Source: Acidimicrobiaceae bacterium (GTDB lineage: Bacteria; Actinomycetota; Acidimicrobiia; Acidimicrobiales; JAUTXP01). Taken from it: DNA of 47,874 nt. Made by a program: the position numbers and the translations under genes. This document shows, piece by piece, positions 1 to 47,874 of this stretch. The notes beneath the pieces were generated by a model, which had not been told where the DNA came from, did not search any database, and saw only the letters and a list, made by a program, of their open reading frames with translations. The stretch spans positions 1 through 47,874 of the forward strand of contig JAUTXP010000048.1 in NCBI GenBank assembly GCA_030837965.1, in the 5' to 3' direction. Within the stretch, counting starts at the first letter, position 1. Each line of letters begins with the position of its first letter.

Positions 1-772
1 GACGCGTCTCCTGGTAGACCGAACCGCCCTCGGAGATGAGATCGATCTGGCGGCGGACCTCGTAGTCGATGGCCCGCCCGAGGGAGCGCAACGAGTTCAT
101 GTTCTTGATCTCACACCGCGTTCCCAACGGCTCGCCGGGGCGGCGCACCGACACGTTGGCATCGACACGGAGCGAACCTTCTTCCATCTTGCCGTCGGAC
201 GCGCTGGTGGCAACCAGGATCGATCGCAGCTCCGAGACGTAGGCCCGCGCTTGCTCCGCCGAGCTGATCTCCGGGCGGCTGACGATCTCGACCAGCGGCA
301 CCCCAGCGCGGTTGTAGTCGACCAGCGAGTACTCGGCGTCGTGGATGCGACCGCCACCGCCGACGTGCGTCGTCTTGCCGGTGTCCTCCTCCATGTGGGC
401 CCGCTCGATGCCGACCTGCGAGCAGTCGGCCAGGTCGAGGTAGCCGTCCACGTTGATGGGCTCGTCGTACTGGCTGACCTGATAGTCCTTCGGCATGTCC
501 GGATAGAAGTAGTTCTTCCTGTGGAACAGGCTGGGCTCGATCCGGCAGTGCAGGGCGGCGCCGATGCGCATGGCCAGCTCCACGGCCTGCTCGTTGAGCA
601 CGGGCAGCGAACCGGGCAGGCCCAGGCAGACCGGGCACACGTTGGTGTTGGGCTGGTCGCCAAACGCGTTGCGACACCCGCAGAACAGCTTGGTCCTGGT
701 CTTGAGCTCGCAGTGGACCTCGAGCCCGATGACGATCTCGAACTCGGCCTCGGTCTGTGCAGCCGCGCTCAT
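1..772 (-). CDS. gatB: Asp/Glu-tRNA amidotransferase subunit B, partial (3' end outside window)
   Basis: Subunit B of the GatCAB amidotransferase, which converts Glu-tRNA(Gln) and Asp-tRNA(Asn) to the amidated forms; GatB carries the kinase and tRNA-binding part. About 257 residues are visible. They begin [20 protein letters not shown] and include the family hallmark [10 protein letters not shown], the zinc-type cysteine region [19 protein letters not shown], and later [10 protein letters not shown]. The ATG (772-770) overlaps the gatA stop in an ATGA junction, so the two are translationally coupled. The reading frame is still open at base 1, so the tail and YqeY domains lie outside the window. 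Identification is firm from sequence and gene order. Confidence 0.96.
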
Positions 773-2277
773 CGGCCCGCCGCCGTCGCCGCACTGCTCG
801 ATCCGGGCGCGCCGCGTTCGAGGGCGGCCGCGGCCCGGAACATGACCGGCTCACCCAGCGCGGGCGCCATCACCTGCACGCCGACAGGCAGCCCGTCGTC
901 GCCCGCTCCGAAAGGCACGCTGATGGCCGGGTGCCCGGCCAGGTTGGAGGGGATGGTGCAGACGTCGCTCAAGTACATGGCCAGTGGGTTCTCCGACTTG
1001 GCGCCGAAGGCGAAGGCGGTGGTGGGTGAGGTGGGCGACAACAACACGTCGAAGTGCTCGTAGGCCGCGGTGAAGTCCCTGATGATCAGCGTGCGCACTC
1101 GCTGGGCCTGGCCGTAGTAGGCGTCGTAGTAGCCCGCCGACAGGGCGTAGGTGCCGAGCATGATCCGGCGCTTGACCTCGGCCCCGAAGCCCGCGGCACG
1201 CGTGCGCATGTAGGTCGACGTGATGTCGTCGCCGGGCACACGCAGGCCGTAGCGCACCCCGTCGTAGCGGGCCAGGTTGCTCGACGCCTCGGCTGGGGCG
1301 ATGAGGTAGTAGGCCGACAAGCCGTAGATGGCAGCGGGCACCGACGCCGTGTCGACCTTGGCGCCCGCCGCGGACAGGGCGTCGGCGGCCTCGTTCACCC
1401 GGGCCGCCACATCGGCGTCCACGCCGTTCATCAGCTCCTGCACCACCCCCACCCGCAGTCCGTCCACCCCTTGCGACAACTGGTCGACCAGTCGGGGGCC
1501 GGACTCGGGAATTGACGTGGTGTCCAGCGGGTCGTGCCCGGCGATGACCTCGAGCAGGAGGGCGGCGTCCGCCACCGTGGCTGCGAACGGGCCGATCTGG
1601 TCGAGCGAGCTGGCGAAGGCGATGAGGCCGTAGCGGCTGACCAGGCCGTAGGTGGGCTTCATGCCGACCACGCCGCACAGCGCGGCGGGCTGGCGTATGG
1701 AGCCGCCCGTGTCCGACCCGATGGCCAGGGACGCGAAGCCCGCGGCCACCGCCGCCGCGCTGCCCCCGGACGACCCGCCGGGCACCTTGGTCACATCGTG
1801 CGGGTTTCGGGTGGGGCCGAAGGCCGAGTTCTCGGTGGACGAGCCCATGGCGAACTCGTCCAAGTTGGTCTTGCCCACCACGATGCCGCCCGCGCGCACG
1901 ATCCGCTCCACGACGGTTGCGTCGTACGGTGGGCGCCAGCCTTCGAGGATCTTCGAGCTGCACGTGGTGGGGATGCCCCGCGTGCACATGTTGTCCTTGA
2001 GGGCGACGGTCACGCCCGCCAGCGGGCCGGGGTCCTGGCCCATGGCCACCTTGTGGTCGACCGCGTCGGCCGCGGCTCGGGCCTCGTCGGCCAGCACCGT
2101 GTTGAAGGCATGGATGTCGCTCTCGCGCCGGGCGATGGCCTCGAGGTGCTGCTCCACCGTCTGGCGGGCCGAGCGCGTCCCCGCCCGCACGGCCGCCGCC
2201 GTCTCGACCGCGCTCGGCGCCGTGTTGGACGGCGGGCTCGGCGCCGTGTTGGACGGCGGGCTCGGCGGCGGGCTCAC
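769..2277 (-). CDS. gatA: Asp/Glu-tRNA amidotransferase subunit A (amidase)
   Basis: Glutaminase subunit of GatCAB; it releases ammonia from glutamine for transamidation in GatB. The 502-residue protein has the amidase-signature core. The triad can be placed as Lys94 (VALKDN), Ser169 (in [11 protein letters not shown]) and nucleophile Ser193 ([11 protein letters not shown]), with the 75- and 24-residue spacings seen in characterised GatA. The GTG start (2277-2275) overlaps the gatC stop (GTGA), and the stop overlaps gatB (ATGA). The first 23 residues are unusual: they are Pro/Ser-rich and made of an eight-residue unit (SPPSNTAP) repeated by a 24-bp DNA duplication. A start downstream of this repeat cannot be excluded, but the GTGA junction supports the one given. 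Confidence 0.97.
2212..2271 (-). repeat. 24-bp tandem duplication at the start of gatA
   Basis: Two perfect 24-bp copies lie at 2212-2235 and 2236-2259, followed by a 12-bp partial copy at 2260-2271 that abuts the gatA start codon. The unit is in frame and encodes SPPSNTAP twice. It is one of several short tandem duplications in this window that sit at translation starts or stops. Confidence 0.9.
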
Positions 2278-2576
2278 GGCGCCTCCCCGAGGATGCGCGG
2301 CACCCGGAAGCGCCCGTCCTCGGCCGCCGGGGCCATGGCCAGCACCTCGTCCCTGTCGAGCGACGGGCGCTCGACGTCCTCCCTGAAGACGTTCTGCAAC
2401 GGGATGGGGTGGGCGGTCACCGGCACCCCCGCGGTTTCCAGCGCGGCCACGTCGTCGGCGTGCTCCAACACGGCGGCCAACTGCTCGGCGAAGAGCTCGA
2501 TCTCATCGTCGCTGATGTCGAGCCGAGCCAGTCGGGCCACGTGGGCCACGTCCGCAGGCGAGATCCGTTCGGGCAT
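2274..2576 (-). CDS. gatC: Asp/Glu-tRNA amidotransferase subunit C
   Basis: Small GatCAB subunit (100 residues, [20 protein letters not shown]...) that wraps GatA and stabilises the GatA-GatB contact. The usual elements are present: an N-terminal helical segment [10 protein letters not shown], a middle segment, and the conserved tail pattern [10 protein letters not shown]-like (here [20 protein letters not shown]). Length is typical. It is first in the gatC-gatA-gatB operon. The ATG at 2576 is 7 nt downstream of a TACCAT -10 element on the same strand, so the transcript is probably leaderless. Longer upstream translations of this frame run into the divergent gene and are not likely. Confidence 0.96.
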
Positions 2577-2583
2577 GGCTTGG

Positions 2584-2609
2584 ATGGTAGGCGGGTCCCT
2601 CGCTACCAT
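2584..2609. promoter_or_regulatory. Back-to-back divergent -10 boxes (gatC and lipoprotein gene)
   Basis: TACCAT occurs on the minus strand at 2589-2584 and on the plus strand at 2604-2609, as part of an inverted repeat GATGGTAG/CTACCATC (2583-2590 and 2603-2610). The minus copy is 7 nt from the gatC ATG and the plus copy 8 nt from the GTG at 2618. That is the geometry expected for two leaderless transcripts leaving a 41-bp spacer. Confidence 0.55.
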
Positions 2610-2617
2610 CCCCGGTT

Positions 2618-3619
2618 GTGCGCTGGGGAGCGACAGTCGCAACGATTGTTTCGCTCTTTGCCGTGGCCTGCTCAGCCTCGACGTCGGCCCGTGTGTCCGG
2701 GGTGCTGCTGGACGCGGCGCACGACGTCTACCTGCGTCCTGGGGGAACACAGACCGCGCTTCGCGACGCGGCCGACATCGATCAGGTCACCGTCCGCGTC
2801 ACCCGCACGGGTTTGTCGGCGCGCTGGACCTTCTACGCCGACGACGCCGCGCCCAACGGGCATGTCGGCATGCTGCGGGCATGGGACAACGACAAGCCCG
2901 CCTTCACCGTGTGGGTCGGACCAGACGTGCGCGTCTGCAAAGGGGCACTGCCTTCGTGCGAAACCAAGGCGACGGGCGCACGCCTCGACCATGCGGCCCG
3001 GGTCTGGCAGGTCGACGTTCCTACCCGATCCCTGCCCCGGGTGCCCACAGGCGTTCGCTGGTCCGCGGCCAGTCTGGTGACCGAGGACGTGCCCGGGCGA
3101 GCAAGCGCGACGTGGGCCGACGTCGTTCCCGAGGGGGCAGGCCAGGACTTGGAGTATCCGCCGCCCGCCACGCCCCTCAGCTCACAGGCCGTTGACGACC
3201 CGGAGGCCGATGTGGCGGGGCCGGGAATGGGTGCGCTCGACATCACGAGGGCCACGATCGAACTCCATCCCAAGACCCTGCGATTCGAGGTGCGGACCGC
3301 GCAACCGGGACCCGTGGGCCGCGGGCGCTACTTGCTCAGGCTCTTCGCGGTGGGAGGCGAGCACGCGCTCTATACGGTGGGCGTGGAGGGTGCGGGCGAG
3401 TACCCCAACGGTGTGGTCTGCCCCGGCGAGCACGCCTTCGACGCGAGTTGCAAGGATCACCCGGCCGCGTACGGCCGAGGCCGCACGTCATCGCATTTCG
3501 TGGTGCGCTGGACCTCGTTGCCGACGTTGCCGGATCGGTTCGAGTGGCGGGCCGAGACCAGCGCCGACCAGACCGAGCGGAGGTCGAGCGCCCGCCCCGC
3601 GTCGTCCACCCAAGGGTGA
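2618..3619 (+). CDS. Putative secreted lipoprotein, function unknown
   Basis: 333 residues from GTG. The N-terminus VRWGATVATIVSLFAVACSA is a short signal peptide ending in an acceptable lipobox (AVAC), so the protein is probably lipid-anchored outside the membrane. The rest appears to hold two beta-rich segments of similar type, roughly residues 40-130 (VTVRVTRTGLSARWTFY...) and 200-310 (ATIELHPKTLRFEVRT...), each alternating hydrophobic strands with Asp/Gly turns. I do not recognise a family. It is divergent from gatC and convergent with the hydrolase at 3752. The start is supported by a TACCAT -10 box 8 nt upstream. Confidence 0.7.
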   Translation: MRWGATVATIVSLFAVACSASTSARVSGVLLDAAHDVYLRPGGTQTALRDAADIDQVTVRVTRTGLSARWTFYADDAAPNGHVGMLRAWDNDKPAFTVWVGPDVRVCKGALPSCETKATGARLDHAARVWQVDVPTRSLPRVPTGVRWSAASLVTEDVPGRASATWADVVPEGAGQDLEYPPPATPLSSQAVDDPEADVAGPGMGALDITRATIELHPKTLRFEVRTAQPGPVGRGRYLLRLFAVGGEHALYTVGVEGAGEYPNGVVCPGEHAFDASCKDHPAAYGRGRTSSHFVVRWTSLPTLPDRFEWRAETSADQTERRSSARPASSTQG

Positions 3620-3684
3620 CGGCCCAGGACCGTTGACCCGTTCACCCGCCGCCTTCCCCCGCCCCGCCCGTGCCTTCCCCGCTT

Positions 3685-3748
3685 CTGGAGGACATAGGTA
3701 CCCGCAGGGTGTGGCTATGTCCTCCAGTCAAGCCTGGAGGACATAGCC
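3685..3748. terminator. Three-arm hairpin between convergent genes, probable bidirectional terminator
   Basis: CTGGAGGACATAG occurs at 3685-3697, its exact complement CTATGTCCTCCAG at 3715-3727, and the first sequence again at 3734-3746. The second and third arms form a 15-bp perfect stem (3713-3727 with 3734-3748) around a 6-nt loop. The first and second form a competing 13-bp stem around 17 nt. No T tract follows, but the position between two convergent stops suits termination. Confidence 0.7.
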
Positions 3749-3751
3749 GGG

Positions 3752-5344
3752 CTAGCCGATGACGGGCACGCGGATGTGGGCCAGGTTGAGGTTGAACTGG
3801 CCGGGGCCTCGGAAGGTGGTGTGGGGCAGCCCGGTGGTTGCCACCTCGAGGGCCAGGTGGTGGCCTGCGGGCAGCAGCTCGGCCACGCCCACCAGGTCGA
3901 CCGAGAACAACTGCCGGTCGGTGGGGAGCACGAAGGGCCCGTCCACCCGCAGCGTGGCCGCCTGGTAGTCGAGGACCCGCTTGTCCTCCACGTCCACCAG
4001 CTTGAAGATCAGGTTGGTACCGGGGCCGGAGCCGGTGATGGTGCCGCTCACATGGCCGATGCCCACGATCTGACGATCCGCGGCAGCCGCGTCCAGCACG
4101 GGCACGACCATGGTCCCCGGCTCGCCCGCGGTGCTGGTGTCGGTGATGGCCACGCCGTAGGCCTGTCCGCTGTTCTCGCCCGGGTTGGGCGAGCCCGGGT
4201 TCACGACCGTGCCCATGCCCTGCAGGTTGGTGAACGTGGCCGGGCCGGGGTTGGCCACGGTCGGGAAGGTGGCGGCGTCGTGCCAGGTGCCGTCCTTCAA
4301 CGAGTAGTGGACGGGTGCGCCAGTGGCGACGGCCTGGCCCTTCAGGTACTTCGCAAACCAGTTCAAGATGGCGTTGTCGGCCTCGCCTCTCGCCAGCGCG
4401 CCGTCCTTGAAGTCAGACGGGCAGCCCGCGTGGCCCGAGCAGTAGGCCACGAGCTTGGCCGGGGTGCCCGCCGCCTTCACCTGGTTGAAGTTGGCCCACG
4501 CCTCGTTGAGGTCGAACAAGGTGTCGGTCTTGCCCTGGATCAGCAGCGTGGGAGCGGCGATGGTGTGGTCGGCCCCGTAGAACTTGAAGCCCTGGGGCGA
4601 GAAGTTCCCCTTCATCTGGCCGGTCGGGTAGCCCACGGCCGCGCCGGTCACCTCGGACTCGTGGATGAAGGGCGCGTACGTCCCGGTCTGGGGACCGGCG
4701 GTGCCCGAAGGCGTGGCGCCGCCGCTCGCCGCCGTGGCCAGGCCCGAGCCGTAGAGCAGCTCGCCCCAGCCCAGCTTGATGACGTCGCCCTGCCACAGCG
4801 AGCGGTTCAGGTCGTTCCAGGTGATCTCCGGGGCGATGGCGTCGACCCGGTGGTCGAAGGCGGCCAGCGCCAACTGGATGCCGCCCGCGTAGCTGCCGCC
4901 GGTCATGCCGATCACCGGGTCGCCGGGCGCCGTCTTTCGAATGGCGTCGTTGGGCACGAGCACCTGGTCGACGAGGGCCTGGGCGTCGCGCACCTCGTGG
5001 TCCGGGTCGTCCACCCACGCGTCGCCGCCCGACTGCCCGAAGCCACGCTCGTCCCACGTCAGCACGGCGTAGCCGTTCTTCAGCAGCTTGCCGCCGGTGC
5101 TCGTGTTGGAGAAGGTCTGCTCGCCCGAGCCGCCCCAGCCGTGGGTGCGCATGATGACGGGCACGGGGCTGCCCGCCGCCGCGCCGGGAGGCAGGAACAG
5201 GTTGTAGACGATGGCCGTGCCGTCGAAGGAGGTGATGGACGCCCGTTGCACGGAGGCGTAGGGCAGGTCGTCCGCTCGAACGGCGACGGGGGCAACGGCG
5301 GCGAGGAGTCCAGCCGCGGCGAGAAGAAGGGGGGCCTTGCGCAT
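3752..5344 (-). CDS. Secreted CocE/NonD-type alpha/beta hydrolase (X-Pro dipeptidyl-peptidase-like)
   Basis: About 530 residues from the ATG at 5344; a GTG at 5359 is an alternative. The N-terminus MRKAPLLLAAAGLLAAVAPV plus AVRADD is a Sec signal peptide. The alpha/beta-hydrolase core follows, with oxyanion region MRTHGWGG, nucleophile elbow GGSYAGG, acid LLIQGKTDTLF and His in CSGHAGC. The C-terminal third is a jelly-roll-like beta domain ending LAHIRVPVIG, as in CocE/S15 enzymes that cleave peptides or esters. The family assignment is well supported; the substrate is unknown. No clear Shine-Dalgarno precedes the ATG. It lies next to a second hydrolase at 5418-6173 in the same orientation. 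Confidence 0.85.
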   Translation of the reverse strand: MRKAPLLLAAAGLLAAVAPVAVRADDLPYASVQRASITSFDGTAIVYNLFLPPGAAAGSPVPVIMRTHGWGGSGEQTFSNTSTGGKLLKNGYAVLTWDERGFGQSGGDAWVDDPDHEVRDAQALVDQVLVPNDAIRKTAPGDPVIGMTGGSYAGGIQLALAAFDHRVDAIAPEITWNDLNRSLWQGDVIKLGWGELLYGSGLATAASGGATPSGTAGPQTGTYAPFIHESEVTGAAVGYPTGQMKGNFSPQGFKFYGADHTIAAPTLLIQGKTDTLFDLNEAWANFNQVKAAGTPAKLVAYCSGHAGCPSDFKDGALARGEADNAILNWFAKYLKGQAVATGAPVHYSLKDGTWHDAATFPTVANPGPATFTNLQGMGTVVNPGSPNPGENSGQAYGVAITDTSTAGEPGTMVVPVLDAAAADRQIVGIGHVSGTITGSGPGTNLIFKLVDVEDKRVLDYQAATLRVDGPFVLPTDRQLFSVDLVGVAELLPAGHHLALEVATTGLPHTTFRGPGQFNLNLAHIRVPVIG

Positions 5345-5417
5345 GCGTATTGATTGCACGCGAAGTGTACAAATCCCTGCTTTTTCGAGCTTGCGGGACG
5401 TCTCGGCGGCCCCGTGA

Positions 5418-6173
5418 CTACGGCGCGGTGACCTTCTTGGCGAACTCCACAGAGCGCTGCTCGATCTCGTCTTTGTCGAAGTCCATGGTGGCCACGTGGA
5501 AGCTGCGGGCCAGGGTGACCCGCTCGACCGGCCCGCTCACCCGCTCGGCCAGGAAGTCGCCCGACGACGGCGGCACCACATGGTCCTGCGGGCTGTTCAG
5601 CAGCAGGACCGGGCATCGGATGTCGCCCAGCTTGTCGGCCAGGTCGGCCTGGGCCGCGAGCAGCGACAGGAGGGGCTCGATGGGCGTGCCCAGGTAGGCG
5701 TTCTCGCTGACGCCGGGCATGGCGATGTCCGACCCGATGCCGGGGATGCGGTCGATGCCGGCCACCGCGGTCTGTCGGATCATCTCCACGAACGACTCGG
5801 CGGGTGGCTCGATGGCCGGGTTCACGCACACGATCCCGGCCACCTCGGGATGGTGGGCGGCCAGCCAACAGGTCAGCGTCCCGCCCATGGACAGCCCGGC
5901 GATCACCACTCGCTCGCAGCGCGCTGCCAAGCCCTGGTAGGCGGCCTCGGCCGCACCGGACCAGTCGTCCCAACGAGTGAGGAGCATGTCCTCGATCGAT
6001 GTGCCGTGACCCGGCAGCAGGGGCAGGTCGACGGCGAAGCCCGCGGCGGCGAAGGCCTGGGCCAGCGAGCGCATCGACCCGGGGTTGCCGGTGAACCCAT
6101 GGACGACGAGCACGCCGTGTGGGTCGCCGGGGGCGGAGAAGGGCTCGGCCCCTTCCATGATCGGTGCGGGCAT
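5418..6173 (-). CDS. Alpha/beta hydrolase, carboxylesterase / monoacylglycerol-lipase type
   Basis: 251 residues, cytoplasmic (no signal). HGFTGNPGSMR near the start is the oxyanion-loop motif of the Est30/monoacylglycerol lipase group. The nucleophile is Ser in GLSMGG, the acid Asp in NSPQDHVVP and the His in RSFHVAT. Length is typical for this group. The reaction is hydrolysis of short acyl esters or monoglycerides (family knowledge). The ferredoxin gene upstream on the same strand ends 12 nt before this ATG, so the two are probably cotranscribed. The natural substrate is not evident. Confidence 0.85.
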   Translation of the reverse strand: MPAPIMEGAEPFSAPGDPHGVLVVHGFTGNPGSMRSLAQAFAAAGFAVDLPLLPGHGTSIEDMLLTRWDDWSGAAEAAYQGLAARCERVVIAGLSMGGTLTCWLAAHHPEVAGIVCVNPAIEPPAESFVEMIRQTAVAGIDRIPGIGSDIAMPGVSENAYLGTPIEPLLSLLAAQADLADKLGDIRCPVLLLNSPQDHVVPPSSGDFLAERVSGPVERVTLARSFHVATMDFDKDEIEQRSVEFAKKVTAP

Positions 6174-6185
6174 GCGGCCGTCCTC

Positions 6186-6500
6186 CTACTTGTAAGGGTC
6201 TTCGGGACCGAGGGGCTCGGTCCACCAGTCGTCAGGGGCGGGGGTCCAGTCTGGGTCCTCGTAGATGCAGTCGACCGGACACACCGGCGGCAGGCACTTC
6301 CCGCAGCCAGAGCACAGCTCCGGCACGATGATCACGTCGATCCCATGGTTGAAGATGGCGCCGAATTGGGGCGGGCAGTGGCGCAGGCAGGTGTCGCAGT
6401 TGATGCACTCCGACATCTCGATGCGGAACGGGACGTGCTTCCACTTGGGGTTGCGGACCCGCTCCTCGATGCGCTCGACGCGCGACGTGCCCCCGGGCAT
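6186..6500 (-). CDS. Two-cluster 4Fe-4S ferredoxin-type protein
   Basis: 104 residues from the ATG at 6500. The two cluster motifs are CINCDTCLRHCP and CSGCGKCLPPVCPVDC, i.e. eight or nine cysteines arranged as in bacterial 2[4Fe-4S] ferredoxins, with an acidic, Trp-rich tail (DPDWTPAPDDWWTEPLGPED). It should be a small cytoplasmic electron carrier; the partner is unknown. A minus-strand TAAGCT lies 10 nt upstream of the ATG and could be the -10 box. A shorter start at MSECINC is possible. It is divergent from the SCP2 gene across 63 bp and lies upstream of the esterase. Confidence 0.85.
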   Translation of the reverse strand: MPGGTSRVERIEERVRNPKWKHVPFRIEMSECINCDTCLRHCPPQFGAIFNHGIDVIIVPELCSGCGKCLPPVCPVDCIYEDPDWTPAPDDWWTEPLGPEDPYK

Positions 6501-6563
6501 GGCGCTGTGCAGCTTACGGCTAGCGTTCGGCGTGTTCTCGATCCCATCACCAAGGAGCACATC

Positions 6564-6974
6564 GTGGCCAAGTACCCCTTCCTCAGCGAGGAGTGGATGG
6601 CGGAGGCGCGCAAGATTCGTGAGGAGTACCGCGGCAAGACGCAGGCGCCCGCCCACCAGGTGCGCATGAACCAGATCATCACCGACGTGCCCTTCGGCGA
6701 CGGGAACATCGAGGCCCACATGGACACCACCGGCGGCGACCTCGAGACCGAGTTGGGCCACTTGGAGAACGCCGACGTGACCCTCACGCTGGACTACGCC
6801 ACGGCCAAGGCCATCTTCGTGGACGGCAATCCCCAGGCCGGGATGCAGGCCTTCATGGCAGGCAAGATCAAGGTCCAGGGCGACATGACCAAGCTCATGG
6901 CCATGCAGCAGACCAGTCCGGACCCGGCCGCGGCCGAGATCCAGCAGCGCATCAAGGACATCACCGAGGAATAG
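6564..6974 (+). CDS. SCP2 sterol-binding-domain protein
   Basis: 136 residues from GTG (VAKYPFLSEEWMAEARKIRE...), preceded by a good AAGGAG site 6 nt upstream. The middle and C-terminal parts fit the SCP2 fold, with alternating strands (ETELGHLENADVTLTLDYATAKAIF) followed by GNPQAGMQAFMAGKIKVQGDMTKLM, the characteristic SCP2 helix with the KVQGD motif. Such proteins bind acyl-CoAs or other lipids in the cytoplasm; the ligand here is unknown. It converges on the MFS gene with only 7 bp between the stops. Confidence 0.88.
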   Translation: MAKYPFLSEEWMAEARKIREEYRGKTQAPAHQVRMNQIITDVPFGDGNIEAHMDTTGGDLETELGHLENADVTLTLDYATAKAIFVDGNPQAGMQAFMAGKIKVQGDMTKLMAMQQTSPDPAAAEIQQRIKDITEE

Positions 6975-6981
6975 GACTCGG

Positions 6982-8514
6982 TCACGCCGCCGCCACCGGC
7001 GCGGCGGCGCGCTCGAACGCGTCGCGGTCGGCCGACCGGACCCACACCGCGCAGACGAGGGCCAACGCGCACACGGCGCCGCCCAGGAGATAGGCCTCGT
7101 GAAAGGCCGCCACTGTCCCGACGCTTGGCTCGCGCGCGGCCTGCACCGTCTGCATGAGCTGGATGCCCGCGACCAGACCCACCTGGGTCAGCAGTTGTTG
7201 GGCCGCGCTGGCGATCCCCAAGTCGGCCTCGTCCACCGCGTTGCCCACACTGGCCGCCACCGACGGCGACGAGATGCCGAGTCCCACCCCGGACAGGACC
7301 AGCGCGCTGATCAGCACGAGGTCGCTCGAGCGGGCGTCGATGGTGGCGAACACGCCCATCGACGCGATGACGCCCAGGGTCCCGACGATGGCCGCGGACC
7401 GCTCGCCCAGTCGCACCGCGAGGTAGCCCGCGATGGGCGCGGTCACCGAGAAGGCCAGCGGCCGGGCGATCACCAGCAGGCCGATGCGGGTCTCGTCGTA
7501 GTGGAAGACCTTGTCGAGCAGCAGCGGGGCCAGGATGAAGCCGCCCATGTAGGCGAACTGGGAGAAGGCCGACTGGCCGATGGGGGCGGCGAAGTTCCGT
7601 CGACGCAGATAGGCCAGCGGCAGCAGTGGGTGCGGGGCCCGGGCCTCGATGCGCAGGAAGGCGACGAGGGCCACGGGCGCCAGGGCGAAGGCGGCGACCA
7701 CGATCGGGTGGCTCCATCCCCACTCGGGCCCGCGGTTGAGGGCCATGAGGACGCTGGTCACCGAGACGGTGAGGGCCACGGCGCCCGCCCAGTCGAGCCG
7801 CTGGCGCTCGCCCTTCACCGTCTCGGGCAGAACGAGCACGGCCAGCACGGTGGCCACGGCGATGAGCGGGACCTGGGTGACGAAGATCCAACGCCAGCCG
7901 AAGTGCTGGATGATGGGACCGCCGATGGCCACGCCGATGACGGGCCCGCCCGCCCCGACCAACGACCAGAAGCCCATGGCCTTGACCCGGTCGCCCGGCT
8001 CGAACACCGAGAAGATGAGGGCCATCGAGGCCGCGCCAGTCGCCGCCCCCTCCATGCCGCCCAAGGTGCGGACGGCGATGAGGGAGCCCGCGCTCCACGC
8101 CGCCGCGCTGCCCGCCGCGCACACGCATGCGCCCAGCAGGCCGATCACGTAGATCCGGCGGTGGCCCCAGATGTCGCCCGCCTTGCCCAGCACCGGCGCG
8201 GTCACGCCGAACAACAGGAGAGGGCCGGTGATGACCCACGTCATGGTGTTCGTGCTGGTGTGCATGTCCCGGCCGATGCGGGGCAGGGCCACGGCCAGGA
8301 TGGTGAAGGTGACGTTCACGGCCAGGAGGCCGAACAGCACGGCCCACAGGACCCACCACCGATAGCGCGGCCCGGTGCTGACCCGGTGGGCCACGCTGCG
8401 TCGCAGCAGGAGGGGCCAGGGGACGACGGCCACCTCGTCGCTGCCCGCCCCGCCCAAGGTCGGGTCCTCCGAGATGGGGCCGGGCGGCGGTTGCTCGGGC
8501 GGTTGCTCGGGCAT
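6982..8514 (-). CDS. MFS drug-type exporter, DHA2/EmrB-QacA family
   Basis: 510 residues from ATG 8514. A TTG immediately before it would add one residue. About 40 hydrophilic N-terminal residues are followed by many hydrophobic helices, with a count near 14 as in the EmrB/QacA group. The family motif GKAGDIWGHRRIYVIGLL (motif A, D and R conserved) and GPVIGVAIGGPIIQ-like motif C (here GAGGPVIGVAIGGPI) point to a proton-driven exporter. The N-terminus contains a duplicated MPEQPPEQPP segment made by a 12-bp tandem DNA repeat. The substrate cannot be read from sequence. Confidence 0.9.
   Translation of the reverse strand: MPEQPPEQPPPGPISEDPTLGGAGSDEVAVVPWPLLLRRSVAHRVSTGPRYRWWVLWAVLFGLLAVNVTFTILAVALPRIGRDMHTSTNTMTWVITGPLLLFGVTAPVLGKAGDIWGHRRIYVIGLLGACVCAAGSAAAWSAGSLIAVRTLGGMEGAATGAASMALIFSVFEPGDRVKAMGFWSLVGAGGPVIGVAIGGPIIQHFGWRWIFVTQVPLIAVATVLAVLVLPETVKGERQRLDWAGAVALTVSVTSVLMALNRGPEWGWSHPIVVAAFALAPVALVAFLRIEARAPHPLLPLAYLRRRNFAAPIGQSAFSQFAYMGGFILAPLLLDKVFHYDETRIGLLVIARPLAFSVTAPIAGYLAVRLGERSAAIVGTLGVIASMGVFATIDARSSDLVLISALVLSGVGLGISSPSVAASVGNAVDEADLGIASAAQQLLTQVGLVAGIQLMQTVQAAREPSVGTVAAFHEAYLLGGAVCALALVCAVWVRSADRDAFERAAAPVAAA
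8489..8512 (-). repeat. 12-bp tandem duplication at the start of the MFS gene
   Basis: GGTTGCTCGGGC occurs twice in perfect tandem at 8489-8500 and 8501-8512. The second copy ends inside the start codon on the minus strand. It encodes a repeated PEQP unit. Confidence 0.9.
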
Positions 8515-8585
8515 CAACGGTCGAGCCTAGAAGGCGCCTGCCGGCTCCTTGACGGGATTGTCAGCCCGACCTGTGGCGGGGCGCG

Positions 8586-8666
8586 CAACAGGGCTGAGGG
8601 GGGTGGCGGCACCGGCAGCGGCTGGGGAACACTGCCTCAGCAACGCCACCCCCCTCAGCCCTGTTG
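8586..8666. repeat. 23-bp perfect inverted repeat with 35-nt loop
   Basis: The arms are 8586-8608 and 8644-8666 and are perfectly complementary; each contains GGGCTGAGGGGGGTGG or its complement. It lies 72 nt upstream of the MFS start and 100 nt beyond the 31-bp palindrome that follows the carotenoid oxygenase gene. The whole gap 8515-8822 has no credible coding sequence. The stretch 8667-8769 is less GC-rich than its surroundings and contains nothing else I recognise. A strong hairpin or terminator is likely, and a remnant of a small element is possible. Confidence 0.85.
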
Positions 8667-8769
8667 GGGCAAATCATACGGAAGGTCGATTACGGAAACC
8701 ATGCTCATTCGGGCGATGACCCAAACGCACTAGCCCCCGCTGGTCACCCAAGGTACACGCCCCGTCGAT

Positions 8770-8800
8770 CTTTTCCACAGCAGCAGGTGCTGTGGAAAAG
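8770..8800. repeat. 31-bp palindrome, copy 1 of 7 (paired TTTTCCACA)
   Basis: Two 13-nt arms (CTTTTCCACAGCA and TGCTGTGGAAAAG) flank the loop GCAGG. The element starts 22 nt past the carotenoid-oxygenase stop on the minus strand. Each arm contains TTTTCCACA. It would form a strong hairpin, and could end that transcript or bind a protein. Confidence 0.92.
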
Positions 8801-8822
8801 TCGAGAAGGGGTGAGGTTGTGG

Positions 8823-10178
8823 TCAGGCCGGGTCGGGGACCCAGTTGCCGTGGAAGCCGAACGGGACCCGCTGAGGCAGGGAGACGGTTGCCACCGGGGC
8901 GGCGGCGAAGTCGGTGGCGTCGAGCACGGCCAGGCTGCTGGACCCGGTTGCGTCGTCGTACACGACAGAGAGCACCCAGCCCTCGTCCTCCCCCGCGTTG
9001 TCCGATGCGGGCACGAACACTCCCTCGCTGGCCGACAGGCCCGGGCCGAAGTCGTGGATCTGGCTGGTGCCTGCGACCAGGTCGTGCTTGACCAGCCCGC
9101 CCAGGGCCACGCCGTTGTCGTCGGTGCCGAAGTAGGTGCCATAGCCGTAGCGGTGGCGGCGGCCCGCCAGCCGGTCGTCGATGCGGGGGAACTCCTGCGG
9201 GTGATCGGACACCCGCTCCTCGAGCACCTTGCGGGCGTTGAGGTCGATGGTCCAACGGTCCAACGTGGGCTGGCCGCCTGAAGGGCCGTTCTTGTCCGAG
9301 GCGAACATGCTCTGGTGGCGGACCACGTCGACCACCACCCGGTCGCCGTCGTCGTAGGCGTTGAGGGGATGGAACACGTAGCAGGGCTCCACGTCCACCC
9401 ACTGCACGTCGGCGTTGCCGCCGGTGCGGGGCATGACGCCGACACGGGCCCCGTACGTGTCGGGCTTCCAGCCGAAGGGGAACATGCCGCTCGCCACCAG
9501 GTCCATGTCGAACACGACCGGCAGGTCGAAGAACACGACGTGGTCCTTGGTGATGGCGAAGTCGTGGATCATGGCCGGCCCGGGGATGTCGATGGCCTCG
9601 CTGCGGACCAGCGCGCCGGACGCGTCGGCCACGTGGAAGCGCAGGTAGGGCGGGCCGAAGATGTCGTAGCCGAAGAAGAGCAGCTCCCCCGTCTCGGGGT
9701 CGACCTTGGGATGGGCGGTCATGGCCGATCGCAGGGCGCCGTTGTAGTCCCAGCGGCCCAGCGTGTTGAGGTCGCCGTCCACCTCCATGGGCAGGGCGTT
9801 CTCGACCAGGGCGAAGATGCGTCCGGCGTGGGGCACGACGTGGGTGTTGGACACGGCGCTGCCCATGGGCCAGGTCTCGTCGGCCCCGCCCACCCGCGGC
9901 TCGCCCAAGGCGTCGCAGGCCTGATCGGTGCGGACCCAGCGGTTGCGGTATGACACGGCCTGCCCGTCGCGCAGGTGTACGGCGTGGAGCATCCCGTCGC
10001 CCGTGAACCAGTGGTAGGTGGCCGGGTCCTGCTCGGCGATGGGGTTGGGCCCGATGCGCAGGAGGCGGCCGTTCAACTCGGGCGGGAGGCTGCCTGTGAC
10101 GGGCAGGTCGACGGCGTCGACCTCCTCCTTCACCGGCCCGAAGTTGCCCACCAGATAACGGTTCTCGGTGATGGTCAC
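8823..10178 (-). CDS. Carotenoid cleavage oxygenase family protein
   Basis: 451 residues from GTG, with a strong GAGGGGGAGAG ribosome site just upstream. Members are non-haem Fe(II) dioxygenases that cleave carotenoids, stilbenes or related alkenes. The four iron-binding histidines can be placed at His156 (TAHPKVD), His205 (MIHDFAIT), His270 (YVFHPLNAYD) and His443 (GFHGNWVPDP). The N-terminal LNGRLLRIGPNP and HWFTGDGMLHAV segments are also typical. All ligands are intact, so it should be active; the substrate is unknown. No carotenoid-synthesis genes are nearby. A GTTAAC-type palindrome 20 nt upstream suggests control by a repressor encoded elsewhere. Confidence 0.93.
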   Translation of the reverse strand: MTITENRYLVGNFGPVKEEVDAVDLPVTGSLPPELNGRLLRIGPNPIAEQDPATYHWFTGDGMLHAVHLRDGQAVSYRNRWVRTDQACDALGEPRVGGADETWPMGSAVSNTHVVPHAGRIFALVENALPMEVDGDLNTLGRWDYNGALRSAMTAHPKVDPETGELLFFGYDIFGPPYLRFHVADASGALVRSEAIDIPGPAMIHDFAITKDHVVFFDLPVVFDMDLVASGMFPFGWKPDTYGARVGVMPRTGGNADVQWVDVEPCYVFHPLNAYDDGDRVVVDVVRHQSMFASDKNGPSGGQPTLDRWTIDLNARKVLEERVSDHPQEFPRIDDRLAGRRHRYGYGTYFGTDDNGVALGGLVKHDLVAGTSQIHDFGPGLSASEGVFVPASDNAGEDEGWVLSVVYDDATGSSSLAVLDATDFAAAPVATVSLPQRVPFGFHGNWVPDPA

Positions 10179-10197
10179 GTGGCTCTCCCCCTCAATG

Positions 10198-10212
10198 GTT
10201 AACGTCGTTAAC
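10198..10212. promoter_or_regulatory. 15-bp palindromic operator candidate upstream of the carotenoid oxygenase
   Basis: GTTAACG-T-CGTTAAC is perfectly palindromic about its central base and lies 20 nt upstream of the GTG at 10178. Size and symmetry suit a TetR-family operator, which is inference. The rest of the 153-bp gap holds only the palindrome at 10283-10313. Confidence 0.5.
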
Positions 10213-10282
10213 TCTGCACCCGGGCCGGGCGTGCAGGCAAGAGGACGTCCGTCACACCCCCCTCACCGACCCCCCTCCCGCG

Positions 10283-10313
10283 CTTTTCCACAGCACCTGC
10301 TGCTGTGGAAAAG
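10283..10313. repeat. 31-bp palindrome, copy 2 of 7 (inverted loop)
   Basis: The arms are the same as in the copy at 8770, but the loop reads CCTGC on the plus strand. It lies 18 nt past the SDR stop on the minus strand and about 100 nt upstream of the carotenoid-oxygenase start. Confidence 0.92.
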
Positions 10314-10331
10314 TTTGCGGGGTGGGGCAGC

Positions 10332-11210
10332 TCAGCCGAGGAGGGCCTTCATCTCCGTCTCCAGCTCGGCCACCGTCCAGCGGTCCTGCTTGTCGATCGA
10401 GTCGGTGAGGGTCCAGGGCTGGAAGGTCTGGACCTTGCCGCCCTGCACGAAGAAGACCTTGCCGTTGGCCGGGCACGACTCGGTGGCCAGGTAGGCCACA
10501 AGGGGCGAGACGTTGGCCGGGTCCCAGACGTCGAAGGCGTCGGGCTCGTCCGGCACCTTGACCACGTCGCCCAAGCCGGGCGTCGACTCGGTCATGCGGG
10601 TGCGGGCCGCGGGGGCGATGGCGTTGGAGCGCACGCCGTAGCGGCTCAGCTCCTGGGCGCAGATGACGGTGAAGGCGGCGATGCCCGCCTTGGCCGCGCC
10701 GTAGTTGGTCTGGCCCGGGTTGCCCAGCAGGCCCGAGGTGGACGACGTGTTGATGACCGACGCCTTCACCTCCTTGCCCGACTTGGCCTGCTCCCGCCAA
10801 TAGGCCGCGGCCCACCGGGTAGGGGCGAAGTGGCCCTTCAAGTGGACGTGGATGACCGCGTCCCACTCCTCCTCGGTCATGTTGACCAGCACCCGGTCGC
10901 GCAGGATGCCCGCGTTGTTGACGAGGACGTGCAGGTCGCCGAAGGCCTCGACCGCGGCGTTAACGAGGCGCTGCGAGCCCTCCCAGTCGGCCACGTTGTC
11001 GGCGTTGCTGACGGCCTGGCCGCCCATGCCCTTGATCTCGTCCACCACTTGCTCGGCCGGCGTGCGGTCGTCGCCCGATCCGTCGATGGCGCCGCCCAGG
11101 TCGTTGACCACGACCTTGGCCCCCTCGGATGCGAACAAGAGGGCGTGCTCCCTGCCGATGCCCCGGCCCGCCCCGGTGATGATGGCAACCCGCCCGTCAA
11201 GTGCGCCCAT
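10332..11210 (-). CDS. Short-chain dehydrogenase/reductase, (3R)-hydroxyacyl-CoA dehydrogenase-like
   Basis: 292 residues. The NAD(P)-binding motif TGAGRGIGREHA, the acidic NDLGGA segment, the NNAG motif and the catalytic Ser-Tyr-Lys set (NTSSTSG...YGAAKAG) are all present. The segment VVVNDLGGAIDGSG with a long insertion resembles the reductase domain of multifunctional beta-oxidation enzymes, so (3R)-hydroxyacyl-CoA or 3-oxoacyl reduction is the best guess. A TAGTCT box at 11224-11219 sits 8 nt before the ATG, suggesting leaderless transcription. It is divergent from the flavin-reductase-like gene across 32 bp. A 31-bp palindrome follows the stop. Confidence 0.9.
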   Translation of the reverse strand: MGALDGRVAIITGAGRGIGREHALLFASEGAKVVVNDLGGAIDGSGDDRTPAEQVVDEIKGMGGQAVSNADNVADWEGSQRLVNAAVEAFGDLHVLVNNAGILRDRVLVNMTEEEWDAVIHVHLKGHFAPTRWAAAYWREQAKSGKEVKASVINTSSTSGLLGNPGQTNYGAAKAGIAAFTVICAQELSRYGVRSNAIAPAARTRMTESTPGLGDVVKVPDEPDAFDVWDPANVSPLVAYLATESCPANGKVFFVQGGKVQTFQPWTLTDSIDKQDRWTVAELETEMKALLG

Positions 11211-11218
11211 GGCGCCGC

Positions 11219-11224
11219 AGACTA
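11219..11224 (-). promoter_or_regulatory. -10 box for a leaderless SDR transcript
   Basis: TAGTCT on the minus strand matches the TANNNT actinobacterial -10 pattern. Its end is 8 nt from the ATG at 11210, so the mRNA would begin at or next to the start codon. Confidence 0.45.
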
Positions 11225-11242
11225 CTGGGTAGGCCAGGAGTC

Positions 11243-11761
11243 ATGCCCTTGCCGCAGGAGGCCTTCGACCGTCTCGTCGGCTCGATCGACTACCCCATGG
11301 CCATCGTCACTGCAGCCGCGTCTGCGGACGAAATGGCGGGCTGCCTGGTGGGCTTCACCACGCAGTGCAGCATCAAGCCGCCCCGCTGGATGGTGTGCCT
11401 CTCGAAGCTCAACCGCACCTTCCACGTCGCCGTGCAAGCGCCCATCCTCGTGGTCCACTTCCCCACCGTTGAGAACCGGGAACTGGCCGCCTTGTTCGGG
11501 CACGAGACGGGCGACGAGGTGGACAAGTTCGCCCGCTGCGACTGGCGTCCCGGGCCCGACGGAACGACGCCCGTGCTGACCGGCGTGGCCCGCTGGTTCG
11601 CGGGCCAAGTGCTCCAGCACCACGACTACGGCGACCACGTCGGGTTCCTGGTCCAGCCTGTCGACGCCGCCTTCGACGCCGCCTTCGACACCGCCCGAGA
11701 CGCAGGCGGGCAACTCGGCTTCCAGGCCGTCAAGGACCTGTCCCCCGGACATCCGGCCTGA
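11243..11761 (+). CDS. Flavin-reductase-domain (FMN-binding split-barrel) protein
   Basis: 172 residues from the ATG at 11243, preceded by CCAGGAG. The pattern FDRLVGSIDYPMAIVTAAA, then GCLVGFTTQCSIKPPRWMVCLSKLNRTF, fits the DIM6/NTAB flavin-reductase-like split barrel: the second segment is the FMN phosphate-binding region and its usual Ser/Pro follow-on. Such proteins bind FMN and reduce it or act on small molecules with it. There is no partner monooxygenase nearby. Near the C-terminus a 12-bp tandem duplication (11663-11686) encodes DAAFDAAF. The stop is 5 bp from that of the convergent kinase gene. Confidence 0.85.
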   Translation: MPLPQEAFDRLVGSIDYPMAIVTAAASADEMAGCLVGFTTQCSIKPPRWMVCLSKLNRTFHVAVQAPILVVHFPTVENRELAALFGHETGDEVDKFARCDWRPGPDGTTPVLTGVARWFAGQVLQHHDYGDHVGFLVQPVDAAFDAAFDTARDAGGQLGFQAVKDLSPGHPA

Positions 11762-11766
11762 CCTGT

Positions 11767-13677
11767 TCAGGCCGTGTAGATGTCGACCGCGGTGCCCCGC
11801 GGGACCTTGCGGCCCTCGCTCGGATTGGTGGCGAACACCCGGCCCTTGGGCGGGCCGTACAGGTTGCCCAGGGTCAGGCCCGCGCCTTCGAGCACGCCCT
11901 TGGCCTCGTTGACCTTGTCCCCGAACAGGCCGGGAACGGCCACGGTCTTCGGGCCCTTCGAGACCAGCACCGTCACCTTCGACCCCTTGGCCGCCAAGCC
12001 ACTGGGCGACAGGGACACGACCTTGCCCACGTCGGGCACGTCGTCGCTGTAGTCGTCCTTTCGCACGGACACGAAGCCCGCGTCGGCCAAGGCCTTGGCC
12101 GCGGCGTCGTAGGGCTGGCCCACCAGGTTGTCGGGGATGGCCACGATCGGGGGCCCGCTCGACACGGTGATCGTGATGCTGGCCCCCTTGGGCTGGGTGC
12201 CCTGGGGCGTCCACGACAACACGATCCCCTTGACCACCTGGTCGCTGGACGCAGGCACGACCGCGGCCACGAACCCCGCGTTGTGGAGCGCGTCGACCGC
12301 CTGCTGCTCGGTGAGGTTGGCGAGGGTCGGGACGGCCCGGGGCGCGGGCCCGTCCGATACCACCACGTGGACGGCCGACCCCTCCTTGCGCTTCACGCCC
12401 GCGGCCGGGTCTTGGGCCAGCACAATGTCCTTGGGAACGGCCTCGTCGTAGCGACGGGACTCGGCCAACTTGAACTTGCCCAGGGCGAGAGCCCGGCGGG
12501 CGTCGAGGACCGACGCGCCCTGGACGCGCGGGACGGGGTGGGAGGGCGTGGCCACTTGCACCACGGCGAAGGCGCCCGCGGCGATGGCCAGGACGGCGAG
12601 CAGCACACCGAGCACGATGGGCCAACGGCGCCGGCGTCGGCCCGCCTTGGCGGGCTCGACCAGCGGCAGCGGCGTGAAGCCGGTGATGTCGCCCTCGCCG
12701 ATGCCGTGGTCCGCCTCCCGGTCATACAGGCGCGGGCGGGATCGCACCTCGGTCAGGTCGCCCACGCCAGCGCCAGCAAGGTCAGCGCCAGCGCCGGCGC
12801 CGCGGGCCGTCTCCGCCGCCGCAGGACCGACCAGGTTCAGGGGCGCCGCCTCCGGCAGGTCCCGAGCGACGGCCTCGGCCTGACGGGCGAAGTCGGCCGC
12901 GTCGGGCCGCTCTGAAGGCGACGGCCTCCCCGCGGCCTCGACCATTGGAGCCAACGGCCCCAACTCCGGCGGGGCGACAACGGGCGTGTCCACTCTGGCC
13001 ATCAACGTGGCGAGGGTCGTGTCGGCCTGGAAGGGCACCTCGCCGGTGACGGCCTCGATGAGGACCAGGCCCAGCGCGTACACGTCGGCCTTGCCGTCGA
13101 GCGAGCCGCCCTTGGCCTGCTCCGGCGCGGCGTAGCGGGCCGTGCCCACCATCGACCCGGCGGGCTCGGTCCACGTGGCCTCGGCCAGGGCGCGGGCCAC
13201 GCCGAAGTCAGCGATGCAAAGCCTGCCCTCCTCGTCGAAGAGCAGGTTGGCGGGCTTGATGTCGCGGTGGACCAGACCCCGGCGGTGGGCGTAGTCGAGG
13301 GCCTTGGCCGCCTGCCCGCCCACCGACGCAGCCTGGGCCGGGGTGAGCCGCCTGCCCCGGTCGAGCACGTCGCGCAGCGATCCGCCGCTCAGGTACTCGA
13401 GGACCAGATAGGGCCCGTCTTCGTCCTCGCCCCAATCGAAGACCCGCATGATGTTGGGGTGGTTGAGGGCCGCCGCGGCCTGGGCCTCGGCCCGGAAGCG
13501 CCGCAGGAAGGACTCGTCGTCGGCCAAGGCCGCGTGCAGCAGCTTGACCGCGACGCGGCGGCGCAACGTCGAGTCCTCGGCCAGGTACACGTGCGCCGAA
13601 CCGCCCGTGCCGATGGGCGCGAGCAGTCGGTACCGGCCCCCGAGGACTCGCCCGACGTGGTCGGCGATTCTCGACAT
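11767..13677 (-). CDS. PknB-type membrane Ser/Thr protein kinase with four PASTA domains
   Basis: 636 residues from ATG 13677; a GTG two codons upstream is also possible. The kinase domain covers about residues 12-270: G-loop IGTGGSAHVYLAED, VAVK lysine, HRDIKPANLLF catalytic loop, DFG and APE. An acidic/proline linker leads to a basic stop-transfer patch (AKAGRRRRRWP) and one membrane helix near residue 355. Four PASTA units follow to the end, each closing with a VVVSDGP/VTVSSGP-like motif. The extracytoplasmic PASTA region is expected to sense peptidoglycan or lipid II; targets usually include wall-growth and division proteins. Complete and apparently active. Confidence 0.95.
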   Translation of the reverse strand: MSRIADHVGRVLGGRYRLLAPIGTGGSAHVYLAEDSTLRRRVAVKLLHAALADDESFLRRFRAEAQAAAALNHPNIMRVFDWGEDEDGPYLVLEYLSGGSLRDVLDRGRRLTPAQAASVGGQAAKALDYAHRRGLVHRDIKPANLLFDEEGRLCIADFGVARALAEATWTEPAGSMVGTARYAAPEQAKGGSLDGKADVYALGLVLIEAVTGEVPFQADTTLATLMARVDTPVVAPPELGPLAPMVEAAGRPSPSERPDAADFARQAEAVARDLPEAAPLNLVGPAAAETARGAGAGADLAGAGVGDLTEVRSRPRLYDREADHGIGEGDITGFTPLPLVEPAKAGRRRRRWPIVLGVLLAVLAIAAGAFAVVQVATPSHPVPRVQGASVLDARRALALGKFKLAESRRYDEAVPKDIVLAQDPAAGVKRKEGSAVHVVVSDGPAPRAVPTLANLTEQQAVDALHNAGFVAAVVPASSDQVVKGIVLSWTPQGTQPKGASITITVSSGPPIVAIPDNLVGQPYDAAAKALADAGFVSVRKDDYSDDVPDVGKVVSLSPSGLAAKGSKVTVLVSKGPKTVAVPGLFGDKVNEAKGVLEGAGLTLGNLYGPPKGRVFATNPSEGRKVPRGTAVDIYTA

Positions 13678-13741
13678 GGCCACCCCCCGAGGCTACCGGC
13701 TGCCTTGTGTCCCTCTGTGGATCTGCGGCCATGATGAGCGG

Positions 13742-14089
13742 GTGCGAGCGGCCTTGGTGGAGGAGATGGAGGAGTTCATCCGCGCCGGCTCGCTGTGGGA
13801 CCCGTCCGCCCTGGAGAAGCTGGTGGAGCGGCTGGAGGACGAGTCGCATGACACCAACGACCCCATCCCCCAGATGCTGGCCCAGCCTCTGCGGGCCGTC
13901 CTGCTCCGACTGGGCATGGGCGACGTGCCGACGCGTATGGCCCACGACGTGGACGGCATCGTCTATCCCCGCATCTGGAAGGTGATGGAGGCGGCCCGCG
14001 ACGGCCTGCCCGACGGCGAGCTGCGCACCCGCATCGAGGTCCTCAACCGGCGGCTGTCGCGCAGGCTCGTGGAGGAGAACCCGGGATGA
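13742..14089 (+). CDS. Hypothetical protein, helical, 115 residues
   Basis: Starts at GTG 13742 (VRAALVEEMEEFIRAGSLWDPSALEKLVERLED). The protein is predicted mostly helical, charged and soluble, with no signal or motif I know. The stop overlaps the next ATG in an ATGA junction (14086-14089), so it is translationally coupled to the membrane protein that follows. The start could be slightly different because no strong ribosome site is visible. It is divergent from pknB. Coupling to two membrane-associated small genes suggests a shared process, but none can be named. Confidence 0.7.
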   Translation: MRAALVEEMEEFIRAGSLWDPSALEKLVERLEDESHDTNDPIPQMLAQPLRAVLLRLGMGDVPTRMAHDVDGIVYPRIWKVMEAARDGLPDGELRTRIEVLNRRLSRRLVEENPG

Positions 14090-14448
14090 GCGACGCCCTG
14101 CATGCCCGGGCCTGGACGGTGCCTGCGGCCGCGGGCCTGGCCGCGCTGGAGACGACGGCGGTGATCGCCGTTCTGGTGAGCAGGCACAGCCGGTCGGCGC
14201 CATTGTCCATCGCCTGCGTGGCCGTGCGGTACCCGTTCTGTCTGGGCGTGCTGCGGCGAAGGGCCGGGGCCTGGTTGGCACTGGTGCTGTGGGAGGGCAG
14301 CGGCGTCTTCGCGGCCGTGGTGGCGCCCCGCGTCCCGCTGCTGCTTCGCGTGCTGGAGCTGGGCCTGGCCGCGGGCGTGCTCGCCTTGCTGGGCGCGGCC
14401 CTGCCCCTGTTCCCCCGCATGGAGCGCTTGGAGCTGCCCGACCGATGA
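14086..14448 (+). CDS. Small integral membrane protein, 120 residues
   Basis: MSDALHARAWTVPAAAGLAALETTAVIAVLV... It has about three or four hydrophobic segments (residues 12-32, 63-80, 85-108), with basic residues between them (RHSRSAP, LRRRAG). The family is not recognised. It begins in an ATGA overlap with the upstream gene. Its own stop codon is the first of four ATGA junctions in a 14-bp tandem repeat that leads to the next gene. Confidence 0.7.
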   Translation: MSDALHARAWTVPAAAGLAALETTAVIAVLVSRHSRSAPLSIACVAVRYPFCLGVLRRRAGAWLALVLWEGSGVFAAVVAPRVPLLLRVLELGLAAGVLALLGAALPLFPRMERLELPDR

Positions 14449-14497
14449 CCGCTGCCCGATGACCCCGACCCGATGACCCCTATCCGATGACCCCCAC
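14442..14497 (+). repeat. 14-bp x4 tandem repeat forming a chain of minicistrons
   Basis: CCGATGACC recurs at 14442, 14456, 14470 and 14484, an exact 14-bp period. Each ATG (14445, 14459, 14473) opens a five-codon reading frame (MTAAR, MTPTR, MTPIR) ending CGA TGA, and that TGA overlaps the next ATG. The fourth ATG (14487) starts the real gene, where CGA TGA has become CGC CGG. The first ATG overlaps the stop of the gene ending at 14448. Confidence 0.9.
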
Positions 14498-14897
14498 CCG
14501 CCGGCGCATCATCTACGCCGTCCTGCTCACCATCGCCTTCGCCGCGCTGGTCATGGCCTTTTTGATCCACCCCGAGCCCACGGCGCCGGCCAGGGATCAA
14601 GTGGTGGTGGCCGTGTCGCCCACGGAGAACGCCAGCGAGCAGCGCCAGACCACCGTGTTCGCCGAGGTGACCACCGACTACGACGGGGCCCTGACCATCG
14701 ACGGCCACCCGATCCCTGACGATCAGGTGGACCGGTTGTTGACCGGAAACCTTCGGCTGGCCTTCACGCCCGGCCCGGGCAAGGAGATCACCAAGTTCCG
14801 CACCGGCCTCGTGTGCGCCCGGGTCGACTACTGGCCGCTGGGCCAGGACCGGGCCACCACGTCCCGCCAGTACGCGTGGTGCTTCAAGCTCACGTAA
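14487..14897 (+). CDS. Membrane-anchored hypothetical protein, 136 residues
   Basis: MTPTRRRIIYAVLLTIAFAALVMAFLI is a basic N-terminus with one membrane helix, so the remaining ~105 residues should lie outside the membrane. That part is a small beta-rich domain: QTTVFAEVTTDYDGALTIDGHPIPDDQVDRLLTGNLRLAFTPGPGKEITKF..., with two Cys (VCARVDYW and YAWCFKLT) that could form a disulfide. The family is not recognised. Its start is the last ATG of the 14-bp minicistron chain, so initiation is probably by re-initiation. Its 3' end overlaps the convergent MaoC-like gene by 8 bp. Confidence 0.75.
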   Translation: MTPTRRRIIYAVLLTIAFAALVMAFLIHPEPTAPARDQVVVAVSPTENASEQRQTTVFAEVTTDYDGALTIDGHPIPDDQVDRLLTGNLRLAFTPGPGKEITKFRTGLVCARVDYWPLGQDRATTSRQYAWCFKLT

Positions 14898-15281
14898 GCA
14901 CGAACGTGGCTTGGCCCCGGACAGCCACGCCGCCGGTCTGGCGGGTGACGACGAGGTCGAGGTCGACGCGCCGTTCGCCGTCGGCCTCGTAGACCTGGGC
15001 CACTGTGCCGGTGCACGTGAGCACGTCGTCGGGCCAGACCTGCTCGCGGAACTGCACGTGGAAGCGGCGCACGTTGGCGGGCCCGAACTGATCCGTGCAA
15101 TACGTGGCCAACAGTCCGGCTTGGAGCATGCCCACGCTGAACACGGTGGGGAAGCCCGCGGACTGGGCGAAGCCCTCGTCGTGATGGATGGGATTGAAGT
15201 CGCCCGACGCGCCTTGATAGCGCACGAAGTCGGTGCGGGTGAGCGGGCCGAAGTCCCGCGCTTCGAGCGAGTCGCCCGCGT

Positions 15282-15285
<4 letters not shown>
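14890..15285 (-). CDS. MaoC-like (R)-hydratase, HadB-type subunit
   Basis: 131 residues from ATG 15285. The hot-dog hydratase motif is clear: FVRYQGASGDFNPIHHDEGFAQSAGFPTVFSVGML. This contains the Asp and His of hydratase 2 (GDFNPIHHD), then RRFHVQFREQVWPDDVLTCTG. It should act on 3-hydroxyacyl thioesters. Its start overlaps the stop of the preceding MaoC-N-like gene (ATGA), as with the HadA-HadB pair of mycobacterial type II fatty-acid synthesis. This subunit carries the catalytic residues. The 3' end overlaps the opposite-strand gene ending at 14897. Confidence 0.88.
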
Positions 15286-19067
<3,782 letters not shown>

Positions 19068-19068
19068 C

Positions 19069-19197
19069 TCAGCCGGATGCCCGGCCGATGATGTAGCCCA
19101 CGCCGACGCCGATGGCGAACACCAGCAGCACCGACATGAGCACCATGGCTCCGGCCATGCGGCCCGGCGGTCGGGTGTCGCCGCCCTTCGGGGTCAC
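19069..19197 (-). CDS. 42-residue single-pass membrane peptide coupled to mnmA
   Basis: GTG at 19197-19195 overlaps the mnmA stop in a GTGA junction. The product VTPKGGDTRPPGRMAGAM continues VLMSVLLVFAIGVGVGYIIG and ends RASG: a polar, basic head, then one glycine-rich membrane helix of about 22 residues with a GxGxG pattern that suits helix packing. It is too short for ordinary gene finders but has a clear junction, a well-formed helix and codon use like its neighbours. Its role is unknown. An internal ATG could give a still shorter form. Confidence 0.6.
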   Translation of the reverse strand: MTPKGGDTRPPGRMAGAMVLMSVLLVFAIGVGVGYIIGRASG

Positions 19198-20300
19198 AAC
19201 CGGCCGTCCGCCAACGCCGACGCGGAGGCCAACGCGACCCCGCCGCCCAACACGTCGTCGCCGTCGTACAGCACCACGCTCTGGCCCGGCGCCACCACGC
19301 GGTGGGGCTGCTCGAAACGCACGCCGGCGCCGGCACCGTCCACCTCGCCATCGCTCTCGCCGTCCACATCGAACACGGCAGGCACGGCATCGCCGTGAGC
19401 GCTGCACTGCACGAGCACCGACGCGCCCGCGGCCACGGGCTCGTCCACCCATGTCAGTCCGCCCACGGCCAACCGCTCCATCATGGGGGGCCTGGGCCCA
19501 ACCGTCACGGTGGCCGCGGCCAGATCGACGTCGACCACGTACCGCCTGCGGGCGTCGCCCGCATCGCCCAGCCCCCGGCGCTGCCCGACGGTGACCAGCT
19601 CCACGGCAGGCACCGAACCCATGACCTCGCCGCTGTCGTCGTCGATCACCAGGCCGGGGCGCAGCGGGATGCGCGATCCGAGGAAGGCGTGGCGGCCACC
19701 GGTCGAGGTGATGAAGCAGACGTCCTGGCTGTCCGGCTTGGCCGCGGTGCGCAGTCCGAGGTCGGCGGCACGGGTCCTCACCTCGGCCTTCGTCAGCGCG
19801 CCGACAGGGAGCAGCGTGCGGGCCAACGCGGCCTGGTCGAGCATGTGCAGCACATAGGACTGGTCCTTGGCCTGGTCCACCCCGCGGCGCAGCCGGTAAC
19901 GCCCACCCGCCGGATGGCGGACGACGCGCGCGTGATGCCCAGTGGCCACCGCGTCGAAGCCCAGTTGGGTGGCCCGCCGCAAGAAGCGGTCGAACTTGAG
20001 ATGGCGGTTGCACTCCACGCACGGGTTGGGGGTGCGGCCTTCGGCGTGGGCGGCCACATAGGGCTCGACCACGTGGGCATCGAAGTCCGAGCCGAAGTTG
20101 AAGACGTGATGGGCGATGCCCAACTGCTGGGCCACGCGGCGGGCGTCCTCCACGTCCGCCACCGAGCAGCAGCCCGAGTCGGAGTCGCCGCCCCACAGCT
20201 TCATGGTGGCGCCCACCACCTCGTGGCCGTCGGCGATGAGGAGGGCCGCGGCCACGGACGAGTCGACCCCGCCGCTCATGGCGACGAGCACGCGGCTCAT
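19194..20300 (-). CDS. mnmA: tRNA-specific 2-thiouridylase
   Basis: 368 residues. MnmA makes the 2-thio group of wobble uridine in tRNA(Lys/Glu/Gln). The PP-loop is SGGVDSS (residues 9-15). The catalytic cysteines are Cys97 (NPCVECN) and Cys195 (DSQDVCFI), and GHHARV and QSYVLHML are typical. The ATG (20300) overlaps the stop of the cysteine desulfurase gene, which is the likely sulfur donor. The C-terminal barrel contains a low-complexity acidic insertion (DVDGESDGEVDGAGAG). Its stop overlaps the start of a 42-residue membrane peptide. Confidence 0.96.
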   Translation of the reverse strand: MSRVLVAMSGGVDSSVAAALLIADGHEVVGATMKLWGGDSDSGCCSVADVEDARRVAQQLGIAHHVFNFGSDFDAHVVEPYVAAHAEGRTPNPCVECNRHLKFDRFLRRATQLGFDAVATGHHARVVRHPAGGRYRLRRGVDQAKDQSYVLHMLDQAALARTLLPVGALTKAEVRTRAADLGLRTAAKPDSQDVCFITSTGGRHAFLGSRIPLRPGLVIDDDSGEVMGSVPAVELVTVGQRRGLGDAGDARRRYVVDVDLAAATVTVGPRPPMMERLAVGGLTWVDEPVAAGASVLVQCSAHGDAVPAVFDVDGESDGEVDGAGAGVRFEQPHRVVAPGQSVVLYDGDDVLGGGVALASASALADGRL

Positions 20301-21346
20301 GTCGAGTCCCGCAGTCGGGCCACGGCATCGGGGACGACCTTGAGGGCCAGGTCGACGTCGGCGTCCGTGGTGGTCGCGCCGAGGGAGAAGCGCACGGCGG
20401 CCAAGGCCTCGTCCCTCGAAATGCCCATGGCGGCCAGGACGTGCGAGGGCTCCATGGCCCCGCTGGCGCAGGCCGAACCGGCCGACGCGCACACGCCCGC
20501 CTCGTCCAACAGCACCAACAGCGCTTCGGCCTCGATGCCCGGGAATCGAACGTGGCAGTTGCCCGCAGTCTTGTTGTTCCGCTCGCCCGTCTCCGCCGCG
20601 CCAGGGACGGCGGCCAACAGCCCGTCGGCCAGTCGATCGCGCAAGCGCGTCACCCGCTCGACGTTGGCGGCGCGCTGCTCCACGGTGATGCGCATCGCCG
20701 CGGCCAGGCCGACGATGCCGGCCACGTTGTGGGTGCCGCTGCGTCGGTCGGCCTCCTGCCCGCCGCCATGGATGATGGGCGTGAGGGGTCGGCGGGCGAC
20801 CAGCGCGCCCACCCCCTTGGGCCCGCCGAACTTGTGGGCGCTGATGGAGATGAAGTGGGCCCGCTGGGCCAGCGCGGCCACGTCCAGCCACGGGAAGGCA
20901 GCCACCGCATCGGTATGCAGCAGGCCACGCACGTCGGGCAGGTCGTGGACGACGCCGGTCTCGTTGTTGGCCAGCATGACCGACACCAGGTCGGCCTCCA
21001 CCGAGCCGATCTCGGCGTAGGGCACGACACGTCCGCCTCGCGCCTGCACGCTGTGCAGCACGGCGTGATGCTCGACGTCGGTGCACGCCACCGTGGCCGC
21101 GTCGGCGCCGAAGACGGCCAGGTTGTCGGCCTCGGTGCCCCCGCTGGTGAACACCACCTCGGACGGACGGCAGCCGAGCCCTTCGGCCACCACGTCGCGC
21201 GCCTCTTCGATGGCCTGCTTGGCTCGGCGCGACACCGCGTGCGCGCCAGACGGGTTGCCGTAGTGCTCGATGAGGAACGGGAGCATGGCGTCGAGCGCCT
21301 CGGGGCGCAGCGGGGTGGTGGCGGCGTGGTCCAGATAGGCGGTCAT
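20297..21346 (-). CDS. Cysteine desulfurase (IscS/NifS family)
   Basis: 349 residues, slightly short for the family. PLP lysine is Lys172 in ISAHKFGGPKGVG, and the catalytic persulfide cysteine is Cys293 in GSACASGAMEPSH. YLDHAATTPL at the start and RSGTHNV in the middle are standard. It removes sulfur from cysteine and passes it on; the ATGA overlap with mnmA says tRNA thiolation is at least one destination, and a NifU-type scaffold is encoded at 43860. It could also serve Fe-S assembly. The ATG is 12 bp past the stop of the upstream PaaK-like gene. Confidence 0.94.
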   Translation of the reverse strand: MTAYLDHAATTPLRPEALDAMLPFLIEHYGNPSGAHAVSRRAKQAIEEARDVVAEGLGCRPSEVVFTSGGTEADNLAVFGADAATVACTDVEHHAVLHSVQARGGRVVPYAEIGSVEADLVSVMLANNETGVVHDLPDVRGLLHTDAVAAFPWLDVAALAQRAHFISISAHKFGGPKGVGALVARRPLTPIIHGGGQEADRRSGTHNVAGIVGLAAAMRITVEQRAANVERVTRLRDRLADGLLAAVPGAAETGERNNKTAGNCHVRFPGIEAEALLVLLDEAGVCASAGSACASGAMEPSHVLAAMGISRDEALAAVRFSLGATTTDADVDLALKVVPDAVARLRDST

Positions 21347-21359
21347 GACTGCGTCCAGG

Positions 21360-22616
21360 CTACGTGCGCAGGTCGACCACCCGGGCGTCGTCGGCCTCGG
21401 CCACGCGGCGGTCGATCTGATCCTGGGGCAGCACCACGAACTGCGTGACCGACAACACGTTGTCCAACTCCTTGAGCATGGGCTGGAGCCGGTCGTGGCG
21501 CGCCGTCGACAGGAACACGACCAGTTCCTCGACGCCGTCGACCGTGCGCAGCTCGGCCTGCCAACCGGTGATGTCGGGATGACGGTCGAGCACGTCGAAA
21601 AAGCGGGGCGTGGTACCCGACACCGAAAGGCGAGGGGTGATGCGGTGGCAGACCGGACAGTGCCCTTCCTCGATGGTGGCGAACACGCCGGTGCGAAGCC
21701 GGAGCATGACCGTGCCCCGCCAGCCCAGCGGGCTCCACACCACTTCGCCGCCCGCGCCGGGCGGAGCGGCCTGGCCGGTGAGCGGGTCGATCAGTTCCAC
21801 TACCTCGGCCGCAGCCCACGTGTGGAGGCCGGTGGTGGGCCCGCCCGCGCACTCCACCCACAAGGCGCGCACGCCGGGCGGGGCCCACGCCGACAGGACG
21901 GGTGCGGCCGCGGCGGCCATGAGCCGCGTGCGCAAGCCGTCGTCGATGGGGCGGCCCACGGCCAGCACGAGGCGCGGGCGCGGGCGACCGGCACCGTCCG
22001 CGCCGCTGTCGGCGAACAGGCGGACCAAGTCCATGGGCAGGCCGACGACGACCGTGGGCTCCAGCGCGGCCACGGCCGACGCGGTGGCGTCGCGCCCAAC
22101 GTGCATGGCCGAGAGTCGAGCCCGTCGACAGCCGGCGACCACCTGCCACCAGGCCAGGTCGGGCCCCTGGGGCAGGATGCTCACGACCACGTCGTCGGGG
22201 CCCACGCCCGCGTCCCGAAGCCACCGGGCGCCGATGCGGGCCAATCGGTCGACGTCGGCCTCGGACGAGCCGATGGGCACGCCGTCGGCGGTGACCCACA
22301 AGACGGGCTTGAAGTGGGGCACCAGGCTGCGGTCGTTCACGGCCCGCTGCCTGCCCCACAGGCGCGACCAGGCCGTGCGGGCGGCCAGGCGGCGGGCGCC
22401 GAAGTGGTAGACGGCGGCCACGGTGGGCCGCAGCACGAGCATGGGCGCGGCCCCGGCCAACTCGGCCAGGGAGCGAGGCGGGACCCGGTCCAGCGACACG
22501 GCCAGCGAGGTGCGCCAATAGGAGGAGTAGGCGGCCACCTCGGTGCGCAGATAGCGGGCCAGCTTGCGGTCCCGACGCGGCGGCATGTCGCCCGCTGGAT
22601 CAATCCGCCCGAACAC
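21360..22616 (-). CDS. PaaK-like adenylate-forming family protein, probable pseudoenzyme
   Basis: About 418 residues. The C-terminal half follows phenylacetate-CoA ligase (PaaK) closely: ECAGGPTTGLHTWAAAEVVE, LIDPLTGQAAPPGAGGEVVW, LRLRTGVFATIEEGHCPVCHRITPRL. However, the ATP P-loop SGTTGxP is missing (the aligned stretch reads VTADGVPIGSSEAD), and the RTGD aspartate is Val (RTGV). Either it does not activate an acid, or it binds its substrate in another way. The start is uncertain: GTG 22616 is 8 nt from a TACCGT box (22630-22625), GTG 22661 would be longer and ATG 22586 shorter. It lies just upstream of the cysteine desulfurase gene and may share its transcript. Confidence 0.65.
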   Translation of the reverse strand: MFGRIDPAGDMPPRRDRKLARYLRTEVAAYSSYWRTSLAVSLDRVPPRSLAELAGAAPMLVLRPTVAAVYHFGARRLAARTAWSRLWGRQRAVNDRSLVPHFKPVLWVTADGVPIGSSEADVDRLARIGARWLRDAGVGPDDVVVSILPQGPDLAWWQVVAGCRRARLSAMHVGRDATASAVAALEPTVVVGLPMDLVRLFADSGADGAGRPRPRLVLAVGRPIDDGLRTRLMAAAAAPVLSAWAPPGVRALWVECAGGPTTGLHTWAAAEVVELIDPLTGQAAPPGAGGEVVWSPLGWRGTVMLRLRTGVFATIEEGHCPVCHRITPRLSVSGTTPRFFDVLDRHPDITGWQAELRTVDGVEELVVFLSTARHDRLQPMLKELDNVLSVTQFVVLPQDQIDRRVAEADDARVVDLRT

Positions 22617-22675
22617 GACTTCAGACGGTAATGGGCGCGCTACCTTGGACTCAGTGCCCACCGTCGCCGCCGCAT

Positions 22676-22731
22676 GTCAATGAGGGCAGTCAAATGAGCG
22701 CAGGTCAATTGAGCGCAGGTCGATGAGTCAG
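22676..22731 (+). repeat. Degenerate 13-15 bp tandem repeat with overlapping minicistrons before galT
   Basis: Units begin GTCAATGAG (22676), GTCAAATGAGCGCAG (22689), GTCAATTGAGCGCAG (22704) and GTCGATGAG (22719). ATG 22680 (also in frame from 22674) encodes MRAVK and stops in an ATGA with ATG 22694. That encodes MSAGQLSAGR and stops in an ATGA with the galT ATG at 22723. Confidence 0.85.
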
Positions 22732-23715
22732 CTTCGCCTGGACCCGCTCACTGGCCGCTGGGTGGTCGTCACCACCGATCGGGCCAGTCGCCCGTCCGCC
22801 TTCCTCCCGCGCTCGCTGCCCGTGGAGACCGAGCCGCGGCGGCCGTGCCCGTTCTGTCCGGGCAACGAGGAGTCGACCCCGCCCGCGCTGGAGAGCTACG
22901 AGCCCAACGGCAAGTGGCTGGTCCGCGTGGTGCCCAACCTGTTCCCCGCCTTCAGCGGCAACCAGCCCATGGTCGTCAACCACCTCGGGCCCGTCTTCAC
23001 CCAGGCCAACGCCAGCGGCATCCACGAGGTGCTGGTCATCTCGCCCCGCCATGACGCCAGTTGGGCCGACTTGAACGACGCCCAGGCCGGGTTGGTGATG
23101 GCGGCCATCAGGGACCGCATCGAAGAGCACGTGTCCACGCCCAACTTGCGGTACTCGCAAGCCATCGTGAACTCGGGCCGGGAGGCGGGCGCGTCGCTCG
23201 AGCATCCGCACGGCCAGTTGATGGGGATGCCGTTCGTGCCCCGCGAGATCGTGGACGAGCAGGCCGGCTTCGCCCGGTTCGAGGGAAGCTGCTTGATCTG
23301 CACCATCGCCGAGGCCGAGGAGGAGGCCGACCATCGCATCGTCTATGCCGACGGGGACGCCGTGGTGGTCTGCCCGTTCTGGAGCGGCACGCCGTTCGAG
23401 ATGCTGGTGATTCCCCGCATCCACGACCCCCATCTGCACCGGGCCCATCCGCGCGACGTGGCCGCCGTCGGCCGGGCGTTGCGCGACGCGCTCTACAGCC
23501 TGCGGGCCAACGTGGGCGACATCGCCTACAACCTCGTGTTCCACTCCGCGCCCTACCGGGCGAGCGGGCCCTACCACTGGCATGTGCACGTGCTGCCCAA
23601 GCTGACCACGCTGGCCGGCTTCGAGTTGGGCACGGGCGTGATGATCAACGTGGTGGCGCCGGAGCGGGCCGCAGCCGAACTGCGCTCGGCCGTCCCGGCC
23701 AGCGAGACCGGCTGA
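22723..23715 (+). CDS. galT: Galactose-1-phosphate uridylyltransferase
   Basis: 330 residues. It exchanges UMP between UDP-glucose and galactose-1-phosphate in the Leloir pathway, forming a His-UMP intermediate. The active-site triplet is His161-Pro-His163 (ASLEHPHGQLMG). The zinc-type Cys42/Cys45 (CPFCPGNEE) and the C-terminal YHWHVHVLPK motif are present. The start is the last ATG of a tandemly repeated leader that carries two upstream minicistrons ending in ATGA. A TACCTT element at 22641-22646 could be the -10 box. galK and galE are not in the window. A 31-bp palindrome separates it from the convergent GH57 gene. Confidence 0.95.
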   Translation: MSQLRLDPLTGRWVVVTTDRASRPSAFLPRSLPVETEPRRPCPFCPGNEESTPPALESYEPNGKWLVRVVPNLFPAFSGNQPMVVNHLGPVFTQANASGIHEVLVISPRHDASWADLNDAQAGLVMAAIRDRIEEHVSTPNLRYSQAIVNSGREAGASLEHPHGQLMGMPFVPREIVDEQAGFARFEGSCLICTIAEAEEEADHRIVYADGDAVVVCPFWSGTPFEMLVIPRIHDPHLHRAHPRDVAAVGRALRDALYSLRANVGDIAYNLVFHSAPYRASGPYHWHVHVLPKLTTLAGFELGTGVMINVVAPERAAAELRSAVPASETG

Positions 23716-23731
23716 CCCCACCCCCCGAAAA

Positions 23732-23762
23732 CTTTTCCACAGCAGCAGGTGCTGTGGAAAAG
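23732..23762. repeat. 31-bp palindrome, copy 3 of 7, between convergent galT and GH57
   Basis: Same arms and GCAGG loop as the copy at 8770. It lies 16 nt past the galT stop and 10 nt past the GH57 stop, so one element serves both 3' ends. Confidence 0.92.
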
Positions 23763-23772
23763 TCGCGGGGGG

Positions 23773-26127
23773 TCAGGGGGCGCGAGGGGGGCTGAGCCAC
23801 AGGGCCGACGCCAGCGCCTGCAACGCCGGTCCCGCGTCCCGCCCCTCGCCCTCGCCCTCGCCGTCGCCCGGATCAGCGCCAGCGCCCGCCAGCGCGTGGT
23901 GCACCAGCTCCTGGGCCCGCTCGATGTCGAGTGACAGGCCCAGCTCGCGCGACACCTCGAGCACGGCCAGCGCGGCCTGCGCCCCCTCGGGCCGGGCCGG
24001 ATCGGAGACCGCGGCCACCACGGCCCGGTCCAGCATGCGGGCGACCATGGCCCGGGCCGCAGGCGTGTCGATGGTGAGCCCGCTCTCCTGGGCCTGGCGG
24101 GCGATGGCGATGGCCACGCCGTAGTCGTCCGGGTCCAGTGAGCCCCCGCGGGCCGCCACCTCAGCCTCCAGCCGCCGGGCCAGCGCCAGCTCGCCGGGCG
24201 CCCGCAGTTCGGCGGGCAACTGGTAGCCGGCGCGGGCCAGCGCGATCAGCGTGTGCTCGTGGTCCTCGAACAGTCGGCTGTAGGCCGCCGCGAAACGGTC
24301 GGCCAGCGATCGGGCCGCGCTCTCCACGATCTGCTCGGCCGCGTCGGGCAAGGCCGACTCCAAGCCGAACTCGCCCGGCCCGAACCCGTCCCCCACCATC
24401 CGCAACAACGTGGTAACGGGCGCCCCTTTGGCGAACGCGGCCCGCAGGATGGACAAGGCGTCGTGGTCCCTACGGGGGTCGGCAGGCCTGGTGGCACCCA
24501 CCACCTCCAACCCGCCCAGGTGCAAGGCCGCGTACACGTGCTCCGTCAGCCGGCCCGTGCGCCGGTGGGTGAGGCGGACCAGCCCGGAGCACAGCGCCAA
24601 CGCGCCCCGGTCGGCGTGGGCGTGGTCGACCACGTCCACCACGAAGGCCGCGGCCTGCTCGGGCGCGGGCCGGTTCTCGAGCAGCTCGCGCAAGGCCAAG
24701 TGGGCCACGACCCGCGGGGCGTCCACTCGCGACGGGACGACGTGCCGGGCCCAGATGCGGGCCCCGTCGCCCTCGGCAGGGTCGTTGCTCTCGGCCTTCG
24801 ACAGCGCATCGAGGAACTCGGCCTCGTGTCCGTCCTCGCCCAACTCGCCCAACAGGTCGATGACCCGCGCCGCGTACCGAAGGACCTGGATGGTCTCGAT
24901 GCCGGCCAGGTCGTTGAAGAACCAGCCGCACGACGTGTACATGGCCATGGCGTGGCGCATGGCCTCCAACAAGGTGAAGGCCTCGACCCACTCGCCCACC
25001 ACGTGCTGCTCCGCGAACTCGGCCCGGCCCCGCCAGCCCATCACGACCGGGAGGTAGTCGTCGCGGGCGGCCCACGCGTCTCGCAACAGCACGGGCCCGC
25101 GCCGCTCGACCACCTCGACCACTCGCTGGCGCAGCCCGTCGAGCGCGTCGCGCAGCGGCCCCCGCCAGCGCTGGCGCCAGCCCGGCTCGCCGCCGGTGGA
25201 GCAGCCGCAGTCCTCCCGCCACCGACCGACCCCGTGCACGCACGACCAAGCACTTTCTCGAATGGCGATGTCGCCTGCGGGCTCGTTCTCGGCCACCCAC
25301 CGGGCCACGTTGGTGACGTCCAGACCGCGCCTCGGGGCCTCGACCGTCAGGGCGTGGGCCAGCAGTCGGTCGCCCCATCGGTGGTGGTGGCCGAAGGTCT
25401 CGCCATCGGTGGCCAACATGGTCAGCCCGCCGCCCGCCACCGCCGTCACCCGGTCGACGAAGGCCTGGCTGGACAGCCCGCCCAGCTCGAAGGCGGCCGC
25501 ATGCGACAGGCCGCCGTCGTAAAAGACGATGGTGATGAAGCGGCCGGACCCGTCCGGATGGCACCACCGGTAGAGGCGGCTGGTGTCCACCGGCTCGTCC
25601 GTGGCGGCCTGGCTGGGAGCGAGGATGGTGAAGCCCACGCCCTCCTCCACCAACACGGCGAGCACGTCGTCGTTGACCGCGGCCTCGGGCAGCCACATGC
25701 CCGCCGCAGGCCGCCCGAAACGGTGGGCGAAGTCGGCCAGCCCCCACCGCACTTGGGTGCGCTGGTCCTGGGGCGAGGCCAAGGGCAGGATCAGGTGGCC
25801 ATAGGCCTGGGCCATGGCCCCGTGCGACCTGGCGTCGGCCTCGAGGATGCGCTCGTACGCGTCAGGCGCGTGGCGGTCGAGCCAGGCCAGCAGCGTCGGC
25901 CCGATGTTGAACGACAGGTGCTCGAAATTGTTGACGATGTCCTCGACCCGGCCGGTGTCGTCCACGATGCGGGCGTAGCCGTTGGGCCGGTAGCACTCGG
26001 CCGTGATGCGGGCGTTCCAGTCGTGGTACGGCGCCGCCGACGGCTCGCGGGACACCTCCTCCGTCCACGGGTTCTCCCGCGGCGGTTGGTAGAAGTGGCC
26101 GTGCACGGCGAGCGTCGGATTGCCCAC
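23773..26127 (-). CDS. GH57-family glycoside hydrolase (DUF3536 type)
   Basis: 784 residues from GTG 26127; a second GTG is at 26130. The GH57 fold starts at once (TLAVHGHFYQPPRENPW, the first conserved GH57 motif). The probable nucleophile Glu is in GMWLPEAAVN, and the acid Asp in MLATDGETFGHHHRWG. The C-terminal 400 residues are the helical DUF3536-type region. GH57 enzymes are retaining alpha-glucan amylases or branching enzymes; this subgroup is little characterised. Its neighbour glgB suggests glycogen work. A TACCGT box 6 nt upstream of GTG 26127 suggests a leaderless mRNA. A hexanucleotide repeat near the 3' end encodes GEGEGEG. Confidence 0.88.
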   Translation of the reverse strand: MGNPTLAVHGHFYQPPRENPWTEEVSREPSAAPYHDWNARITAECYRPNGYARIVDDTGRVEDIVNNFEHLSFNIGPTLLAWLDRHAPDAYERILEADARSHGAMAQAYGHLILPLASPQDQRTQVRWGLADFAHRFGRPAAGMWLPEAAVNDDVLAVLVEEGVGFTILAPSQAATDEPVDTSRLYRWCHPDGSGRFITIVFYDGGLSHAAAFELGGLSSQAFVDRVTAVAGGGLTMLATDGETFGHHHRWGDRLLAHALTVEAPRRGLDVTNVARWVAENEPAGDIAIRESAWSCVHGVGRWREDCGCSTGGEPGWRQRWRGPLRDALDGLRQRVVEVVERRGPVLLRDAWAARDDYLPVVMGWRGRAEFAEQHVVGEWVEAFTLLEAMRHAMAMYTSCGWFFNDLAGIETIQVLRYAARVIDLLGELGEDGHEAEFLDALSKAESNDPAEGDGARIWARHVVPSRVDAPRVVAHLALRELLENRPAPEQAAAFVVDVVDHAHADRGALALCSGLVRLTHRRTGRLTEHVYAALHLGGLEVVGATRPADPRRDHDALSILRAAFAKGAPVTTLLRMVGDGFGPGEFGLESALPDAAEQIVESAARSLADRFAAAYSRLFEDHEHTLIALARAGYQLPAELRAPGELALARRLEAEVAARGGSLDPDDYGVAIAIARQAQESGLTIDTPAARAMVARMLDRAVVAAVSDPARPEGAQAALAVLEVSRELGLSLDIERAQELVHHALAGAGADPGDGEGEGEGRDAGPALQALASALWLSPPRAP

Positions 26128-26155
26128 CACGCCACGGTACAGACTCCCCGCCGCT

Positions 26156-26192
26156 CATCTTTTCCACAGCAGCAGGTGCTGTGGAAAAGATG
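26156..26192. repeat. 31-bp palindrome, copy 4 of 7 (arms extended to 16 bp)
   Basis: The core 26159-26189 is identical to copy 1. Three more complementary bases on each side (CAT/ATG) extend the stem. It lies 16 nt past the glgB stop on the minus strand and about 30 nt upstream of the GH57 start. Confidence 0.92.
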
Positions 26193-26205
26193 GAGGGGGT
26201 CAGTG

Positions 26206-28422
26206 TCAGGCGGGGATGAGCCAGAGGACGCCGAGCGGGGGCAGCGTCACCTCGGCCGAGGCGGGCAGGCCGTGCCACGTCTCGTCCACCGCCCACACGC
26301 TCCCGCCATTGCCCACGCCGCCGCCGCCGAACTCGACCGCGTCGGTGTTGAGCGCTTCACGCCACTCGCCCCCCACCGGCAGGCCGAACCGGTACCCGTG
26401 TCTGGGCACGGGCGACAGGTTGGCGATGCACACCAACGGCGGCGACTCCGCGTCGAGCGGCTTGCGCAGGAACGACAACACGTTGCCGTCTACGTCCGAC
26501 GCGTCGATCCAGCGGAACCCCTCCGGCGCGAAGTCCTGCTGCCACAGGGCGGGCGTCTCCTTGTAGAGCCCGTTCAAGCAGCGTACCAACGACTGCACGC
26601 CGCGGTGGCCGTCCCACTGGAGCACGTGCCAGTCCAGCGACCGGTCGTGGCTCCACTCCCGCTCCTGCGCGATCTCGCCGCCCATGAACAAGAGCTGCTT
26701 GCCGGGGTGGGCCCACATCCACGCGTAGAGGGCGCGCAGGTTGGCGAGCTGCTGCCAGCGGTCGCCCGGCATCTTGTTGAGCAGCGAGCCCTTGCCGTGC
26801 ACCACCTCGTAGTGCGAGAGGGGCAGCTCGAAGTTCTCGGTGAACGCGTACAGCAGGCCGAAGGTCAGCTCGTTGTGGTGGTAGCGCCGGTAGACGGGCT
26901 CTTTGGAGAAGTAGTCCAACGTGTCGTGCATCCAGCCCATGTTCCACTTGAACCCGAAGCCGAGCCCGCCCAAGTAGGTGGGCCGCGACACCGCGGGCCA
27001 CGCCGTCGACTCCTCGGCGATGGTCATGGCGCCCGGATGCTCGCCGTACACCACCTCGTTCATCTCCTTGAGGAAGGAGACGGCTTCGAGGTTCTCCCGT
27101 CCGCCGAACTCGTTGGGGATCCACTCGCCCGCCTTGCGGGAGTAGTCGAGGTACAGCATCGACGCCACCGCATCGACCCGCAGGCCGTCGATGTGGAACT
27201 CCTCCAGCCAGAACAGGGCGTTGGAGATCAAGAAGTTGCGGACCTCGTTGCGCCCGAAATTGAACACGAGCGTGCCCCAGTCCGGATGGGCGCCCTTGCG
27301 CGGGTCCTCGTGCTCGTACAGCGCGGTGCCGTCGAAGCGGGCCAAGGCCCAGTCGTCGCGGGGGAAGTGCGCGGGCACCCAGTCGACGATCACGCCGATG
27401 CCCCGCTGGTGCAGCGCGTCGACCAAGGCCCGGAAGTCGTCGGGAGTGCCGAAGCGCGAGGTGGGCGCGAAGTACGACGACACCTGATAGCCCCACGAGC
27501 CGCCGAACGGATGCTCGGCCACCGGCATCAACTCCACGTGGGTGAAGCCCATGTCCTCGCAGTAGGCGGGCAGCTCCTGGGCCAACTCCCGATAGGTGAG
27601 CGAGCGCTCGTCCTCCTCGGGCCGACGCCGCCACGATCCAAGGTGGACCTCGTAAACGGACACCGGCTTGGTGAGATGGGCAGCCGCGCCCCCCGCGTCC
27701 CGCTCAGCGAGCCACTGGCCGTCCTGCCACTGGTGGGTGGACTGGGCCACCACGCTGGCCGTCCCCGGCGGCTCCTCGGCCGCGAAGGCCACGGGGTCGG
27801 CCTTGAGGGTCACCGCGCCTGCGCCGGTGAGGATCTCGAACTTGTACCTGGCCCCGGGCATGACGCCGGGGACGAACAGCTCCCAGATGCCGGACGAGCC
27901 CAACGAGCGCATGGGGTTGACCCGCCCGTCCCACAAGTTGAAGTCGCCCACCACCCGCACCGACCGGGCCGAAGGGGCCCACACCGCGAAGCTCGTGCCC
28001 ACCACGCCCTGGTGCTCGCGGTGATGGGCGCCCAACGCCTGCCACAGCCGACGGTGACTGCCCTCGCCCAAGAGGTACAGGTCGACCTCGCCCAACGTGG
28101 GCCAGAACCGGTAGGGGTCCTCCAAGGTGACGATCGTCCCGTCCTCGTACGTCGCTTCGAGCGTGTAGGCCGTCGTGCCCTCGGGCACCTCGGCGGCGAA
28201 CACGCCGTCGCGCACGCGCTCCATGTCGCACGGCTTGCCGTCGTCCAGGATGACGCGCATGGCGACGGCGTCAGGACGGTAGGCGCGCACGACGTCGCCG
28301 TGCAGGCCCAAGACGGTGTGGGGGTTGGCGTGCTCGCCGGATACGAGGCGAACCACCTCGGTGGCCAGCGGGTCGTTCTTGGGCGTGGGGTTCTTGGGCG
28401 CGGGAGTCCGCCGAGTCGGCAT
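26206..28422 (-). CDS. glgB: 1,4-alpha-glucan branching enzyme (GH13)
   Basis: 738 residues, typical for actinobacterial GlgB. It moves alpha-1,4 glucan segments to alpha-1,6 branch points in glycogen. An N-terminal CBM48-like part (VRVVGDFNLWDGRVNPMRS) precedes the barrel. The catalytic residues are Asp in GLRVDAVASMLYLDYSR, Glu in IAEESTAWP, and the HD pair in REWSHDRSLDW; VELMPVAEHPFGGSWGYQ is also diagnostic. Residues 7-16 (PAPKNPTPKN) come from a 15-bp tandem duplication. In many actinobacteria glgB follows treS-maltokinase directly; here an eight-kilobase redox operon lies between them. Confidence 0.96.
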   Translation of the reverse strand: MPTRRTPAPKNPTPKNDPLATEVVRLVSGEHANPHTVLGLHGDVVRAYRPDAVAMRVILDDGKPCDMERVRDGVFAAEVPEGTTAYTLEATYEDGTIVTLEDPYRFWPTLGEVDLYLLGEGSHRRLWQALGAHHREHQGVVGTSFAVWAPSARSVRVVGDFNLWDGRVNPMRSLGSSGIWELFVPGVMPGARYKFEILTGAGAVTLKADPVAFAAEEPPGTASVVAQSTHQWQDGQWLAERDAGGAAAHLTKPVSVYEVHLGSWRRRPEEDERSLTYRELAQELPAYCEDMGFTHVELMPVAEHPFGGSWGYQVSSYFAPTSRFGTPDDFRALVDALHQRGIGVIVDWVPAHFPRDDWALARFDGTALYEHEDPRKGAHPDWGTLVFNFGRNEVRNFLISNALFWLEEFHIDGLRVDAVASMLYLDYSRKAGEWIPNEFGGRENLEAVSFLKEMNEVVYGEHPGAMTIAEESTAWPAVSRPTYLGGLGFGFKWNMGWMHDTLDYFSKEPVYRRYHHNELTFGLLYAFTENFELPLSHYEVVHGKGSLLNKMPGDRWQQLANLRALYAWMWAHPGKQLLFMGGEIAQEREWSHDRSLDWHVLQWDGHRGVQSLVRCLNGLYKETPALWQQDFAPEGFRWIDASDVDGNVLSFLRKPLDAESPPLVCIANLSPVPRHGYRFGLPVGGEWREALNTDAVEFGGGGVGNGGSVWAVDETWHGLPASAEVTLPPLGVLWLIPA
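28375..28404 (-). repeat. 15-bp tandem duplication at the start of glgB
   Basis: GTTCTTGGGCGTGGG (28375-28389) is followed by GTTCTTGGGCGCGGG (28390-28404), one mismatch. It is in frame and lies 15 nt inside the glgB start codon. Confidence 0.88.
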
Positions 28423-28482
28423 GCCCCCCTTCCTACCCCCTGCCGCCTTCCGCCATCACCTGCTGGCCGTAGCGAGGCGCGC

Positions 28483-30387
28483 TCACACGACGACCAGGGT
28501 GCCCTTCATGCCCGGGTGCAGCGAGCAGTAGAACGGGTACTGGCCCGGCTTGAGGGCGCTCACGCCGTAGACGGGCGACGTGCCGCTCAAGCCGATCAGC
28601 GGGGTCCAGAAAGCCGGGCACTTGCCGGGCTCCGCGCCCTCGCACCACCGGTTGGTATCGGGTCCGTAGACGCCGTAGGCCTGCACGTCGTGAGCAGTGG
28701 CGTCGGCGTTCACATACGTGACCGACCCGCCCTGCTGCACGACCATGGCGGGCGTGGCGTAGTTGGTGATGAACGCGCCGGGGCCGGACAAGATGACCGG
28801 ATTGACAGCCGGCGTACCACCACCGCCGCCACCGCCACCGCCACCGCCTCCCGGCGGCGTGGGCAGGTCCGGCACGGCCACGGGAAGGGCTTGGGGCCGG
28901 AAGGCGCTCAGCGCGCCGCCCGCGGGCGCATACACCGAGTTGCGGGCCACGCTCACGCCCGCGCCCAGGCTGGCATTGGCGGTGGACGAGTCGATGGGCG
29001 AGTGCAGCAGCAGGGCCCCCGTCTTCGCGTCATAGCCATTGAGGAAGCCGGCCGCGTCGGTCGTGTACGCGACGCCGTTGGCCACAGAGACTTGATGGCC
29101 CCAGTGGGCGCCGTCCGCCGTCGGCGAGGCCCAGCGAGGCCCGCCGCGACCGTCGATCGACCACAGGTAGCCCCCGGTGGTGACCGGGCCGACGAGCGAG
29201 GCGCCGTCCCATGCCGCGGTGCCGACGATGCCGCCGATCGCGGTGGGGGCGCCCACCACCGACTTCCACGCAGGCGCCATGGTCGTGGCGTCGACCGCGT
29301 GGTACACGCCAGACTTCTGGCCGTCGCCCACCAGCTTCTTGCCGTCGACGGTGAAGATGTTGGGCGAGGCGCCGAAGTCCATGTCGGAGTCGAAGCAGCT
29401 TCCGCCGCCCTGCGGATACCAGGGGGCGGGGTTGCCGGGGATGTCGACGCACGGGGCCGAGCTGAACTCGGTGAAGTACTCGTCCACGTTGCCTTGGTAG
29501 TGGCCCACGATGCGGCCGAAGGTCGCCGTCCTGGTCTTGTCCAAGTCGATCTTCAAGATGGCGTCGGTCTTGGTGTCCTGGTTGGCCGGGTTGAACGGGT
29601 TGCCGGTGCCCACGTAGGCGTAGCCGGTCTCTGTGTCCACTGCCGCGGTCGACCAGATGGCCCCGCCCGCCAGGTCGTCGGCGGGAAGGTTGGGCGGGTG
29701 CACCGTGTACTGCTTGCGCACCACCGCGCCCGTCGCCGCGTCGAGCAGTACGTAGCCGCCTTGGAAGGCGTACCGCTCAGCTTCGTTGGAGCCCAGCTCG
29801 GCCGCGCCGCCTGACCAGCCGGCCAGCACCACGCCGCCGAACACGACGGGGCTGGCGTAGGCGTCGGCGCCGGGCTGCGTGTCGAGCACGCGGGTCCACG
29901 AGACCGCGCCGGTGGCCTCGTCCAGCGCGAACGCGCCGGGCGCGCCGGTGCGGGAGGTGAGGCCGTACACCTTGCCGCCCACGACGGTGAGGCTGGCGTT
30001 GACGCCGCCCAACGTGATCTGGCGCGACCACACGACCTCGCCGGTGTCGGCGTTGAGGGCGTGGACCCACCCGCCGTCCGTACCGGTGAATACGCAGCCG
30101 TCGGCCACGACGGGCGTGCCGGTGATGCCGCCCGAGCCACCCGCGGCTGCGGACTGGAACGTCCACGCGGGCTTCAGCGTGGGGGCCTGCTGCACGCCGA
30201 TGACGTGCTCGTCGGGCTGGCTTCGCGTGTTGGCCAGGTCGTGGCCGAAGCTGGGCCAGTCGCCGCCCACGTGCTGCGCAGGGGCGCAAGACGCCGCCGC
30301 GTGGGCGGGCTGGAGGGCGAGGGCGGGAACGAGTGCGGACACCACGGCCGCGCCCATGAGCGCGGCCGATCGGGTGCGTCGGAACAT
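28483..30387 (-). CDS. Secreted PQQ-type beta-propeller with C-terminal cupredoxin domain
   Basis: 634 residues. The signal peptide MFRRTRSAALMGAAVVSALV ends near AHA/AAS. Residues about 40-510 are a PQQ/BamB-like propeller starting DWPSFGHDLANTRSQ, with blades such as VFTGTDGGWVHALNADTGEVVW; this resembles polyvinyl-alcohol-dehydrogenase-type proteins. A run of 12 glycines then links to a cupredoxin (about 525-634), with His in TAHDVQ and the copper set YCSLHPGMKG. An extracytoplasmic quinoprotein dehydrogenase passing electrons to its own copper site is the simplest reading, but PQQ binding is not proven. It is last in a six-gene operon, 13 bp after the small cupredoxin gene, with AGGAGG-like CGGAGG upstream. 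Confidence 0.82.
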   Translation of the reverse strand: MFRRTRSAALMGAAVVSALVPALALQPAHAAASCAPAQHVGGDWPSFGHDLANTRSQPDEHVIGVQQAPTLKPAWTFQSAAAGGSGGITGTPVVADGCVFTGTDGGWVHALNADTGEVVWSRQITLGGVNASLTVVGGKVYGLTSRTGAPGAFALDEATGAVSWTRVLDTQPGADAYASPVVFGGVVLAGWSGGAAELGSNEAERYAFQGGYVLLDAATGAVVRKQYTVHPPNLPADDLAGGAIWSTAAVDTETGYAYVGTGNPFNPANQDTKTDAILKIDLDKTRTATFGRIVGHYQGNVDEYFTEFSSAPCVDIPGNPAPWYPQGGGSCFDSDMDFGASPNIFTVDGKKLVGDGQKSGVYHAVDATTMAPAWKSVVGAPTAIGGIVGTAAWDGASLVGPVTTGGYLWSIDGRGGPRWASPTADGAHWGHQVSVANGVAYTTDAAGFLNGYDAKTGALLLHSPIDSSTANASLGAGVSVARNSVYAPAGGALSAFRPQALPVAVPDLPTPPGGGGGGGGGGGGTPAVNPVILSGPGAFITNYATPAMVVQQGGSVTYVNADATAHDVQAYGVYGPDTNRWCEGAEPGKCPAFWTPLIGLSGTSPVYGVSALKPGQYPFYCSLHPGMKGTLVVV

Positions 30388-30400
30388 CAGGCCTCCGAGG

Positions 30401-30805
30401 TCAGGCAGGCTCCACGACGAGTTGGCCTCGCATGAGGTTGGTGTGCAGCCTGCACATGAACGGATACGTGCCGGGCTTCAACTTGTCCACGCCGCCGACT
30501 TGGGCCATGTCGCCCGTTCCCACTTCGTACGGCGTGTCGAACAGGTAGACGCCAAAGGAGACCTCGGGGCCCGTCAACGTGTGGGGCGCCGATGGGTCGA
30601 CGTTGGCGAGGAACAGCTTGCCGCCTTGCGAGACATGCACGATGGCAGTGGTGGACACTGGAACTGAACCCGTTGTGTCGCCGGGGATGTAGCGGTACTG
30701 CTCAACCGCGACCACAGCCGCCGGCGGCGCCGTGGCCCTGGCCGGCGATCCTCCGAAGAGAACCGCGGTCAGGGCCACGGCAACCGCCAATCGCCGTGCG
30801 GCCAT
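30401..30805 (-). CDS. Small secreted cupredoxin (type 1 copper protein)
   Basis: 134 residues. The signal peptide MAARRLAVAVALTAVLFGGS ends near ARA/TAP. The remainder is one cupredoxin domain: VVAVEQYRYIPGD, then His in SAPHTLTG and the C-terminal ligand loop FMCRLHTNLMRGQLVVE (Cys, His, Met). It is expected to carry single electrons outside the membrane. Its start overlaps the preceding stop by one base (TGATG), so it is coupled to the secreted unknown. The ligand loop is very like those at the C-termini of the two multidomain proteins of the same operon. Confidence 0.87.
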   Translation of the reverse strand: MAARRLAVAVALTAVLFGGSPARATAPPAAVVAVEQYRYIPGDTTGSVPVSTTAIVHVSQGGKLFLANVDPSAPHTLTGPEVSFGVYLFDTPYEVGTGDMAQVGGVDKLKPGTYPFMCRLHTNLMRGQLVVEPA

Positions 30806-31365
30806 CAGAACACGGCCACCGTCGGGAACGTTGCCGTTCCGCCATCTGCGTTAGGACACGCCGAGGCGGTCTCGATCCCGAAGTCGATGGTCATGACGCT
30901 GCCCGCATCAGGGGCCTTGTCGAGCGGGATCACCAAGGTGCCCCCGTCGTTGGCCATCTGGCCGCGCAGGGCGGCCGACCCGATGTAGGTGTCCACACCC
31001 TTGACCAGGCCGCGCACGTTGGCCTTGAGCCACGTGAACGGGGTGATGGTCGCCTTGTCGTAGGCCACCGCCACCTTGGTCACCGGGGACGTCACCTTGT
31101 GCAGGACCCGCAGGTAGCCGAAGCCGCCCGTGGCTGCGCACCCGATGGCGCCCGGCGTGGTGTTGGCCCACAGCACGGTGACCGTGCCGGTGGACGGGTC
31201 GACATTGCGGTACGCGGTCCGGTTCGGCTTGGCCTCGGTGTCACCGCCCGTCGGTCCTGCTTGATACGAGTCGGGCTGGTAGGTGGTGCCGCTGCCTGCC
31301 CTGGCCCCGGGCGAGCCCAGGACCAGGCCGACGGCAACGGCGCTGAGGATGATGATTCGCTTCAT
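30805..31365 (-). CDS. Secreted hypothetical protein of the redox operon
   Basis: 186 residues from ATG 31365. MKRIIILSAVAVGLVLGSPG with ARA/GSG is a Sec signal. The mature part appears to be a beta-sandwich (RTAYRNVDPSTGTVTVLWANTT, GYLRVLHKVTSPVTKVAVAYDKATITP, DGGTLVIPLDKAPDAGSVMTIDFG), with two Cys (GAIGCAATGG and SACPNADG) that may be disulfide-linked. There is no copper or haem motif, and I do not recognise the family. Its placement between the amidohydrolase and the small cupredoxin, with a TGATG junction to the latter, ties it to the operon's function. Confidence 0.8.
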   Translation of the reverse strand: MKRIIILSAVAVGLVLGSPGARAGSGTTYQPDSYQAGPTGGDTEAKPNRTAYRNVDPSTGTVTVLWANTTPGAIGCAATGGFGYLRVLHKVTSPVTKVAVAYDKATITPFTWLKANVRGLVKGVDTYIGSAALRGQMANDGGTLVIPLDKAPDAGSVMTIDFGIETASACPNADGGTATFPTVAVF

Positions 31366-31397
31366 TTTCTGTTTCGGCTCCTTGAGATCCCGTGCGC

Positions 31398-33197
31398 TTA
31401 CGGCGACCACGGCGCGGCAGCGCGGTGGGCGATCAGCTCCTGTGCCGTGCGCGGGCCGAGCAGGGTGTTGCTCGACGCCGGAGCGGCATTCTTCGGAGTG
31501 GCCTGGTTGACGATGTACTGGTCCCGCAGCTTCTGGACGTCGTCGCAGTTGAGCTTGTGGAACGCAGCGTCGGGGTCGACCTCGTAGGCAATGGCGGCGT
31601 TGCGGCCGAAGATGCCGTTGCGGATGGTCCGCTCGGGGTGGGCCTTGCCGTCGGTGGGCCAGCCGGGCACAGCCGGATGGGCCGAGAGGTACGAGCTGCC
31701 CGATAGGGCGTTCTTGGTCGGGTCGTCGACATCGCCGTCCAAGCCGTACGGCAGCTTGTAGAGGGCCTTGGCCTGATCGCTCATCTGGAAGGTCCGCAGA
31801 GCGACGATCTCCGACTGAGGCGAGCCGAACCACAGGCTGTCAGTGCCCCACGCGATGCGCTTGGGACCCATGTGGGTGATCAGCTTGCCCAGCAGGTGGG
31901 CGGCCTGGCTCGGGTCGTTCATGACGCTGCGCCACGTGGAGCCGATCTCGGCCCACACGTTGGGGACGTTGCCGAACTTCAAGCCGGGCTTGATGAAGCG
32001 GCTGGCGTCCCAGCGGTTCTCCCGCAGGCTCTTGACGAAGGCGTTGACCGACCGGTCGGCCGAGTTGACGTTGTCGTCGCCCGGGTACGGGCCCTCGGTC
32101 TGGCTGTCGTAGCCCGAGTGGTACACGATGAACCGCACGCCGGGGTACTGGCGGGCGGCCGGGCCGATGTCACGGGGCGAGGCGGCCCGCTGGTCGAACG
32201 CAGGCAGGGCGAAGCCCTTGTGCGTGGCGATCACCGGGGGCACGCCGTACTTCTGGCTGACCCGCTGCACCTGCTCGCAGAACGCCAGGCCCAGGTCGTC
32301 GTCGAAGTACCAACCGCTGGCGTAGGGCACGTCGCCCCATGCCGGGTAGGTCTTCCAGCCCACGAGCATGTCGTGGTACTTGACCGCGTTCTCCTCCATG
32401 GCGTCGAACTCGGCCTGCTGGAACACCGGGGCCCGACCAAGGGTGGTCGAGGTGGTGCCCACCGAGCCGCGGTTCGGCATGACGAAGGCGTGCATCACGC
32501 AGCGGCGCGACTTGGCCAGGTCGTTGACCGTGCGGACGGTCAGCGCGGCCCGCTCGAGGGGCAGCGGCTGGTTGTCGGGGTCCGAGGGGACGGCCGACAG
32601 CACGCACATGGTCGTCGAGCTGTCGAGGTACAGCTCCTTCATGTAGTGGAACCGCGACAGGTTCTCGATGGGGTCGATCTCACCCGCACCGAAGCCCCGA
32701 ACGCTGTTGTCGGAGCGCACGCCGGGAACGCCGCCGAGCGGGCCTGACTGGCTCCAAACACCGGTGAAGAAGCCCTCCATCACCGGGTTGGTGACGCGCC
32801 ACGTGCCGTCCGACTCGACGTGGTGGGACTGCACGTCGAAGATGAACTCACCGGGCATGTTGCCGAGCTGCGCCTCGGGGAACTCCAGGTCGCACGCGGC
32901 CGTGGTGGCCGAGTGGGCGCCTGCCTTGTAGCTGCCGAAGGTCAGGTCGCGGACCTGGTTGATGGCGGCCAGGCCGATGGCGTAGGCCGCGGCCGTGCGC
33001 ACGAACTGGCGACGGGGCATGCCGAACTTGCGGGCCATGTCGTTCGTGGCGTCGTCGGCCACGCCCATGATGAGCTTCTCCTCGCGGCTTGCAGGCCGCG
33101 GGATGAACTCACCGTTGGAACACGGCAGCACGTCGATCGGCAGGGCCTCGTTGAGGTTTTCGTTGTCGGACAGATTCCCCGGCACGTGTCTCTCCAT
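31398..33197 (-). CDS. Tat-exported amidohydrolase-2-family metal-dependent hydrolase
   Basis: 599 residues. A Tat motif, MPRRQFVRTAAAYAIGLAAI, sits unusually deep at residues 60-80, after a soluble stretch containing LPIDVLPCSNGEFIPRP. The hydrolase core follows: FDVQSHHV in the place of the usual HxH, then His in IATHKGF and VYHSGYDS, and Asp in AWGTDSLWFG, which fits the ACMSD/amidohydrolase-2 metal site. The reaction may be hydrolysis or decarboxylation of a ring or carboxylate; the substrate is unknown. Internal starts at residues 44 or 60 would give a conventional Tat leader. It lies between the cytochrome gene (25 bp) and the secreted unknown (32 bp). Confidence 0.8.
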   Translation of the reverse strand: MERHVPGNLSDNENLNEALPIDVLPCSNGEFIPRPASREEKLIMGVADDATNDMARKFGMPRRQFVRTAAAYAIGLAAINQVRDLTFGSYKAGAHSATTAACDLEFPEAQLGNMPGEFIFDVQSHHVESDGTWRVTNPVMEGFFTGVWSQSGPLGGVPGVRSDNSVRGFGAGEIDPIENLSRFHYMKELYLDSSTTMCVLSAVPSDPDNQPLPLERAALTVRTVNDLAKSRRCVMHAFVMPNRGSVGTTSTTLGRAPVFQQAEFDAMEENAVKYHDMLVGWKTYPAWGDVPYASGWYFDDDLGLAFCEQVQRVSQKYGVPPVIATHKGFALPAFDQRAASPRDIGPAARQYPGVRFIVYHSGYDSQTEGPYPGDDNVNSADRSVNAFVKSLRENRWDASRFIKPGLKFGNVPNVWAEIGSTWRSVMNDPSQAAHLLGKLITHMGPKRIAWGTDSLWFGSPQSEIVALRTFQMSDQAKALYKLPYGLDGDVDDPTKNALSGSSYLSAHPAVPGWPTDGKAHPERTIRNGIFGRNAAIAYEVDPDAAFHKLNCDDVQKLRDQYIVNQATPKNAAPASSNTLLGPRTAQELIAHRAAAPWSP

Positions 33198-33222
33198 TTC
33201 GTTGTTCAGACAGGACGTCGCA

Positions 33223-34236
33223 TCACAGCGACATGAGGTACTCGATGAGCGCCTGCTCCTCAGCGGGCGTGAAGTTCATTTGGAAGCGTTCGTTGTAGAA
33301 GCCGACGGTTTCGAGCAGGGCTGGACGCGGCGGCGAGTTGACCGGCGACCGCATGGCCGTCGGGTCGCCGCCCAGCCCTTCGTGGAAGTACGGGGCGGTC
33401 AGGCGCAACGCCCGCAGGACCGGGGTCTTGAAGCCCTTGATGCTGCCGTCGTCGCCCATGGCGCCGGGGTCGAGGACGGGATCCCCGAACGGCATGAGGA
33501 TCTTGTGGAAGGAGCGGTCGGTCTTCTTGTCGCCGGTGTGGCAGGAGGCGCAGGCGACCTTGACGTCGGCTGCGAACTCGCCGCTCGGGTCCATGCCGCG
33601 CGGCTCTTCGAAGATGTGCTTGCCCTGTTCGGCCAGCACCGGGTCGAAGTCCACGCCGGCGACGGCGTCGGGGGCGTCGAGCGTCTCCACGAAGGCGGCC
33701 AACGCGTCGAGCTCGTGGGCCGTCGGCTCACGGGAGCCGTTCATCTCCAAGGGCGACGTGATGGCCCCTCGGATCTGCTTCTGGAGCGTGGGGTTGCGGC
33801 CGTCCCATGCGAACGGGGCCGTGTCCTTGATCCGCAGCAGGTGCGGGGTCTGACGGGCGACCGCGGGGCGAGAGCCGGTGGGCCCCACCACATGGGTGCG
33901 GTTGTCCGTGAAGGCCGGGCCCGCATGACAGGTCTGGCATGACACCTTCAGGCCTGCGATGGTCGGTCCCTGGCTGGGCTGCTGGCCGAAGGCGTCCACG
34001 CTGTTGAACAGCTCCTTGCCCTCGGCCACCAGCGCGGCCTGCTCGGCGGGGGTGGGGGTCGCGGTCGTGGTGCTGCCCCGCTTGGCCTTGGCCCCGGCAC
34101 CGCCCCCAGTGCCGGACTCCGAAACGGGACCGCCCGCGGCCCGGCTGGCCCGGGCCCCAGCGAGCAGGGCGACGGCCGCGAGGATGAGCACGGGTAGTGC
34201 CCTCCCCACGAACCGACCGCCGCGTGCCTGCTCCAC
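33223..34236 (-). CDS. Di-haem cytochrome c, MauG / cytochrome-c-peroxidase family
   Basis: 337 residues from GTG 34236. The signal peptide covers residues 1-33 (ALPVLILAAVALLAGARA). Two haem c motifs are Cys100-Cys103-His104 (CQTCHAG) and Cys229-Cys232-His233 (CASCHTG). TDNRTHVVGPTG, DTAPFAWDGRNPTLQKQIRGAI, KTPVLRALRLTAPYFHEG and the closing ALIEYLMSL are hallmarks of the bacterial CCP/MauG family. It acts outside the membrane as a peroxidase, an electron-transfer protein or a cofactor-maturing oxidase. Second gene of the operon, 30 bp after the PHM-like gene. Confidence 0.92.
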   Translation of the reverse strand: MEQARGGRFVGRALPVLILAAVALLAGARASRAAGGPVSESGTGGGAGAKAKRGSTTTATPTPAEQAALVAEGKELFNSVDAFGQQPSQGPTIAGLKVSCQTCHAGPAFTDNRTHVVGPTGSRPAVARQTPHLLRIKDTAPFAWDGRNPTLQKQIRGAITSPLEMNGSREPTAHELDALAAFVETLDAPDAVAGVDFDPVLAEQGKHIFEEPRGMDPSGEFAADVKVACASCHTGDKKTDRSFHKILMPFGDPVLDPGAMGDDGSIKGFKTPVLRALRLTAPYFHEGLGGDPTAMRSPVNSPPRPALLETVGFYNERFQMNFTPAEEQALIEYLMSL

Positions 34237-34266
34237 CGCTGACCCCAGCTTCCTTTTCCCTGACGC

Positions 34267-36057
34267 CTAAGGCGCCGTGACTTCGAACGCACCCCGCATG
34301 AAGGGGTGGATCCGGCAGTAGTACGTGTACCGCTGGCCGGGCTGGAACCCGTTGCCGTCGGTGACGGGCAGGTCGAAGTTCAGCTTGTTGGCCGCCGGTC
34401 CGAAGATCGGCGGGCCGTAGCCCAGCTCGGCCGAGTCGAAGTCGACCCGGCGGTCGTTGGCCAGCGGGAACGACGTCCCCGTCGCCCCCTTGCAGGGGAA
34501 GCCGCACGACGTGACCGTGTGGTACACGTCGATGGCCGTGTCCTCGTTGTTGAAGGTCAGCGTCGACCCCAGCGGGACAGTGGGCACACCGGCGATGTCG
34601 ATGGTCGTGAGGTCGCCAGGCGTGTAGAGGAACCCGGCGATGTCGACCCGAGTGGTGGCCTGGCCCTTCATGGCGGCCAGGGTCGTCGAGCCGTCAGGCC
34701 CACCGAAGTTGCCCGCCTCGGCCATGTGGCCGTGGGTCACCACGCCGAACTCGCACAGCGCCTTTTTGGGCAGGCAGTCCGAGTTGGGAGCGGCCGGGTT
34801 GCTGTTGAACGTGGTCGCAGGGTCGAACACGTCCAGGCCCTGGGCCGTCGGCGTGCCGTCGACCTTGTCGGGGGCCACGTAGGCGATGGCGATGCCCATG
34901 TTCTCGTACGTCGACTGATGCGTCGTGTCGTACGTGGCGTTCATGAGGATCTGGTCGCCCGGCTTCACCCGCACGCCCCAGCGGGGCAGGCCGGTGGTGG
35001 TCATCGACAGGTCCCACGACGTGGGCGGTCCGCCGACCTTGGTGTTGTCCTTTCGGTCCCAGTACTCGGCCGTCGAGGTGAAGATGCGCTTGCTCGCGCC
35101 CGCTCGGGTCTGGTCGATGTCGACCGAGATGCCGCCCGGGTGGAGGTGGCCGCCGACACCGATCAGCGTGCCGCCCTGGAAGTTCGGGATCTGCCCGAGG
35201 GAGGTGCCCGCCGCGGGGAAGCGGTAGGGCGTGCCTGCGGACTGGGCGACTACGCCGTTGTTGCGGCTCTTGCCGCCCCACGGGTCGAAGTCGGCGCAGT
35301 ACTCCTTGGGCCACGTGCACTTGCCGTCAGTGCCGCCGTACTTCTGCTGCACGTTGAACACCGGGTAGCCGCTCTTGCTGCTGTCGGCCGCGCCCACGTC
35401 CAGCCAGATCGGATAAGCGGGCTGGAGGTTCCACTTGGGCACCGCGGCCTGGGGCACGAAGTCGATGTCGTACGTGATGTAGACCTCGAAGGGCTGGGCC
35501 GTGGCGTTGTGCACCATGTAGAGGAGCTGCCACTGGTCGGCCGCCTTGATGGGCATGCCGTAGCCCTTGGGGATGTCCCCGATGGTCTTCTCCTCGCCGG
35601 AGGCGAAGAAGGGGCCGGAGCCGTAGGTGCCGCCCGCGAGCTGGAGCCACGTGCCGTGATGGAGGTGGACCTGCTCGATGGGGGGCACGGTGCCGTCGAC
35701 CTTCACCAGGTCGGGCCGCATCCGGACCATGTAGCCGTCGTAGGCCGGCTTCTCAATGGTCACGGGCTGGAGCAGCACGTCGTTCTGGCCTGGCTTCACG
35801 TTGATGGGACCGAACGCGAAATGCAGGCGCTGGCAGTCCGACCCGTACCGGGTGAACCCGTCGGTCGCCTTCCAGCCCTCTCCGCCGTACTGCGCCTCTT
35901 CGAACTTGTTGCCGGGCTCCGCTTGACACGCCGACTTGGTGATCGTCGTGGCGAAGTTGGCCTCGGGCGTCGGTAGTCCGGCCTTCGCCGCACTGGTGCC
36001 AGCGGCGATGAGGGCTACCAGCCCTCCGGCCGCCAACAGCCGTCGTCCTCGATTCAT
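34267..36057 (-). CDS. Secreted PHM-like copper monooxygenase with C-terminal cupredoxin
   Basis: 596 residues from ATG 36057, preceded by AGGAGG. The signal peptide is MNRGRRLLAAGGLVALIAAG. Residues about 70-400 carry a pattern like the copper type II monooxygenases (PHM/DBM): HLHH at 131-134, HLH at 304-306 in GVGGHLHPGG, and Met387 in YDTTHQSTYENMG, matching the CuH and CuM ligand order. Further His lie in VTHGHMAEAGN. The last ~100 residues are a cupredoxin, with His in VYHTVTSC and YYCRIHPFMRG. It may hydroxylate an external substrate and draw electrons through its own copper domain. First gene of the six-gene operon. The PHM assignment is by motif only. Confidence 0.75.
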   Translation of the reverse strand: MNRGRRLLAAGGLVALIAAGTSAAKAGLPTPEANFATTITKSACQAEPGNKFEEAQYGGEGWKATDGFTRYGSDCQRLHFAFGPINVKPGQNDVLLQPVTIEKPAYDGYMVRMRPDLVKVDGTVPPIEQVHLHHGTWLQLAGGTYGSGPFFASGEEKTIGDIPKGYGMPIKAADQWQLLYMVHNATAQPFEVYITYDIDFVPQAAVPKWNLQPAYPIWLDVGAADSSKSGYPVFNVQQKYGGTDGKCTWPKEYCADFDPWGGKSRNNGVVAQSAGTPYRFPAAGTSLGQIPNFQGGTLIGVGGHLHPGGISVDIDQTRAGASKRIFTSTAEYWDRKDNTKVGGPPTSWDLSMTTTGLPRWGVRVKPGDQILMNATYDTTHQSTYENMGIAIAYVAPDKVDGTPTAQGLDVFDPATTFNSNPAAPNSDCLPKKALCEFGVVTHGHMAEAGNFGGPDGSTTLAAMKGQATTRVDIAGFLYTPGDLTTIDIAGVPTVPLGSTLTFNNEDTAIDVYHTVTSCGFPCKGATGTSFPLANDRRVDFDSAELGYGPPIFGPAANKLNFDLPVTDGNGFQPGQRYTYYCRIHPFMRGAFEVTAP

Positions 36058-36078
36058 CCTGCCTCCTAGGCGCATTGA

Positions 36079-36107
36079 CCAATAGGGCGTCCGAATGGAC
36101 GCGCCAA
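36079..36107 (-). promoter_or_regulatory. Candidate promoter of the redox operon with an inverted repeat in its spacer
   Basis: On the minus strand TTGGCG (36107-36102) and TATTGG (36084-36079) are 17 bp apart. GCGTCC-ATTC-GGACGC (36102-36087) fills most of the spacer. The ATG at 36057 and its AGGAGG lie downstream. Both hexamers are imperfect, so confidence is moderate. Confidence 0.4.
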
Positions 36108-36302
36108 GGGGGTGGGCGTCAGGCACGCGCGAAGGTCGTCGATCATCAACGGCTTCCGCCTTGTTGCCATCGTGCAGCTCCCCCAACTGACTGCATCGCC
36201 GTGTGCTGCTGCTGCGTCCAACGGGCGTGATGAAGTGGCGACGGTGGTACGTGGTTCCCGGGCATCGTTTACATGCCGCGTGCAATGACTTCTCCCGGTT
36301 TG

Positions 36303-36329
36303 TTCGAACTCCTTCTCGACCGGTTCGAA
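36303..36329. promoter_or_regulatory. Paired TTCGAA sites upstream of the redox operon
   Basis: TTCGAA occurs at 36303-36308 and 36324-36329, 21 bp apart (two helical turns), in the 334-bp gap between the operon start (36057) and the palindrome at 36392. Otherwise the gap 36108-36391 shows no gene or RNA I can recognise. Confidence 0.3.
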
Positions 36330-36391
36330 ATCTGAACGCTGTTGGCGTGTGCCACGCCTGGCCCAGCCCCACCCGCGCCCCCCACCCCGCG

Positions 36392-36422
36392 CTTTTCCAC
36401 AGCAGCAGGTGCTGTGGAAAAG
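36392..36422. repeat. 31-bp palindrome, copy 5 of 7, after maltokinase
   Basis: Same arms and GCAGG loop as copy 1. It begins 3 nt past the maltokinase stop on the minus strand, the closest of the seven. Confidence 0.92.
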
Positions 36423-36425
36423 ATT

Positions 36426-37711
36426 TCAGGCCAGGAGGCGGGCGATGGCCGACTGGGGGATGACGGCCCAGTCGGGACGGTGCGAGCGCTCGTACAGCAG
36501 CTCGTACACGGCCTTGTCCAGCTCGAAGGCGGTCAGCACCCGCTCGAGCACGGCGTCGTCCGCGGGCACCAGCCCGGCCTCGCGGGCCGGGTCCAGATAC
36601 CCCCGCAGAAAGGCCCGGCGGTTGCGGGCCTCCCACTTGTCGGCCAGCGGCAGGTAGCGCTCCTGGTTGGCCTCGGCCCGCTCGGTCAGGCCGACCTGGG
36701 CCGCGTAGTGGAACGAGCGCAGCATCCCGGCCACGTCCTTGAGCGGCGACGACGGCGCGGTGCGCTCGGCCAGCGGGCGGGCGGGCTCGCCCTCGAAGTC
36801 GAGCACGAACCAACCTGCGTCGGTGCGCAACACCTGGCCCAAGTGGTAGTCGCCGTGGACCCGGATGGCCGGACCGGCGTCGACGGGCGCCACGTCGCGC
36901 AGCGCCCGCACGAAGCGGTCGGCAGCGGCCCCGTCCACGTCGCCCGCGCGCAGCCTGCCCAGCTGGGCCTCGACCAGCGCGGCCCACGCGGCCGGGTCGC
37001 CCGGCGTGCGCCCGAAGGCGTCGGCCAAAGCCGCGTGCAGGCCCGCCGTGGTCTGGCCCAGCCGCTCGGCCTCGGGGGCGAAGTCGCCGCCGCAGTCGCC
37101 CGGCTCCTCGCAGTCGGCCCCGTAGAGGTCGCGCAGCGACGTGAGGGCCAGCGACCAGCCGTCCGCCGCCTCGGCCAGGAATTGCTGGGCGATGGCCAGG
37201 TCGTACGGCTCCCGCCGCCACACCCCCGCAGGGCCGGGCGTGTTCTCGAAGCCGACCTTGCTCAAGGCGGTGACCACCTCGACATCGGGGTTCGGCCCCT
37301 CGGCCAGCCGCCGGAACAGCTTCAGGATCAGCCGGTTGTCGTAGACGAGCGAGGTGTTCGACTGCTCTGCTCCGGTCGGGCGCACATGCTCGGCCGACTC
37401 GCCCGGCGCCACCAGGCCGAGCAGGGCCAGCCCCAGTTCCGGGTCGAGGGTGGCGTCATAGACGAGGAGTCCGTCGATGGTGCCGAGCACGGCCGACTCC
37501 TGCCCCTGCACAAACGACGGCGGCTCGGTGGCCGGGCGGGTGCCGATCACCAGTTGGTAGGTCGACCCGCCCGACTCCACCAGGGCCCAGCCCAACCCGG
37601 GCGCGGCCTCTTCGATGCGGGCTACCGCGGCCTCGCCCGCCTCCTGCCCCGCGAACCAGCGCTGCCGAGGCAGATAGTCGGGGAGCAGCTTCTCCAACGC
37701 GGCGGCGCCGA

Positions 37712-37715
<4 letters not shown>
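36426..37715 (-). CDS. mak: Maltokinase (aminoglycoside-phosphotransferase fold)
   Basis: 429 residues. It phosphorylates maltose to maltose-1-phosphate, the donor used by GlgE. LLPDYLPRQRWFAGQ at the start is the typical N-terminal cap. The kinase core has VHGDYHLGQVL (catalytic Asp) and VLDFEGEPARPL (metal-binding DFE). The GTG start (37715) overlaps the treS stop in a GTGA, the usual arrangement for the pair and in some species a fusion. Longer upstream translation of this frame lies inside treS and is not real. The stop is followed within 3 nt by the 31-bp palindrome. Confidence 0.93.
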
Positions 37716-39388
<1,673 letters not shown>

Positions 39389-39462
39389 GCTCACCCCCAC
39401 TGGCCTACCACTGCGGGCCGCGGACCGAAACCCGACGGACCGGGGGGAGCGTGGTGGGCAGG

Positions 39463-39468
39463 TAGCTT
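39463..39468 (+). promoter_or_regulatory. -10 box for a leaderless glgP transcript
   Basis: TAGCTT ends 7 nt before the ATG at 39476, so transcription would begin at the start codon. No ribosome site is visible, which agrees with a leaderless mRNA. Confidence 0.4.
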
Positions 39469-39475
39469 CGGGGCC

Positions 39476-42004
39476 ATGCGGGCCCTGAGAAGCTTCACCG
39501 TCCGAGCCAGGCTGCCGGAGCCGCTGGCCGCCCTTCACGGACTGGCCATGAACCTGCGTTGGTCGTGGGACGGTCGCACCCGCGATCTGTTCCGCTGGGT
39601 CGACCCGGCCACGTGGGAGGTGACCGGACACGATCCCGTCCGGCTGCTCGGGCTCGTCCGAAGGGAGCGGCTCGAAGCCCTGTCGAACGACCCTGCCTTC
39701 ATGTCGTACCTGGGCGAGGTGAGCGCCGACCTCGAGCGCTATTTGAGCGCGCCGCTGTGGTTCCAAAAACGCGAGAGCACTCTGCGGGCGGTGGCCTACT
39801 TCTCGCCCGAGTTCGGCATCGCCGAGGCCCTTCCCCAGTACAGCGGCGGCCTGGGCGTGCTGGCGGGCGACCACCTCAAGGCCGCGTCGTCCCTCGGCGT
39901 GCCGCTGGTGGGCATGGGGCTGTTCTACCGGCAGGGCTACTTCCGACAAGAGCTCAATGCGGACGGGTGGCAGCAGGAGCGCTACCCCGTGCTCGACCCA
40001 CACGCCATGGCCCTCACCCTCGTGGAGGGTGCTCGTTTGGAGGTCGACCTGGCGGGCGTGCCGCTGCACGCGCAGGTGTGGCGGGCCGACGTGGGCCGGG
40101 TGCGGCTCTACATGCTGGACGCCGACATCGACGAGAACACCGAGGAGGGCAGGGCCGTCACCGACCGGCTCTATGGCGGCGGCACCGAGCACCGCATCCG
40201 CCAGGAGATCCTGCTCGGCGTGGGCGGCGTTCGGGCGTTGGACGCAGTGGGCGAGGAGACCCAGGTCTTCCATACCAACGAGGGCCACGCCGGGTTCCTC
40301 GGGCTGGAGCGCATCCGCAGGCTGATGACAGGCGAGGGCTTGACGTTTGCCGAGGCCGTGGAAGCGGTGCGGGCCGGGACGATCTTCACCACGCATACGC
40401 CGGTGCCCGCGGGCATCGACCGGTTCCCGCGCGAGCTGATGGAGCGGTATTTCAAGTCGTGGGCCGACGAGTGCGGCGTGCCCTTCGACGACCTCATGGC
40501 CCTGGGCCACCAGCCCGACGAGCCCAAGGACCAACCCTTCAACATGGCCGTCATGGGCCTGCGCTTGGCGGGCATGTCCAACGGGGTGTCCAAGCTGCAC
40601 GGCGAGGTGAGCAGGACGATGTTCTCCGGGCTGTGGCCCGAGGTGCCGGCGGAGGAGTCCCCCATCACGTCGGTCACCAATGGGGTGCACGCGTACACGT
40701 GGGTGTCCGACGAGATGGACGACTTGTTGTCGCGCTACGTCCTGCCCGACTGGAGCCAGGCCGAGGGCGACGACTGGAGCAGGCTCGACAACGCCCGCGA
40801 CGACGAGCTGTGGCGCGTGCGCGAGCAGGGCAGGGAGCGGCTGGTCGCCTTCGTGCGGGCCCGACTGAAGACGTCGTTGAAGGCCCAGGGACTGAGCGAC
40901 TCGGACACGGCGTGGTGCGACGAGGTGCTCGACCCGCGCATCATCACCCTGGGGTTCGCCCGGCGGTTCGCGGCCTACAAGCGGGCCACGCTGTTGCTGT
41001 CGCAGCCCGAGCGGCTGAAGGCGCTGCTGCTCTCGCCTGACCGGCCCGTGCAACTGGTGTTCGCGGGCAAGGCCCATCCGGCCGACGACATCGGCAAGGC
41101 CATGATCCGCGAGATCGTGCAGTTCTCGCGTGACCCGTCGATCCGCCACCGCATCGTGTTCGTGGAGGACTACGACATCGCCGTGGCCCGCACTCTGTAC
41201 CAAGGCAGCGACGTGTGGCTCAACAACCCGCGCCGGCCCCAGGAGGCGTGCGGCACGTCGGGCGAGAAGGCCGCGCTCAACGGGGCGTTGAACTGCTCCG
41301 TGCTGGACGGGTGGTGGGACGAGATGTTCGACGGCGAGAACGGCTGGGCCATCTCGTCGGCCGAGGGCATCGAGGACTTGGAGCGCAGGGACGAGCTGGA
41401 GGCCAACAGCCTGTACGAGATCCTCGAGCATCAGGTCGTGCCCCTCTTCTACGAGCGGGTCGAGGGACCGGTGCCCCGGCGCTGGGTGCGGCGGGTCAAG
41501 TCGTCATTGCTGTCGCTGGGGCCGCGGGTCGTGGCCTCGCGGATGGTGCGCGACTACGTACAGGCCATGTACGAGCCCGTGTCCCGACGGGCCGACGTGC
41601 TCACCGGCGACGGGCACGGCCGGGCCCGGGCCCTGGCCGGGTGGAAGGCACGGGTGCGGGCGGGCTGGGACGACGTGCACGTCGACGCGGTGGAGTGCGA
41701 CGCAGGGCTCGCCGACCTCGGCGCCGACCGGACGGTGTCGGCCGACGTGGCCCTGGGCTCGCTGACGGGCGACGACGTGCAGGTGCAGTTGGCCCACGGT
41801 CCGGTGGGCCCCAACGACGAGATCGTCGAGCCTGCGGTGGTGCCCATGGACCTGCTCGGCCCGGCCGAGCGGGACGGGCACTATCGGTACTCGGGCAGCT
41901 TCGCCTGCGGCCACGCGGGCCGGTACGGATTCAGCGTGCGGGTGGTGCCCTCCCACCCCGACCTGGCCGACCCGGCCGAGATGGGCTGCGTCGTCTGGGC
42001 CTAA
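39476..42004 (+). CDS. glgP: Alpha-glucan (glycogen) phosphorylase
   Basis: 842 residues from ATG 39476. It releases glucose-1-phosphate from glycogen. It belongs to the shorter alternative phosphorylase family: an N-terminal LHGLAMNLRWSWDGRTRDLF segment, AYFSPEFGIAEALPQYSGGLGVLAGDHLKAAS, HTPVPAGIDRF, and the PLP lysine in ACGTSGEKAALNGALN followed by SVLDGWWDE. The last ~100 residues form a small beta domain. Divergent from treS; a 31-bp palindrome follows 15 nt after the stop. Upstream in-frame open sequence is antisense to treS and is not part of the gene. Confidence 0.95.
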   Translation: MRALRSFTVRARLPEPLAALHGLAMNLRWSWDGRTRDLFRWVDPATWEVTGHDPVRLLGLVRRERLEALSNDPAFMSYLGEVSADLERYLSAPLWFQKRESTLRAVAYFSPEFGIAEALPQYSGGLGVLAGDHLKAASSLGVPLVGMGLFYRQGYFRQELNADGWQQERYPVLDPHAMALTLVEGARLEVDLAGVPLHAQVWRADVGRVRLYMLDADIDENTEEGRAVTDRLYGGGTEHRIRQEILLGVGGVRALDAVGEETQVFHTNEGHAGFLGLERIRRLMTGEGLTFAEAVEAVRAGTIFTTHTPVPAGIDRFPRELMERYFKSWADECGVPFDDLMALGHQPDEPKDQPFNMAVMGLRLAGMSNGVSKLHGEVSRTMFSGLWPEVPAEESPITSVTNGVHAYTWVSDEMDDLLSRYVLPDWSQAEGDDWSRLDNARDDELWRVREQGRERLVAFVRARLKTSLKAQGLSDSDTAWCDEVLDPRIITLGFARRFAAYKRATLLLSQPERLKALLLSPDRPVQLVFAGKAHPADDIGKAMIREIVQFSRDPSIRHRIVFVEDYDIAVARTLYQGSDVWLNNPRRPQEACGTSGEKAALNGALNCSVLDGWWDEMFDGENGWAISSAEGIEDLERRDELEANSLYEILEHQVVPLFYERVEGPVPRRWVRRVKSSLLSLGPRVVASRMVRDYVQAMYEPVSRRADVLTGDGHGRARALAGWKARVRAGWDDVHVDAVECDAGLADLGADRTVSADVALGSLTGDDVQVQLAHGPVGPNDEIVEPAVVPMDLLGPAERDGHYRYSGSFACGHAGRYGFSVRVVPSHPDLADPAEMGCVVWA

Positions 42005-42019
42005 CCGCCCCCCTTCGCG

Positions 42020-42050
42020 CTTTTCCACAGCACCTGCTGCTGTGGAAACG
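42020..42050. repeat. 31-bp palindrome, copy 6 of 7 (inverted loop, one diverged end)
   Basis: The loop reads CCTGC on the plus strand. The right arm ends GGAAACG instead of GGAAAAG, but flanking CGCG/CGCG restores outer pairing. It sits between the convergent stops of glgP (15 nt away) and the enoyl-CoA hydratase gene (35 nt away). Confidence 0.9.
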
Positions 42051-42085
42051 CGCGGGGGCGCGGCGCTGCCGGGTCGGCGGCGGGG

Positions 42086-42874
42086 TCAGCGGCCGGTGAA
42101 GGTGGCTTGGCCGGGGCCGTGGGCGAGGAAGGACTCGACGCCGACTCGGGCGTCGTCGGTGTCGAAGACCTGGGCGAACAGGTCCTGCTCCAACTTCAGC
42201 CCATCTGCAAGGGGCATCGACATGCCCTCGTCCACGGCCCGCTTGGCCAGGCCTTGGGCCACCACGGGCCCGGCCGCGAACGACGCGGCCCACGCCACGG
42301 CCGCATCGAACACCTCGGCGTCGGGAACGACCCGGTCGACCAGACCGAGAGCCAGAGCCTCATCGGCCGCGACCTGGCGCCCGCTCAGGATCAGTTCCTT
42401 GGCCCGCGCCGCGCCCACCAGTCGGGCCAGACGCTGCGTGCCGCCGCCGCCCGGGATGATCCCCAACAGGATCTCGGGCTGCCCCAGCTTGGCCCCCTCC
42501 CCCACCACCCTGAAGTCGCACGCCAGCGCCAGCTCGCACCCGCCCCCGAGCGCGTAGCCCGTCACCGCGGCGATGGTCACCCGGGGCACAGCGGCCAACG
42601 TGTTGAGGGCGTCCATGAACTGCGCGCCCACGGTCCGGGCCTCGGCCGAGCCGCCGAACTCCTTGATGTCGGCCCCCGCCGCGAACACCCGCTCGCCGCC
42701 CCACACCACTGCCGCGCCCGGCGGGTCGTCGGTCAGCTCACGGGCCACCACCGCCAACTGTCGCAACAGCTCGGAGGACAAGGCGTTCATCTTGGGCCGG
42801 TCCAAGCGGACCACGGCCACGCCGTCGGATCGGCGCTCAACGCTCACGAACTGTTCAGAGATCTGTTCGGACAT
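42086..42874 (-). CDS. Enoyl-CoA hydratase/isomerase family protein
   Basis: 262 residues with a full crotonase fold. The oxyanion-hole segments are VFAAGADIKEFGG and YALGGGCELALACDFRV. The glutamate positions fit LGQPEILLGIIPGGGGTQRL, in which both Glu-region residues of true hydratases are kept. It hydrates trans-2-enoyl-CoAs in beta-oxidation (family knowledge). It begins MSEQISEQF, a duplication seen also in DNA. It follows meaB by 10 bp and probably shares a transcript with nifU-like and meaB. Confidence 0.92.
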   Translation of the reverse strand: MSEQISEQFVSVERRSDGVAVVRLDRPKMNALSSELLRQLAVVARELTDDPPGAAVVWGGERVFAAGADIKEFGGSAEARTVGAQFMDALNTLAAVPRVTIAAVTGYALGGGCELALACDFRVVGEGAKLGQPEILLGIIPGGGGTQRLARLVGAARAKELILSGRQVAADEALALGLVDRVVPDAEVFDAAVAWAASFAAGPVVAQGLAKRAVDEGMSMPLADGLKLEQDLFAQVFDTDDARVGVESFLAHGPGQATFTGR

Positions 42875-42883
42875 CTGCTCGAC
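42848..42883 (-). repeat. Degenerate 12-bp x3 tandem repeat over the enoyl-CoA hydratase start
   Basis: GAACTGTTCAGA (42848-42859), GATCTGTTCGGA (42860-42871) and CATCTGCTCGAC (42872-42883) share a 12-bp period. The ATG (42874-42872) is at the boundary of the second and third units. Confidence 0.65.
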
Positions 42884-42884
42884 G

Positions 42885-43835
42885 CTAGCCGGCCGCGTCC
42901 AACAGGCGCTCCGCCGCGGTGTAGGGATCGACGCGCCGGGCCACCAACTCGGCCTTCAGGGCCTCGTACGCCTGGCTGCCCGTGGCCTTTCTGGCCCGCT
43001 GCTCCAGACGGTGCAAGACGATCTCACGCAACTCGTCGGTCAGCCGCCGCTCCCGACGGACCCCAAGCTCGCCGCTCGACTCCAGGTACTCGCGATGCGA
43101 CGCGATGGCGGCCCACATGTCGTCCACCCCTTCGCCCTTGGCCGCCACCGTCCGCACCACCGGCGGGCGCCACTCGCCCATGTGCATGTTCATGTCGAGC
43201 ATGTTGTTGAGATCGCGCTCGGCCTCCTGCACGCCGGGCCGGTCCGCCTTGTTGATGACGAACAGGTCGGCCACCTCGAGCAGCCCGGCCTTGTTGGCCT
43301 GCACGGCGTCGCCCCAGCCTGGGTTCACCACCACCACCGTCGTGTCCGCCGCCCCTGCGATCTCGACCTCGACCTGGCCCACGCCCACCGTCTCCACCAA
43401 CACATACGGCAAGCCCGCCGCGTCCAGCACGCGGATGGCCTCGGGCGTGGCCAGGGACAGACCGCCCAAGTGCCCCCGCGTCGCCATCGACCGGATGAAC
43501 ACGCCGTGGTCGGTGGCGTGGTCCTGCATGCGCACCCGGTCGCCCAGGATGGCGCCGCCGGTGAACGGAGACGACGGGTCGATCGCGAGCACGCCGACCT
43601 CCACGCCGTCGCCTCGCACGGACGTGATGAGCCGGTTCGTCAGGGTCGACTTGCCCGCACCCGGCGCGCCCGTGATGCCGACCGTGTAGGCCTGGCCGCC
43701 CCTCGGATAGGTCAGCCGACCGACGACCCGGGCGTCGTCACCGCCCCGCTCGACCAGTGAGATGAGGCGGGCCAGCGCGGCACGGTCGCCGGCCACAGCC
43801 GCGTCGACAAGGGTCTGGGGGTCGCGGGTCCGCAT
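42885..43835 (-). CDS. meaB: MeaB/ArgK-type GTPase, methylmalonyl-CoA mutase chaperone
   Basis: 316 residues. The G1 P-loop GAPGAGKSTLTNRL is at about residues 56-70. GVLAIDPSSPFTGGAILGDRVRM and the following RSMATRGHLGGLS are diagnostic of MeaB. The G3 region is VETVGVGQVEVEIA and the G4 motif is NKAD. It loads and protects the B12 cofactor of methylmalonyl-CoA mutase, or a related mutase, none of which is in the window. It lies 24 bp after the NifU-like gene and 10 bp before the enoyl-CoA hydratase gene; a propionate or branched-acid catabolic link is inference. Confidence 0.94.
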   Translation of the reverse strand: MRTRDPQTLVDAAVAGDRAALARLISLVERGGDDARVVGRLTYPRGGQAYTVGITGAPGAGKSTLTNRLITSVRGDGVEVGVLAIDPSSPFTGGAILGDRVRMQDHATDHGVFIRSMATRGHLGGLSLATPEAIRVLDAAGLPYVLVETVGVGQVEVEIAGAADTTVVVVNPGWGDAVQANKAGLLEVADLFVINKADRPGVQEAERDLNNMLDMNMHMGEWRPPVVRTVAAKGEGVDDMWAAIASHREYLESSGELGVRRERRLTDELREIVLHRLEQRARKATGSQAYEALKAELVARRVDPYTAAERLLDAAG

Positions 43836-43859
43836 GGCGGCGGGCGACGTTAGACGGGC

Positions 43860-44120
43860 TTAGTACGCGTCTTCGAAGTCGACATCGAAGTCGATGCCCT
43901 TGGCCCGGACCTCGCTCAGGCCCGGCACCCGGTCGCGCAGGATGCGCTCGATGCCCGCCTTCAGCGTCATGCTCGACATCGGGCAGCCGCCGCAGGCGCC
44001 CAGCAACTCGATGTCGACCACGCCAGTCTCCTCGTCGAAGCTCAGGACGCGCATGTCCCCGCCGTCCGACTGGAGGGCGGGGCGAATGGCGTCCACGGCT
44101 TCGAGGAGGGCTGCTTCCAT
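43860..44120 (-). CDS. NifU C-terminal-domain Fe-S scaffold protein
   Basis: 86 residues from ATG 44120 (MEAALLEAVDAIRPALQSDG). The NifU C-terminal domain is complete: LQSDGGDMRVLSFD then VDIELLGACGGCPMSSMTLKAGIERIL, where the CxxC holds a 4Fe-4S cluster for transfer to targets. The tail is acidic (DFDVDFEDAY). The long upstream extension of this frame reads through the 31-bp palindrome and is not credible. Sulfur may come from the desulfurase at 20297. Confidence 0.92.
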   Translation of the reverse strand: MEAALLEAVDAIRPALQSDGGDMRVLSFDEETGVVDIELLGACGGCPMSSMTLKAGIERILRDRVPGLSEVRAKGIDFDVDFEDAY

Positions 44121-44165
44121 GACCTCACGGTAGAACACGCCCGCTCCACGGAAACATTCCGCCAT

Positions 44166-44196
44166 CTTTTCCACAGCAGCAGGTGCTGTGGAAAAG
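44166..44196. repeat. 31-bp palindrome, copy 7 of 7, after murA
   Basis: Identical to copy 1. It lies 35 nt past the murA stop and 45 nt upstream of the NifU-like start, both on the minus strand. Confidence 0.92.
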
Positions 44197-44231
44197 TTCG
44201 GGGGGTCGACGGGTCGGGCGTCGTCGGGGGG

Positions 44232-45497
44232 CTAGGCGGGCGTGCGGGACAGGGTGACGTCGGCGCCGATCGATCGGAGCTTGCCCGCGAAGTCCTCGTA
44301 GCCCCGCTCGACGTGCTCCGAGTCGGTCACCACCGTCTCCCCCTCTGCCCCCAGCCCCGCCAGCACCAGCGCCGCGCCCGCCCTGATGTCCGGCGCCTTG
44401 ACCGGTGCCCCGCTCAACCGCTCGACCCCCCGTACCACGGCGTGATGGCCCTGGATGCGGATGTCGGCGCCCATGCGCACCAGTTCGGCCACATAGCGGA
44501 ACCGGTCGGCGAACAGGTTCTCGGTCACGATGCCCACGCCGTCGGCCAGACTCAGCATGGCCACCAGTACCGGCTTGTAGTCGGTGGCCACGCCTGGATA
44601 CGGAAGGGTCGACACGTCCACCGAGGACAGACGCCCCGACGATGACGCCCACAGCCCCGACCCCGTGGGCGAGGTGCGCAGTCCCATCTCGCCCAGCTTC
44701 TGCAACAGCATGTCCATGTGGTCGGATCGGGCCCCCTCGAGCAGGATCTCGCCCCCCGCGATGCCGACCGCGGCCAGGAACGTGGCCGCCTCGACCCGGT
44801 CGGGAATGACCTCGTGCTCCACGGGCGACAGCTCGTGCACGCCCTCCACCTCGATGGTCGACGTGCCCGCGCCCACCACTCGCGCCCCCATGCGGTTCAA
44901 GAACGCGGCCAGGTCGGCGATCTCGGGCTCACGGGCCGCGTTGTCGATCACGGTCGTGCCCTTGGCCAGCACCGCGGCCATCAAGAGGTTCTCGGTGGCG
45001 CCCACACTCGGAAACTCCAAGAGCACCCGCGTGCCGAGCAACTCCGCGGCCCTGGCCTCGATGGTGCCGTGGGCGAACGAGAACTCGGCGCCCAAGGCCT
45101 CCAGCCCTTGCAAGTGCAAGTCGATGGGCCGCGACCCGAAGTCGTCGCCGCCGGGCATCGACACCCGGGCCTGTCCGAAGGCGCCCAACAGCGGGCCGAG
45201 CACCACGATCGACGCCCGCATGCGCTCGACCAGCTCGTAGGGCGCCTCGGGGGTCACATCGCTGAACCGGGTGATCGACAGGCCCGCGCCGTCGGGGTCC
45301 CGCTTCACGTCCACACCCATGGAGACCAACAGGTCGCACATGATCTCCACGTCGGCGATGTGGGGCACGTTGCGCAGGCGGTGCGTGCCCTCGGCCAGCA
45401 GGGTCGCGGCCATGAGCTTCAACACGGAGTTCTTGGCCCCGCCAATAGGGACGGAGCCCTCCAGCCGCGGCCCCGGCCGCACCACGTAGTGCCCCAC
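44232..45497 (-). CDS. murA: UDP-GlcNAc 1-carboxyvinyltransferase, Asp-type active site
   Basis: 421 residues from GTG 45497. First committed step of peptidoglycan synthesis: transfer of enolpyruvate from PEP to UDP-GlcNAc. Lys22 (IGGAKNSVLKL) is conserved, as are SVGATENLLMAA and DRVEAATFLAA. The residue that is Cys115 in E. coli is Asp118 here (MPGGDDFGSRPIDLH). Known Asp-type enzymes, such as that of M. tuberculosis, are active but not alkylated by fosfomycin. A CATACT element 7 nt upstream suggests a leaderless transcript. Divergent from the M20 peptidase gene across 23 bp. Confidence 0.95.
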   Translation of the reverse strand: MGHYVVRPGPRLEGSVPIGGAKNSVLKLMAATLLAEGTHRLRNVPHIADVEIMCDLLVSMGVDVKRDPDGAGLSITRFSDVTPEAPYELVERMRASIVVLGPLLGAFGQARVSMPGGDDFGSRPIDLHLQGLEALGAEFSFAHGTIEARAAELLGTRVLLEFPSVGATENLLMAAVLAKGTTVIDNAAREPEIADLAAFLNRMGARVVGAGTSTIEVEGVHELSPVEHEVIPDRVEAATFLAAVGIAGGEILLEGARSDHMDMLLQKLGEMGLRTSPTGSGLWASSSGRLSSVDVSTLPYPGVATDYKPVLVAMLSLADGVGIVTENLFADRFRYVAELVRMGADIRIQGHHAVVRGVERLSGAPVKAPDIRAGAALVLAGLGAEGETVVTDSEHVERGYEDFAGKLRSIGADVTLSRTPA

Positions 45498-45504
45498 GGC
45501 CGTC

Positions 45505-45512
45505 AGTATGCT
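45505..45512. promoter_or_regulatory. Overlapping divergent -10 boxes of murA and the M20 peptidase gene
   Basis: TATGCT on the plus strand (45507-45512) is 8 nt from ATG 45521. CATACT on the minus strand (45510-45505) is 7 nt from GTG 45497. The two hexamers share four base pairs, so the two promoters cannot be occupied at once. Confidence 0.5.
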
Positions 45513-45520
45513 CGCCGCCG

Positions 45521-46675
45521 ATGCGGGACCACGTCGACGACCGGGCCGTGGTCGCGCTGACCCAGGCCCTCGTCTCCATCGACACCCAGAACCCGCCGGG
45601 CCACGAGCACGCGGCCATCGGCACGTGCAAGGAGGCACTGGCCCCGTTCGACGCCGCCTTCGAGGAGTTCGAGGTCGCGTCCGGGCGCACATCGCTGCTG
45701 GCCACCATCACCACCGGCGACGGCCCCGACCGGCCGACCCTGATCGTGAACGGCCACCTCGACGTGGTGCCGGTCGACTTCTCGGGTTGGAAGCACGACC
45801 CGTTCGGCGCGGAGGAGCACGAAGGCCGGGTCTACGGCCGGGGCACGGCCGACATGAAAGGCGGCATCGCCGCCGCGGTCGAGGCCTTGTACGCGCTGCG
45901 CCGAGCGGGTCGGGCGCCGTCGTGCAACCTGGCCTTCCACCTGGTCGCCGACGAGGAGCGGGGCGGGGCCTTCGGCACCGACGCGCTGGTGGCCGCGGGG
46001 AAGGTCAAAGGACAGGCCTGCCTGATCCCCGAGCCCACCGGCATGAACGTGTGCGTGGCCGAGCGGGGCCTGCTCGTGGCCGACGTCGAGGTCCACGGCA
46101 CGCCCGCCCACGGCAGCGAGCCGCGCAACGGCGTGTCGGCCATCGAGGAGGCGGCCAAGGTCGTCCTCGCCCTCCACGCGGCCGACTTCGGCCCGCCCGA
46201 CCACCCGCTGCTCGGCAGGCCCACGTCCAACATCGGTGTGATCACCGGCGGCAGCGGTCACAACACGGTGGCCGAGCACTGCACCTTCCAGATCGACCGC
46301 CGCCTGCTCCCCGGCGTGACCATGCAGGACGCAGTGGACGAGCTTCGAGCCAGGATCGACGCCGCGGGCGGGCCCGGCCTGCGCTACGACCTCGAAGTCG
46401 TCGTCTACGGCGAGGCATCCGAGTTGGATCCCGACCATGCCTTCGCCCGGCAGGTCGCGGCCGCGGTGGCCAAGACAGGACACGCCCCCGACACCATTGG
46501 GATGCCCTTCACGACCGACGCCCGCTTCGTTCGCAACCAGGCGGGCATCCCGGCCGTGGTGTGCGGACCCGGAGCGGTGGCCCAGGCCCATACCTTCGAC
46601 GAGTTCGTCACGGTCGACGCCCTCGTGCACGCGTCGGCCGCCTTCGCCGAGCTGTTCGCCTCGTTCGGAATGTGA
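45521..46675 (+). CDS. M20-family metallopeptidase (ArgE/DapE type)
   Basis: 384 residues. The di-zinc site is NGHLDVVPVD (His, Asp), YGRGTADMKGGIAA (bridging Asp) and VADEERGGAFGT (catalytic Glu and ligand). A dimerisation lid follows (GTPAHGSEPRNGVSAIE), with the final His in AQAHTFDEFV. Members remove acyl groups from amino acids (succinyl-DAP, acetylornithine) or hydrolyse small peptides. Pairing with murA makes DapE-like activity in lysine/peptidoglycan precursor supply attractive, but ArgE or carboxypeptidase roles are equally open. Its stop overlaps the next start in a GTGA. Confidence 0.88.
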   Translation: MRDHVDDRAVVALTQALVSIDTQNPPGHEHAAIGTCKEALAPFDAAFEEFEVASGRTSLLATITTGDGPDRPTLIVNGHLDVVPVDFSGWKHDPFGAEEHEGRVYGRGTADMKGGIAAAVEALYALRRAGRAPSCNLAFHLVADEERGGAFGTDALVAAGKVKGQACLIPEPTGMNVCVAERGLLVADVEVHGTPAHGSEPRNGVSAIEEAAKVVLALHAADFGPPDHPLLGRPTSNIGVITGGSGHNTVAEHCTFQIDRRLLPGVTMQDAVDELRARIDAAGGPGLRYDLEVVVYGEASELDPDHAFARQVAAAVAKTGHAPDTIGMPFTTDARFVRNQAGIPAVVCGPGAVAQAHTFDEFVTVDALVHASAAFAELFASFGM

Positions 46676-47874
46676 GGGTCTGCACCGAGCGCGTCGTCGA
46701 CCGCAGCCAGCTCGAGGAGGTGCTGCGGCCCAGGGACGCCTTCGTCCGCGAAGCGCCAGACCCCGAAGAGCCGAACGCGTTCGACGCCCTCGACGGGCCG
46801 GTGCGCTCGTATCGCCGAGCGGTGGAGGTCGAGCCGCTGCCCGATGGAACGGCCCGGGTCCGGCAAGTCACGACGTGCACGCTGGCCGCCCCGTTGTTCT
46901 GGTGGTTCTTCTGGCCGCTGGTGCGCGGCGAGTGCAAGCGGCTGACCCCGCGCCAGGGCCAACCGTGGTGGGCGCCGCCGCAACGGCTCGACGCCAGGGC
47001 GGCCATGTCCCTGGACGCGCTGGCGGGGGCGGCCCTGGTGGTCGGCTACCTGGGCACGGTGCTGACCCAGACCTTCACGTTCGCCGCGGCCGAGTTCGGC
47101 ACCGACCGCCGCATGCAGGGCGTGTCGCTGGCCGTGGTCAGGGCCGACGTCATCCTCTCCCTCGTCCTCGTGGCCATGGCCGACCGGCGAGGCAGACGGC
47201 GCCTGCTCCTGATGGCGTCGGCCGTGGGCACCATCCTCACGGCGACGGGCGCGGCCGCCCCATCGGTGGGGGGGCTGGTCGGCAGCCAACTGCTGGCCCG
47301 CGGTTTCGTGACCGCGGCGGCCGTGCTCATCGGGATCGTGGCCGTGGAGGAGATGCCGGCCGGGTCGCGCGCCTACGCGGTGAGCCTGTTGACCATGGCC
47401 GGCGCCCTGGGCGCGGGCGCGTGCGTCATCGCCCTGCCGCTGGCCGACTGGAGCCGGCGGTCGTGGCGGCTGCTCTACGTGCTGCCCCTGGTGGGGCTGC
47501 TCGTGCTGCGCAGCGTGAGCCGCCACCTGCCCGAGAGCCGCAGGTTCCGCGCCCCCCACAAGGACGTGGGGTTGGTGGGCCACGGGCGCCGCCTGTGGCT
47601 GCTGGCCGCGTCGACGTTCTTGCTCGCCCTCTTCACCGTGCCCGCCAGCCAGTTCCAAAACGAGTTCCTCCGCGACGAGCGGGGCTTTTCGGCCGCCCGC
47701 ATCACGCTGTTCACCATCCTCACGGCCACGCCCGCGTCCATCGGCATCGTCGTCGGCGGGCGATGGGCCGACGTGCACGGCAGGCGGCGGGTCGGCGCTC
47801 TAGGCGTGCTGGGCGGGGTGGGCTTTACCGTGCTCATGTTCGCCAGCCGCGGGTGGCCGCTCTGGGGCTGGTCG
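46672..47874 (+). CDS. MFS transporter, partial (3' end outside window)
   Basis: 401 codons from the GTG at 46672, overlapping the peptidase stop (GTGA), to the right edge with the frame still open. A soluble N-terminal region of about 120 residues (VRVCTERVVDRSQLEEVLRP ...) is unusual for the superfamily. It is followed by at least eight helices and the MFS loop motifs MADRRGRRRLLL and GGRWADVHGRRRVG, so both halves of the transporter are represented. Coupling to the M20 peptidase suggests it moves that enzyme's substrate or product, which is inference. Confidence 0.85.
   Translation, partial: MRVCTERVVDRSQLEEVLRPRDAFVREAPDPEEPNAFDALDGPVRSYRRAVEVEPLPDGTARVRQVTTCTLAAPLFWWFFWPLVRGECKRLTPRQGQPWWAPPQRLDARAAMSLDALAGAALVVGYLGTVLTQTFTFAAAEFGTDRRMQGVSLAVVRADVILSLVLVAMADRRGRRRLLLMASAVGTILTATGAAAPSVGGLVGSQLLARGFVTAAAVLIGIVAVEEMPAGSRAYAVSLLTMAGALGAGACVIALPLADWSRRSWRLLYVLPLVGLLVLRSVSRHLPESRRFRAPHKDVGLVGHGRRLWLLAASTFLLALFTVPASQFQNEFLRDERGFSAARITLFTILTATPASIGIVVGGRWADVHGRRRVGALGVLGGVGFTVLMFASRGWPLWGWS

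What the first reader, a model, noticed from the sequence alone, without database searches (positions are those of the whole stretch)
28483..36057. Six-gene operon for an undescribed extracytoplasmic copper/haem/quinoprotein oxidation pathway
Six tightly spaced minus-strand genes (gaps 30, 25, 32, -1 and 13 bp) encode only exported proteins: a PHM-like copper monooxygenase with cupredoxin, a di-haem MauG/CCP-type cytochrome, a Tat amidohydrolase, a secreted unknown, a cupredoxin, and a PQQ-type propeller with cupredoxin. Three separate cupredoxin modules share a C-x-(L/I)-H-x(2-4)-M-(R/K)-G ligand loop. A coherent reading is oxidation of an external substrate (hydroxylation, dehydrogenation, then hydrolysis) with electrons passing through copper sites to the cytochrome. 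I know no described pathway with this combination.
Basis: partly seen in the sequence, partly recalled or inferred. Interest (0 to 1): 0.78.

Follow-up and report, generated by a model that had tools for sequence, protein, structure and literature searches.

The report
Exported copper-enzyme and quinoprotein gene cluster
An actinobacterium carries, side by side, genes for exported copper, quinone-type and hydrolase-like proteins; four of them travel together in other soil bacteria and two are even fused in one, which suggests an undescribed oxidation system in which a dehydrogenase may feed electrons to a copper oxygenase outside the cell.

Summary
In detail: six minus-strand genes with gaps 30, 25, 32, -1 and 13 bp, export-type N-termini and the shared cupredoxin loop. 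The conserved unit is smaller: PHM-like enzyme, Tat amidohydrolase, small beta-sandwich protein and propeller-cupredoxin recur in this order in L020, L021, L023 and L094, with pieces or rearrangements elsewhere. The two oxidoreductases are fused in one ORF in L015, and a second copy of the pair lies elsewhere in the same genome. The di-haem MauG-like gene is private to this locus: absent from 8 other cluster genomes and 247 of its order. The model of gene 1 has the PHM/DBH fold (Z 17) plus a cupredoxin (Z 10.5); PHM-type copper ligands are invariant in 54 proteins. pqqC/pqqE are missing from all carriers tested, so PQQ must be scavenged or the propeller is empty. Best reading, not shown: the quinoprotein passes electrons through cupredoxins to the copper monooxygenase, replacing ascorbate, much as fungal AA12 drives LPMO. 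Substrate unknown. New variant of a known kind.

The parts
34267..36057 (-). g1: exported PHM/DBH-like two-copper monooxygenase (residues about 35-422) with C-terminal cupredoxin (468-594). Candidate CuH ligands H133, H134, H183 (H131 also invariant); CuM ligands H304, H306, M387; type-1 Cu ligands H513, C581, H584, M587
   Evidence: AlphaFold model pLDDT 83.9; best structural matches PHM/DBH, Z 17.1 and 16.8; cupredoxin Z 10.5; ligands invariant in 53-54 of 54 proteins; no Pfam family for the window protein
33223..34236 (-). g2: exported di-haem MauG/CCP-type cytochrome, two CxxCH (100, 229); private to this locus, not part of the conserved core
   Evidence: PF03150 2.7e-16; below equivalog cut-offs of MauG and MbnH; absent from 8 cluster genomes and 247 genomes of the order
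31398..33197 (-). g3: Tat-exported Amidohydro_2-like protein; metal-site residues Q123 (in place of the first His), H125, H326, H360, D453
   Evidence: PF04909 31.3 bits, cut-off 26.4; RRQF at 62; residues invariant in 8 close relatives, DVQxH/DVHTH comparison with distant ones
30805..31365 (-). g4: small exported beta-sandwich (jelly-roll) protein, carbohydrate-binding-module-like fold; seen only in this kind of cluster
   Evidence: AlphaFold pLDDT 82; VIA Z 9-10.8 to CBM-type domains, Foldseek TM only about 0.4; 2 of 396 genomes of the phylum, both cluster carriers
30401..30805 (-). g5: exported single-domain cupredoxin
   Evidence: PF13473 1.2e-6; loop CRLHTNLMRG; a similar stand-alone cupredoxin lies at L047 14380-14769
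28483..30387 (-). g6: exported PQQ-dehydrogenase-type propeller (about 33-500) with C-terminal cupredoxin; conserved E197, W245, N263, D335, D337, K358; vicinal Cys pair and the 'NRG' Arg are missing
   Evidence: PF13360, PF01011; TIGR03075 below cut-off; profile match to PQQ-ADHs, hhalign E 7e-33; residue counts; alignment with annotated PQQ-ADHs
36058..36391 (-). upstream region of g1, where a promoter of the cluster would have to lie
   Evidence: bounded by palindrome 36392-36422; no sigma-70 consensus found
36392..36422 (.). 31-bp palindrome CTTTTCCACAGCA-GCAGG-TGCTGTGGAAAAG, 3 bp past the end of the maltokinase-like ORF; probable boundary between the upstream genes and g1
26206..28422 (-). 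neighbour, not a member: glgB-like gene 60 bp downstream of g6, possibly on the same transcript; the next palindrome (26159-26189) lies beyond its end
   Evidence: product named by eye, not by a family search

Best explanation
The conserved core (g1, g3, g4, g6, with g5 as an accessory) is an exported oxidation module. g1 is a two-copper monooxygenase of the PHM/DBH superfamily that hydroxylates a C-H bond with O2. g6 is a quinoprotein-type dehydrogenase that oxidises a small alcohol or sugar with scavenged PQQ (or another quinone) and passes electrons one at a time through the cupredoxin domains of g6, g5 and g1 to CuH and CuM, taking the place of ascorbate. g4 holds the module on a polymer or glycan surface, and g3 hydrolyses or decarboxylates the oxidised product. 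The di-haem protein g2 is a local addition, perhaps an H2O2 scavenger or protein-modifying enzyme. Shown: gene content, synteny, predicted fold and copper ligands of g1, the g1-g6 fusion, absence of g2 elsewhere and of pqqC/pqqE. Inferred: catalysis, direction of electron flow, roles of g3 and g4, substrate.
For: The g1 model has the PHM/DBH fold at Z about 17 and an extra cupredoxin; HH, H, HxH, M ligand order and type-1 Cu ligands are invariant or nearly so. A g6-type protein lies next to g1 in 8 of the 9 genomes of the g1 clade; 15 of 16 g6-type matches in ten genomes sit at g1 loci or at a contig break of one. In L015 both are one 1405-aa ORF with a Pro-rich linker and no inner signal peptide, giving PHM-cupredoxin-propeller-cupredoxin. 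In L010/L018 the partner is instead a cupredoxin fused to an NHL propeller, so the cupredoxin is kept while the propeller changes. CopC/CopD-type genes flank the Frankiaceae clusters L021 and L094, fitting copper supply. W, N, D and K positions of the PQQ/metal site are conserved in the g6 family. Precedent for the logic: fungal PQQ pyranose dehydrogenase AA12 drives copper LPMOs through its cytochrome domain (PMC5960967).
Against: No pqqC or pqqE over cut-off in any carrier tested. g6 lacks the vicinal cysteines and the 'NRG' arginine of classical enzymes, scores far below the PQQ-ADH cut-off (68 of 480 bits), and also matches the 'empty quinoprotein' model TIGR04528 below its cut-off. No partner interface or electron transfer was modelled. 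The short-form g1 family in Solirubrobacterales and Acidimicrobiia carries the cupredoxin but has no g6 neighbour, so a quinoprotein is not needed by all relatives. No substrate evidence.
Confidence: 0.4

Rival explanations
1. One reading: g1, g6 and g3 act one after the other on the same external substrate (hydroxylate, dehydrogenate, hydrolyse), and electrons released by g6 leave through cupredoxins to a cytochrome.
For: Gene content and order are conserved; enzyme classes would fit in that order.
Against: The cytochrome g2 is private to this locus, and the scheme leaves open what reduces the copper monooxygenase. No CxxCH-bearing gene lies within the conserved part of the other clusters.
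Confidence: 0.22
2. PAM-like scheme: the propeller is not a quinoprotein but a binding or lyase domain that acts on the hydroxylated product, as the NHL propeller PAL does after PHM in peptidylglycine alpha-amidating monooxygenase.
For: No PQQ synthesis genes; weak TIGR04528 'empty quinoprotein' match; an NHL-type propeller takes g6's place in L010/L018; PHM-propeller fusion in L015.
Against: The propeller belongs to the PQQ-ADH superfamily, not NHL; several PQQ/metal-site positions are conserved without exception; cupredoxins are kept, which a lyase does not need.
Confidence: 0.17
3. Copper handling rather than substrate oxidation: exported copper proteins that bind or sense copper, with g2 acting as an MbnH/MauG-like modifier of a tryptophan in a partner protein, as in the MbnH-MbnP and MopE/CorA systems (systems recalled from general knowledge).
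For: Three cupredoxins, CopC/CopD next to two of the clusters, g2 in the MauG/CCP superfamily. The window g4 has Trp at positions where most homologues, whose genomes lack g2, do not.
Against: A full PHM-type set of ligands is invariant; g3 and the propeller have no role in it; g2 is absent elsewhere; the MbnH cut-off is not reached.
Confidence: 0.12
4. The neighbourhood is a chance meeting of exported redox genes without a common role.
For: The window version has two extra genes (g2, g5) and sits inside glycogen/maltose-type genes.
Against: Order g1-g3-g4-g6 in four further loci and parts of it in more, within a supported g1 clade; fusion in L015; g4 found only in such clusters.
Confidence: 0.05

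Closest known systems
Peptidylglycine alpha-hydroxylating monooxygenase (PHM) and dopamine beta-hydroxylase
   Same: Predicted fold (Z 17), order of copper ligands HH...H...HxH...M
   Different: 10-15% identity; own cupredoxin domain; Pfam PF01082/PF03712 do not detect it; bacterial, reductant and substrate unknown
SURNod19 family (PF07712)
   Same: 7 of 50 proteins of the g1 family match weakly, best E 1e-4
   Different: The window protein itself does not match; the papers found are on plant proteins
PQQ-dependent alcohol dehydrogenases (MxaF/XoxF/ExaA) and quinohaemoprotein ADHs
   Same: Propeller superfamily; W245, N263, K358 and a Glu and an Asp pair at corresponding places
   Different: C-terminal cupredoxin instead of cytochrome; no vicinal disulfide, no NRG arginine; no PQQ synthesis genes found in the genome
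Fungal AA12 pyranose dehydrogenase driving AA9 LPMO (PMC5960967)
   Same: Exported quinoprotein with an electron-transfer domain and a carbohydrate-binding module that feeds a copper monooxygenase (likeness of working, not of descent)
   Different: Cytochrome b domain rather than cupredoxin; LPMO rather than PHM fold
MauG, MbnH and bacterial di-haem peroxidases
   Same: g2: CCP_MauG domain and two CxxCH
   Different: Below the MauG and MbnH equivalog cut-offs; not near their known partners
Methylamine dehydrogenase-amicyanin (quinoprotein to cupredoxin electron transfer)
   Same: Quinoprotein-type protein paired with an amicyanin-like cupredoxin; the g6 C-terminus matches the amicyanin profile, below cut-off
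   Different: Cupredoxin fused to the propeller; different kind of quinoprotein and cofactor

Membership tests
PHM/DBH copper monooxygenases | Two-domain PHM core fold | tested here: met
   VIA Z 17.1 (245 residues, rmsd 3.5) to 6ala; Foldseek top ranks all PHM/DBH; on a predicted model
PHM/DBH copper monooxygenases | CuH (3 His) and CuM (HxH, Met) ligands | tested here: met
   H133, H134, H183, H304, H306, M387 invariant in 54 of 54; mapped by order and spacing, not by measured geometry
PHM/DBH copper monooxygenases | Recognised by PF01082/PF03712 | tested here: not met
   No hit for the window protein; 1 of 50 family members at E 0.024 for PF03712. Filed as PHM-like, not as a PHM
PHM/DBH copper monooxygenases | O2-dependent hydroxylation with ascorbate or another reductant | not testable with these tools
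   needs protein
SURNod19 (PF07712) | Pfam model match | tested here: inconclusive
   Window protein no match at E 1; 7 of 50 family members match weakly
PQQ-dependent dehydrogenase, methanol/ethanol family (TIGR03075) | Score above the curated cut-off | tested here: not met
   67.9 bits, cut-off 480
PQQ-dependent dehydrogenase superfamily | Propeller homologous to PQQ-ADH | tested here: met
   PF01011/PF13360 in 13 of 13 members; hhalign E 7e-33
PQQ-dependent dehydrogenase superfamily | PQQ/metal residues | tested here: inconclusive
   W, N, K, Asp conserved, Glu in a shifted register; NRG Arg and CC missing; hhalign did not confirm the Asp register
PQQ-dependent dehydrogenase superfamily | PQQ biosynthesis in the genome | tested here: not met
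   No pqqE or pqqC over cut-off in G000 and 7 carriers; not strictly required, as PQQ can be taken up
MauG / MbnH | Equivalog cut-off | tested here: not met
   62.5 of 444 bits and 33 of 363 bits
Di-haem CCP_MauG superfamily (PF03150) | Domain and two CxxCH | tested here: met
   61 bits, cut-off 25.6; CxxCH at 100 and 229
Amidohydro_2 (PF04909) | Score over gathering threshold | tested here: met
   31.3 bits, cut-off 26.4
Amidohydro_2 (PF04909) | Canonical HxH metal motif | tested here: not met
   QxH in all eight close relatives; HxH at the same columns in L111 only. Other ligands H326, H360, D453 kept, so activity is open
Type-1 copper cupredoxins | His, Cys, His, Met ligands in g1, g5, g6 | tested here: met
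   Ligand loop in all three, columns in g1 and g6; fold tested for g1 only

The most novel reading that the evidence does not exclude
A prokaryotic PHM-superfamily monooxygenase that is driven by its own quinoprotein dehydrogenase through built-in cupredoxins, in some species as a single self-sufficient polypeptide, possibly with a lanthanide-type DxD metal site in the dehydrogenase, acting on a soil polymer or glycan.
Probability: 0.2. Interest if true: 0.8.

Novelty: new variant of a known kind. Interest (0 to 1): 0.5.

Why it matters
PHM and DBH were worked out in animals, where ascorbate supplies the electrons. A bacterial branch that carries its own cupredoxin and travels with, or is fused to, a quinoprotein would show another way to power this chemistry and give a genetically simple system to study the long-debated electron transfer between the two copper sites. 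It would also add an exported oxidation route in uncultured soil Actinobacteria.

Tried and rejected
Conserved six-gene unit: rejected, g2 is private and a stand-alone gene best matching g5 was seen beside only one other cluster (L047); other stand-alone cupredoxins (L011, L013, L047) match the C-terminus of g6. Cytochrome as universal acceptor: rejected for the same reason. Sequence profile of g1 against PDB found only cupredoxins; the fold search was needed. Sequence profiles of g3 and g4 against PDB: no match. ResB-type cytochrome maturation: not found, but two Cytochrom_C_asm proteins are present, so haem attachment is possible. Neighbour families of the short-form g1: no consistent partner. 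Lanthanide reading of D335/D337: MAFFT aligns D335 with the catalytic Asp and D337 with the extra Asp of REE enzymes (signature in PMC11845868), but hhalign loses the register there, so it is kept only as a lead. Literature searches for the combination returned nothing relevant.
Full report
What is there. The window is a whole 47,874-bp contig (C55) of an unnamed 3.55-Mb genome, 97.9% complete, whose relatives place it in the Actinomycetota. G+C does not differ from the surroundings. The genes lie between a maltokinase-like ORF upstream and a glgB-like gene 60 bp downstream (these two named by eye). A 31-bp palindrome sits 3 bp beyond the end of the maltokinase-like ORF (36392-36422) and the next one beyond the end of glgB, so the likely unit is g1 to g6 and perhaps glgB (inference). 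No sigma-70 consensus promoter was found, which says little for such an organism.

What is conserved. A profile of g1 found 80 loci in species genomes. Annotation of their surroundings gives the order g1-g3-g4-g6 in L020, L021, L023 and L094; g1-g3 followed by the start of g6 at a contig end in L017; g6-type, cupredoxin, g1, g3 and g4 genes in a rearranged order in L047; g3-g6 in L108, where the contig begins inside g3; and g1 fused to g6 in L015. The same genome has a second g1 (48% identical) divergent to two g6-type genes and a cupredoxin (L011). In the g1 tree the cluster-linked proteins form a clade of ten rows (support 100/99), nine with g3 and/or g6 neighbours; the tenth, L018, has a cupredoxin fused to an NHL propeller instead. 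One further linked row, the divergent L047 gene at 6908-8743, falls outside on a long branch. The wider short-form family in Solirubrobacterales and Acidimicrobiia lacks these neighbours. g6-type proteins in ten genomes lie at g1 loci in 15 of 16 matches, if the two pieces in G059 contig C20 are counted as one and a contig-break fragment in G060 is counted with its g1 locus. g4 was found in 2 of 396 genomes of the phylum, both carriers (by contig coordinates the second is most likely the L047 genome). g2 was found in none of 8 other carriers and none of 247 other genomes of the order.

What the proteins are. g1: AlphaFold model with pLDDT 83.9; PHM and DBH are the top structural matches, Z about 17, and residues 468-594 match cupredoxins, Z about 10.5. 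The residues expected for CuH, CuM and type-1 copper are invariant or nearly so in 54 proteins. Pfam sees SURNod19 weakly in 7 of 50 family members and Cu2_monoox_C in one. g4: confident jelly-roll model, best matches carbohydrate-binding modules at Z 9-10.8 but TM about 0.4, so a fold resemblance only. g3: Amidohydro_2 with a Tat signal; the first metal His is Gln, the other ligands are kept. g6: PQQ-ADH-type propeller by Pfam, PDB profile and profile-profile comparison with W245, N263, D335, D337 and K358 invariant and a Glu in the right loop, but without the vicinal cysteines and NRG arginine. g2: CCP_MauG superfamily, two haem motifs.

How it may work. PHM needs two electrons per turnover; in animals they come from ascorbate (established knowledge of the family). 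Here g1 carries its own cupredoxin and goes with a propeller-cupredoxin protein, to the point of fusion. The simplest reading is that g6 is the electron source. A described parallel in logic is the fungal AA12 quinoprotein that drives LPMOs (PMC5960967). The weak point is the cofactor: pqqC and pqqE are not found in any of the eight genomes tested, so the enzyme would depend on PQQ from other soil microbes or use none. The PAM-like alternative, in which the propeller handles the hydroxylated product, is therefore kept as a rival, helped by the NHL propeller in L018. CopC and CopD beside the Frankiaceae clusters fit copper supply. Substrate, order of steps and role of g3 are not shown by anything here.

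Verdict. A real conserved cluster, not described as far as the searched library shows, around a bacterial branch of the PHM superfamily.

Noticed in passing
window 8770-8800, 10283-10313, 23732-23762, 26159-26189, 36392-36422, 42020-42050, 44166-44196: A 31-bp palindrome CTTTTCCACAGCA-N5-TGCTGTGGAAAAG occurs seven times between genes here (one copy with a mismatch) and 176 times in the genome, with none for the reversed control pattern. Copies tend to lie just past gene ends; a terminator, processing signal or REP-like element is possible.
   Followed up: partly
L011 9063-15470 (G000 contig C45): Second, divergently arranged PHM-like and quinoprotein locus in the same genome, with two propeller genes and a separate cupredoxin but no amidohydrolase or MauG-like gene.
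   Followed up: partly
L015 9434-13651: Single 1405-aa ORF joining PHM-like, cupredoxin, propeller and second cupredoxin (Chloroflexi-labelled MAG).
   Followed up: partly
L010 3696-5102 (same as L018): Cupredoxin fused to an NHL-repeat propeller directly downstream of g1, in place of the PQQ-type propeller; recalls the PHM-PAL pair of PAM.
   Followed up: partly
window 28483-30387, residues D335 and D337 of g6: D-x-D in all 13 family members, aligned by MAFFT with the extra Asp of lanthanide-dependent alcohol dehydrogenases; register not confirmed by hhalign.
   Followed up: partly
L020 12452-14807: Tat-signal protein and GMC oxidoreductase downstream of the cluster, possibly a further redox partner.
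   Followed up: no
L109, L110, L111, L115: Distant relatives of g3 with the same N-terminal 'NGE' region stand without the other cluster genes; the one in a Sphingobium baderi plasmid lies among CoA-dependent degradation genes.
   Followed up: partly
window 8823-10178: ORF that looks by eye like a carotenoid cleavage oxygenase; no family search was run.
   Followed up: no
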